From: Polytrichum commune
Taxonomy: Eukaryota; Streptophyta; Polytrichopsida; Polytrichales; Polytrichaceae
Length of the DNA: 64,000 nucleotides
Reading direction: 5' to 3'
NCBI GenBank assembly: GCA_950295325.1
Contig: OX485803.1
Location: 19,902,001 to 19,966,000 of the forward strand
Position 1 is the stretch's first letter, and every line of letters starts with the position of its first letter. A model generated the notes under the pieces. That model saw only the letters and a program-made list of their open reading frames with translations, was not told where the DNA came from and made no database searches. Of this stretch, positions 1-64,000 are shown piece after piece. A program made the translations under genes and the position numbers.

Positions 1-85
1 AGTGTAGCCTTGATCAGACACAATTTTAGCTGAACTTTCTTCTCCGATGACGTTGTGCGGCCGTGACTCTGATCAAGGCTACACA
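1..85 (+). repeat. Partial copy of the fusion gene's 5' leader ending in an inverted repeat
   Basis: Bases 1-66 are almost identical to 2589-2655, in the putative 5' leader exon of the lipase-GTPase gene. They differ at a few positions, one of which turns ACG in the downstream copy into ATG here at position 47. Homology stops abruptly after GTGACT. The next bases, 69-85, are the reverse complement of 2-18 (TGTAGCCTTGATCAGA type), so 1-85 can form a 17-bp stem with a loop of about 50 nt. The ATG opens a 90-codon frame with no similarity I recognise. The left edge of the window hides what lies upstream, so this may be the remnant of a duplicated gene start. Confidence 0.6.
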
Positions 86-350
86 TACTTTGTGCCACTT
101 GCATCTTCTGACGCTTTTCTTACGGTTCACATTAGCGCCGGGGAGTCATTCTCCGATTCACACCCAACATTTGCCTTAGTGACCTGTAATTGCGCTTTTT
201 ATCTTGGCAACCACTTGAATAAGTTAGTGAAAATCAAATCTCTAAGTCAAAACACTGTATATCAGGACTTAGAAATGGCGTTCTATCGGACAACACCCGA
301 AAATTCTCATACCCTTTGAAGTTTTCAGCAATTCTTACGTCCATTACGGA

Positions 351-1541
351 GTGAAATTCGGCGGACATTAAGTCCTCCCTACAAACTATGGGGGGTGTCA
401 TATCCGGGCTGGGGCAACCCTCCAAGGAAGTTTTTGAACCCGACTGAAAATTGTTGTCCGCCCCGCCCAACTTCGAAAAAAACATTGCCCTTGCATTCTT
501 GAAGGCCGCTTGACTACAAATCCCATATTGAGTGCACTTCACCTTCAAGGTCTAAAATCCAATATATATATATATATATGTGCACTTCCAATTAGTAAAT
601 AAGCAATTCATTGGGATTTCATTCCGGAAGTGAAACCATCAATGAAGCATGTAATTAACTTGAAAGTCAAAAAATTACAAAATCCTCACTGAGGTTAGAA
701 TTTTTATGACTTACCATTTGAGATTGTCTTTGTCATTCTAAAATGACACTTGAATTTAGTGTGCTGATTTAGTATATATATTTTATAATATTTTAGGGTA
801 ATGCCGTCTACTTTCACAAGTATTCATATGCAATTAATTATAAAATATACTTACTGGAATTAATTAATTAACTAAATTTAATTACTGGAGTTAATTGGAG
901 TTGATTCCAGTAATTACATTTTATGATTAATTATTCTGACTTAATTTGGTAAGCATACTTTCTGATTTATTTGGGCTTAATTAGGATTAATCATAATTAC
1001 TTAGACTTAATTACATTCAATCACACTTAATTGGTTTGAATGCGTATGAATACTTGTGAAAGTAGACGGCATTATCTAAATATTATAAAATATACATTCT
1101 GAATCAGCAGACTAAATTCAAGTGTCATTTTAGAATGACAAAGACAATTTCCAATGGTAAGTCATAAAAATTATAATCCTCAATGCTAATGAGGATTTTG
1201 TAATTTTTTTGACCTCCAAGTTAATTACGTGCTTCATTGATGGTTTGAATCACTTCCGGAATGAAATCCCAATGAATTGCTTATTTACTAATTGGAAGTG
1301 CATATATATATATATATTGGATTTTAGACCTTGAAGGTGAAGTGCACTCAATATGGGATTTGTAGTCAAGCGGCCTTCAAGAATGCAAGGGCAATTTTTT
1401 TTCGAAGTTTGGGTGGGGGGGGGGGGGGGCAATAGTTTTCAATCTCGTTCCAAAGTTTCCCTAGAGGGCTGCCCCAGCCCGGATATGACACCCCCCATAG
1501 TTTGTACGGGGAGGACTTAATGTCCGCCGCGAAATTCCAAT
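351..1541. mobile_element. 1.2-kb near-palindromic foldback-type element
   Basis: The two halves are imperfect reverse complements along almost the whole length. GAAATTC-GGCGGACATTAAG on the left faces CTTAATGTCCGCCGCGAAATT on the right. The (AT)n tracts at about 561-580 and 1302-1316 face each other, as do the segments around 790-820 and 1045-1075 (ATGCCGTCTACTTTCAC and its complement). The centre lies near 900-940. A poly-G run at about 1417-1429 interrupts the right arm. No transposase reading frame is visible, so this is a non-autonomous foldback or long-TIR element. I could not identify target duplications, and the ends are accurate only to about 10 bp. Confidence 0.75.
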
Positions 1542-1739
1542 ACCCCATTTATGGTATATAGTCACGTAAACTATTTGCAAAGGGCCTAAACTAGATGCTT
1601 AGAGATCTCAAAGTGTAAAGCCCACTATTTGTCAATATGATTCCATTCATCAACATAAGTAACTTCAATAAGTAACATAGTAAGGGAAAAAATGTTTACA
1701 TTATGATATTTAGAGTAGCATATTGAGATACTTTAGATG

Positions 1740-2005
1740 ATAGTCTTGTGTTCTAGTATGCAAGGGGAAGATATATTTAACATACTATTAACAAATATCA
1801 TGTGTTAAAATATTAGTCTGTCAGAGGAAGATATTCTTGAGCAAGTGTCACTTGTAATATGCTTTTGTCAACTTGTAGACCATTGTATAACGTAGGCATG
1901 CATCTTATAACACTATTGAACATGCTCCCGCCAAGATATTAGTAAGCGCACTTGACTGTCAAGTGACATTTATGGTGAAGTTGTTTAATCATCCCCAATG
2001 ATCGG
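1740..2005 (-). repeat. Dispersed repeat, inverted copy at 53.3 kb
   Basis: The reverse complement of this stretch matches 53262-53480. Both contain ATATCTTGGC, GCATGTTCAATA, TGCATGC, AAGTTGAC and AATATCTTCCTCT in the same order and spacing. It is a decayed repeat lying just upstream of the fusion gene's promoter. No coding capacity is seen. Confidence 0.6.
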
Positions 2006-2218
2006 GGAACTTTTTGGGCATAATCGGTTGAGATCCTAGTATTTGCAAGTCCAACTAATTACATGTTGATATCTTCCAGTTTTCCTTTATCAAATTGGGG
2101 TATATTATATAAATTGCTCTAAAATGATCGGCAATTTTCCTGAAGTCTTGAACTTCAACCGGTTATTTCTCAAACTCAACCGGTTCATCTGGAACTAACT
2201 GCCGGTTCTCCCCGATCA
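1998..2218 (+). promoter_or_regulatory. Cluster of AACCGGTT and TGATCGG motifs
   Basis: Two perfect palindromes AACCGGTT sit at 2157-2164 and 2178-2185, 21 bp apart, and a third half-matching CCGGTT lies at 2202-2207. TGATCGG occurs near 1999 and 2124 on the plus strand and near 2211-2217 on the minus strand. The cluster is 190-400 bp upstream of a TATA-like box. The motifs are seen directly; a role as transcription-factor sites is inference. Confidence 0.35.
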
Positions 2219-2407
2219 TAGGAATCATCGCATGTGACACTAAATACCATTATCAGTGAAATGTGCAGACAACCGTGTACAGATACTTAGGTTCGATACT
2301 GACACGTACTGTGAGGAAGGTACCTGGGAAGACATGGAAGCGCAGACTTGACCGCGGGATCGAGTTTGAATTATTTAAGGCCACAAGTGCTGCACAGTGC
2401 ACACTAG

Positions 2408-2415
2408 TATAAATA
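2408..2415 (+). promoter_or_regulatory. TATA-like box of the lipase-GTPase gene
   Basis: TATAAATA on the plus strand, followed by AC-rich sequence of the kind found at plant transcription starts. It would place the transcript start near 2440, about 500 bp before the chosen ATG. The leader would include the sequence shared with positions 1-66. Confidence 0.4.
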
Positions 2416-2588
2416 GCAAAGATGTTCCCAATCAATCAAATGCACTTCCTCAAATACAATCAAGATGATTGATGCGATTTGCAACAAATACAGACAGCTG
2501 TGTGCAGACAATTAGGTTATGTCCAGCCATGGGGGCAGGGCAGGGCGGGTGTGCAATGTGTAAGTTATTTGAGGCCACGCCGTGACAG

Positions 2589-2957
2589 AAGTGTAGCCTT
2601 GATCGGACACAATTTTAGCTGAACTTTCTTCTCCGACGACGTTGTGCGGCCGTGACTTGAAGGGAGCCTGGGTGGCGAAGACGATCGCTTCTATCTGCTG
2701 TGCTTGTGCGGAACCTCTGTGCTGGTCTCAGAGTTGTCGGTAAGTCGACCGAGGCTTCCATAGTAAAGTAATCTAAGCATGCATGGTTTTATCCGTGGTT
2801 TCCGATGCATATAAGTGCTGATTGGTACACTCAAAGCCGGTCCATCGACTGATGATCATCAATGTGTGCATGCCACGGTTGATGACGTTCTGCAGCTCCA
2901 AGCGGGAATGTATTGCTGCTGCCGACTTTCACTTCGATAAGCAAGTGGACAGATTCT
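2589..2957 (+). other. Putative 5' untranslated region with a leader intron and a uORF
   Basis: GTAAGT at about 2740 and TTCTGCAG ending at 2894 would delimit a 154-bp leader intron. The segment before that donor is open in one frame back to a TGA near its start but has no ATG, so it is treated as non-coding. Just before the main ATG, an ATG at 2908 opens a ten-codon uORF ending in TAA at 2940. The first in-frame ATG for the lipase frame is at 2958. The frame is open upstream to a TGA at 2883, so extra N-terminal residues from an upstream exon cannot be excluded. Confidence 0.4.
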
Positions 2958-5900
2958 ATGGATTCCAGACGTCCGCAAATAAAGGACCTGGCACGAGCAT
3001 ATTTTTGCTCGGAGGCAGTTCTTTTTGAAAAGAATGAAGAGATTAAGGAGTATCTGAATGAGACCAAGTCGGAATTCCCAATCATCCATTTTGATGTTGT
3101 TCATGTATCAGTTGATCAGGACAATGATCTGCGCGGCTTCAAATTTTTGGTTGCTTACGCCGCTGATGCTACTTTCATTGCATTTCGCGGATCTCGGACT
3201 TTTGAAGACTTAGGCCGGGAGAGTCAGCCGTCGTCCTCTGCCAGTGGGGTTCATGGGGTGGTTCTGGAGCTTTCCCGCAGCTTCATGGGATCTGGTTGCA
3301 ACTTGCTCGCTCAATTGTCCAAATCGGAAAAGCGCATCATCTTTTGCGGGCACAGATTAGGGGGCTCAGTGGCGCACATGGTGGTGGTTCGCTTCTTCAC
3401 GGATTTTGAAGACAAAGTGGTGAGCCTTTTGTGGCGAATTTCCATTTTTATCCTTTTGTTTTGCTTGCTTTATCTTCGTTAGCTTCAGTGTTGTGCTACT
3501 TACAATAACGACTGATGTAATTTTTCGACGATTCTGATATTTTCGTTCTGGTCGATAAACACTTTGAAGTTTGCTACTTCCTCTTTCTAGGTTCATTGCT
3601 AGGTTTCTTATTTCATCTTTCTAGGTTAATTTTGAATTACCTTGGCCGACTTTCTGAACTGGAGCATCCAATTTAACGCCTCAGAGATGCAGTCATGTCG
3701 TTCCTATTTTTCAACATAAGAGGATGGCGCCTTTAGTTCTGGTCGTGAAGCCCTACTCCGTTTTGCTCATTCGTCGATGTTCGCATAAAATTCTGGATGC
3801 TCTCCATGCGTTTATATTGCTATCATCGAATATGAAAAGACTTAGAGCCTACGCTTTCAAATCTTAAGTTCTCCTATACCTATTTGGCCACATAATCCCT
3901 GAAATTAGTATAGCTGCTCAGATTTGAGACTGTCCAAAACTGCGCTACTTGTTCTTCCTCGGTACTTCGCTGAGGATGCCATGTGATCGATACTGATACC
4001 TCAACGCATTAATTTGCGATTTTTCCTTTAATTTGCAGGAGGACCTGGACCCTAACACAATGATCTCGATTGCATTCGGCGCCCCCAACATATGCGGTAA
4101 CAAGCGCGCTCAAGAAATCAATAACAATGCTCATCTCAAGGTGCACCTCTTCAACGTGACTGATGAATCCGATCCCGTGGCTTCCCTGCAAGATGAATTT
4201 GAAGGGCACGAGGTGAAGGGGGATACTGCAGTTCGATCTGGCAGGTTTCCTATAGGAATTATGGTACCACTGCGAAGCGGGTATCACCAGTCTCGTTCGA
4301 GTTCCGTTATGGGCTCATGTGTTCCAGGGAAAATCAAGCCCTGGAGCCGGAAGAAGTTTAGCAAATCTTACAAATCAGCAGTGATTGCTGCGTATAAGTC
4401 CTCCGCCATGTCCAGCGATGAAGACGATGACTCTCCAAAGACGAAGGTCGAATCACCAGCTCCAGATGTAACGTGGCCTTCCCCCTCTGCTTGTCTGCTG
4501 GAGCCTGGTCTTGTTTGTTAACAATATCACTTTACATACTAAAGTAGACATATGTGATGTTCTTCGGATGCTTTCTCTCTGTGCCAGCTTCTTGTAGGAC
4601 ATCAAGAACACAGTGAGTGGAAGATGATTGGCAAATCCTAATCTGCATGCCCGTAGTCATTTAACTCAAAAATTTTAGAGTTCATATGAGTATCTTATTG
4701 ATTGTCAATGTGAAGATTCTCGTGGTCATTAAGTGGTCATATAGATTTTTTCAATCATGTTGACTATTGAGCTTAGAATGGTTAGCATATGTTGAGCATG
4801 TAGTTGAATTTCTTCTAGACAAATGTCTTTTTGGTGTCAAGTTTTTGATCCACACCTAACCACAAATCGTTCAAATATATAGGTGTCCATAATATTATTG
4901 TGGTGTTGGAAATAGGCACGTCAATTTTTTGCCCCTCATAAAATTGAGTTGTGAATTTTCCATTTCAATGACCAGTTAGCAAACTTGTTTAATATTTTCT
5001 TTTCGCTAGCATATATTTGCTAGCAAGTGGCTAAAGGCGAAGACCATAATTTGTACATGAATTGGCCTTCATGCACAATTTTTTTGATTCAACAAAGAAA
5101 CCTAACAATCAAATTATACCTTTTAGAAAATACTTTGCAAAGGTGTTAAGGGTGAGTTTCCATGTAGGCCACTTGCCCACTAGATTTTAGTATGAATAAC
5201 GAACAACTTGCCCAAATATAGATGGAATTTGGTGGGGTAGGATTTTGTATGTCCCAACTAGCTACTCTCATCTTCTCAATGTGGGCCCACCTACTATTAA
5301 CCTCTTCCTTTTAGGTTAACAAGGATGGACTTCTAGACCATCGGTCTTTCAAACTTTGGTGATCAACACTTGTAAGTCAAAGAGTGCTTTAGTGGGCTCA
5401 TGGAATTCTAGCAGCCCATGTCTAGTAGGCCACCAAAATGTGGTTGGTTAGTGGGTTGTGCTTATCTACATGAGACCACCTCCCACCCACTATTATCTAG
5501 AATCTAGTGGACGAGCGACCTACGTGGAAACTCACTCTAAGAGACCCCATGATCTTAGACATGCTGAGTATTTATTCTGGATAAGAATTTTTGTTTTAAA
5601 ATTAAATTGTTTCAAAGTATACCAAGAAAATCGTTCCGTATGAAGGTTTTCTTGACATGAGGTGCTGTTGATGTTTATCTTTCCAGGTCTTGTCTGCAAA
5701 ATGGAAGGCATCAGATTTCAAAATTTTCATCACCATCAAGGGATTTAATCTGCAGTATCTACGTGAGCCTGTGAAATTGGATGGATTGCATCCGTGGGAT
5801 ACCATACTACAGACAGATTCTGAACTTGTTATTACTGCTCCTGACAACACTAAAGCAGAGGATATTAAGGCGGTGTCCATGGTCATCGTCAAAACTGCAT

Positions 5901-8900
5901 TTGGGGCAACAACACGAGTTCTTCAACAGGTAAGTCCTGTTTGTGCCATGTGTTTCTTCACAAGTGTGAACAGAATTGATCTGGAATTAGCAAGTTTTGA
6001 ATCACTTAATATGTGTATAGGCACATGCATGTGAAATATGAATAGAAAAGTTGTATTTTCCATGTACAAATCTAAACCAACAAACTTGGCTAGCGATTTG
6101 TGGCGAGCATGTACGGGGTCTAGCAAAAACCTCCCCTTTATAAGTTTCATCCCAACTTAGTGTCACTAGACTAATTTGGGTTCTTTGATATTGACTTTGA
6201 GGTCAAATCAATTCAAAGTATAAAACTAGACTCAAGTTTTATTAGAGACTCATGTTCACCTTCATCTTTCATGGTCGCCACAAATCCATGCATGGCCAAC
6301 AAACTTACATGTGTGCATGCATGTATGTTATACATACGTTGATATTATAATAGTCTTAGACAAAGATCTAGACTATTCCCCAACATTTAAAGGACTGGCT
6401 CATATTACACCAAATTGTTCCATATTCTACAAAAGAAAAATATATACGTATTCTCAAAGAGTGAATGAAATGTACTTAATAATGTGACAAGTTTGATTAG
6501 AAGTAAAATAAGTGAGGCAAATATAGATCATTAGTTTAAATAATAAATATTTTTATTACTTATTATTTAATAGTTGTTTTGACATCAAAAACGAAGGACA
6601 AATATGACAAGACAAAAGGTGCTCTAACCTCTTTGAAGAACTATAGAATGTAATGAGAAAAAGTAGACAAATTGTGCAAAATATTGCATACAAAGGGAAG
6701 AAAACAACTTAGTTTTTAGTTTCAAAAGTAAAAATATTTTTATTGAATACGTGTTTTCTATTCCAACCAAATAAAATCTATGTCCCCTTTTTAGCACGAC
6801 TTCCAAGTGGAAGTGGTCAGTGAGCAATGAGATTTACTAAGAGCATTAAGTTTTTCTGCACATCTTTACACATCACACTACTAGTAGTTGACATTTATAT
6901 ACCTATTATATGTCAATTTTATATCAATTAAGCTATTTTGTGACAATGAACCCGAATGATCAACCATCGAATGTGCACCAATATTAATTTTCGAGAACGT
7001 TTTTATGATATCAATCATTTTTATACCAATTACATGTGTAGGACATTGGTGAAGATACTACGAACATTCCTTTGAAAGTGTTGCCTAGAATTGTGCAAAC
7101 TTTCTTTGTCTTGGCCAGGCCACCTTTGTCCTTTCTTCCATCAACAAAGACACTTGAGGATTTGGATAGCATCATACAATGTAAGCTTCTACTACACTCA
7201 TTATTTGCAAGAATTTGGATTTCCAATTCATACTAGACTTACTATTGGTATGAAGATTTTTATTATTATAGATTGGTCTTATTTTCTATGCCGTACTACA
7301 TTGACAGAAAGGTCATACATTAGTAGTTGAAGAACCTCAACTCACCCTTGGAAAAGAAAACATTTGTATACGCAAAATAATTGTACTTCAACACATGTGG
7401 TAACATGTCAATATATTGTATGAACCGAGATTGATAGTGTGGTATTATATGTTGCCTCCTTCTTTAATAGATTTGACAATGTTTGGGATACCTTGCAACA
7501 TTCTTTAACAAGTCTAATCAACTTAATAACATCTTAAGGACAACTGTATACAATATTAAGGCGATTTAAATCACATGCATATTGCAGCCAAATGTTAACC
7601 CTTATTTTACAAACTTCGTATGCCATTGCCATGAGTAGATTGTAATTAATTGGATTAATAGCTTTGTTATGACGTTGATATGCATCAGGTGTACCGGACC
7701 TAGAGGATAAAAAACTCTCTGAACTGTTGAGAGCCACAACAAAATTTGATGTTACTAAAGAAGACCTCAAAATATATACCAAAGAAATGAACGATGTTAT
7801 TGACTCAGTGATTGAGTTCCTAAGGAGAAGGTTAGGTCTACTTCATTGACATGTGGTACAAATTTTCCTATATGTATATGTTACATGGAGCTTTATAGTA
7901 AGTACTTGAGTTTTCATTAATAACGTTGTTCTTGAAGCAAACATTAGAGATTGACTAGAAATGCCTGAAATTTGCTTTAGGTCGTATGACATGTTCATAA
8001 CATAATACTTGCACATTGAATTAACCCAAATGGTCCAATGTGATCTTCCTCAAGAAATCTATGCAAGAAAAAAGTTAAAATAAATTCTTCGTCATTGAAT
8101 TAATGAGGTAAAAGTTGTATTGTTGCAACTTGTTCCATACTAGCCTTGTTTATGAGGTCCTAGAATCTAGAATTGCTTAGACCTTTGTGTGTGGCTTGTG
8201 GAGACCTAATCATGTATCTTGCACAACCTTCCTCAAGACCGGTTAACCCCTACTTGCATGGGAGCAATCATATGTGGTCATCCATTTGAAGGGAATGGGT
8301 CTCACATGCCTTTAAAGGGGATGACACTTCCCCAAAGTTTCGGGGGAAGTTCTTGACCCATGGAACTCTCTAGCTTCTTTAATACAATTTTAAAAAACGA
8401 GGTTACAGTTCTAGAGAGCTCAATATTCACATGCACATGCTTTCAACTGGTGTCAACTAAATTAATAGTTGATTTGTATGTCCGTTGCTACCATTATAAT
8501 AGTACTAAAACCTTTTTGTTTGCGTTTGTAGTTACATTCTACAATTCTTAAAAAAAGACCAAATAGTAAGAATCTTTGGATGTGTAGCGGGGTGTGCCTT
8601 GTTGGCCGCGGGTGTTGTTTTGCTACCACTTGGAGGAATAGCCTTAGCTATAGGTGGCGCAGTCGCCATTGCAGCCTCTGTGACTGTCGGCGGCGTCTTA
8701 AGTGTTGGCGGTGGTGGGGGTATCATCATGCTTGTTCTTGGTAAAGGACAACACATGGTTCGTGAGTACACTGAGATGCTGGAACTTGCAATCTATGAGG
8801 CATCTCTTTGGTCTACTAAGAAGTCCAAAAACATTCAAAAGCCTAAATTGTTACCAGAGGGTCCTCCAGATCGCAAGCTTACAACGACAGAATTAGAATC

Positions 8901-11273
8901 ATTGCTTCATGAAAAAGGTAGACATGCCCAAACTCAGAATTTATTATACCTCAATGCTTTTGTTTTATTTATTTATTTTCATTATCTTTCCTTCCTTCCT
9001 TCCAGGCACACTGAATCAATACAATTCTAGGCAAATAACTTCAAATTCCATCATATCCCAATCCCATTGAGCATTACTGTACATGATGTCATACATCTTC
9101 CTCAAGTAGCATGTTATTTTCAGCGTAAAGCCTTGCCACATTTCTCTTTGAAATCGGTGGGCTTCTTACATGCTGTAGTTACCCTAGGGGATTTTGGCAG
9201 GATGTATAGCACCATCTGAGCCGTCCATCTCATCTAAATCTAGAGGTTGAAATCTAAGCAAGGGCTTACTCTAAGTAAAGCCCTCAGGCTGTGGCCTTCT
9301 GTAAATACGGGCCAACCCTCGGGTGGGCCCTTCTCCATGGAAAGCCCCATCCCTAGAGCCTTACTTAATTACTTTCTAGATGTTTCAAAGAAATCGGTAA
9401 ACAGTGCGTCCACTTTGCATGTGTCGATCTGCATATAGCTTCGCATATATATAAGTATGAGTAAATAATTCCATGACTGACTGTTTCTCTTGTAATTTGC
9501 TCTTTTGCTGATTTTATGATCAGCAAGTACAAATTGAATGCTCACACTTTTTTAGATTGTGAGTTTAAGTGATGCGCCTTTCTCACCTATTGATAAACCT
9601 GCACCTGTAATTCAGTTGAACGCAGTGGGAGCCATTTGGAGCGCATGATTGAGGAGATTCACAAACCTGGGAAAACAAATATTGAACTCAGCTCTGAAGC
9701 AATGCAAGCAGCAAGCGTAGAATCCAAACACAATTTGGTACGAAGGATGCACATCGTGGCTAAGACAGTTGCCATGTACAACAAGGAAGTTAAGAGCACT
9801 GAGTTTCTGGGAATTGTCGGGGCGGAGGACTCTGGGAAATCAACCTTTATCACGGTTGGATAAACCACTCCTTTCAATAGCTGGCATTCTCAGATTGTTT
9901 TTCTCCTTCTCTACATTATGTCATAAACTGAACTGTTGGTTTATCTATGTCTTTTTCTGTAGTTTAAAGATTGATGTTTGTTGTACAGAAAGCCATCAGA
10001 AGATTTGGAGAGAACCCTTCTGGAGACGTGCCTGAAGTAGGAATTAAGTGTCACACCACGACTGTAAGGCCGTACAAGCTCAAAGGTAGCTTGTATCTGG
10101 TGGATTTTCCAGGCAGCGATGGAACAGAGAATTATGCAAAAGCTTGGAAGCAATTCACATCGGTTCCCAGTTCATGTATCCTGCTTCTTGAATTTAAGGT
10201 ATGTTTACCCCAGGGTGGCAACTTTTCCTTTTAGAACAGTTGTTCCTAATCACTTCTAAAACCTCTAAGGAACTGATGATTTGTTTGTCTACCAAGACTG
10301 ACGAGAAACATGCTTGGAAAGAGCGCATTGAGAAAAATCCATTGATGAAATTTGTGTTTGAATTAGAAAAGGTTTGCCCTTTCCAATGTTATTTTTAGAA
10401 AAAATTGGATGCAATTGTTCTAAATCAGGGTCACCATCCAGAACCCTAGTTTCTTATTTTCACTTCTAAGAAAAAATTTACATTTTTAGAATCTACAGTC
10501 CTAAGAATGCTTAGACTACAAAAGTAGCTCCCAAATCATGCTTCTTAGAAATGGTTTAGCAGCTCCAAGAATGTTTACAGAACCTGTGAGTCCGAACAAT
10601 GGCACCAGGGAAAGATGTTTTAAAGGAGAAAAAACCAAAACACTGAGTTCCGAGTGTTCAAGAAGCTCAAATGCTTTCTAGAAGTTAACCTAAAACCATC
10701 TGTGGTTCAAAACCGATCATATGGGTCTGCATCTACTGCCCTCAACTATGTCCATCATGATATATTCTAGAGCTGTGTATACGAGTGGTTTTATAACCCA
10801 CTCAAAATTTGGCCAGTGTAGAGTGAAAACTTCTGCAATGCCATCTCCTCTGAGAATAACCTTTCAATACCTAGGTAGCATGCGCTTCCACCAACAAGTT
10901 TCGTGACCAATATCCTCGCATTGTCATTCAGGGTGACATTAAGAAGGATCAGATGAAGATGTACAAGAAGAAGAAAAAAGACCTTGATTCTAAGGTCGCA
11001 GTTGTGTTCAACAAAGTGGATTTGCTGTTCTCAAACTCGGAAGAAGACAAATTTGATGCGGATTATTTCAAGGTCCACAGGGTAAGAACTGCTGATAAGC
11101 TTGGTTGCAATAGCGAGGATGTGCATTATGTTTGTTTGGACCCCAGGAACAAGCAGACACTCACCGAGTTGCAGAAGTTGGGTGTGCTTGATTTTGAAGG
11201 GCTTGCAAAGAAAATAGGAGGTTGGTTGGCAATGCACTCCGCCTCAGGGTCACATCACATTCTGATGGAGTAA
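2958..11273 (+). CDS. Class-3 lipase-like / P-loop GTPase fusion protein, 9 exons, 863 aa
   Basis: The exons are 2958-3419, 4039-4467, 5687-5929, 7042-7180, 7689-7830, 8532-8917, 9616-9854, 9989-10198 and 10932-11273. Every junction is GT..AG, the phases agree, and the coding total is 2592 bases. Residues 1-297 form a class-3 lipase-like alpha/beta hydrolase with FIAFRGS at the oxyanion strand, GHRLGG at 131-136 and DESDPV in exon 2. Arg133 replaces the catalytic Ser. Residues 298-378 look like an IPT/TIG-type beta domain. Residues 379-471 are helical linker. Residues 486-541 are a Gly/Ala/Val-rich hydrophobic hairpin that probably enters a membrane. Residues 600-863 are a GTPase with P-loop GAEDSGKST (669-677), DFPG (719-722) and NKVD (777-780). 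Its style resembles large membrane-acting GTPases such as the dynamin or IRG types, but I cannot assign a family. The biochemical role is unknown; GTP-dependent membrane or lipid work is inference. Confidence 0.85.
4672..4905 (+). repeat. Dispersed repeat E, copy 1 (intron 2 of the fusion gene)
   Basis: Matches 42955-43180 in the same orientation and 16935-17170 in reverse. The shared order of blocks is CTCATATGAATATCTT-like, GTGAAGATTCT, GTTGACTATTG, AATGGTTAGCAT, GCATGTAGT and ATATAGGTGTCC. It is non-coding as far as can be seen. Two of the three copies sit in introns. Confidence 0.65.
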
Positions 11274-11580
11274 TTGAAAGATTAACCCCGTTAACCCTGA
11301 AGCGCAGTACAAAAACATGTATTTGACTTGCACACTCCCATTTGTACTTATTATGTCAAAAGTGACTATCTAAAATGAACTACTTCTTAAAGTTGTGTTT
11401 TTTTAATGTTAATTGGTTGAAGAAAAATTAACGCCCGTACTTTTATACAGGCATGAATGTGAGCCCATTAGCCTTGTATTGATCACGGTGTTCTGTGATG
11501 CATTATAAGGTGATTTGCCTCCGTGGGGAGGTGGGCTCTGGTGTAACATTAAGTATATCTAACCTTATTAAGGCGGGGAG
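11274..11580. other. 3' flank of the fusion gene
   Basis: AT-rich sequence following the TAA stop. No canonical AATAAA is seen. Nothing else is recognised before the retroelement fragment. Confidence 0.4.
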
Positions 11581-12020
11581 ATGGATGTTTGTTTGTTATC
11601 TAGTTTCCTTTTATTTAGAACCAGGTATGTGAGGTATTTGATGGCATTTTGGTGAATATGTTTCATAAGGAGTTTGATGTTGGACTTAGGGATTTTTAGT
11701 TCGGTTAATTTTTCAATGGAGTGTTCATGAATGGCTCCTCTGACTCCAGCTGTGATGGTAATGATGGGGTTGGTCTTCCATCCATTGTTTTGATTGGTAT
11801 TTATTAATGGTTCATATTTCGTGTGTTTACGGGTGATTGATTGTTATGGGAATATGTCATGACAATATGTGAATTCGATAAATTGGATTGTGTGTGTTGA
11901 GGAAGGCGATATGGGCTAATTGGTTGAATGCCTTGGTGTACCGTGTTATTGAAGATGTGAGTTTAGGTGCACAACCTGGGTGCCCTTTGATGCAAATACA
12001 TATGTTGTATGTTGATCATC
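11581..12020 (-). pseudogene. Retroelement ORF relic, C-terminal part (minus strand)
   Basis: Read leftwards from about 11960, the minus strand gives a frame of roughly 120 codons interrupted by a single TAA. It contains NGWKTNPIITITAGVRGAIH, SIEKLTELKIPKSN and IKYLTYLVLNKRKLDN. A one-base shift near 11885 leads further upstream into a plausible continuation containing AFNQLAHIAFLNTH. I recognise the style of sequence from the end of reverse-transcriptase polyproteins of non-LTR-like elements in plants and algae, but cannot name the family. There is no ATG, so simple ORF finding would miss it. The strand bias is striking: the plus strand is G/T-rich here. Confidence 0.55.
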
Positions 12021-12059
12021 TTAAATGTCAAGCATGAGAGCATTTTTATATTTTCACTA

Positions 12060-13265
12060 CCAAAATAATACATTGGCTATGGATTACATTCCTACACACT
12101 AACCTACCCAATCTAAATCTAACCCCACTCCAACCCCCACCACAAGATTTTCACAATCAAAATACTTTGGCTAGTACAATGATATATAACCACCCTACTT
12201 AAGGAAAAACCAAGAACTAACCCACACGCCAACCAACACGACACCCTACACCCCGAAATCACAAAACTACTAATGAACTCTTTCAACATAACACAAGCCT
12301 ACTATTCCTCCCCCTTCACATGCCCCCTACAACTCACCCCACAACTAAGATATTCTATTTGGATCTATGGGTAATAGACCCAAAACCTCGTAATAGACCG
12401 GTGTCAGCTTGGCGCATCCAACCGACCACACCACCACCCTCCAAGCCATACATTGGGCCATAACGGCAACCAAAGGAGACCCCAACACAATCACCATCCT
12501 AGTTGTCAACAATCAAGACTAGACTGCCCAACAACTACCCCTCAACCAACATGTCGATATCCGCACTTCAGCAACCACACCACCACATAACATATGTTAT
12601 AACCCCACATTGGAATGGCCAAAATTCTATCAACACACAAAAGCATCCCTCACATCCATAAACTGCATTCCATAATCAAACAAGCCACCTATGTAACACA
12701 CAAGACCTACAAATTACCCTACAAAGAAACCACAACAATCACATAGACACCCACCAAAACCAACCTACCCTCACCTCCTACAAGGTTACATTTTCCCCAC
12801 ATGGAAACTAGCACCCAATAGAAACTTCCCCCCTGGATCAACCGCCACACTACCCCTACCAAATGAATACCACAACATTCACCCCCTAAAATACAACCCG
12901 GCTTAGAAATTTATAGCCTCGATAACAACAATGTCCAAATATCAAAAAGACTACCAAGATACCAATTTAACTATCCTTAAGCCAAACTCAACACTATCCT
13001 AATTGCCATAAAAACCATACCAAATCACCCACATCGACACCTATATATCTTCATGGACACCCTCAACAATATATTCATGATTAACAACCACATTCAACAC
13101 CCATCCTCACAACACCACCACCTTGGCAAGCTACCTATAGCCACAATTGTACACCAAATATACTCGACCAAACACAAAATATCCACCCACAATGTCCGCA
13201 CACACACATGACATTATTGGAAATAAAAAAAACAAATGTTGTAGCAAACAAGGGAGTACAAAAAG
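12060..13265 (+). pseudogene. Retroelement relic with RNase H domain (plus strand)
   Basis: The plus strand is strongly A/C-rich. One frame starting at 12421 reads LQAIHWAITATKGDPNTI followed by ILVVNNQD, then breaks at stops. Another frame from 13026 reads HLYIFMDTLNNIFMIN, ending in an RTHTHDIIGNK-like motif after one more shift. That layout (Asp after a beta strand, LYIF.D.L.., and a final AH..I.GNE-type motif) is the RNase H domain of retroelements. Several stops and frameshifts show the copy is dead. It lies head-to-head with the opposite-strand fragment at 11581-12020. No reverse-transcriptase core was located. Confidence 0.5.
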
Positions 13266-13270
13266 ACCAA

Positions 13271-13287
13271 CCCCCCCCCCCCCCCCC
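13271..13287 (+). repeat. Poly-C tract
   Basis: A run of about 17 C residues directly after the RNase H relic. It is a simple-sequence tract, and its exact length is likely to vary or be mis-assembled. Confidence 0.8.
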
Positions 13288-13289
13288 AC

Positions 13290-15245
13290 CCCTCACATAC
13301 ACATAGCTATTTGGGTACTCATCCTTTTGGGTGCCACATTTAGCCTCACTCTTCATTGTCCCTCGCACCTTGTTTGCTTTAAAATATAACAAAAGGCATG
13401 CCCTTAGAATATATAATTTACCTACTCTAAGTATTCCGGAAGAAATTTTAGATCTCATAGCTACCTTTGAAGCCTGTGATGCATGGCTGTCTAGCGTGTA
13501 TCAAAGGTTGTTAAATTAATTAAAAAAATTCACATCGTGCATTTCATTGAATAGTTCAAATTCAAAACATATTAACGTCATATATATCAATGCATAATTT
13601 AGTGTGTCATAGAAGCCAAGTTTAAGTAATGACTAAATGTTGAAATTTCTTTAATAATTGGATGGTCACACCATTGAAAAGGGGGGTAGTGTGGTAAAGG
13701 GCTTCTAGTCACACCATTCTCTACATTCACATTTTCATTCTTTCATGCATTAAAAATAAATGAAAACATGAAAGTTAATTACATAGGATGATGAAACAGA
13801 TAGTGGTGCACTCTTTTCACATGGAGCTATCTTTTCACATGAAGGTAAGGTGCCCCTTAGATTGTCTATAATAGAATGTGGGTACAGAGGTCACCTCATA
13901 TGTAGACCAACTCCCCATCATTTGTCCAATTTCTACATAAACTAATAACGCAATGACTGAAACTTCTGTGGAGACAACTGTAAGTATGAGCTTGATGTGT
14001 AACATGAAATCCCTCAATATGTTCACTTATGATATGAGAACATGAAATGTCATTAATTGTTGACAAATCACAAGGTATAGTGCACACAAACATAGGCTCA
14101 ATGTGACTAAGCATAAAACTATTGACTCAGAGGTGGATGTATCCTCAAGAAACATATTATTTAACAACCTATGATTTAATCTTTGTTTCTAATCTAGACC
14201 GAAATAATTTCCTCGCTACTTGACATAATGATAAGTGTTTGATGGCAAAATGTTGCTGGTGCAACAAATTACTGCTTTGATGATGGAAACATACACTCTA
14301 CTAATCTAGGTTCTAATCTAATCTATGATGATTTATACACAAACCTAAATTTTGTTGTAAAATGGAAGAACTTTGTGTTTATCATCTCAGACCCTGCGCT
14401 TAATACGGATGGGGAGTCGTTTACTCAACCTTGGAAAAGGGAAAAATGACACCACATCTTCACCAAGTAGCTCCCATGACCTGCGCATTTGACCACATTC
14501 TTGTTATACATGGTTTAAGTTGGAAGCAATTTCTAAAATGTGTTAGGAGATAACTTTTCCAAATGTTACAAAAGGGATTCTCACGAAATTCTATCACTAA
14601 AGAGAAGTTGTGAGGCACCATCAAAGGATCACATAATATGTACAATTAAAAATACAATTATTACTTTTGATCCTCCCATGATGCATTTAAGAGTCAAAGC
14701 GTTGAAAAGTAGTCATCATAATCAAAACTTAGTGCTTTGCTATAAACTTGATTTTGTTTGGCTGGAATTACAAATCTTATAGATCACAAGCAAGATTTGA
14801 TCTTGTCGTGATTAAACTATCAAAACATCTTGATGTGAGTAATTCATGAGCCTGGTATGAAGAGCAACCATTCATGAAGTTTCATAAGCAAGCTTCTGGG
14901 GTGATACATGATTTCAATACCTTTGTTTGGGAGATTTTTTTTCTAAATAATATTTCTATAGCAAGATCCATTGGCGTTAAATTGAAAGTCCCATTTTTAA
15001 ACGCAGTGGATAACATAGACCAAAAGGACATTGGTCACAATGAGATTGGACTAGTAGGAGCTCAGAAGATAGACACGGCTATTCTAAGTTCGACTATCAA
15101 CACAATTTGGAGGGCATATATGTGATCACTTCCAAATAACGAGAATCTTCACTTTGACCTCCCATAACTTCTATATCTCAACTGCGATATTGAAATTTTG
15201 AATGACAATTTGTGTGATTTGCAATTGCTAACCAAATGAAATGAT
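13290..15245. other. Intergenic, mostly unrecognised
   Basis: AT-rich sequence without a convincing exon on either strand. The segment 15140-15245 is a short copy of repeat F (CACTTTGACCTCCCATAACTTC type), which recurs near 35010-35220 and 40845-41060 in the same orientation. A downstream exon for the neighbouring P450 was looked for here and not found. Confidence 0.4.
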
Positions 15246-15367
15246 TCATGATACGAACCAGCTGTGAAAATTCTTTTTGGAGTTGGAAGTGCTCACAATA
15301 AGGCCAAAAACATTATATACACTAGATGTTGCAAGAACAAGAGAGGGGGAACCTGAGTTTACATGAC

Positions 15368-18300
15368 TTACTCAAATTTCATGACAAGGTGGTGAAGGAA
15401 GATGCAGAGTTCCGCACGAGCAAGGTCCATTCCTGGGCAGAGCCGTGCACCACCACCAAAGCCGAAGAAAGGCGCCTTGGACCCGTTTGCATCCTGTGCC
15501 ATACATGGAAAAATTGGTTCCAATCGAGAGTTTTAACATGCAGAAAAACAAATAATTAATTCTTTATATATATATATATATATAACCCACCGATTATTGA
15601 GAGAGTGGCAACCCTCTAGACCAATTCTCATGTTCAAGAGCTGAGGTTCAAAGGACTCTGAAGGGTCGTCTCGCTCTCAATAGTCAATGGTTGGTAAAGT
15701 TTTATAATACCTATATCTATTTGGACTTTGTTTGTGAGACAAGCGTGTGCCATTGCCCCAAAAAGCTTTGAAAGCCGCTTATTGAGAGAATCATTTTGAG
15801 GAGTATTGAGGGGGAGTAAATCATTGCACCTGGTATCGGAAGGGGTTGAATGTGTATGGATCAGGATATATTTCCGGATTGAAGTGAACTGCACGGAAGT
15901 AGGGTAGAACAGCCCAGCCTTTGGGAATCGTATGCTCTGCCCAAAGAAAAGACAAATAACGTTTAGGCTTCAATGTGAAATCGATAGATAAATTCATCAA
16001 CATGCTCAAATGGAATGATCTTATTTTCTTTGAAATCTATGGTGGCCACAATTTCTCCTGCCTGGAAGTAGCAGACAACGAAGAATATACCAATGTTGGG
16101 CCAGAATATAGGTGAATGCATGGGTTCAACATTCAATATCAATGATGGTGTTAAAGATCATACCTGGCGTATCAAAATTGTAATATCAGTCAAATATTGC
16201 TATTTGGCGGTTATGTAAAGGTGAGAGAATCTTGGTATAACCGAGTTATTATTTGGGTCAACACCATTCTACACCATATTGATACTAGGGTGATATTGCC
16301 TAGGTATGAAGGTTCTTGCATATAGACCAGAACAGTATTGAAAACACAAATGCTGTCAAATACCCATACCGTACTGGTATCAGAAAAGGTGAAATTCTTA
16401 TAATAGATACCCAAATGGGTATAAAGAAGAAGACGATACCAGGCAACACTGGAATTTACCTCCAACGTGGACATCCTCGAGTGACTTGCGGAACACAGTG
16501 GTGGAAATGTTGCACATCCGCAATGTCTCTGTGATGATCTGAAAGCACACACACAAAAACTATTGGATGAGTTTCATCCATCAACCATACTAAGTTCCAG
16601 AACATTCCAACATTCGGGTCAGGGTAGTGTTATATACTCAGGAGCTACATAAGGTAGACATGCATAATTCCAACATAGCAATAATCTAGGGGGATTGTTA
16701 AATTGACCACAGAGTTTCTTAAAATTACTGAAGAGATGTGTCGAGCAGGTCACGTGACCTAGCAAAACTTGATTTTTCATCACACATATGAAGAGGAGTA
16801 AGGTATCAGGCTCTGCTTCCTCTTTCTTTACATCGTAACTTACAACTAGAATTGTTCAAATTTTGATATGTCATGTGACCGCACAACACATCTTTGTGGT
16901 GGTTTTAACCAATGCGTGGTCAACTTAACAATCCCCTAATCTGGACACCTATATGCTTATGTGAGTGGTATGTGGTTTAGGTGTGGCTCCAAGGATTCTA
17001 TACAAAAATGAAAGGAAAAAAAGAGGTGTGTCTAAAAGAAATTGGACTACATGCACAAATTATGATAACCATTATAGGTTCAGTGGTCAACATGACTAAG
17101 GTGACCTATATGACCATTCAATGAGCATGAGAATCTTCACTTTGATAATGATAAGATATTTATATGAGCGTACATAGATCGTTTCTGAGGCTCGAATAAA
17201 CAAACAAACAAACAAGAAAAAGAATTGCACCGATTCGGTCACGTGAGGAGATTATTATCTTGGATGTCAGTGCGTGAAGATATCACCGACTCTGAATTTT
17301 TTTAAATTGGAAGGGAATTATGGACAAGACTTCCTCACATCATTTGAGAAGGGCATGAGCTTGCAGTCATTCCATGTGATTCGTTCCCCAGGTTGTTTCC
17401 GCTGCAAAAAATCCTCGTGCTCTCTCTACAGTTGCAACAACCACAAATGACAGTCACTTAATCAAGAGTATTTACATGAACAGAGTCTTAGATTCTCTGA
17501 TGATTCGTGTTCCTAATTTTCAGATTGTCAGTGATGGTAGTGATCCATGAAATGGTTGGGATCGATGTGTACATTAGCAAATATGAGCAAGAAAACTGTG
17601 TCATGAATAAGTGGATTCAATTTGAGGCATCTGAAGACTTACACGAAGCTCAGCGAGCACTTTGGGATTTTCTCCAATGTATTTCACAGCGAAGACCATG
17701 GTGGCAGCAGTGGTGTCGTGGCCAGCGAAGATCAAGCTTGTGAGAAGATCGATGGCCATGTCGCACTTCTGCCCTCGCGGTGTGTCTTCGGGCAACTCTG
17801 CCTCGAGAAGATCCAGGTATTGATCGTAAATGTCGTCTTTCACCGGCCTTGAATCCAAAAAGTCCTTTAAATTCTTCAAGATCCGCTTACGCGCCTGGAG
17901 AAACACCACAATGAGTACTCCTGATGATGAATTGATTGTAATCACCTCCAATCCAAAATTACGAAGACTAATTTTGATGTTAATTATGCTAGATGTTACT
18001 ACTCCGATGCCATTAATACTTAACGTACTTACCCGGAAAGCCTTCCCATAAATCGTCCATGGCAGGTTAATAGGGAGAGAGAACATTCCCTCGATGAGAG
18101 GGTAATAGTCCCGCTGGAGCTCCTCGCTCACAGGCCCCGGCTTGATGTTCAGGACGATCAATGCTGTGATGTTGAATGCAATCTGTAAAATACACATTCA
18201 CATTTCATGTTTCTTTATATTGTACCACACGAGGTCATTTGACAGACTTTCTTTCTTTGTTTCTTCTATCCTAATCACCGACAAGGAAAACATCCAAAAT

Positions 18301-21300
18301 TATCCAGGCCACCATCAGATATTCAGCTAAGCACTTTACAAAAAGTCCCATGAACAGATGGCTGAGTTTGCATTTTCAAGTTCCAAACATTGAAACACAA
18401 GCAAGCAGGGCTAACAAACAAAGCTACACTGATATCGACAACGGTAGCTGCATGATATTGCATCTAACCGGGAGATAAGTTCCGTTTAAGGAACATTATC
18501 CTGAACTATTGACTTTTTTGGTTGCGATAAATACTGTTGGATTCTAATTCAAAGTAGAGAAAGAAGAAACATCTTGACCATATACTCCAAGATCTGACAA
18601 GGCATTCAATGTAGACTGCCTTTTAAGATACTATACTCTTGGACACATAGAATTGAACTTATTGGTCCAGATTCAGTCCAAGCGGAACTCAGATGATCCT
18701 GAAGCATTTTAATATTCTAATGTTGGACGATGATTCTGGAATTATTATATTCTGAGCTTAAAACCGGTAAAATACATCAGTGACGGCAATTTGAGAGTAT
18801 TTGTAATTACATCTCAAAATGGAAATGGCCAGCGTTTAACTATGTTACAGAGTCAGTGTCATGATAAACATTAGCTTCAGGGTTTAGCAATATCATTACA
18901 GTGCCGATTCGACATTTAGCTAATGCTTAATCCAACAATGATTCAACTCACATGTCAACATCCTTTTAGAATCTTGCAAATACTAATTATAGAACATTTA
19001 AAGGTTCAATGCTTACGGTTTTGGTGTCGTCCTCAACGAAGATTGTTCGGCCGTCGTCAGCCCAGGTGTCGAGGGTTTTGACCACCAAATCCTCGATGTC
19101 ATTCATCTTTTCCTTAAGGAGGTCCACCCGCATGATGTTGGCCACCACAAACTTCCGGAGGCGCTTCCAATTTTCTCCCTTCAGATTCAAGCCATTGAAT
19201 CGGCCTAACAGCATTGCGAAGCTGGTAGGATAGTCCGACACGAACGACCGCCCTTCCTTGGCCACAATCATCTTCACCGTCTCCACCTCCGTTGCGAACA
19301 CCGTGGGCTTGAAGAACAGCGACGACTTGAACAGTTGCCCATACCTGCATCATGATTTGCACTAGACAAATTGGTTGGATTTGACAAGCTTAGCTTTCCT
19401 TCATCCAAAGCTCATACTACTGATTTTGATTGAGAGCTTCATCAATGCTCTTGAAAGAAAGATCTCAGTAGTTTGAGAAAGTGAATTCTAGTGGCCATAC
19501 TCAAAGTGAGCTCTGAAAGGGGGGAATATACTATGACCCTTTTAGACTATAATAATGGTCTTGAGTTGAGAGCTTGAACTTGCAATTTTTGGAGGTTTAA
19601 TGCTCATATTTGATGACCTCGAACTTTGAGAGGCATGCAAGATCATCCTCTTGAAAGCTCTCAAAGGTTTGGGTCTCGAAGTGGATTGGCCATGATCAAA
19701 GTGCGGTTCGGAAGGGGAAATGTACTAAGGCCTCTGTTTACACTAGAGCTTGAGTTTGAGAGCTTGAACTTGCGAATCTCAGGGAAATTGAGCAACTGTA
19801 AATTGGCCATGGCACTGCTCCAACTGTGGCGTCAAGGACAAATGGTACTAAAGAAATGAGAATTCATTCATAACAAGTCAAAGAATCCTCGAAAAAGCCA
19901 ATTAGTTTGGAGCCCACACACAAGAGCAGCTCGAACTCACAACATTCCTAAGAGACCTACATGAAGTAGGGACTTAGGATTTTGACCGAGAGCCTCGGAA
20001 CATGGGAATCTAAGCACTGTAAGCTTGCAGAAAGTTGAAGCTCTCAAGTTGAAAGCTGAAGTATAAAGTGGACTTGGGTGAACTCAGGCATGCCTAAAAG
20101 GCTAAGGCTCCTTTCCTCGGGCCCTCAACCTTCGAGCTTTCAACTCTCTAACTTAGTGTCAAGGGGGGACTAAAACTGATGTTTGTACGAGGAGCCGTTT
20201 GTAGCGATTAGTCCAAGGAGCCGCCTTATTTAAAGACTTCAACGGGTTTCCAATTTCGCAACTTTGGGGGAATGGTGGTGGGTGCCCACAAAGGAAAACT
20301 GAAAGGATCGACTCAACAACGAGCAATATTCCACCCACCGACACTGACATTGAATCTTAAACTTGGAGTAGTCGGTGGAAGATGACGCGTGCACCAGGTC
20401 ATTACAATCCACGAGGAGGAACCCTTGCCGGATTTTTCGCCGACAGAAAACACTAATAAAAGAATGTAAAAAGAAGGTCGGTTCACCGTTGGATGGACTC
20501 GAGAACTTTAGTTTGTACAATCAACATGCAGTATCCGTGATTCATGGGCCCATGGGCTTGAGTTGTGTTCGGAAGGATTCCAGACTTGGAAACAAAACAC
20601 CAAATTCTACTATCCCAATCATCTACGCAATATAACCCTAACCTCAACCTCAACCACAATACCTCCATTTTGGGGGAGGGACATCCCCAGCTCAAAAACC
20701 TCCATAGAATTGAGGTTGGCGCCTCAGTAGCCCACTTTTGTCTCAATACATGACATTTCTGTAATATAAACTCTCAAAAAAATGAAGTGCCCCTGCATCC
20801 TCAACCAGTATCGTCATCTTATATTTGAGATTCTGAGGTTGGAGTTGAGATTGTGAGTGGCCAGCTTGCTCTAACAAGATTGTCAAAAGAAATCTGCAAA
20901 ACATCCGAAGATGGATGGAACCCAATGGGCAGGCGACAGAAATATGAGTAAGAAAATTAAGAAACTCCTAGAAGAATGTAACAGTTGTGTCATCCTTAGC
21001 TTCAACGAGCTTCTGTAGCTCATCACCCTCATAAGCTGCGTGCTGACCTGATCTTAGAACTCAAAATGTACGAGGTTGAAAGATTAAGGCATCGAAACAG
21101 ATAACGTATGCAAACCTGGCTCACTCCAGATTTCTGGGGAGTTTAGCGGGAGATATTAGATGCCTGCATTCAATGTGTTAGTTGCTACTACATTTTGGAG
21201 AGTTTCGGTAGAGGTCTAGAGTGGATTGACTTATAATTTTACCTTAAGGAGTGCTCATCCACAAAGTTTCCTAGGGGAGTTTTCATCTTGGCCACATAAG

Positions 21301-21481
21301 CCAGCGTCTCTCCGATGATAGGCAAGCCGAAGGTGCCTGGCAGCCTGCTCTCCCTATCTTGTTTCAAGCGATGCCATACCCACCATGCCACCATCGCCGC
21401 TACCAGCATCGGTATGGTGCTCATCATCCCCATTCCGCGATCCAATAGGGCCGTAGTTGTCTCCAATGCATTCAACTCCAT
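15368..21481 (-). CDS. Cytochrome P450, CYP85-clan type, 8 exons, 455 aa
   Basis: The exons, read on the minus strand, are 21481-21243, 19344-19017, 18182-18033, 17894-17643, 17425-17339, 16538-16460, 15936-15830 and 15493-15368. All junctions are GT..AG with matching phases, totalling 1368 bases. The protein has an N-terminal membrane anchor (about residues 20-38), [12 protein letters not shown], the I-helix AGHDTT (296-301), ETLR (356-359), FNPFRY (408-413) and the haem loop [12 protein letters not shown] with Cys433. P450s of this clan are ER-bound monooxygenases acting on sterols, brassinosteroids, gibberellin precursors or terpenoids; the substrate here is unknown. The protein ends KFE-stop, about 25-30 residues earlier than usual. 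GTAAGT overlaps this stop, so one more intron is possible. A candidate tiny exon at 15261-15246 would add only DWFVS. Confidence 0.88.
15566..15584. repeat. (TA)n microsatellite in P450 intron 7
   Basis: About nine TA units within the last intron of the P450 gene. Confidence 0.8.
16190..16446 (-). repeat. Transposon-like repeat in P450 intron 6
   Basis: The reverse complement matches 60270-60490. Shared blocks include GATACCAGTA-like, GGTATTTGA, TTTTCAATAC, AGAACCTTCATA, TAGGCAA, AGAATGGTGTTGACC and AAATAATAACTC. It ends only about 14 bp from the exon 6 donor site. No coding potential is seen. Confidence 0.6.
16935..17170 (-). repeat. Dispersed repeat E, copy 3 (P450 intron 5)
   Basis: Reverse-complement match to 4672-4905 and 42955-43180, including CCTTGGAGCCACACC and ATATAGGTGTCC blocks. 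Confidence 0.6.
19380..20170. repeat. Repeat-rich part of P450 intron 1
   Basis: GAGAGCTTGAACTTGC recurs at about 19571 and 19758. Inverted partners (AGCTTTCAACTCTC) occur near 20135. Phrases such as GTGAATTC/GTGGATTGGCCAT with TCAAAGTG and GGGGAA recur about 190 bp apart. This suggests a decayed transposon with subterminal repeats. No ends or target duplication could be fixed. Confidence 0.35.
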
Positions 21482-21485
21482 GTTG

Positions 21486-21490
<5 letters not shown>

Positions 21491-21533
<43 letters not shown>
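21491..21533 (-). repeat. (GA)n leader tract upstream of the P450 start codon
   Basis: About 21 CT units on the plus strand, which read (GA)n in the P450 messenger. The tract ends 9 nt before the ATG, so it lies in the 5' leader. GA tracts in plant leaders and promoters are known targets of BBR/BPC-type proteins; a function here is inference. Confidence 0.85.
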
Positions 21534-21537
<4 letters not shown>

Positions 21538-22360
21538 GCGCGCAGACCGAGTCTTCCTCAACTAGAGAGAGGCTCCAAGGGCTTCAACAAAACAGCCCCT
21601 TCAAAGAAATAACCTAGTGGTACAAAGACAATGTCTGTACCACTAATAAGCTTTGTAAGTTCGGAACTAGAGGCTGCTAGCTGACTCTCTTCCGGTGCCT
21701 TGGATCCCACTAGAAGCTTGATGAATGGTTTCAGTTGAGCTGCTGCAGTTGTTTGTATGCAACCAAGTATGACGTCTGTGATGACGGCTCTGACTCTGAC
21801 TCCGGGGAGGTCTGCACAAGTTCAAGCAAAGGAGCCAGGCTGCTGCTCTTAGTTAAACCGTAATGATATTAAATTGGAGTCCTCGACAAAGTTCCATACT
21901 TCCCCTGTGATCAGACATTGAACGAAAGACTAGTAGTGGTGGAGGAGATAGTAGTAAATAACTCCACATCGGCCCATGCCTCATACTGGATGCATGGTTT
22001 CCAAGTACATAGACTAATATATAGGAAGTTTGTCAGCTCACAGAACCTTCGAAACACAACACTTGTAGCTCCGAACCAACTTACCATGCAGCACAACCCA
22101 CATGCACCTACTGTTCCACCAACTGGAACTCTCCAACACAGTGACCTGCCGATGGTGATGCGTTAAAAACGCCGACTGCTATAACTCAACAACTTCCATA
22201 ACTACCACGAAAATAACTTCGAAGCTGCAGGGATTTTGTGTTAGCGGGGATGTTCTTCTCGAATGTCGATCAGCCGCCAAAGCACACAATTCCACTGTAG
22301 GGATAGTTGGTGACAGCTGCAGAAACTGTGGTGCTAATCATCAGAACGCAAGCTCAAAAC
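21534..22360. other. Upstream region of the P450 gene
   Basis: Moderate-GC sequence with no convincing exon. It is probably the 5' leader and proximal promoter of the P450 gene. No clear TATA box was placed. Confidence 0.3.
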
Positions 22361-22735
22361 CGTCCAGGGAGTAAAACTTCAAACCTTCTCAAAAGTTGGA
22401 ACTAACCCGACCGACCCGTTTAGAAATCAATTCCACAGTGATGGTTGGTGGCAAGTAAGTACCACTTGCATTGGTGAGGGAGAACTTGAAGCTTAAAATC
22501 TGGAAGTTCCTGCCTCCTGCAGAAATGCCAGAAATTCCAAAAAAAATGCAAAATATTCAAGCTCCAACAGTCCAGGAAGAAAAACTGGACTACTCAGCCG
22601 ACCAGGACGACCCGGCCATACTTTCACAGTGATGGTTGGTAGCAAGTAAGACTTACACCTGCATTTGTGAGGTCCAAGAACTAAACTTTCAATCTGGAAC
22701 CTGGTTACCTGCCTACTCCAGAAATCCTGAAAATT
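22360..22735 (+). repeat. Two-copy tandem duplication, unit about 191 bp
   Basis: CACAGTGATGGTTGGT followed by GCAAGTAAG occurs near 22433 and again near 22624. The flanking phrases also repeat in order: GCTC-AACCGTCCAGG / GCTCCAACAGTCCAGG, CCCGACC / GACCCGGCC, and GAACTT...CTGGAA...CCTGCCT...AGAAAT. The copies have diverged by small indels. Confidence 0.65.
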
Positions 22736-24004
22736 ATGGGTTTGACCACTAAGTTAGACACCTGCAAGAAGATTCTTCGGCTACGTCGACGACAGTGAAG
22801 TCGATCGTCTGTGGATGACTGATGTGAGGTGGAAGTTTATGAATATATAAAGCGCAGTGGCGGATTGAAGTTTGAAGTAAGTTAAGTTAGGCGACATTGT
22901 TGAGCTGAGCTCGAGTGGGAGGTGGGTCGGCAACAACAAACTAACCACCCTTTTAATGGGGCCTCTTGGTTGCCATGAATGTAGCACTTGAAAAGCAAGC
23001 CTGACACTGTCGCGAGTGTCCTTGCGAAAGTTATGACTCATGAGCATTGCAATCCCCCTCGGGCGTCACCAGGTCGCCATGCAATTCATCGTCAGTGCTC
23101 TAATCAATCCTCGCCTTCCACATTCCTCCACCTGGCCCTCGCAGCACTGGAGCCGATCGCCACCATTCCATTCACAGCTTTCGTGGCTTAATAGTGATTT
23201 CGAGATCCTAGGTGGACTCCACCCAAATTGGCCCGGCCCGGGTCGGCTCTAGTATGTTCCCCCCGGTGCATGTTGGTGTCCCGTCCTCAAAAGGATTTGC
23301 CAAGGGGCAGGGATTTCACGATCGTGTTCGTCAAGTCCAATGATATTAGATTCAGAATTTAGAATTGTTACTGGAAAACTTGTCCATTACAACCATCTGT
23401 TGTGACTTGTCCATTGCATCTCTTGTTGAGAAAATATATTAAATGAATAATTTTCCTTGTCCACCGGAGGGTTTTGGTTGTCAATTGTCCAAAACCGTAC
23501 TGAAAATGATTTAATTGAATACCAAAATGATTCATTGATACAATTTAATTTTCCATGAGTTGCAATGGACAAGTGCAACACACAGTTGCAATCAATGGTT
23601 TTTCTTCTGGAGGGTTAGTTTTTCTTGAACCCCTTCCACATTCCACCACCTAGTAGTGCTTGCAGAAACATGGGTGTCAATCACCACCCTTGCATACACA
23701 ACTTTTAAAGGTTCAAATGTTCTCATGAGGTTCTAGGTATTTCTTGTGTTTAACCGTCAATGGAGGATGGTCAGTTCCAAAATAACAAACCGACTAAATA
23801 GCAAGTCATTAAGAAACGTTTATTAAATAAATTGAATAAAACCATCTCTTTACTCCCAATCATGTTGGGCCACTCTTACCCCTACCTAATGTCTGAATGC
23901 TACCTAGAACCCACCTCGCCTCCGCTTGCGAATGACCTTTTCATGTTGTCAAGGTCATCGGAGGGAGGACTACATCACCAAATGTATGGTAAATAGGGTT
24001 GGTC
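22736..24004. other. Intergenic, GC-richer 22.8-23.3 kb segment
   Basis: 22780-23260 is noticeably richer in G+C than its surroundings and carries TATATAAA near 22844 (TTTATATA on the minus strand). It could be a distal promoter or leader exon of the P450 gene on the minus strand, but no splice path to the coding exons could be shown. 23270-24004 shows nothing recognisable. Confidence 0.25.
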
Positions 24005-24007
24005 TAA

Positions 24008-24512
24008 GGGCCACTTCACACACGAACCAAGAACCGTGACCATGAAATTGTGAGAGCCCAAAAGAAAGTGTCCAAAGGCCATCCCAAGACACCTCCAGAA
24101 TCATGTAGTGTGGTCACGGATCTTCAAGTGTATTGTGAAGCCATATGTTGACCGGATCTGCAACCAAATGCTATTTCAATGAATTTCTATTCATGCGGAT
24201 CCTTATACATGATCAAATAGAATAAACCAACGGCTGTAAACGTTCGGAGTGTCATGGTCTCCTGGTTATGTGTTAGGCCTACCTCCAAGAGGCGGTTTTT
24301 GAAAATAGTCCAAGTGACCATGAAACATGATCCATTCGATGCCATGTAGGAATCCATGTAGACTTTACACCCATCTTGCATTCACTTGTATACTCCCGTT
24401 GGTCCGTCAAGCGTAGTGTGATGCGAACTTGGACCAGCTCCGCCTTTTCCACCAGTGAGAGTGCTTGAAGTGTTATGGTCACGGGCTCTCAGTCTCGTGT
24501 GTGAAGTAGCCC
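24008..24512 (-). mobile_element. PIF/Harbinger-like MITE, copy 1
   Basis: 505 bp bounded by GGGCCACTTCACACACGA on the left and TCGTGTGTGAAGTAGCCC on the right. A TAA lies on both sides (24005-24007 and 24513-24515), which fits a 3-bp TWA target duplication typical of the PIF/Harbinger superfamily. The body matches the copies at 32664 and 34059 in reverse orientation. It has no transposase; the small reading frames inside are by-products. Confidence 0.75.
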
Positions 24513-24582
24513 TAATAGCCATGATATGGAACATTTTGGGTTGTGTGTCACCTGACCAATGACATGGCGCATTGTCAATTAG

Positions 24583-24655
24583 CATGACATATGACGTATG
24601 CCATATGTCATATGTCATATGACGCATTGTTAATCAACATGACATATGACATGTG
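24583..24655. repeat. Hairpin of ATGACATATGAC / GTCATATGTC units
   Basis: CATGACATATGAC occurs twice and its complement GTCATATGTC two to three times between them. The result is a small cruciform-capable AT-rich palindrome cluster adjoining the MITE. Confidence 0.6.
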
Positions 24656-24659
24656 TAAT

Positions 24660-25950
24660 TGGTATCTTTATTGGTATCTGTAAGTAAATGATTATAATTT
24701 TAATATGGATAGGCAAGTACGTACATTCATTCCAGGTTCGGACCTAATTGCTTGAAGAAACAAAAACAAAATCCTTACTATCTGCAACCTCCCTCCCCTT
24801 TAAGACTTCTCAAACTAGGGTGAATCAGAAATATTGCAAAAAACCAAACTTTTAAATGGAGTTTAACTTAAAGTTTTGGCGTACAACTACTGTTGTAATT
24901 TTTTGAGATTAATAATATGGCGCATTTTATTTTGCTAGGTTTTTTCGTGCAAGCTATATATGAAGTTTAGATTGCAACATCGTGTAATTTTTTTAATGGA
25001 CTTGGTTTCCATTCTCACCCAAGATGGCCACAATCTACATAATCAATGGATGACAACGGCATTGACATATTTCACCATCCAAACAGTGGGTGGGTTGAAA
25101 CGGTGGAAACTAAAATCACAAACAAATCTTGAAACTATTTGGATTAAATGATACTCTGACATCGCATTCTAGAGTTTTGTATAGTTTGATCTCAAAGTTT
25201 CCCTCAAAGGCAATAACATCAACCTTTCAATAAATGTACAAGTCTATCATCAAATCTATGTGAAATGATTTTGAGTGTATTGGATAGACATCTTGAAATC
25301 ACACATCATGGTAAATTTTCAAAAACAAATTTGGACTTGGTGAGACCCTCTTTTGCCAAAAAAAAACCTAGAAAAATGTGGCTACTTTGGTTTGTTGGGG
25401 ATTTGAGGGTTAAAGAGAAAGTGGCATTCAATCACGTTCCAAAAAAATTCAAACATGTGACAGCTCCAACAAGAGGTTTACTTGGGGGATGGACTCCTTT
25501 TTGGAAACCTAAATCACATGCATGGGTCATGATGAAGTTAAACCCCCTACACACGAGAAGTTAATAGAGAAAAACAAATGTATATGTACTACTGATATGC
25601 TGGAAAATGGACTCATGTATTTATATTAAGTGTATCAATTTGGTTTGATAAACGTCTTCATTACATATACAAAAAATATATATATATACGACAAATTAAA
25701 TATTAAGCCTTAATTACACATAAAATCCACTTTTGCTTTCTGATGAGAAAGTCATCTTCATTCATAGCATTATCTCAATAATTATACAAAACAAACAAAG
25801 ACAAAAGAACAATATCTTAGCCACAATCTGGAGAGTATAATTCAAGGAAGCCCATGAATGCTCCGATAGCACCTAGTTTGTGAAAACCTAGAACCAAATT
25901 ATGCAAACCCTAACAAGAACAAACATGCTAGTCGTTGAGGACTATGACTA
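24660..25950. other. Intergenic, nothing recognised
   Basis: AT-rich. A 99-codon open frame at 25265-25564 shows no familiar motif, splice context or codon signature and is treated as chance or transposon debris. Confidence 0.3.
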
Positions 25951-25954
25951 TAAA

Positions 25955-26885
25955 ACGTTATGGGGCGTATAATATACTGTTGGAAAGGTATTTTCAAGAC
26001 CTTTGCAACGGTATACTACAAATCTGGGACATTTTTAAAATTATTGTTGCAAAATGAAAAGAAATTACACTATAGTCATTTAGCAACTGTAGATCAGGGT
26101 GGTCAAAGAACCACAATGAGAAAAGGATCATGGTTCTTCTTTGCATAGTTTATTAATATACTACATAGGATATTTAGTATTTGATACACTAAATATAAAT
26201 GCATACACAAAATATCAATAACCCTATGAAAGTAAGTAACATTAAATGTAAACTCAAACACTAAATATTAAGTATGGTAATATGTGGAAGTTACGTGTTT
26301 TAATTTAGTGTAAGTAAAGATTTGAAAAAAAAAAAACTATGATAAAAGGAGAATTCCAACATATCTTCTAGCAAATCTTCTAATATTGATTATCAAGAAT
26401 TGAAAAGTGTTGAGCAAGGTAGGATGGTCACAACATCAAATATAATCAAACACTAAATATCCTATTTAGTGTAGTGACAACACTAGGTACATGCCACATG
26501 TAAATTACATTGAACATGTACAAATTAAATCGCTCATTTTTTGTAAAAATTGTTGTGAGAAGATTCAAAAGCCACATCTTTGACACATTTAGCAAGAAGT
26601 GAAGACAAATGAAGGCCAAGAGAAGACAAGAGAATGGTCAAACTTGATTTATTTTAAAAAAAACTGCCATTTTTGGGCATGCATTAAAAAAAATCAACAC
26701 AATCACTTTTTGGTGCATGGTCATTCTTCTTGGTCCACATTAGGTTTACACCTAGTGAGGGGCCCAAGGCTTTCAAAACTGGTTTTTTAAGAAGTCGGAT
26801 CATGGAAGTTGGACCATGAACTTGGACCATTGAAAAAGACCCTCTTCCATGGACCAACTTCATGGTCCATAATGTGAACCGGCCC
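25955..26885 (+). repeat. Dispersed repeat G, copy 1
   Basis: Matches 31780-32660 in the same order: a hairpin around ATACTGTTGGAAAGG, GTAGATCAGGGTGGTCAAA, TATAATCAAACACTAAATATCCTATTTAGTGTAG, a GGTACATG block, CTTGGTCCACATT and CCTAGTGAGGGGCCCAA. Copy 1 carries about 200 bp extra at 26150-26370. A second inverted repeat (GGACCATGAACTTGGACC facing its complement) lies at about 26805-26872. Confidence 0.7.
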
Positions 26886-26944
26886 TTAATGCCCCCTTTT
26901 GTACATCTACCTTTATTTCAAAACTAAATAGCCTTTAAGATGTA

Positions 26945-27075
26945 CACACTATAGAAAAAGAATGCCTCTCCTTTATGTATGCTACGTACGCTAATGCCTT
27001 AAATAGTACCCCTTCTTACACCCACGTTAGGTCATATGTGGTATATGAAGAGTCCGTCCCCACGAGGAGGATTCC
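26945..27075 (+). repeat. Dispersed repeat C, copy 1
   Basis: Shares CTTTATGTATGC, AATGCCT, TACCCCTTCTTACAC and ATATGAAGAGTCC with the reverse complement of 46915-47040. Confidence 0.6.
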
Positions 27076-27079
27076 CTAT

Positions 27080-30000
27080 GTTGGATATATAGTTGATAGT
27101 TATTTGTCAGCCACCTCGTAAGTCAAATACTATTTCGCTTGTGCTTGAGATCGAGCGTTGTGTGTACTTTGCTTAGAAGAACACCATAGAAATGATGACA
27201 ACTTTGCAGACCCAACTATTAAATGCTATCCAAGAAGCCTAGCGATTTTTCACACGTACAACCCCAACAACAAACCCGGAAACGAAATACATAAGTGGGG
27301 GCATGCAAAGGACGAGGAGGAAAATAGGGAACTATGAAGGATGGGCCGTGCAACAATGATGTCTATATCTATTGTGAAATGATGGTGCAATTAGCCACAC
27401 ATTGGGGAATGTGTTTCAATCACCAAATGGTCTCATCCACCGGTCCTCCCCTCCCTAGTGCATTTATTGCCCCAAGTAAATCAAGTTGTGCACATTCATG
27501 AAGAACTTTCAAAGGGCTTGAGTTTGAATAATTGGTTGAACATGAGTGAGTCTCGAAACTTATTATGCATCAAATTACAAGTTGAAATATAACCCAATGA
27601 GTTTTTTTTGGTCTTTTCGAACAGACTTACACCTTTAATCAAAGAGTGACGGTGAAGCAAGCGAACAATATTTTGCATGGTGGGCATGTAAATCCTAACT
27701 TTGGTAAAACCCTTAATTTTGTAGACATGGAAACCAGGACACACAATCCAACACAATGCCCAAAGGGCATGATATGAATGTCGAAGAAAATCCTTGAATC
27801 AAGGTTGTACGCGGTCAAGGATTCGCAACGTCTGCGTAAGTTCATTCATTAACCAATTCCATATGAGTGCATGGGGTGGGTGGGAAGGAGCTTGTTTTTA
27901 AGGGTGGGTTGCAAGTTGGCGGGTAGGCACTCCTTGTCCCATCTTTACTACTTTTAAAGAGAAGATGGAAGCATGTGCACATAATGAGCTTGGATTGTCA
28001 TTATTCAAAATTATTGAGGCGGAGTGGGAGAGAGGATGTGCATGATGTAGCTTTAGATCCTTCTTAAATTTGGCTATCAAATAACATAGTTGGTTGATTT
28101 TTATTTATTGATTTTTATTGACAAATTTGCTTTGCTTGTTGGATTGCTCATATCTTCGTATTTCTATTGACTGAGTTTTAAATTTTAATTTCATCCTATT
28201 CAAAATCGTGCATATATTTTCTTCCACAAAATTATGATCTTTATTGGGACAATCGACACACTTAAATTAAAAGAATTAAATTACATTAATAAATATAGCA
28301 TTTTAATAATGTCATGTAAAGTGCTATTATGTGCACTTGTGAAATCACAATCAATTGGTTGATACCCTACCAATAGGTCCACACCAAGAGCATGTGTTGC
28401 AATCGATACCCTAATCTTGACAACACGATTATATTTGATTATAGTGTAAAGTGTAGTGTTCATACCCCATCTTAGTACAATTATTATGTGATGGTAACCT
28501 ATCATAGTCTTGTTAATTTTTATTATATATGTTTTATTCATCACCTCTAAATGAGTCCATACCTCTAATATTAGTTCATAAGTTCAATGCAAATAAAAAA
28601 TATATAAGTTTATCACCCACCTTGAATTATAATAATAACTACGAGTTATTTCTTACAAATAATTATTATATACATCATATGCATATCAAATATCATCATG
28701 AACCAAAAAAAACAAATTTGAGATTGGAGGGTTTAAGGTTGTATTTATAGGTCATGGACACAAATACATAGAAAATTTCTCTTATATATGATATATAATA
28801 TCCTGAAGCTTAAACCTTGTATTTTTTATAATATCATTTTAAGATTATACATATTTTTAGGTCAACTCAAAAATGAAGCTACCCCATACTTCATGCCAAT
28901 GACAACATCTTTAATTTGTTTGTTCATATTCTCTCATCATATAAACATGTTAGGATGACTTGTAATCTTATAGGGTTTAGGGCTTGCCGATGATATTAGC
29001 CTCAATTACATGTTAAGTTGTTGAAGGACCTACAGTTAGGGTATCGACCAAGAATGTTTCTATAGTCGATACTTTAACTTGTGGTTCTAAATGTAAATAT
29101 TTTTGGAAAAACACAAAAAGTTAGTGTATCAACATTAATAATATGAGCCCACGTTACGGTATCAGAAGCAAACAAATAACCAAAAAATAAAAATCAATCA
29201 CAATTACTTTGAGTGGTATTGATGGAAAATTAAGCCACATGTGGTAGAATTGTCAATAGTTAGCTCATTTTGTTTTGTTTTGTGTCGTGTGGATTTTTGT
29301 TTTTGATGTGTTGTGTTGTGTTGTGTTGTGTTGCATTTTGTTGTTTTGTTGTTTTGTGTTGTTTTGTATTGTTTTTGAGACTAAGAAAAGTTCAATATTA
29401 AAAGATATATTTCCGAGTAAGTCAAATCAAAGGAAAATTTGAAAGACTTAGAGGAATCCAAATTTGATTCAAAATTTACAAACTAAGAGAGATTCAATAA
29501 TGCTTCAAAGTAAGGAAACTTAAAGAGATCTAATGATGATTGAAAGCGAAGAAACTACGAGAGATGTTTAATATTTAGAAGAGATCCGAGAGAGATGGAA
29601 AAATTGAGACAAATTTAATAGAATATCTTGCACCAAGTGATATTCTTAAAACCACATAAATAGACTCCGTTTGACAAAGATGAAAGTTGGTTGCCTTGGG
29701 CTTGGAGATGAGAATACGTGGACGTTGCGAAACCCAAGTTGCCCGCACACCTACGGGAGACAATGAATGTGAAATAAATTTTGTGCTCAATCAATTATTA
29801 CAATTTCATTGTGGTTGTTACATGTACAATAACCAACAAAAAGGACACCTGACACGGGGGATGCAAGTGTGTTTTGAATTAAAATTTCTCTAGTGTCTTT
29901 TCTAAAAAATTGGCCATTGACATGTCGACCTAAATTTTCATGTCATCCACTAGACAAGTCACCCAGTTGGAAAAATCAAATAAAAGAAAAAGAAAAAGAA

Positions 30001-31400
30001 ATAATTATGTCTTGTCCCATCAAATTATATTACATAATCAACGGCAAGTCAACCATCCCGTTCAATGAGACAACCCTAGAAATGATGGTGATTGTCACGC
30101 CCGGTGTAATAAGGTAATGTTCAAGGGAGATATGGTGGTAATTGTGGAGATTTTTCATTGGGGTTGAGTGTCATAACATTAGAAAGAAAGAATTAAGCCC
30201 TCCTAAGGGCTTCTTCAAGGAACCTAAGAACCACATTGATGGGCCCCCTTTCCCTCTCTTGGCTTTAAAATTCAAATATTCTTGGGCACAAGGGCGGGCA
30301 TGCAACCATGGCAACTTTTTGCCATGATTGCTTGCCGCAATAGCATCTTACTCACCCACCCATTTCTTGCACATCAAACTTCTTGGTAATCTCAACGGTC
30401 ACATCCCATTGTGTTCCAAAGCTCCATAACACTCAAACTTGGTTACCCATTTCACATGGGCACTTGGACGGCTCCATGTCATGGCTATGCGGCCCACTTG
30501 AATCTATATTTGGCACACATAAAATCAAGAAAATCGTGGACCTCTAGGGAATTCATTCCACTTCTAGTGCAATTCTTGGGAGCACAACGGGTCCACCATT
30601 TCAATATCACAAATTGCATTGCCATAAAATCTACCCTTTATTGGCCCTGAAAGCCCCATGGGCGTGCTCTCAAAAAGAGAAGCCACCTTAAAAGCCATGT
30701 CATGTCTTCATCCTAGAATGACCATTTCTAGAAAAAGCGTATGAACTCCAAATTTAAAATTTAAAATTCTTACATATTTGTGCTCTAAAATGCATTTGAC
30801 TATTTATAATTTGATTCAGGGTCCATATCCATCCCACTATCCAAAGTTTGAAGAACGAGATTTCAAAAACTAGTTGCCCCAGCTTGAGAACTAGTCTTGA
30901 ACTTTTCAACTATTGGATATTCTCAAGTTTTGTTGAAGCAAAGAGATAATTCTTCCCAAATCTTCATAACAAAGTCGTTTTTCATAGACAAGCGGCCAAC
31001 CATAAGAATATGTTGGAGGTAATGGATGTATCACTCAATTGCCCTTAACATTAAGATTGGTGTGACAAGTTCGTTAGAATGCACATGGGAACAATAAAGG
31101 GTAACCTAAGGCATCATGACCTTTGTGGAACCTTTCCAAACACCAACAACACATCAATAGGTAGACTTTGCTTCTAGTTCAATGACATGACTTCATTTGT
31201 GTTTAATCTACTTGTTCCATAGACATCAAATTTCAAAAAATAAAACATGAACATTCTCTTGAAAGTAATGAATTAGATTGTGTAAATTAATACACTGACA
31301 TAAGTTGATGTTGTTTTGAGCACAATACATGATGTAACATTTGTGACATATATAATAGTGACTCAACTTCATTAACACATACTCCAATTATTTTTCTATA
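27080..31400. other. 4.3-kb stretch without a recognised gene
   Basis: AT-rich intergenic DNA. A degenerate (TTGTG)n tract lies at about 29305-29370. Single telomere-like TTTAGGG units (for example near 28975) are isolated. No open frame has recognisable domains. Confidence 0.4.
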
Positions 31401-31779
31401 GTCACTGAGATTTGCGTAGGAAACTAAGTGAGATCAATGATAGCATGGATATAATTCATAAAAGCCGACCAAAATTTACAAAATGCATGAAAATATGGTA
31501 CCATGGAAAGAAAATGGAAGGGAAAAAGAAAAGTGTGTGGTTGTCTGGTAGGAAAAGGCAAGGGCCCATGTCAAAGAAATGCCATTTCAAGAACGTTTTA
31601 ATGAATCTACCTTTTATGTGCCTTAATTATATTATAGCCCATGAGACATACCAGCACTACCTTGCCCTACCCCTTAAACCGGCTTACACGTGTTTCATCA
31701 AACAACGCGGTACATCTAGAACTCAAGAATTCAAGTGCAGATTTGTTTTTTTGGTCTACCAACTGCAATGTTTGGAATT

Positions 31780-32660
31780 TCGGGGCTTGTAATATACCGT
31801 TGGAAAGGTCTTGAAAATATCTTTCCAACGGTATATTACACGCCCCGTAATGTTTAGAAACTATAGTTGCAAAACAAAAAAAACAAAAATCTGTAGTCAT
31901 TTAGTGACTGTAGATCAGGGTGGTCAAAAGAAGCGCAATGGGAAATCTTCTAACATTAATTATCAAAGAATTGAAATTTAACGTTGAGCAAGGTAGGGTG
32001 GTAACAACATTAGATATAATCAAACACTAAATATCCTATTTAGTGTAGTGACAACACAAGGTACATGTCACATGTACAAATTCAATCACTCATTTTTTTT
32101 GTAAAAATTGTTGCGAGAAGACCTCTCTTGACTCCATATGTTCCTCTCTCTACGTCCAATGCTTTCGTAAACCACGCTCAAAATTGCAAAATTTTCCCAT
32201 TCTCCTTGCAAAATCAGTGTTTGAATGCCCACAACATTCTTCACAAGCATGCACAAAAATATGTACAATCCTAGTAGCACGACTAGCTTCCAATTCCTCT
32301 CCTCCATTTTGACCATACTTGCTGAATTTTAAGGCGAAAAGAAGAAAAAACTAAGTGACAAGATAAGTGAAGGCATGTGTAGGCAAGTGAAGGCAAATTG
32401 AAGTCAACAAAATGGTCAAACTTCATTTTTATCCCAAAACTGCCCTTTTTGGGCTTATATTAAAAAAATCAGCACATCCACTTCTTGCCGCATGGTCATT
32501 CCTCTTGGTCCACATTCGGTTTACACCTAGTGAGGGGCCCAATGGCTTTGTAAATCAAAATTTTAAGAACTAGGACCATGAAATGTAGACCATGAACTCG
32601 TACCGCAAAATAAGGCATCTTCCGTGGAACGAGTTCATGGTCTATGGTGTAAATTGCCCC
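31780..32660 (+). repeat. Dispersed repeat G, copy 2, with strong hairpin
   Basis: Partner of 25955-26885. Its left end, 31781-31847, is a near-perfect hairpin: CGGGGCTTGTAATATACCG and following bases pair with CGGTATATTACACGCCCCG over about 27 bp with one mismatch and a 13-nt loop. The repeat ends directly against the MITE at 32664. Confidence 0.7.
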
Positions 32661-32663
32661 TTA

Positions 32664-33166
32664 GGGCCACTTCACACACACGAGATTGAGAGCCCGTGAC
32701 CATTACACTTCAAGCACTCTCGTTCGTGGAAAACGTGGAGCCGGTCCAACTTCGCTTCACACTACGCTTGAGGCACCAACGGAGTATGCGAATGCAAGAT
32801 GGATGTAAAGTCTACATGGATTCCTACATGGCATCAAATAAATCATGGTTCATGGTCACTTGGACTATTCTCAAAAACCACCTCTTGGAGGTAGGCCTAA
32901 CACAAAATTGGGAGACCATGGCACTCGGAATACTCACAACTGTTGATTTATTCTATCTTAATATGCATGATAACCCGCATGAATAGAAATTCAATTGAAA
33001 TAACAGTTGGTTGAGGGCCCGGTCACATATGAACTTCACACTACACTTGAGGGTCCGTGACCACACTACATGATTTTGGAGGTGTCTTGGGACAGCCTTT
33101 GGACACTTCCTTTTGGGCTCTCACAATGTCATAGTCACGGCTCTTGGCTCGTGTGTGAAGTGGCCC
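32664..33166 (+). mobile_element. PIF/Harbinger-like MITE, copy 2
   Basis: 503 bp with terminal GGGCCACTTCACACAC and GTGTGTGAAGTGGCCC. TTA flanks both ends (32661-32663 and 33167-33169). The sequence matches copies 1 and 3 throughout, including the GGAGGTAGGCCTAACACA and GGAGGTGTCTTGGGACA blocks. Confidence 0.8.
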
Positions 33167-33169
33167 TTA

Positions 33170-34055
33170 GAAGAGTTGACTGAGTTTAACCCAAAATTCC
33201 AAATTCACGACCAAAAATAAATAAATAAAATTGTGCACCATGGAACGGTATTCAAGGATTGGGTACGGAGCTTCAGTTATTGTGCATGTCAGTGACACTC
33301 CACTGAAAAGGGTTTAATACAGCAAAGTAGTAGGATTCATTTCTGGGTGTAAAGGTTGAGTGTTGTCTCTTTCATTGTTGAGAATGACAAGAGAAGCTGG
33401 TGTCGCAAAGTGCAGCCATTGAAAGCCCAGCTGCCACATTACGTGGCTTCCACTTACAAGTTTGATGGGTCACACCACTTAAGTGAATGTATGTGATGAA
33501 AGGCTCCGTGATGCTCCACCCAACCATTGAAGACAACAATGTATGATTCAAGTAGCAAAAAACCAAAACCAAAACAAAAACAAAATCCGTATGTTTATTC
33601 TGAATTTCTAATTTGTATCATCAAATATGTATGAAGTAAATTTGGATATTGAGGTTGCGTATAAGTGAGTACGCGACAATGTTAATCCCGAGTTCCTCCA
33701 CGTTGGAGGTGTCTCTCTTGTAAATATTGTCTCAAGTTATAAGCCCAACCACTTCATTTGTCATACTTGGATAGACATGTTTTGTGATATCCTTCTAGTT
33801 TTACTTCACTTTGGAGTTAATCCATGTATGACATGTTGTGGGCCAAATTTTGGGTGTTTCTACAAAACTTGTTTGTATATGTTTTGTTTCAAAATAGACT
33901 CGGGGATGACCTTCATCGTACATTTATTATTGCAATCTCTCAATAGTAGCCTGTAGGTGTCATGAAACTTTGCTCAACCATTATGGGTGCTTCTATCATA
34001 GTGGTGTTGAAGCAATGATGTAGAGATCGACATGCAATGTTCTCTCCATGGATAC
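33170..34055. other. Intergenic, nothing recognised
   Basis: AT-rich, with a short ATAAATAAATAAA run near 33215 and A-rich simple sequence near 33555-33585. No gene is seen. Confidence 0.4.
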
Positions 34056-34058
34056 TAA

Positions 34059-34538
34059 GGGCCACTTCACACACGACCATTACACTTCAAGCACTCTCAT
34101 TGGTGGAAAACACGGAGCTAGTCCAAGTTCACTTCACACTACGCTTGAGGGACCAACGGAGTATGTGAATACAAGATGGATGTAAAGTCTACATGATTTC
34201 TACATGGCATTGAATGGATATGTTTCATGGTCACTTGGACTATTCTCAAAAACCACCTCTTGGAGGTAGACCTAACACAAAACCGGGAGACCATGGCACT
34301 CCGAATGTTCATAACTGTTGATTTATTTATTTTATCATGTGCGAGGATCCACATGAATAGAAATTCATTGAAATAGCATTTAGCTGAGGACATGGTCACA
34401 TATGACTTCACACTACACTTAGGGTCAATGACCTCACTACATGATTTTGGAGGTGTCTTGGGACATACTTTGGACACTTTCTTTCGGGCTCTCACAATTT
34501 CATGATCACAGATCTTGGCTCGTGTGTGAAGTGGCCCC
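34059..34538 (+). mobile_element. PIF/Harbinger-like MITE, copy 3
   Basis: About 480 bp, same orientation as copy 2. It starts GGGCCACTTCACACACGA and ends CGTGTGTGAAGTGGCCCC. TAA precedes it and CTAA follows, so the target duplication is TAA or CTAA. Confidence 0.75.
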
Positions 34539-34539
34539 T

Positions 34540-36428
34540 AAGAAATCAAAACAACAAGGCCAACATTTCTTTAATAAGAGTTTTTAACTGAATGTGTCGA
34601 TTCATTGTTGCTATCTTGTTTTTATCCACATTGATGGTTGTCATTAGAGCCTATTGGGGTGCACTCTTCGTACAACTTGCAAACTAGCATGAGTGTAAAA
34701 AGGCCGTATTATTAATTAATTTCAGATACTATTGTACATAGTATACAGTATATTATATACGGTCATGTCTTAAATAATAAACGCATTCACACTCACGATA
34801 GTTTATATGTGGCATGACAAGTCGAACCCTTGGGCCTTTGGCCCACCAAAGTTGCAAGCTTGAGCTTGAGTTTAAGTTGTGTGTGGCAACCTCATGAGGA
34901 AGAAGGGAGAGGTTACATGTTTACTAGAACTAAGGTATGTGGGCAAATTTCCAAATTCGATGCCTACATTTTGTGTTACAATGTTACATGGCGAGAAGAG
35001 AAAAACATTTTTCACTTTGACTTCTCATAACTTTTGTTGAATCTCAACTCCAATCCCAAAACTTGAAATTATTATGACAACTTACATGATTTTTGAATTT
35101 GATTGCTTATTATTATATATTTCTTTTTGTTTGAGATAAATTGTCAAGCAGGATAAATACAAGGGTTAAGAATGCACCCACTTGGAGGGGAAGTATGGCC
35201 CCTTGATTGTTCTCCTATATCTACATGGCTGAATTGGAGCACTACTACTACTTTAATGACAATGCTACTTTTATCATATTACATTAGCATTTGGTAACGT
35301 AAGCACAATGTGGTGTCATGATCATAGACGTGTGACATTTTCTAATTTGAAACTTTGTACCTATGAGGCACCTACTGAAAACATGCATGTGGTCCCAAAG
35401 CAATTACAAAGTTAATTTTTGGTCTTGTTTTACTAGTTGGAAGTGGTCCTAGAGTGCTTCCGCTCCTTCTTTAACTGGTGACATTCACAAGTTCCATAAA
35501 CAAAGGTGGGCATTTGCTCCAAGGTTGTGCAACACAACAACTACATCTAGAACAAAGTTCCTATAATATACACATGATCAATAAATGACTAAAACATGTG
35601 CGGTTGAAATCCAATCCAAACCCTCAATAGAAGTGAACATATAAGACACACATACCTTAGTTTCCAATCAACAATATATTTGTTAAATTGAGACTTTCTT
35701 GTCTCAAATTAATATATGGACCACAACAATATGAAGTCGCCCAAAACTATATTGTCAACAATCTCAAATATATTATCAGTCCTAGTATCCCAAAATCAAT
35801 CGTTGGCCAACATAAGCACATTGGGTAGAGCACTTGACACCAACTTCATCAACAAAAACACATTTGGGTAGAGCACTTGAAACCAACTTCGCCAAAAAAA
35901 TCATATAGAATGATTGCTATTATTGGCATGGCCAATAATATATATACACTACGAGCTACATAGCATCATGTAATAAATGAAAATTTATTCAACCCTACAA
36001 TTTAGTCCCCCACATAATAATAAAATAAAGTTCACATTTGTTGGCAAATATTCTATATGGATATTCATCCAACCCCTAACAATATAGCGTTTCTAAGTTC
36101 AACCCAAACTCTACACCAATTTTGAAGAGCACACATATGACTAATATGTATCTACTAGTTACATATGAAACTATAATCATGATAACACAATTCTACCAAT
36201 GTCTCATTCAACGTGGTTTGCTTCTTGTGCAATCCGAGCAAGGTTGTCATTTGCAAAAGTTATGTATTTTTGAGGGATGGACACTGATCCACTATGATTT
36301 TTTCATGGTTTTCATGCTATGAATATGGAATCTGTATCTATCCAAAATGGACCGTGCTCACAATCTACCCTCCACCGAAAGTTCGGGTTTGTATCCCAAC
36401 CCGTGTAATGCCGAATCACATCTTCATT
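34540..36428. other. Intergenic with repeat F and a short tandem duplication
   Basis: 35010-35220 is a copy of repeat F. At about 35817-35905 a unit of some 52 bp (CACATT..GGGTAGAGCACTTGA.ACCAACTTC) is present twice in tandem. 34690-34795 has inverted ends (GAGTGTAAA / TTCACACTC) and could be a tiny MITE. No gene is recognised. Confidence 0.45.
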
Positions 36429-38524
36429 TCATGTCGTTGGTCGGTAGTACTCCACTTGAATTTGTCGAAAATGAGGGTTGGAAGTTTCAAAATTTGGTTT
36501 GGACAAAGCTCTTGCCACCCACATTGGCTTTGCATATGTCTCATCTCCATGACGCAAAATGAGCATATATCCTTCATGACAATCCACTACAATGCGGAAA
36601 GATGGTGGGGAACGGTTACTAACAGACCCGACGTAATGGTCGTCCATATCAAACTCCTCATGAACCTCTCCATTTCCCAAAAGACTAGCTTTCCAAAGCT
36701 TATACATCGACACGTGTTTGTGGCCAAAATCCATGCTTCAAAGTAAGGGGGGTATCTTGACGAAGGTTTGCCAAGGTGGCACGAACACATGTCCAATATT
36801 GTATCCAACTCCCGTAACGATGCCAACATGACCCACCAACATCTTCAAACTTTCCCAATATTGTATGAAGCCTGAAATACCTCTTACAATATTCTCCAAA
36901 CATTTCATGGGTATTGGCTTGCAAGGCCTAGGCTCTCCATCCGGTAACATCGTCTTTCCATCCGCATCAACGCACCATACAAGGAGACCCTCCGGCGGGC
37001 TCCAGTATTGCATAGCGGGGACACCATCGCCCCGCATATAGAACCGGAATTGTTGTGCCTTCGTATGCCCGATCAATCGGTGAGCTTCACTTCAAATATA
37101 CGGTTCTATAAATGCCTTGAAGTCGGGCACCTCCTCGATGATATGGAGGATGACGGGTATGTTCTCCAAATCCACGTACGACTTCATCAACAATGGAATT
37201 GTTGGAAAATCCTCCTCTCGCAACTTCATGCTCCACCACCCAAAAGATGCATCAATATCATCGTGCGTGTGGCCTACCAAAAGAAAGGACACAAACACTT
37301 CTTTGAAAATGCCTTTCGCAACCAACAACGACCAATATGTAAAAACATATTTACTTTTATTGTTTTTGGCACAATTGTCGAATTGGACACATATAGTTGG
37401 GGGCAATTTCATGGCAAACACATGTTCACTAGGTGGCTCCGGCAACGAATGTAGGCATACGTCTTTTCCATCCAACACCGCCTCATATAGAGGTGTTGAC
37501 CCTGTGTTTTCAAATAACAATATTGAAGAATAGGACGGTGATTTCTTCAAATCACGTAAAAACCTTGCAAATGATCCTATTGTATGGTTTGAGTCCACCG
37601 GATACAAATCGAGAGCATAATGAGCAAACTTGACATCACCGTGTCCATGTGCAATCATTCCTGCAATGCCAACCCGAAGGATTAATATACATCTTTAAAT
37701 AATCCATTTTGTGTACATCTATACCCCATGTACAACACGTAAAACAAACAAAGTTGTGTTTAGGGTATGTGATGCAGTCGTTTCCAAATTCTTCTGTAAT
37801 TGATACATGTAGCTTAAAAAATTCATCCGTTGCTTTGATTCGATTTGCAAAACATGTTGATGTTGTTTTGACATGGTTCATTTTGTCATGGATGACTGTA
37901 AGGACTCAAAGGGCCTGAAAATGGACAAGGCTCTATTTGTGTAGTAATCATTACGGTGCGTCTTTTGCATGTTTACATGCTTGAAATAGTTCAATTGATG
38001 TGCTGCATAGGACTCAATACCCATCGTGTGTGCATTCCGAAGGCGCTTCAACCTCTCGCAATTGGGACACCGGGCAAATTTGTTGCCTCGTTTTTTATAA
38101 TGTATTCGCTAAAATTTGTTTTCTTGATCGCGCTCAATTTTGACAACGACATTGGCTCCAAACCGGCCTTCTCGCCAACTGCATTTACGTCCAACAATAT
38201 ATCTTTCCATTTTGTGCCTGTGGGAAGAACCTTCTCTACAACTTTTTCACCGGTTGCGAGTGTGTGTGTTTTGTGCGGCATTGCATCAGCAAGGGGGACA
38301 ATGATAGTCGCCATAGTGGCAGTTGCTTGCCTTGTGGCTTTCCTAGGTTTTTTCAAACCCATGTTCCCATGGTGACGCGACCGGCAGCCTTCCTTGGCAT
38401 ATGCGGCTTGTCTATAAAATTTTGCTTTGCACATACCGTGAATGATGTACCATGTCGTACAACACACGTCTATGGTTTCAAGGGTGATGGCCTTGCCACC
38501 CTGTGAGCCCAATTTCGTGCTCAC
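36429..38524 (-). pseudogene. Decayed DUF7869-type transposase-like gene
   Basis: Fragments read leftwards on the minus strand form one protein: 38524-38048 (RHHGNMGLKKPRKATRQ), a short piece with CPNCERLKRLRNAHTMGI at about 38075-37900, 37895-37636, 37658-37092, 37076-36738 and 36734-36429. The third-last piece has FDNCAKNNKSKYVF and SFLLVGHTHDDIDASFGWW. That is the D-N / GHTH-D-D signature I associate with DUF7869, an RNase-H-fold domain of plant and other eukaryotic mobile elements. The last piece resembles a C-terminal BAH-like module (DDHYVGSV ... PMWVARALS ... VEYYRP). At least three frameshifts separate the early pieces. Two in-frame TGA stops separate the last three. It is no longer functional in this copy. 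Confidence 0.6.
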
Positions 38525-40150
38525 AATTCAAATTAACGTTTTAAAAACATAAAAAACATAAAAATTAGGGATTACAAAGTTAGTTGATTGCCATGTTCGG
38601 GGGAGGAGTTTGGGGCTAGACTTAGGTAGAGTTAAATGGGTAAACTGAGCATTACAGACGAAAATGGATTATTCAGGGTCATAGATTATATTAAGTGGTG
38701 GGCTGGGCGTAGGATTATTCTGAGTCGGAATGGTTAAGGGATAGGTTAGTGTTTGGTTAAGACTTTGAATTTGGCCGTTTAAGGAAGGGGGGTGTTACTG
38801 GGAGAGCTCTCGGAAATCCAGGGGTGATAAGGCGCCAGCTGGAGGGGGTCCAGGGGAGAGCGGTTGAAGGGCCTCAGAGGGAGAACGGCGAAGGAGAGCG
38901 AGATAAACGTAGATATGAGGACAACTCCGATGAAGGACTGGGAACAGCCGTAGCCAAGGGAGGAGGATCCAGCAGGATTCCTCACGAGGACAGGGGGATG
39001 ATTAGTAAGGAATCATGGCGGTAAAAGGAAGTGTGAGTTAATCCTTGGCACTGAGCTGGGATTTAGGGACCACCGGGGGTCTGAGTCCGAATTGCACATG
39101 TGAGGATACTGGGATGCGGAGGTCGAGAGAAGGAAGGTGCACACGGTGCGGCCATCATAATGCAGCTGCCGCGGAGGTTGAGCCACAGTCGGGGAGGAGG
39201 CCAGGAGAATTGAATCCACAAGCCAAGATTCAGGTGGCGGTTGAATTCGGCAGAGGCCTGATTTACAATGTAGCAGTGGAGTTGCAATTTCCGAAGGTCA
39301 CATAAAGGTTAGCATCTCAGCCTCTGACATTATGTTCAGAAGGAGCTGAGAATTAAAGGGAAAGGTTGAGGCAACGATCGCAACCGAAGATCAGGGCAGT
39401 TCACATTCTAGAGATTCGGAAGAGAAGTTTGAAACATGCTTGGCACCCGTAAACAAACTCAGATCTTATGCCTTGCGGCCTCTGGCTTGCCGGCTCGGCC
39501 GCCAATGTGTCAATGTCGGGGATGCAGATTTGATCAGGGCAGGAAGGGGAAAAAGATCATATTTAAACCCGCCGGCAGCAGAGGCGAATGCTGAGGTCAA
39601 GGAGATTAGGGGAGGCTGCTGGAAGGAGGGTTCAGCCAGAGGCTGAGCTGGGACCAGGAGGTTGGACAGTTGGGGATTTGGGTGAGGTAAGGCTGCCAAC
39701 CGAGGAGCTGGCAGTGGAGATGCGGGGAATCCGCCATTTCAACAGTAACGGGCCTGGTAGTGCGACCCAAGGAAGGTCGGCTTGCGGGTTAGGGCAGTAT
39801 TGGGCTTAAGTAAGGAGAATGGGATTGATATTTAGCATAGACTAGGTTGGGTCATGGTTAATGTTATGATGAACAAGTGGAGTGAGGTGAATGGGGTTAG
39901 GGGGAAATAGGTAGGAGGGCATGACCTCTTGTTAGGGAGGTGCAAGCAATTTTGGCTTTGATTTGATGGGTGTTCAACTCAAGTGTTTGTCAACACTTGA
40001 AATTTAAATGAAAGAAGTGCCTATGGCACCACACCATTTTAGCTTTGAGGATCGAACTATTCACTTCGATTGGTCAACTAGGAGTTGTGAGCGGTTGATT
40101 CCCCACCAGGACTAGGACGCATTGAAGGGTGGGGATGATTACTGCTCACA
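38502..40150 (+). mobile_element. LTR-like segment, purine-rich
   Basis: Begins TGTGAGCCCAA and ends near GCTCACA, the short inverted ends expected of an LTR. Near its end it contains GGACTAGGACGC..AAGGGTGG, which also occurs in the segment at 49.7-51.2 kb. 38780-39800 is markedly G- and A-rich on the plus strand. No 5-bp target duplication was found and no polyprotein adjoins it, so the call is tentative. It starts immediately beside the 5' end of the DUF7869 relic. Confidence 0.4.
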
Positions 40151-40179
40151 GTCCATCGAGTTGGAGCGTTTGTACGTCA

Positions 40180-40390
40180 TGACCAGAAATGCAAGACAAT
40201 CCACTTCATCGTATTCAAATTCTTCGTCATATAATTCGGGTGGTCGACAGAATCCAAAATGTGTCATGGAGGGCCCACGTCCCAACCTTGGCTATAGTCA
40301 CGGGTCGGAGATTTTTAGGAATGTTGAAGCAATGCAAGCAAAAGAATCCGCTACAAAAGAAAAAGATGCAGTCTCCAAGGCTAGATAGGC
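40180..40390 (+). pseudogene. ORF remnant shared with 57.2 kb
   Basis: An open frame containing GYSHGSEIFRNVEAMQAK and ATKEKDA aligns with HGYSHMPEIFRAMKAIG and ATKNKDTATKK at about 57250-57365. Conservation between two repeats suggests a decayed coding region of an unnamed mobile element. Confidence 0.4.
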
Positions 40391-40449
40391 CATCATGGGT
40401 GTAGGGGTTTGGGACATAGGCAAGGGGATTTTGGGTCGCACTATCCAAT

Positions 40450-41648
40450 GGATGTGTGGTGTTAGCATCCTATTCATTTTACATGCCACACTTTGTATAT
40501 TTTATTTGCAATAATATGAGTGTCATACGATTTCCCCTTCAATATGATCTAATGTTTGGATTGCCCTATGTAAACCATCTTGATGTAAGCTCTTATTTGG
40601 GTTCTTGATATGAACACCCGCTTCAAAATATTTGCATCTTCCAACATTCTCCAATATCTGTGTGATTTTCTCCATCTTCTGATATTTGTAAATGTCTCAA
40701 AATGCCCAAAAAGTCCCAAATTAACGAACATAGTGTTAATCATAGACATATAGCTTAAGTGCTTTAACTTGTAAACAAGTATTGGGAACATTCCAACCTG
40801 AATAAACTTATTCCGATTATCTATCATTTGAAAAAAGTTCTTCATTATGACCTCTTATAACAGTCTTTTGCTTCTCAACTCAATGCCAAAACATGAAAGC
40901 ATTCCAACAATCACTTCCATGATTTTTTAATTTTTTAATTGTCTTTTTGTTTGAGAACACTTGCCAATAACACCAACGCCAAGTAAGATAAATCCAAAGG
41001 AAAACAAACCCACTTGGAGAGGAGGTGAAGGGCTTTGATTCTTCTCAAGAAGATCTTAGGGTATTAATTTTTTGTGGGATGTTATTTTTAACACCATCTG
41101 TACGTGTAGTTTGGCTACTGTGGGCACTTCCAACTTAATGAATAATTCTAACCATTGGATTGAAAGGGAATTGTCTCATCCAATTAGCAGCTGCAAAAAC
41201 AATGCAAATTGTCACTTCAAGTTTTCAAATTGGAATTGAGATGCAAAAGATATAGAAAATCAAACTAAAGATTCTTGTTCTCTTTATGTGATCACATAAA
41301 GCCTCCCAATTGTGAAGTTCATTGAATCTAAAATGATGAATACATTTTTAGCACCTGCTCCAACCCCATCGTAACACACATCTTTTATGGGTTCATTGTT
41401 AACTAAATATCTTGCCATATACCTCTCAAATATAGGTATAATTCAAGTGATAAGTGACCACATACCTTATATGGTGATACTATGACATCCAACAATCATA
41501 GTAGCAACAAAGGATGAATGCTTATGAAATCTTAGTCATAGTTGTTTTTCCACCACATATTTGTGCCCAAGTTCCGTTGTGGCCGAATTGATTTAGGGTG
41601 GATGGGTGTTAATTGATTACTTTTTCGTGCTAGTCCACTTCTCATAGG
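40450..41648. other. Intergenic with repeat F copy
   Basis: 40845-41060 matches repeat F at 35010-35220 (TTTTTGTTTGAGA, GATAAAT, CCCACTTGGAGAGG). Nothing else is recognised. Confidence 0.4.
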
Positions 41649-41656
41649 ATGTCAAA

Positions 41657-42887
41657 CAGAGCCCTACATTGGGTGCCCATACCCATGCCCATGGGTTTTG
41701 GGTGGGCACGGGTAGATCACTTAGTGCATTTTAAAAACGATGTACGGCATAATATAGAGAGGATTTAAACTCATTTGAAATAAAAATTATAAAGGAATTC
41801 CAAATAATGAAGGGGCCATTAAATGTAGACAATCCCATTATAAGTAAGTTAGATGGACATAAAACGTGGGCCATTATTTTTTTGTAAAATTAATATAAGG
41901 ACTGAAGATAAGGATCCTAGAAGGTATGTTTAGTATGGTATGTAAATGGGTTTACGACTCACGGGGATGGATGATAATTGGGATTTCCGTCTGTCCAAAA
42001 ATGGATGAAAAGGAACGCGCTGTCGTTGGGGTTGTCTTCCCCACACTTTTATCACTTAAAAGGAATATAGAGTATAAAATATTGCAGTGACTTGGACAAT
42101 ATAAGTAATGAAAGGGTGCAAACAAATGGGTCATTTTTGAAATGTAAGTAATTATAGGGAGGTTTTAATTCAACCCTTGAAGGTAAATAGCCCCAAAACA
42201 AAAAAAACCCCAGCCGCACATGGTGCACAAAAATGCCTTAGAGTGATCTACCCGTGTTCATGGGTGGGCATGGGTGGGCATGGCTGCAATATTATTGTTC
42301 ATGGGTGGGCATGGGTTTGATATTATAATGGGTGGGCATGGGTGAGCATGGGCTAAAGCAAAGCATATTGGAAGGGGTCATTGAATGAGCTCTCATTCAA
42401 TGCTTTCGAGGGTAAGAGCACCGAATCACCTTCACCCAATAAGGTGAGTCCATCCTTCAGTGTGTCTTCTTCCTGTTCTCCTCCTTCTTCTTCTTGAGTG
42501 TGTCCCTGGGCTCCCAAGAATCCTCGGTCTTGTTTTTGTCACTTTCTTGTGCTTCTGTTTTTCCCACCCTACCTTAAACCCAATCCTGCCAAGAGGATTC
42601 CAAAACTCAAAAAAAAGAGGATGTTGTAAAGTGGTAGGGAGCGAGAGGAAAAAAGGCAGGGAATACGCTAACCAAGAACCGCTCCGGGCTGAAGCCAGCG
42701 AATGTGAACAACCTTTTATTTGTCCGATCCAACCAAGATTTGGTGTAGGCGGGTAATACATATTACACATTTTTTTAATACATGGGCGCAATTTGAATAG
42801 CATGGGTGGGCATGGGTGGGCATAGGTCACTGCTGATGGGCATGGTCTGGGTATGGGTGCAAATTTAAAGGAAAATGTTGGGCTCTG
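41657..42887. mobile_element. hAT-like non-autonomous element with 8-bp target duplication
   Basis: 1231 bp bounded by CAGAGCCCTACATTGGG on the left and AATGTTGGGCTCTG on the right. It is flanked by perfect direct repeats ATGTCAAA (41649-41656 and 42888-42895). An 8-bp duplication with CAG-type termini is the hallmark of the hAT superfamily. Many GGGTGGGCATG units lie just inside both ends (41700s, 42240-42350, 42800-42860), as expected for subterminal transposase-binding repeats. The frames inside show no transposase. Confidence 0.8.
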
Positions 42888-42954
42888 ATGTCAAACACCC
42901 AACTACTACGAGATGGCTTGCAAATCCAAAGTGAAGCCATGGCCACTTTTTGGC

Positions 42955-43180
42955 ATAATTTTTGGAGCTCATATGAATATCTTGTTCATTATCAAAGTGA
43001 AAAATCTTGTGCTCATTAAAGGCCATATTGATCCCTTTAACTATGTCGACTATTGGGTTAAAATGGTTAGCATATTATAAGCATGTAGTCCAATCTCTTC
43101 TAAATACATGACCTTTTGGTATCCATCCTTGGAGCCACACCAAACCACATATCACTCAAATATAGGTGTCCTAATTAAAA
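42955..43180 (+). repeat. Dispersed repeat E, copy 2
   Basis: Direct match to 4672-4905, and inverted match to 16935-17170, over the same ordered blocks. Confidence 0.6.
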
Positions 43181-43279
43181 TGGTAACCAAATAAGGGTTG
43201 TCTACCTTAAAGTTGATAACTTGGAGGGCAGTGGATAGCTGGTGTTGGCATACATGTAATATGTGAATGGGGTGCATCC

Positions 43280-44670
43280 TTGAAGGAATTTTGTGTTGCC
43301 CTCTAGGAGCCAGGATCACCCCCACCCTTGAATGTCGTGGTCCAGGTGAGGGATCCCCCCCTCCACACTGTTATTAGCTTCTTGCAATAGAGCGTAACCC
43401 TTAATCCTTGTGATGATGAATGGGTACACTCACACCTTCTCTTTATTTAAATTGGCCCACAAGCATTAAAAAATGCTTGCATCAAACCCACACACAAAAC
43501 ACACTCTACTCTATCAATGCAAGGACAAAACTCTAACCTACTGGCCACATCTATTGCCATTCCTTGACCCTGGCTTGAGCATGACCGTCCCAGATCCCAG
43601 CTCCAGAGTTCAAAATTCACACCACTCCCACACTAGTCAATTCCTAAACTAACCAGTCTCGATCCATCACTCGGGCTTGCCCTTCACCCGGTGGAAACCC
43701 CCCCAGCTTGTGATCATTCCCTGATCCCCTCGGAAATGGAGCTCGAGAGAGAGAGCCACCTGCCTCACCTAGCTGGAGGTTGATTCCTTGCCCTCCCAGG
43801 AGTCAACAACTCCACACCCGATTTCTCCACTTCCCAGCTATAATGCAGGACCCACTGTGGATCCTACTCCTTCGTTCTTCTCTCCTTCGCCCACATTGCT
43901 TGTCCAGGAGTCTCTCGACTGTCAGGTTGGCAGCTCCCCTGAAATTTCCTTTATTTTAACGTCCAACACTACATCTATCACCCCCTTTCTTTTCGGCCAC
44001 TCATGGTTTGAATGTCGGCTCTGCACCCCCTTTCCGCTGGATGTAGCTCTTCTCCTTCGTGCTCAATGATTCAAGCACTCCCTCAAATCTCCTCGCATTC
44101 GGCCGACTCAGCCGCCTGCAATCTGATTCGCCTACCTTCTCCAAGAATTTCCCTCTGGGCGAAGCCTCGACTCAGTTGCTCACCTCAGTTCCACCACCGA
44201 GCCTCTTCACTTGCCTGCATCCTTCTTGCTCACTCACATAAACCTTGGTTGCCTTGTGGCATTCGAATCCAGGCAATCCCTCCTGCCATCCGAATTCTGA
44301 CTGCACAATGCGGCGTTTATCGGCTTAGTGCTGAGAGCCCAACCACCTTGTCTTCTTATGTTCCCCTTAGTCGTAAATCCCCCTCTGTCACAATAGCCAT
44401 TTTCCTGGCCCTTCCGCAGCACGTAAGAGCTTGAAGCTGCCCATTTCGGTAGCGGCGCAGCTGTGGTCGAACCGCTCCTTGGCAGCCGCTCCTCCTTCGT
44501 CCCTCTCCCTCTCTGCCCTCGTACGCCCTTACCCACAGGGTCAACCTTCCCTTCGGCAATTCTTGGCCTCTCCCTGCGTAATCCCTCCACTTCCAGCACT
44601 TACCACTCCTAAACGGACAATTTCTTGGCAGAGAGGCCTCCAAGGTTGCCCTCACTTCCCTTTTTTAATT
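43280..44670. other. Pyrimidine-rich block of unknown origin
   Basis: GC-richer than the surroundings and strongly C/T-biased on the plus strand. Long frames are open on both strands (for example 44012-44434 plus and 44234-44599 minus), as expected of stop-poor GC-rich sequence. No domain is recognised. It may be the regulatory or untranslated part of a retroelement. Confidence 0.3.
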
Positions 44671-44679
44671 AACTAATTT

Positions 44680-46071
44680 ACTCGTTTAGTCTATCATTTT
44701 AATGAGTCTACCACAAGGCCAACAAAGCTCTTGTACCCTTTTAACTACTTGTGACACATAATCCTTTAAGCTTCAACAATATTAACGTTTGCAAGAAATG
44801 TGGGCACGCATTTGGGCTCACACCCTCGTTAAAGAATTCCATAAGCTTAAAGCGGTCAACATAAGACTTGTAGTACATACAGTTTCTACCAGCAACACCA
44901 AGTTGCAACATCATGTCAAGGAAACAATTGGATTTAACTTGTGCGAGTTGCGACAATGATGATCATAATATTGAGTATGTATTTTGCATCCCATGGCACC
45001 CAAGTGTGTATTTGAACCAAATTCTAAATTAAATAAACTAGGTATTTAATAGAATTTAAAAGTGTAACACTTGAAGAATGAGTGTATTTTAGATGGGGTC
45101 AATTTTTTTTCATAATTGACTAAAGTGAAAGTATTTAGTTCGAATGCATGTTTTTGTGCGTGAAAAAGATTGGATTGGGCGTCTTAGATGCTTGGGAGGT
45201 TAACCACAATATGAAGAAGTGGTCCAATTTGAAACCAAGAAATTGTCTAATTTGAAATAGAAACTAGTGGCACCCAGGAGGTGGGGAGGGGAGAGAGCTA
45301 TAGAAGCAGAAAGGAGGGGACGAAGAGTACGCCTTCTTCTTCATGTTGTTAATCTTAAGATTCCTCTCTATAACTCATGTTTGGGTGGTTTGTGTCACAT
45401 AAAATCCTCTCCAATGTTAAAGGAATATGCTTATGTTACCAACAAATTGACTCGGGAGGGGGATAGATCTAAACATTTTTCTTCTTCTTCTTCTTAGTTG
45501 AAATTTTGATGTCAAATGGTTCAAACAGTTTATTCCTTTCTTAAAAATCAGATAAGAAGCAACGACAATTAGAAGCAAAAAAAAAGGACAATGATGTGGA
45601 ATGCACATGGTGGAACCATACAAACCTCAAGAAGGATACTTGTGACACCTAAACATAGTTATTTGAAGCAACAAAAAGGCGATTTGACACTCATAGTTAT
45701 CATCTCATCTCACGAATACTTCTATGTATCTGAGGGTCACTACGGTCTAATTACTTGTTTCTAGGGTAAACCTTTTACATCTCTTTCTATAGCCCACAAC
45801 AATTCTAGTCAATGTGACTGTTCTTGACCCACATCATTTTTGAGTTCACAATGTCATATGTTCAAAAATAAGAAATGACCATGAACATAAAGGATTATGG
45901 GTTGATATTATAATATTAATATAATACTAGAATTTCTAATACTTTACCATTATATAGCTAATCATTATTTTATTATTAGTAGCTTAAGCCACAAGCCACA
46001 AGCCACACAAGCCACCCTAATTTTTTGGTAAAACATAAATCACAACAGACCATGATATTTTCTACCCCTAC
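44680..46071. other. Intergenic, nothing recognised
   Basis: AT-rich, with short CTT repeats (about 45478-45494) and a repeated CCACAAGCCAC motif near 45989-46012. Confidence 0.35.
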
Positions 46072-46074
46072 TAA

Positions 46075-46580
46075 GGGCTGCTTCATACACGAACCAAGAG
46101 TCGTGACCATTTAAATCTGAGGGCCCTTGAAATTCATCCAAAGGCCGTACCATGGGGAATAGAAATCCAATTTTGAAATTGATGGGCACTCTAACTGAGT
46201 GCAAAACAAAAGTGGACCACTTTGAGGGACCACAACATATTATATGGACAATCCAAAATACTAGGTAGTCCAGGACCCCATCATGGCAAATTAACATTTT
46301 TAGAAGCCAATGACAATTTGATTGATTACCACGGCCCTTAATTTTACAGTAAACCCACCTCTTTTTGAGGGTCCTAATGTAATATCCAGTAGACCATGAA
46401 ACATTGTGCACTTCGTGCCATGTAGGACGTCATATAGATTTTTCATCCATTCAACTTTCTTTGGTCCCTTAGGCCCTCATGACCTAAAATAAAGTGAAAG
46501 TGAACTCACACTGTCCCTTGCTTCTCGATCATCATATAATTTGTATTTCACATTTCAAGGGCTCTCTCTCCCCACACGCG
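46075..46580 (-). mobile_element. Diverged PIF/Harbinger-like MITE, copy 4
   Basis: Starts after TAA with GGGCTGCTTCATACACGAACCAAGAG and follows copy 1 through GTGACCAT, CATCCAAAGGCC, GCCATGTAGGA and TTGGTCC blocks. The right end is too diverged to place exactly. Confidence 0.45.
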
Positions 46581-46914
46581 TGCAAACTACACTCTTATGT
46601 TGGCATAGGCTACCTACACATAGTACCTTTCATTCATGAATATTGAAGTGACTTAGACTTCAAATCAACTGCTGGTCTTGTCTTCGAATTGAAGGTAATG
46701 TGCGTTATTTCGGTATCATTATGCAGGAGCTTTAATTTGTCACACTTGGACATTAAACTTCACAAATCAAGACACTTGAAGACATGTACAGCCTTCAGCT
46801 AACTTTCTTCAGTATGGAGCAAGGTTCTATGCCTTTTACACCTCTTGCTGTGGGCTGAGACTAGATCACATCGTGTGCTGACCATCTCAAAACATCGATG
46901 ATGTGTCATGTCCC

Positions 46915-47040
46915 CATTGGACACAAGCATGTCAATTACAGCGAGGGAGTGGACTCTTCATATCATGTACAAACTAAGCTTAAGGTGAGTGTAAGAAGGG
47001 GTATTATTTGAGGCATTGGCATACATAAGGGAGAGGTTCT
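46915..47040 (-). repeat. Dispersed repeat C, copy 2
   Basis: Inverted partner of 26945-27075. A (TTTTC)n tract follows at about 47040-47063. Confidence 0.55.
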
Positions 47041-47124
47041 TTTTCTTTTTCTTTTTCTTTTTCTAGTGTGTACATATGAAAAGGTCATCCTATAGTGGAT
47101 TGTATCAATAACCGTATACAACGC

Positions 47125-47420
47125 CTTTATTCGATTGGTATGTGGTTTGGTGAAGATCAAAGAGCAAACATCATAAAGACACATGTTCAAGGAGATTGAA
47201 CTAACTACTCTACGCTCAGTAGTGACAAAATTGGGAGGACCTTTGTATCCAACTAAGAAATCAACAAACATGCATTTTCGATACTCGTAACTAAATCGTG
47301 GAAGGTCCGATTATCAATATAGTTTTTGTAGATTTGCTAATGCAACATGAGTTTTGTTGTGTAGATCTAATTGGTACAAGTTCGAGAACATGAAAAAAGG
47401 AACCAAAAAGACCCCACGTA
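47125..47420 (+). repeat. Dispersed repeat K, copy 1
   Basis: Matches 62755-63075 inside an ABCG intron. Shared blocks include GATCAAAGA.CAAACA, CATAAAGACACATGTT, GAGATTGA, AACATGC.TTTCGATA-like, CATAACTAAATC, GATTTGCTAA and GAACATGAAAAA. Confidence 0.65.
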
Positions 47421-47924
47421 CCTTATAGCAAGACATCCTTATGATATTGTTGAGCTGCAAGAGCTACAAATAAGTAGCACAAAGATCCCAAGGATTTCAA
47501 TAACCATTTTTAATAATCAATTTTTACTTTTATCTTCATTTTATGCTTGGACAACCTATATGGTTGTCTCACTTTAATTTCAAAGTGATCATCTGTAAAA
47601 TCTACAAAATTTGGACGTGTAGGATTTATGTTGCTTATTTAATGGTCAGTCTTGTTTTTGGTGTCCTTGTCTAAGTGAAGTGGGACCACCACTCATTGCT
47701 CCACCAATGAGGGAATTGAAAATAGTGATCATGGTCCATGGTCACTAATGCATGTAGTGTGGTTCAGAGTAGTCATCATCAGGGTCCCAACCCGGGGGGT
47801 GCACCTTTCATAACATGTATGCGTATACGTGAGTGTACAAAATGGGTATTAATTTGAACTTCTCTGTACTACATACACATATGTTACACAAATTATAACT
47901 CATAATTATGTACATATATGGAGG

Positions 47925-48818
47925 ATGTCTAGAGAATTATACAACATTTGTGCATGTATGATAGGATCACTTATTGAAGCTCATTTATTTGCAAGTATGA
48001 AGGAGGATGAGCAGTGTGATTATGATCATACATTGATTAATGATTCTAGTGCACAAGGTGGTGACAAGGAAATTGTAGTGTTAAAGAAGACAATTCAAAC
48101 TTGTGCAAGGATGTTATCATAAAGACGGAATTGATGTAGTCACACGTTGAGAATGATTGACATGAAGTTGTGGAGTTGCAAAGTGAGCTTCGACATGCAT
48201 TGGATGTTCTAGTTGATGCACATGAAAATGTTGCAATGCCCTCCCAATCTAATGTAAAGTCCATTGTGGCTTATGTAGAGGTAAGGAAGTCTAGAATTTC
48301 AAGAGAACACTTGTTAGTCAATTGAATGGAAGTCCAACTTTATTTAAAGATCAATTGACTTGGATTAAGGTTGGCATATTATATAGGAAGCCTCAACTTC
48401 TTACTGCCGCAAATCATAATACTATGTTAAATTTTGGTTGTGATTATGGAATGTTTTTTGAACAGAATTGAAGCTAAAATTGTAAAAAAAAAAACGTCGT
48501 AGACCAAAAGAATTAGTGCCAATTACGATTTGGTTTGTTGGGAGGGTTTATAGGATGCATAGAAATTTGGTTATTTTTGGGTGGAGCATAAGGATCCAAT
48601 TGACTTGATGTACCATCCATCAAACATGGAGATTGGTATATGTTGGTATCAAAAGGAAACCAAATAATAAGTGGACTTACAATCTTACAGATCACTTGAT
48701 GGTAGATTTGGAAACATTTATTACAATAGCTTTTATGAAGTATAATGTAGACTTAGATGCTTATGAGTTACATCCCGGGAATGAAAAAGTCTTCAATGAC
48801 TTTATTAATGAATGCTAG
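47925..48818 (+). pseudogene. Decayed coding remnant, unidentified
   Basis: Three frames follow one another in the same direction. 47925-48122 is open. A middle stretch in another frame reads VGILYRKPQLLTAANHNTM and CDYGMFF. 48633-48818 (KRKPNNKWTYNLTDHLMV) ends at a stop. Composition looks protein-like, with stops and shifts between the pieces. I recognise no domain. It is probably the remains of a mobile-element gene. Confidence 0.3.
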
Positions 48819-48957
48819 AGTTATACATTATACACATGATAGGGATTCATTATTATTCAAAAGTCTATTTGTATACTTATGTTAATGATTATATATGAAT
48901 GTAATTTTGTTACATAAACATATTGTCACTTGTATTTTTTCATTGAAATTGTACATC

Positions 48958-48998
48958 TCTCTCTATATATATATATCTATATATATATATATATACAC
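48958..48998. repeat. (TA)n microsatellite
   Basis: Interrupted TA repeat of about 40 bp following a CTCTCTC run. Confidence 0.8.
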
Positions 48999-49691
48999 TT
49001 GTATATAGGATTTTTTTAGAGTATCTTGAAAACGCACGTGGTTCTTGGTTTTTAATAAAAGGTGCACCCCTTGGAGGTCCCAAACAACATTAAGTGCATC
49101 AGATAGTGCCTTTGCAACTTCAATTTTGTTTGTTTGTTTTAAAATTGTTTTTATTCAAGAACATACAATTGATGCAAATTTTATCATTACTTCTTTAAAA
49201 AAACGTTGATGGGCCCTTAATGACATTCTTATGAGTATGCAACATAAATTCTGAAGGACAAAAAACACATATAACATATGAAAAGTGTATTTGAACTACA
49301 CCTACTAGACTTTCATTCCAGGAGGTGTATTCATACAATCTAACCTTGTTAATGCGACACCCTCGATATTACGACACATTTTTGTGAGACCAAACTCTTT
49401 AATTCAAAAGTTTATATTTTATACGACTATGACATTCAATAATGCAACATTTTAAATTTTTTTTTTGTCATATTAAAAAGGTAGTTAATGCTAAAATTCT
49501 TCTCATCTATATTGTGTACATCTAAAATACATCCATTTTCATTTGAGACCTACTTGGGAACTTCACTTATCATTGGGAACTTAATAAGAATTAGGATTAC
49601 TAGTGTAGAAAGGGCAAGGTTAGGGTTAGAGTGGCATCCTGCCTAGAATGTTGTCTTGTACTTATGGTGATATAGTATCACTAGTATCTTG

Positions 49692-51206
49692 TGCACTGTG
49701 AGCCCAAAATGGTGTTCACATGTGTTCTTAACTCTTCGAAATCATTAGAAGTTATGTTTTGATGTTTTATGATCATTCACAAAAATATAAAAAGAATGAA
49801 GCTTGAATGAAGTTATGTTTAGACCTTAGGCTTGTGTGGAGTAGTTGATTAAAAGTTTAGGGGTGTGAAAAAAATTCCTTAGTTAGGTGAGCGTAGTGTA
49901 TGGTGAACCAATGGTAGCTCATTGATTTAAATGTATGACCTAAGTTGTTGGTTTAAGAATTGAAGGCTTAGAAGATAGGATGAGAGCCTACAAAGTAGCA
50001 AAGGATCAAAAGGCTTATCTTGAGCCTTGGAGGTGCTCACCTACTCCCTCTCAACTCACTATATAAACCCTCACTATTCCCTCTCTCATCCTCTTCTTCT
50101 TCGTGTTCCTTGGCACCCCACGTGTTATAAGTGTGGGTGTGGGAAGCAAGAACGGAGCACATGTGCATGCAAGGTCTCAAGGTGAAGAACCAAGACCAAT
50201 TCACCTTGAAGTTAGTTTGACATTTGTTAGGAGTAGTCTTTGGTTGAGACATTTAGAGCTTAGCTTGTTGTATGTGACTTATAGAATTTAGATTCATGAT
50301 ATTTAGATTTATAGTGTTTGGAATCATGGCATTTAGAATTGTAGCATCCACATTCATGTTGAATTTAAAGCTCTCTCTCCTCTAAGGAGTTGAGCTCTTA
50401 GAGCTTTGGGAAATACAATATTTAGTTGCTGGAACTACAGTATTTAGTTGTTGGAAATACAGTATTTAGTCAGAGAGTTAGTTGCTGAAACTACAATATT
50501 TAGTTGTTGGAAATATAGTATTGGGTTCAGAAGTTAGACAGCTGGGACATTAGATTGGTCATTGTTAATTAATAAGAATATTACCTAATACTAATTAGGT
50601 AATGAGTATTTAGCTAGGGAATTGACTGCAAGGCATCATAAGGTGATATCAAAGGGGGGAACTTGTAGTTAAGTTGTAGGGATTGTAATCAAGCAGTTAA
50701 GGGTGCCATGGCGAAGAATGAACGAACTTGGGAGTGAATGGCGAAGAATTGCGGAAGAGGATGTAACGCTAAGTGATGAGAGTGATGAGTATTTTTTAAC
50801 ACTTGTGTACTCATCACATAGAGTCAACAAGTCACAACTTCAGCGAGGTGACGAGCACTAGTGAAGAATCAACGGCCAGAACTAAGGTTTTAAGAGGGAA
50901 GTCCTTAAGAACATGTGTAGCTAAGGCCGTGGGATGGACCCTTGAGGCGGCCAATGCTATACCCACTCAAGAAGATTGCATTAATAAAACATCATGACTT
51001 AAGAGAAGTTGGGGGTTCATTAAGATGAGACTTATATCTTATGTTGCTACTTTTGGTGTGACACATGCGAGTCTTAAAACCATCACCCGGACTAGGACGC
51101 TTAAGGGTGGTGGGTTTGGCCTCACATGCATTCTTGCAGCCTCTAATTTCCTTTTGTTAGCCTGCACACAGGCACCACAGACTCTATACTACAATAAAAC
51201 TTCGTA
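49692..51206 (+). mobile_element. 1.5-kb LTR-like insertion within repeat H
   Basis: The segment starts near CTGTGAGCCCAAA (compare 38501). It has a TATA box CTATATAAACC at about 50058-50068 followed by a CT-rich start region, and carries CGGACTAGGACGCTTAAGGGTGG near 51089. These features fit a solo LTR of a long-LTR (perhaps Ty3/gypsy-like) retrotransposon. Exact termini and target duplication are not clear, so the class is an inference. The insertion itself is shown by comparison with the empty copy. Confidence 0.5.
50281..50530 (+). repeat. Short tandem repeats inside the LTR-like segment
   Basis: Units of about 20-24 bp built on TTAGTTGTTGGAAATACAGT recur about five times at 50405-50525. 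A related GATTCATGATATTTAGA series lies at 50281-50350. Confidence 0.6.
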
Positions 51207-51628
51207 ATACTAAACGTCATACATAATTGTTGTCTAGTTTCTTATTAGAGAACTCGTTATATTTTGGTGTTAATGAAATGATCAATTTTCAAAAGTTAAA
51301 AGAGAATTTAGATAAGATGACTTAACAATTTGTCATATTAATGAGAAGACGACACCTTGATAATACGACTTTTGTGTGTTTCCCAAATGTGTCATACTAA
51401 GGAGGGATAACAATATTATGAAAATAAATCTACAAATACAAAAAGAGTTGATATATCAAAGTGAGGGCACCTTCTTGAAGTCAATCCGTACTTGGTCTTT
51501 GAAACTAAAACCATCTGTGAAATAACCTATTACAATGAGCAATTAAGAATACAGGATCAAATTATATATGGAAAAGTTTGACTGACAATATCTCTTCTTA
51601 AACCCCAAATGTAACTCTCTGCACACTA

Positions 51629-51657
51629 AAAATAAAAATAAAAATAAAAATAAAAAT
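51629..51657 (+). repeat. (AAAAT)n tract
   Basis: Five to six AAAAT/AAATA units. Simple repeat. Confidence 0.8.
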
Positions 51658-52178
51658 GACATAATCTGAGATACTAGAACTTCCATGTGCGGTGTGCCAA
51701 TTACTCTAGCAGAAGCATTTATCTCTACATCACTGTCTTTAACATGCTTATTAACATTTTATGCATATCAATTGCATTATCTTAGGTCGAATTTCAACGT
51801 ACTCACATGACATCATTCATACTCATAACAATGTTTTGAGGGACTGACAATATTCCATGGGATATTCCCCACATTCATTGTTTTGAATTTGAATAATGTT
51901 ATGTTGTGGCCCTTCAAAGTGGGAACTTTACACTAATTTCAATTTAGACTCCCTGTAACTATTACACTTGGTGAATGAGTGTGTGCATATGTTATACCTT
52001 GTTAAAACTTTGGGGTGTGAATTTATAAAGTACGCGTCGATTTGTACAAACCCCCAACAAAAGTTGAAATCATATTATGTTTTGTTAATGAGAGTATAAT
52101 CTAGATGTAGCACGACCTATCAAAAAGGGGATATAGTGAAAACAAAGCCATAATGCGATAATGTGATTAAGTGTACAC

Positions 52179-52584
52179 CAGAGCCCAACATTGGGTACCC
52201 ACACCCACACCCATACCCATGGGTTTTGGATGGGTATGGGTATGGATCGTCACGCATGGGTGGGCGTGGTTGGGTGTGCTCTGAATGAAAAATAAAAAAT
52301 AAAATCCTTATGCAATGCGCTCAAGCCGCGAACGGTCAACAACCTGCTATTCAAGCGCTCGAATCACGACATCTGCAAATAAATGCACATCATGTATATT
52401 GTATTACACGTGTTACGGTCATCATAACGAATGGGTGAAGTCAATATGGAGCCATGTGTATGGGTGGGTATGGCGAAGCGAGATTCTTTATTGGGTGGGC
52501 ATATATGGGTGCGGCCGGATCGACAGGCTCCCCTAGCTGGGTGGCATGGGTGGACGTGACCAAGTGCAATAATGTTGGCCTATG
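52179..52584. mobile_element. hAT-like element, short relative of 41.7 kb
   Basis: Starts CAGAGCCCAACATTGGG and ends ATGTTGGCCTATG, a decayed form of the right end at 42887. It is flanked by GTGTACAC (52171-52178) and GTATACAC (52585-52592), an 8-bp duplication with one difference. GGGTGGG(C/T)ATG-type subterminal units fill both ends. At 406 bp it is an internally deleted family member. Confidence 0.7.
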
Positions 52585-53261
52585 GTATACACGATATGCA
52601 TTCAAGTCTAGGTCATTTCTACAAACGCATATCTTCCTATGATCCATCCAGCGTACATGTGTGTCCCGATGAAACCAATGCATATAATATTTATCAGATA
52701 ACTACAAATGAGAAAGCTCTTGACACTTTTAGCAACAACTATGAAGAAGTACGCTTGAACCCCTCCGTAGGGCACCTTGTTGCCCTTGTCGGGCCCTCCC
52801 CTTAGGGGGTTCACCTGGCACCCCCCCCTGGTCATGAGTACGCGTTTTTGGTTATTACTTCCTGCAGCTCCTTGCAGTCCATCTGCAGGTTAGTTAGACG
52901 ATTCTATCAGCGCCTTTGAATGCGCTAAATGAACAGGGGAAGCAGTCAGAGGAGGTGGAGTCTTAGATGGGCTTTAACATGAGAATATCTTCTGACTGGC
53001 TTGCCTTATAAGGTCGAGGAAATTGGTGTCTTCATCTGATTCTAACGGCATTTACTGTTTGGCCTGATCACATACTACAGAGGATCGTGGCACCGCAAAT
53101 GACACCACTGTAAGGTAGATGGGCCTTAAATGCTTACTTTCCCAACCGAGCCCACTTCTTGTAGGCTTTGGAACACACAAGTACACCGTTTATGGTATTC
53201 AGTGTGTCGCATGTGTGATTGTGTTACTTACCCTGTTTCGAGGCGTATGTTAGGTTACATT

Positions 53262-53480
53262 AATGATCGGCAACATCACGAGTAATGTCACCTCGTGACA
53301 ACTAGGCATTCAAGTGTGTTAAATCATATCTTGGCATGAGTATGTTCAATAATGTTATGAGGTGTATGCATGTGTTGCACAATGATGTATAAGTTGACTA
53401 AATGACACTTGGCATTAGTATGCTCAAGAAATATCTTCCTCTCACACTTTAAAATGTAAACACATGGCACTTGCCATCAG
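53262..53480 (+). repeat. Dispersed repeat, partner of 1.74-2.0 kb
   Basis: Inverted match to 1740-2005. Confidence 0.6.
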
Positions 53481-53488
53481 TATGCTAA

Positions 53489-53640
53489 GGGCCGCTTTAC
53501 ACTACGGTGGAGAAGTGCACCGGTCGGTCAAGAATTTTCGCCCAAGACATGGTTGTTTGAGGCGAGGGATGGTATGCCGGAGAAGATGAAAAGACAATAA
53601 AATAATGCCTTAAGAAGTCTTGACCGGCCATAGTGTAACC
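53489..53640. mobile_element. Small MITE-like inverted repeat
   Basis: TTTACACTACGG..CCGGTCGGTCAAGA on the left faces TCTTGACCGGCCATAGTGTAA on the right. TAA precedes GGGCCGC on the left, reminiscent of the PIF-type copies, but the right boundary is uncertain. Confidence 0.45.
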
Positions 53641-53937
53641 ACCTAGAGGAGAAGTGTATTGGACAACTTCACCAAGAGGAAAAGTCCACCGGACTACTTC
53701 ACAAAACGGTCAAAGCCGGCGATAATAAAAACCTTACCCCCTAAATGACCTTTGATTTGATATTTAAAAAAATTATATTGATAAAAAAATAAAATGTAAA
53801 TGGCAATGTTTTAGAACTTCTTTCATGACAATAACTTATTTGAAAATGTTCCACCTCTATAATACATCCAAATTAAGGTAAATAAGTAGGTAACATTATC
53901 TTCTTATAGGTTTTTAAAGACATTACATGTTGGTATA

Positions 53938-54427
53938 GTCCAACCTTGTTAATACGACACTCGTTTATACGACACCCTCAATATTAAGACACATTTTTAC
54001 GAGACCAAACTTTTTAGTTCAGAACTCCCTCTCTTATACGACTACAACACTCGATAATGCAACATATAGAATCTCCGTTTTGTCATATTAAAGAGGTAGT
54101 TAATGCTAGAATTCCTCTCATCTAGAAAATGTACATCTAAAATACATCAATTTCCACTTGGGAACCACTTGGAATCTTCACTTATTGTTGGGAACTTAAT
54201 GGTAATTAGGGTTACTAGTGTAGAATGGACATGGTTAGGGTGAGAGTGGCCTTCTGCCTAGTATGTTGCCTTGTACACGGGTGATATAGTATCACTAGTA
54301 TCTTGATGCTAAACGTCATGCATCATTGTTGTCTAGTTTCTTATTAGAAAACTCTTTATATTTTGGTGTTAATGAAATTATTAGTTTCCAAAAGTTAGAT
54401 GGGAATTTAGATAAGATGACAATTGCT
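53938..54427 (+). repeat. Dispersed repeat H, copy 2 (uninterrupted)
   Basis: Collinear with the two halves at 49338-49691 and 51207-51420. It serves as the empty-site reference for the 1.5-kb insertion. Confidence 0.7.
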
Positions 54428-54430
54428 GAA

Positions 54431-54815
54431 CCGCCAACTTTTGAAGGTTGTTTCCATAATACAAGCTTGGATCTAGCATCTCTAACCTTCTACCAATCTA
54501 TCGTAGAGGTTTCGGGTCATTCTGACCACTTTTGTATTTCCGACTAGCTCGCGTTTTTTATCCGATCCGCCAACTTTCGGAGGTGGATTTTGCAAACGGA
54601 GTCCGGAACTAACCTCTCTAACAATTTACCAACCTATGTTAGAGTTTTTGGGTCATTCTAACCATTTACACGTTTTCGACCAGCTAATGTTTTTGGTCAG
54701 ATGGGCCAACTTCCGGAGGTGGTTTTCACAAACCAAGTCCGGAGCTGGCCTCTTTAACCTTCTACCAACTCATGGTGCGTTTTTTGAGGTCATTCTAATT
54801 ACTTGCTCTAGACAT
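54431..54815 (+). repeat. Tandem array, about 3 x 136 bp
   Basis: Units start at 54431, 54567 and 54703, each with CCAACTTTCGGAGGTGG-like, TCCGGA.CT, CTCTCTAAC...TACCAA.CTAT and GGGTCATTCTAACCA-like segments. The third unit is incomplete at its end. The array directly abuts repeat H. Confidence 0.75.
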
Positions 54816-55848
54816 CCTCCCATAAGCGTCACGCCCACACATACCCAACCTTTCTACTTTCTAATGTATTCATTGGTACTACATCACAAGTTGTCTGATG
54901 CATATTTTCAATATCACCTTCAACACCTTTGTCTTGTCAACACTAAGGACTATGTTTAACTTACAAGAAGAGCAGTAATAGGAGAATGCCAACAATGAAC
55001 CTACTCTTTAAATCCCTTTGTCAACACTTTACTGCTTGTTTTCTAGGATTGTTGTCCGTCTGGACTGCCACACAATTCTACGATGCTACACACCCACATC
55101 TAAAACTTACAAGCATACACGCCTTCTCTAAGAGTCTAAGCTATCTTCGCAAATGTGTACTAATAAAGCCAAAAGGCTCTAGGACAATCCTTATATACCT
55201 CAAAACAACTACCTACTAGGTGGGTCAACTTAGTAGGTTGCCACCCTGTCAAAACATTGTAACTAGATGTCCTTATGCATTTTTGGCCTTTGTCCGGTAC
55301 ATGACCAGCCGACACATTAAGGTCATAAAAAATGATCAACTAGACAAAGAGTTGCAATGTCATTTCAATAACTTTGAATCAACAAGTCATATTCTGACCA
55401 ACTAAGTTACTAACACCAAATAATTACTACTATTGAATAAACTGTTCAGTAGTAAAACAATAATAAACCAACCAGTGGACGTTCTAATAACCAATTGCAT
55501 TAGGGCCAGATTTGACGTCAACCAGTAAACTAGCATTCTTTTGCCCTTTCGGCAATTTGTGACCAACTAGTCATTTTTTGACGGGTTGGTTTACTATGGA
55601 CTTTATAGGTTCTTAGAACATAGTGCTACCTTCTACCTTAACACCTTTCTTATGTATGTTTATGCAAATAAACAAAAACCATTATACGTATTTACGAATG
55701 AACTTTTGTAAAAATGCGTAATGTAGATTTACACATTACACATTACACCCATTAATGAACGGTTGTTCGTAAATATGCTACCAAAATCTACTTTAACAAT
55801 TGAGTGTGGATATACTTTATACTGTGCATAAAGTAAGGTCTTGGAGAA
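54816..55848. other. Intergenic, nothing recognised
   Basis: AT-rich sequence without a supported gene. Short open frames lack recognisable motifs. Confidence 0.4.
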
Positions 55849-57380
55849 CACGGAGCCCATCGTCAAGTTCTTCTTTTGTGATCTCCCGAGCCCTTGCCTC
55901 GTTCTCGGCCAAGAGGCTTGGGTAGAGCTACTTGACAAGAAGGGTGTGCCGGTGCCCAAGTTTAGTGGTCAAGGTGGAGGGCATAAATTCCTCAAGGTCC
56001 TGAGGTCCAAGGTGTGGCTAGGCGTCCCCCATGGGCGCTGGCCAATTCTGGAGAACATCCTCCTCATCGACAACATCACGTTGCCAATGGGGTTGGACCT
56101 CACAAAATTCGGGACGCTTCCAGGGTGGACCACAAACCTTCCAATGTAAGGAGCTAGCCTATTGACAAAAAATGTGTCCTTCCTATCGCCAATCCACAAG
56201 TCAAGGAAGATGACATATAGGAGCATTGTTTGGCTTGTGAAATTCAATAAATTAATTTGAAAAACCGTTGTCCATGTGGTTCAATTATCTTATCCTTATT
56301 CCATGTTTTTTTTGTTTTTTTTGTTTTTTTTTGGCCCATAGTTTCCCCCTCTATGTGACACCTTTGTCCTCGATTGCCTTTTCCAACCCCCCTCGTCCCC
56401 TGGCTCCCTTTCCTACGGCGTGGTGGATTTTCAGATCTCGTCCCTTTACCAATTCTACAATGGACGCGATCTCGGCCGTGGATTACTCCAAGGATGTTAG
56501 CATCGACGACAATGTTGTGAACAACCCCACCCTCAGAGTCCTCGGCCGCACGTATGCCCTGTCGCCCTCTCCCCTCTCCAAGGAGATACAAACACTCGAA
56601 CAATGCCAATATGTGTCCCCCTTGAGCGACGATGACTTCGCTTCTCATGGGCCGAGCCAACGTCTTCGCATGGAAGCTCCCTGATGCTACCCCCCCCCCC
56701 CCCCTCCCCCTGCCCCCGTCAACTCCACTCCTCCCACAAACTCATCCGTGGTTGTCAACCCTCCATGCCTTGACCCCCCCCCCCCCCCCCAATTATCCAA
56801 CAATGCCACAGTTCAATCGACTCCAGATGCCCCTATTGACGTTCTTGTGGTGTCAATCATGCTGCGCACTAATGTCCTCAAAGCCAAGGTGCCCTTCTTT
56901 GTTCCCTCCTAATTTTTCATTGTTGTTCTCCTTTTCTTGCATCCGCTTGCTATGCACTTTACGTGCGCCCATCCCAACCTGCCCCTCATTAATTTTGCCA
57001 CTTCACTCCTCCTATGGTATTGTTTCATAGGTCGCTCCGTGCTCACTTGGTGGCCGGCCTTCCTTGACTTCTTCATTGGAAAGGCATGCCCTCAAGGCCG
57101 CATTTTCTGAGTCCGATCTTTGTTTGGCCCTTTGGAGGAATGCAAGACATTCCCTCTTGTAGGTGCCCTCATATTCCACTTACAATACCTACTTCGTACA
57201 ATTTGGGAGCGCGTCTGGATATATGGAAGGGCGACACATATTCTGGACCAATCAACAAACATGGCTATAGCCACATGCCGGAGATTTTTAGAGCCATGAA
57301 GGCCATTGGAGCATTACAGAGAGAAGCCGCCACAAAAAATAAGGACACGGCCACGAAAAAAAATAGTGGGACATACTAGT
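55849..57380 (+). pseudogene. Probable mobile-element remnant, C/T-rich, with ORF shared with 40.2 kb
   Basis: An open frame at 55841-56149 (TLPMGLDLTKFGTLPGW), another at 56268-56684 and a third at 57086-57379 lie in series on the plus strand. Two poly-C runs (about 56692-56705 and 56777-56790) interrupt them. The last frame shares GYSH.PEIFR and ATK.KDT with 40180-40390. The strong pyrimidine bias resembles 43.3-44.7 kb. No known domain could be assigned. Confidence 0.35.
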
Positions 57381-57384
57381 GGGA

Positions 57385-59605
57385 CTATAAATGTTTACAA
57401 ACTCCCTAAATGCATGTAAGGGTAGAACGTAGTGCTTGGTTATCAATTCTATTCAAAGGTCTTCAAGACATTGATGGTATTTCCATTATATTTGTATTTC
57501 AAACCCATTGAATAGATTCAATTTCCAATCATTCTCCACATCTTCCCTTCCATTGGCAACAGTTTCTCATTTTATACACAAATGTTTTCATGTATGATTC
57601 ACTTTTTTTGTTTACTTTGATGCATTTATGTTTGAAAATTGTATCCAAAATTATACGTATGGGAAATTTGAAAACTACGTCCTTGAATAGTCTCAAAATC
57701 ATCAATAAATCTTCGATTACCGAATATAATGTTAGAGGGGAAGAAGAGACAACCATGACACATGAAGATACTACTTTACATGGAGAAAAGGGTGTGATGA
57801 CCTTGATCAATCTTAAGCTTTAACCCTTGAGCTAAATAGATGACTACGACACATTAAAAATATTGCTACATATGAAGATGGTGATCACAACCATGATGCT
57901 AATACTAGAGGGTAACACTTAAGTTAAAAGAAACTACATGTTGAAGAGATTAATCACCAAAAGGAAGACCTACTTCAACAAAAATCCTAGTGAATGAGCT
58001 CATTTGAGAAGTTCTATGATTCAACGAAAGGTAGTGGAAGTTTTGAATAAGAACTTCTAAGTTATGACACGAAACCAAGACATCTATCGATATAATAGAA
58101 TAGGCCATTTATGAAGCAATCGATGGGGAGAATAGGTAGTTTGGTTATCTTGATTCAAGTGAAGTTCTAAATCACTGTACAATATGCTCAACCCTGGAAA
58201 CAAGTGGAGGTGTTGGAGCTCTACACTAGTTAGGGTGGCAGTGCTCACCCTAACTATCCATCATCGATGGACCCCCTATTGGACAATGGATAGTAAATGG
58301 CACATTTTGAAAACCACTTTGCGAAACTTTGTAGGTTGCTCATAATTTTTAATTTCTATTTATTTATTCAGTTAGAGCAGTTGGCTATCTGGTTGACTAC
58401 TAATTACAATTGATTTAATAGGAAAAATATCAAAAAGTTAATAAAAAATTCTAGAAAATTTAGATCTTGCAACCAAGTTCTAACAAATCTAAAGGTTCAT
58501 AATTTGTTGGATTTTTGGATATTATTTTATTTTGTTCTCAGAAGTCAACTACTAGTAGTAGTTCATTAGAGAAACTAACCGATAAATCATTTTCCTACTA
58601 TAATTAGAAATATATTAGAAATAATTAGACATTAGGGGCCTTTCATGTTATTTGTGATGTGACATGACATCTAGGGGCTGCATCACATAATTCTCACATC
58701 CTTGGTTTCAATGTGAGCTTGTACACTAATACGGGTGGGGCAAAGATGACTGATATTAAAGCCATTCTCAACCTTTAGGGTGTAAGGACCTTGTGAATTT
58801 CACCCGGAGAATGAATAAGATTTGCATATGAGCTCTAGGAATAATGAGGCAAATGGCTACAAACATGATTTGAAAGTGACAATTATCTTGACATAATTGC
58901 ATGTTTCACATCCTAGGAGAAATGGGTGCAGTGCTAAAAGTGGCCTTGCTTATCTTATGACTTTTAGATCTGCCAAAGTTAACCCGATTCTCTCAGTTTA
59001 TACATGTTTGGACCAGTTTTGTTAGTTCTAAATTAGCCAAGTTGGAGGAGGTTTTGTTTGAGTAAATGAACCAGGAGAGAGAGCTATGGACCATTTCATG
59101 CCCGATGCCAATGAGAGTTAGGCAGGCTGTAGGGAAATAAGCACATAACAATGATGTATGTTTGATCAGTTATCAAATTTAGGGTATCACATCACTTGAC
59201 ATTAATATGAGCTATTTAATTGTGATTAGCTGAAGCCCTCAAATTGATTGAAAGCAGATCATATAAGTAAATGTGTTCCTCGGGTGAATCCATTTGATTT
59301 CCTATGCAATCTGCTTTACAGATGATCCCAGCAAGTTTCACACACTCTAACTTAAGTTGCTGCAGATTTCTCTTGAGATAGTTGGGAGCTGAAAGCCACA
59401 TTCATTAACCTATGAGCCCAGGAGTTGTTTAACAAGATATAATTAGGTTGGTGTAGTTTCCAAGTGAAGCTAATAAAGAATCCTTGCACAGTCATTCTTT
59501 CATTCCTTTTTGCTCCAGTCTCCTGAGTACTTGAAGGATTTTAGATTCAACTTCACTTGCAATTTATTTCAGAATGCCAGGTTATAAATGACTCTTTTGG
59601 CTCAA
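57385..59605. other. Intergenic, no supported gene
   Basis: AT-rich. A 61-codon minus-strand frame at 59216-59401 is preceded by a plausible acceptor (GGCTTTCAG) and reads rather like protein (NLQQLKLECVKLAG). It has no homology I recognise and no partner exons, so it is not called a gene. Confidence 0.3.
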
Positions 59606-59609
59606 TGAA

Positions 59610-60490
59610 TGCGCCTACCTGTGCTGGTCTGGTATTGTCTTTTCTTGATACCATTCGGGTATCTGGGTGCAAGCACGGTAACGTGGACAACTCCTGATCC
59701 CTGCCTAGTGTTAAGTGAAAGTGATTCAATTTTATGTACTAACTTTGAATTTTGTGAAGAAATAAACCATAGACATTTTAAAAACATCTTGATCTACAAA
59801 GCCAAGCAATTTATGATGACAAAAAGAATTCCAAGAAAAGTCTACCTATTTTAGAAGACGGTGCATGTGGCGTGCAAGTAGGTGATATTGAATAAGTGAC
59901 TGTCTAAAATTTGTTTAAAATATGATAAAATTACATTAAATTGATGGTTTTTTACAAAGTTTTGTGGTGATGCCCTCAAGTAGATAATGAATTCAAGGAA
60001 TAAAAAAAAAAATCTAACTTCAAAATAGTTAAGGTCATGAAATCTACATCCAAAACCAGACTCAACCATTTGTTTTTGAGCATCACTTTTGATGCTAAGT
60101 ATTGAAGATCTCAACTTGATATTCTACATTTGAGTATTTAACACAACAATAGAGGTCATCATAAAAAAAATTCCAATTTAAATAACTCTTTGCTACTACT
60201 TTTAGGCCTTTGACCAAAAAAATTATGGTTTTAGTATACCAGAGCACTTTTTTGGTCCACTTTACCATGCTTGCACCCATCTATAATGAGGATTTCACAT
60301 TTCTTGATACTAGTAAGGCTACATGTATGGGTATTTGAAGGTAGTGTTTGTTTTCAATACCATTCGGGTATATACAAGGTACCATAAAAGAACCTTCATA
60401 GTACATACTTAGGCAAGATTGCCAACTAGTATCGATATATGATTTAGAATGGTGTTGACCTAAATAATAACTCCGTCAACCAAAGATTCT
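59610..60490 (+). repeat. Transposon-like repeat, partner of P450 intron 6
   Basis: 60270-60490 matches 16190-16446 in inverse orientation. TACCATTCGGGTAT occurs at about 59650 and again near 60360, so the element probably has duplicated or internally repeated ends. No coding capacity is seen. Confidence 0.5.
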
Positions 60491-60494
60491 TTCA

Positions 60495-61272
60495 CCTTGA
60501 CATACCCACCAAATATCATCATTCAAAAAAATTACAATTTTGATACCCACAGGTAGGTTCTTTATACCATTATTGATGTTGTTTAAATTTTACCATGAAT
60601 TCACCTAAAACTGGTGCTTACCTTGTGGAGCAAGTCCATTCATTGGATGATGAGTTTTCTGAGCTCTGTTGGTCAGTCCACAGGGGATTCTCAACTCAGT
60701 GAAGTGTAAATAATATGCAGGATTTGACACAAAGATATGAGAAAAAGCAATGGCTTAGAAAAATGCATGCCTTTTTGAATTGAGCACTGGACATGCATGA
60801 AATTTTGTTTACTATATAACAATAATAGCCATCTACAGCTTTACATGTAAAAGTGCCAGGCGTTGTATAAAAGGTGTTAAGTGTTCCATGTTGAATTGGT
60901 ATTTTTTACATATTATTAGGATTTGTGGTCGATTACTTGTAAATACAATGTTCTACAGGTTTGAAATAGTTCAACTGGTGGATGCTGTGCTCCATGTAAT
61001 TTGAAGAAGACCGAGCTGCAATCTATTCCCTATCGATTCTCTTCTACACTTGGAGCAGTTATCTATTGGAATAGGTTATACGCACCCTTCTGATATCTCC
61101 AGGCTCCTGTACTTATTTTGACGACCTTCTAAGCTAATGTTCAAGCTAAATAAACCTCCAAAAATTGGCAGCGTTGCCAAGCCCTACCACATGTGATGGT
61201 AGGGAATTAATTGGAGACAAAATGGAAGTGCAATATATATATCCTAGTGCACCTAAGATATAGTACTATGAC
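60495..61272. other. 3' flank of the ABCG gene
   Basis: Lies downstream of the ABCG stop codon on the minus strand. Its near part presumably contains the 3' untranslated region. No further exon is supported. Confidence 0.35.
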
Positions 61273-64000
61273 TCATGAATGTACAACTAAGGTAGACATG
61301 CTTGGGTAGGACCGCATAGGTGACACCAGAACTGGTTGCACAGACTTAGTTCCCACAAATTGGTAAATATTACATCTTGCGGTCAACAAGGAGATCATCC
61401 TTTGTATATTTGGACTCATTATCTCCAAGAGTTTTATGAGAGAGAGGAAGATGACTCGGTAACCCACGGCCATGGTGAACAAAATAGCCAGGTTCCACCA
61501 CTTTGAGCGGCTCGTAGTTATTTGGTACATGTTGGTCATGATAGTTTCCCCTGATATCTCACCTGCACCTGGGGTTGCACCGCTGAAGGATGAACCGATG
61601 AAATCATTCTCATACATTCCCTATAATTTGCAAAAAGATTATATCAGATTAGAATACTCTCCCTGATCTTGGTACACTAAACATACTGAACATCTGAATT
61701 AGTGTGGCATACCCTATTCTTTATCAACAACCAAATCAAACACCAGTGACCATTCTCATACATTCCCTATAATTTGCAGAAAAAACTACTCCTACATTAG
61801 AACATTATACCTGATAGGTACACTAACACTGATATCTGTTCTAATGTGCCCGAACACTATTCATCAACAACCCAAAGTCTTGCAAATACCGGGTGGCAAC
61901 TAGTGAGGGTGTCACAAAGACCACTGTGATCAACATGGCACACCGATTTTATAGGCTGTCTTCCTAATTAGAGTGGTCATATTTAATTAACATCAGCTCT
62001 GTCTATCACAGTTCAACTTTGCTGAGATGACAATTAGGTGCTTCAAGCTCAAGCTTACCTGAAGAGCGTACATGTGGAAACCTATATACATCATAGGATA
62101 GCGCCAAATGACTTTTGGCAGATCATGGGGTAGTCGGAAGAAACCAGACACAAGTAAATATATTCCCTGCAATAAATCAGTCCAAATGTTAATGTGATCC
62201 AGCTTCAACAAGGAGCAACTTGAAACCAACCTAATATATTCAGATCAAGTAAGAAAGAAAAGAAGAGAAGCATTCATCGCTATCTATCACTGGAAGGTGT
62301 GGTATGATCTCTAGAATGTGAACGGGTTAATGTTTGCTCCACACCTGAATCCCAGCTCCTGTGATGATACCCATGAGGTAGTTTGGAACAAGTGCAGCGA
62401 CAGCCATCATCAAACTTTCGACAACAAGGAGGCACGCATAGAGTGACAACACAAAGTATATGAAACGCTCGATCCCTGGATGTAACCCAACCATGAAGTA
62501 GAAGATACTTGTTGACACCGAAGCAATGAGGAATAGGAATGGAATTGAGGACAGTGTGTTCCCAACCACAAAGGCGCCTACTCCATAGTGCCCATTCAAC
62601 CGCTCTCGTGTGAACACCTGTGTTGCATTCTCCACAATACGTACTTAGAATGGACCTTACGATGGACCACAAATTGATTTCTACTGTTGCAAATGGACTA
62701 AGGTATGCGTGTGTTGTTTGGTTACAGTTCTTAATCGGACACCTATATTTGAGTGGTGTGCGATTAGGTCAGGATCAAAGAACAAACACCATAAAGACAC
62801 ATGTTTGAAAGAGATTGACCTACGCCTTCAGATTCTATTAACAACTCCACACTCAATAGTGGACACAATTGGAGGAGGACCCATTTATTCAGTAAAGGTA
62901 TCAAGAAACATGCTCTTCCGATAACCATAACTAAATCAGGAGAGGTCTAATTTTCAATCTGATATTTGTTGATGCTTCATTGTGAATTTGCTAACGCAAT
63001 AAATTTTTTGTTGTGTGAATCTAACTGGCATAAGTTGGTGAACATGAAAAACGAACCGAATAACACCCACATACCTTAATTACCTATCTACAAACTGGTT
63101 GAGATAGAATATTCAACCTTGTGATGATTAATTTTGGCAAACCCTGATTTATTCACTCCTTGACATAAAATCGTAAATACCTTCATGTCCTCCACAAAGG
63201 AGGGAAATGCCCCAATAGACATGAATGTTAGAAATCCTGCAACATAGGATATGCAAGCTGCTCTGGCCTGCACCACAACGCATAGTTGGGTGAGTCATAT
63301 ACCAACATACCGCATTTCAAGAAACTTAATCTCCAAAAATTTCCATCAACAGGCAAACATTGTTGATCTATGTAAATGAGAACTGCGGCTCAATTAAGAA
63401 AAACTTATCCAATGAACTTGCAATGTGAGCGAGCGCTAACCATGATGGAGGTGTAAGAGTAGCCGACTTTGTAGTAGATAGTGCCAATGCACAGGGAGAG
63501 CCCTATATACATGGCTAGCCGTAGCCAGTAGTAGCCCACATCTCGTGACATATTCAGGAAGGATCGTCGTGTAAGGGTGTAGGATTGCATCCAGAATCCA
63601 GCTTGGCTACCTTTGGATTCCAATATAGATCCAGCCTGTTTGTGCCCATCAAATTAAGCACCAAACTTTAATTTTGAATTTAGCTCCACCACGTATATAT
63701 ACTCAGTGCCCACAATTGTTGTTTCGAAAATTAACTATTTTGATGCATGTTGCCACATGCAATTCCTCAGCGTGGGTAGGATAAGTCTAATTACCTAGGG
63801 CCTGACAAATCTGTCGTAGGCCTTTTTGCCATTTGATGACCCAAGGGGTTATCCTTGAAGAATGTAACGAAGCTTCTACTGACAAAAAGGGTTGAGGTGC
63901 TTACACGGTTAGAATATTCGTGAACTTTTGAGGAGGCCCACATGGCACCTTCAGAGCCTTCATAGGTGGAAATCAGTTTTTGAACAACTTCAGATGTGGG
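61273..64000 (-). CDS. ABCG11/WBC11-like half transporter, 3' six exons (partial)
   Basis: The exons, read on the minus strand, are 64000-63905 (enters from outside the window), 63635-63441, 63267-63181, 62617-62345, 62166-62059 and 61620-61273. They give 368 codons. All junctions are GT..AG and all internal exons are in phase 0. The visible part is the linker and the ABC2-type transmembrane domain, with hallmarks of plant ABCG11-group proteins: [17 protein letters not shown] across an exon junction, [46 protein letters not shown] and WRYPMMYI. About six membrane helices are evident. The nucleotide-binding domain lies beyond position 64000. Members of this group export cuticular wax and cutin precursors at the plasma membrane; that role is inferred from the family. 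The last exon ends in a divergent hydrophilic tail. Confidence 0.9.
61605..61830. repeat. Tandem duplication across the last ABCG acceptor site
   Basis: ATTCTCATACATTCCCTATAATTTGCA occurs at about 61605 and again at about 61750, with similar following sequence (TTAGAA.A.T..CCTGAT, GGTACACTAA). The second copy duplicates the start of the last exon with its 3' splice site inside the upstream intron. Confidence 0.65.
62755..63075 (+). repeat. Dispersed repeat K, copy 2 (ABCG intron)
   Basis: Partner of 47125-47420, lying in the 563-bp intron between the exons ending at 63181 and starting at 62617. Confidence 0.65.

Follow-up and report, generated by a model that had tools for sequence, protein, structure and literature searches.

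A predicted protein of Polytrichum commune appears to join a lipase-like head, a hydrophobic hairpin and a GTPase

Lipase-like scaffolds and the gene in Polytrichum

In EDS1 and SAG101 the lipase-like head acts as a scaffold, and SAG101, like the head described here, has lost catalytic residues. In bryophytes the Hyd-NLR (HNL) proteins are reported to join an alpha/beta-hydrolase head to a nucleotide-binding module (PMC11218826), and the same paper reports seed-free plants to be without EDS1. The gene considered here lies at positions 2958-11273 of a window, that is, the whole 64,000-nucleotide stretch of Polytrichum commune DNA that was analysed (GCA_950295325.1, contig OX485803.1, 19,902,001-19,966,000, forward strand), and it appears to encode a single protein with a lipase-shaped head, a variable hydrophobic segment and a GTPase. 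A sequence-only reading of the window was aware of no characterised plant protein built in such an order, and aimed literature searches of partial coverage agree in that they found none described. Both domain families are ordinary; what lacks a description in the literature so covered is their union, by way of a hydrophobic hairpin, in a single plant protein.

Splicing of the nine exons listed in Table 1 gives 863 residues and a stop with all junctions in phase, as that reading had claimed, and 8/8 introns are GT-AG with phases 0,0,0,1,2,1,0,0. A tenth exon would be mechanically possible, being in phase and adding 25 residues. It falls inside a repeat-like stretch with a second occurrence, 73% identical, in intron 2 of the paralog C1minus, and at the position of intron 8 a second paralog (C7) has a 255-base intron only and is modelled without such an exon; the candidate was therefore rejected and the nine-exon model preferred.

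Table 1. Features of the gene, in window coordinates
Feature	Position	Strand	Remarks
Exon 1	2958..3419	+	residues 1-154; start codon, first half of lipase-like head
Nucleophile elbow GHRLGG (Ser to Arg)	3348..3365	+	from sequence and alignment with C1minus GHSLGG
Exon 2	4039..4467	+	residues 155-297; head, second half, with aligned Asp and a gap at the His region
Exon 3	5687..5929	+	residues 298-378; small domain without Pfam match, kept in paralogs; low-confidence model has strands
Exon 4	7042..7180	+	linker
Exon 5	7689..7830	+	linker
Exon 6	8532..8917	+	hydrophobic Gly/Ala-rich hairpin, then better conserved segment (..EYTEMLELAIYEASLWS..)
Hydrophobic stretch, residues 482-542	8560..8742	+	two overlapping segments; Kyte-Doolittle, 19-residue mean >= 1.6
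Exon 7	9616..9854	+	GTPase lead-in, P-loop
G1/P-loop GAEDSGKST, residues 669-677	9819..9845	+	invariant in three divergent members except one S/A
Exon 8	9989..10198	+	GTPase G3 part
G3 motif DFPG, residues 719-722	10103..10114	+	invariant
Repeat-like stretch	10209..10566	.	in intron 8; contains rejected extra exon 10297-10371
Exon 9	10932..11273	+	GTPase G4 part, C terminus, stop
G4 motif NKVD, residues 777-780	11010..11021	+	invariant

The family comprises three divergent lineages in this genome, with five copies of which one is broken. Domain order is the same in the window gene and in its two paralogs C1minus and C7 (identities of 37% and 42%), and all eight intron phases are common to the three, with one extra intron in C7. 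In each paralog 6/8 introns fall on the identical alignment column; the other two, which lie beside gaps, are displaced by 2 and 1 columns (C1minus) or by 13 and 4 (C7). The window protein guided the choice of splice sites in these models, which was made in part manually, and C7 needs one GC donor. DNA similarity between the window and C7 genes falls on exons in 8/8 pieces, with edges at most 7 bases off. Identity to the two paralogs is highest in the G domain (50-53%), intermediate in the head (37-39%) and lowest in the hairpin (19-28%).

Both duplicate blocks contain a window-type and a C1minus-type gene in head-to-head orientation, some 5.6 kb from each other, and in the C1minus copy adjoining the window gene (L003) exon 1 carries a disabling frame shift. 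Family searches found no second member on C7, and no GTPase was found in the 8 kb examined around the lipase gene L005 or in the 16 kb around L006/L007. The 126 NB-ARC matches listed, from 466 candidates, all lie away from the gene cluster. A bacterial or viral source was rejected, though weakly, on two peptide patterns run against each of genome_contigs and viral_contigs (260 and 237 pattern matches) and yielding no tblastn relative.

Domains of the predicted protein

The Pfam family Lipase_3 is matched by residues 74-204 (E 2.9e-8, 34.1 bits against a cut-off of 22), N-terminal to MMR_HSR1; among the paralogs the E-value is 5.2e-19 in C1minus and 0.049 in C7 (14 bits, under the cut-off). The lipase fold proposed in the sequence-only reading stands as a profile match and needs correcting as regards the active site. 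Alignment with C1minus, which keeps Ser, Asp and His (GHSLGG, NDYVP, a histidine pair), places Arg at the nucleophile Ser of the window head, with the Asp aligned and the His region gapped; C7 has the same GHRLGG elbow and gaps at both Asp and His. Judged by these residues the head of the window copy is probably catalytically dead, and lipid hydrolysis by the protein is unlikely since the nucleophile is replaced and the His region is missing. PDB profile searches with the head favour EDS1 (5.7e-5) and PAD4 (9.3e-4), with 0.02 for the best ordinary lipase (6a0w). A non-fused lipase from the same genome also has PAD4/EDS1 as its best PDB matches, so the likeness to EDS1 was rejected as a feature special to the fusion.

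C-terminal to the head, MMR_HSR1 is matched with E 1.6e-6 (28.6 bits against a cut-off of 21.9), and it is above cut-off in 3/3 divergent members. The GTPase of the first reading, with its P-loop, DFPG and NKVD, is supported by profile and motifs, and GTP binding is predicted. The best PDB matches are scattered (CIN4 9.6e-7, Grn1 0.0012, EngB 0.049). TIGR00231 small_GTP is matched by 3/3 members, with the window protein under its cut-off (27.8 versus 42.5 bits), and NCBIfam SA1320 by 1/3 (1.1e-5). The order of the Pfam matches, together with the two paralogs of equal order and phases, upholds the single protein running from head through hydrophobic stretch to GTPase.

Between these domains, the "beta domain" of the first reading corresponds to a small exon 3 domain kept in paralogs, with strands in an AlphaFold2 model of low confidence (exon 3 alone, mean pLDDT 54.8); no Pfam family is matched at E up to 10, and the best PDB profile match is an unconvincing 0.019. 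The hydrophobic stretch is supported by Kyte-Doolittle hydropathy, positive in 4/4 family models, and a membrane hairpin is predicted; exon 6 modelled alone is likewise of low confidence (AlphaFold2, mean pLDDT 61.0).

Divergence since duplication and alternative explanations

The window gene and its near copy, in which 863 codons are also open, differ at 13 of 791 bases in exons 7-9 versus 97 of 1,547 aligned bases in introns 6-8. With 7 synonymous and 6 nonsynonymous changes (dN/dS 0.22, Fisher p 0.008), these substitution counts indicate that the GTPase exons of the pair are constrained since the local duplication. The second pair, with one copy broken, has no such constraint in exons 7-9 (2 synonymous, 11 nonsynonymous, dN/dS 1.47). 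Among the exons of both pairs, exon 6, which encodes the predicted hairpin, has diverged most, with 38 differences in 386 (dN/dS 1.33) in the window pair and 25/311 versus 13/777 for exons 7-9 in the second. These figures hint at positive selection on exon 6. Since dN is not significantly greater than dS (Fisher p 0.70) and the synonymous rate is also raised relative to intron 6 (p 0.07), relaxed constraint could account for the divergence, as could an older segment that gene conversion left in place. Some introns diverge about as much as exon 6 (intron 8 of the window pair, 0.101; intron 5 of the second pair, 0.079).

Prediction errors often lie behind domain fusions, and the gene could in principle be an adjacent lipase-like gene and GTPase gene wrongly joined. 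This separation into two genes, which the first reading had named as the outcome that would count against it, is very unlikely and retains scarcely any of our credence, because two divergent genes share the domain order and the eight intron phases and the C7 similarity is bound to exons; moreover, order and phases 1-2-1 across exons 4-7 recur in three divergent loci, in paralog models guided by the window protein, and the linker itself (residues 379-480) is conserved at 31-40% identity to the paralogs. Decay into a pseudogene, with an open frame left by chance, would be in keeping with the catalytic residues lost from the head, the local duplication and the broken state of the neighbouring L003, but 863 codons remain open in both the window gene and its near copy and exons 7-9 are constrained in the pair, and we give this explanation a slight chance.

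Two further explanations accept the fusion and assign it another function. In one, the protein is a dynamin- or IRG-like membrane remodeller whose GTPase oligomerises on membranes while the hairpin inserts and the lipase head targets. A hydrophobic stretch beside a GTPase fits this arrangement, as do a weak Dynamin_N similarity (E 0.053; 0.023 and 0.096 in paralogs, at 15.2 and 13.1 bits) and a match to the PADLOC LeoBC model by 2/3 members (best 1.4e-5). However, Dynamin_N is far under its cut-off (14 versus 27 bits), Pfam scans at E up to 1 list no IRG family, and LeoBC is matched by 4/6 shuffles of the hairpin, more weakly (E 0.0012-0.014 versus 0.00014 for the real one), and by 0/2 of the C7 and C1minus hairpin segments alone, so that the match is largely one of composition and hairpin homology to bacterial Leo dynamins was rejected. 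We regard a remodeller as unlikely, though with an appreciable chance. In the other, the family is a GTP-regulated lipid hydrolase, with C1minus as the active member and the window gene as its dead heterodimer partner. The catalytic residues and strong Lipase_3 match of C1minus argue for it, as does the head-to-head placement of both types in both blocks; against it, C7 combines GHRLGG and gaps at Asp/His with no second family match, and the C1minus copy beside the window gene is the broken one. A hydrolase pair of this kind is rather improbable.

A putative GTP switch and comparable described systems

The explanation we prefer, as a whole at slightly less than even confidence, is a membrane-anchored GTP switch bearing a lipase-derived binding head. 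The hydrophobic hairpin would anchor the protein in a membrane, the GTPase would alternate between GTP-bound and GDP-bound states, and the head, probably catalytically dead, would bind a lipid or protein partner, in the manner of the scaffolding heads of EDS1 and SAG101. GTP loading may then expose or cluster the heads at the membrane. The sequence-only reading had proposed that GTP binding might be linked to lipid recognition or to membrane remodelling. A variable hairpin beside a constrained GTPase, a head-to-head sister with an intact-looking triad and the local block duplication lead to defence or membrane-stress signalling as a first guess at the role, an immune function being conjectural. 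A more specific proposal, which we hold improbable, is a defence module of seed-free plants in which head-to-head partners, of which one has an active EDS1-type lipase head and the other an inactive one, would each be gated by a GTPase and be able to insert into membranes through a fast-diverging hairpin, forming an EDS1-like scaffold with a GTP switch and not an EP domain. Should the family do the work of EDS1-type hubs in seed-free plants, it would inform the question of how plant immunity came to include lipase-like scaffolds. The family also offers natural experiments: lipase heads that look active or dead share one chassis, and the recent duplicates combine a constrained GTPase with a hairpin that has diverged.

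Relative to EDS1, PAD4 and SAG101, the Lipase_3-type head is alike, and EDS1 and PAD4 are its best PDB matches, as they are for a plain lipase of this genome; a GTPase and a hydrophobic stretch stand here in place of the EP domain; that domain (PF18117) is not among the Pfam families at E up to 1 in the window protein and paralogs, and a search of this genome gave 0 matches, as did control genomes. Plant class-3 (Lipase_3) lipases such as the C4 gene (L005) have the head fold and nucleophile elbow in common, but in that gene GHSLGG is intact, and neither a GTPase nor a hairpin of this family is detectable within the 8 kb examined. With MMR_HSR1/TRAFAC GTPases (Era, EngB, Grn1 and others) the protein shares the G1, G3 and G4 motifs and their order, although no single subfamily is favoured. 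Dynamin, IRG and the bacterial Leo dynamin-like proteins also carry a GTPase and a hydrophobic hairpin in one protein, but here Dynamin_N stays under its cut-off, no IRG family is listed and the LeoBC match is largely compositional. Hyd-NLR/HNL proteins, as reported in PMC11218826, share the plan of a hydrolase head with a nucleotide-binding module; Pfam scans of the window protein and paralogs at E up to 1 list neither NB-ARC nor LRR, and the nucleotide module of the window protein is instead a GTPase.

Gene structure and members of the family

The sequence-only reading had joined nine exons in phase into one 863-residue protein, and rebuilding from the raw sequence gave nine exons, eight GT-AG introns and 863 residues followed by a stop codon. 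Identical exons were returned by protein-to-genome alignment over 2401-11500, which, having used the window protein as query, tests splice choice and not the protein. The open frame upstream of the start codon reaches back to 2886 and holds no earlier ATG. An additional in-phase exon is formally possible at 10297-10371; it sits within a stretch of intron 8 (10209-10566) found again, 73% identical, in intron 2 of the minus-strand paralog C1minus, suggesting a repeat, and the paralog on contig C7 has a 255-base intron there, so this tenth exon was rejected.

A protein search of the genome (408 Mb in total, the window lying in contig C1) gave exon-by-exon matches to the window protein at five places, and one fragment; with the C7 or C1minus protein as query, no additional fused member was listed at E up to 0.1. 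Modeled lengths are 863 residues for the near copy, 948 for C1minus and 966 for C7, with protein identities of 96.2% (window-copy), 37.4% (window-C1minus), 42.1% (window-C7) and 35.0% (C7-C1minus). The C1minus-type copy beside the window gene, L003, is broken in exon 1 by a 6-base in-frame insertion and one more inserted base that shifts the frame; its twin C1minus has an open frame. A head-to-head pair of the two gene types, spaced about 5.6 kb apart, is present in both duplicated blocks. A peptide pattern search found no relatives in GTDB genomes or IMG/VR, and no published account of the lipase-head, hairpin and GTPase order was found in the literature searched.

Locations of family members and of other features in the window and genome
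Feature	Location	Strand	Remark
Window gene	2958-11273 in window	+	family member
L002	144.77 kb upstream of window gene		near copy; exon-by-exon protein match
L001 (C1minus)	C1:19748411-19754482	minus	exon-by-exon protein match
L003	C1:19893257-19899334 (in C1:19892001-19902000)	minus	exon-by-exon protein match
L004 (C7)	C7		exon-by-exon protein match
Exon-1 fragment	C5:41177908-41178144		residues 50-128, 92% identical, isolated on another chromosome
Cytochrome P450 gene pieces	window 17604-19349, possibly to 21583	minus	one above, one just below Pfam cut-off
DUF7869	window 37095-37694	minus	E 4.2e-37
PDR_CDR (CDR ABC transporter) match	window 61276-61620	minus	E 6.7e-5; probably an ABC transporter exon
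L005 (C4 lipase)	L005 2699-4831 (C4:23.95 Mb)		class-3 lipase; single 710-residue open frame, long tail
L006	L006 5412-6170 (C1:44.66 Mb)		class-3 lipase gene

With paralog splice sites picked using the window protein as guide and in part by hand, and with a GC donor required after exon 8 in the C7 model, the introns of the window gene and C1minus share the phases 0,0,0,1,2,1,0,0, and those of C7 are the same except for one additional phase-2 intron; six of the eight introns fall in exactly the same alignment column in each comparison with the window gene, and the remaining two, which adjoin gaps, are 2 and 1 columns off in C1minus and 13 and 4 off in C7. In same-strand blastn of window 2401-11500, all eight pieces shared with the C7 locus lie in exons, their edges at most 7 bases over, as do six of the nine shared with C1minus (edges at most 11 bases over); the other three are the repeat-like stretch of intron 8, a piece within intron 2 and another that precedes the start codon. 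The fused nine-exon gene model is confirmed as observed, and the alternative that its two halves are separate genes is very unlikely.

Divergence between duplicates and surrounding sequence

The window gene and its copy are identical over 2012-8548 (about 6.5 kb, 100%), with a single difference at 2011; they part abruptly 17 bases inside exon 6, an edge suggestive of recombination or gene conversion. Beyond 8548 the divergence is 10% for exon 6, 4% for intron 6 and 5% for intron 7; exons 7-9 diverge by 1.4-1.8% and intron 8, depending on the alignment, by 8.5-10% (61/715 vs 73/723). Exon 6 has a dN/dS ratio of 1.33, from 30.5 nonsynonymous and 7.5 synonymous changes; for exons 7-9 the ratio is 0.22 (Fisher p 0.008, synonymous against nonsynonymous). 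Nonsynonymous change in exon 6 exceeds change in intron 6 (p 0.0003); synonymous change in exon 6 is elevated too (p 0.07), and dN does not differ significantly from dS within the exon (p 0.70). In the second duplicate pair, with one member broken, here too no exon has diverged as far as exon 6 (25/311; exons 7-9, 13/777; introns 6-8, 29/1,273), intron 5 diverges as much (17/214), and exons 7-9 give no sign of constraint (2 synonymous, 11 nonsynonymous changes). We read the hairpin encoded by exon 6 as under weak sequence constraint and possibly diversifying.

Elsewhere in the window, a frame at 21242-21583 resembles, by eye only, the N terminus of the cytochrome P450 gene; the P450 region at 18-19.5 kb is without a duplicate, its sole full-length match in the genome being itself. 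The DUF7869 stretch we take to be probably part of a transposable element. Genome matches to GRAS (70) and NB-ARC (at least 126) are as expected for a land plant, and the genome's total size and its contigs of 78, 59 and 42 Mb point to some seven chromosomes.

GTPase, exon-3 domain and predicted hydrophobic hairpin

The GTPase proposed from the sequence alone is borne out as a prediction, with Pfam MMR_HSR1 above cut-off and motifs G1, G3 and G4 (in the window protein GAEDSGKST, DFPG, NKVD) retained in all three divergent members (window gene, C1minus and C7); VCLDP presumably marks the G5 position in the window protein. TIGR00231 (small_GTP) also matches all three, the window protein below cut-off (27.8 of 42.5). 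Because the nearest solved chains in the PDB are scattered (CIN4, Grn1, EngB, Era), no GTPase subfamily is claimed.

Residues 482-542 of the window protein are strongly hydrophobic; at the corresponding position C1minus and C7 are hydrophobic over shorter runs. The exon-6 model has two long helices, at a low mean pLDDT of 61.0. Exon 3 encodes a short domain kept in the three divergent members (38-47% identity to the window gene). For this proposed beta domain the single-sequence model contains strands and a helix at a mean pLDDT of 54.8, too poor to name the fold, and at E up to 10 none of the three exon-3 domains hits a Pfam model.

The lipase-like head and its relation to EDS1 and PAD4

Against a Pfam Lipase_3 cut-off of 22 bits, the window protein scores 34.1 and C1minus 69; C7, with 14, falls short. 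The nucleophile elbow reads GHRLGG in the window gene, copy and C7 and GHSLGG in C1minus; the catalytic aspartate aligns in the window gene, C7 has a gap at that position, and the others are gapped where C1minus carries its histidine pair. An enzyme is thus conceivable in C1minus, and the window gene and C7 heads probably are not enzymes. The proposed lipase head therefore stands as a Lipase_3 match, but with arginine for serine in the elbow and the histidine region gapped it is a probable pseudo-lipase. With that correction the sequence-only interpretation is partly supported, as to the single gene, the domain order, the hydrophobic stretch and the GTPase; GTP binding may be coupled to lipid recognition or membrane remodelling. 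The protein would act as a membrane-anchored GTP switch bearing a lipase-derived binding head, a mechanism to which we assign somewhat less than an even chance.

In the class-3 lipase gene L006 a later long exon ends SPKVEVCSATLNMKWFNQKEK, by eye like the exon-3 start of the family; neither the family hairpin nor its GTPase was detected nearby in 16 kb. EDS1's EP domain was not found in the genome, and control genomes gave no match either; seed-free plants are described in PMC11218826 as lacking EDS1.

Against the PDB, the window head alone matched EDS1 no better than E 0.052. A three-sequence head profile matched EDS1 (5.7e-5), PAD4 (9.3e-4) and then an ordinary lipase, 6a0w (0.02), and the C1minus head alone matched EDS1 (1.8e-6) and an ordinary lipase (0.0033). 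As a control, the C4 lipase, which lacks the fusion, gave PAD4 as its best match (9.7e-13), followed by EDS1 (1.5e-11) and an ordinary lipase (2.1e-9). EDS1 and PAD4 are thus the closest PDB structures both to the family heads, as a profile, and to the C4 lipase, so the likeness is a trait of this plant-lipase branch and not of the fusion.
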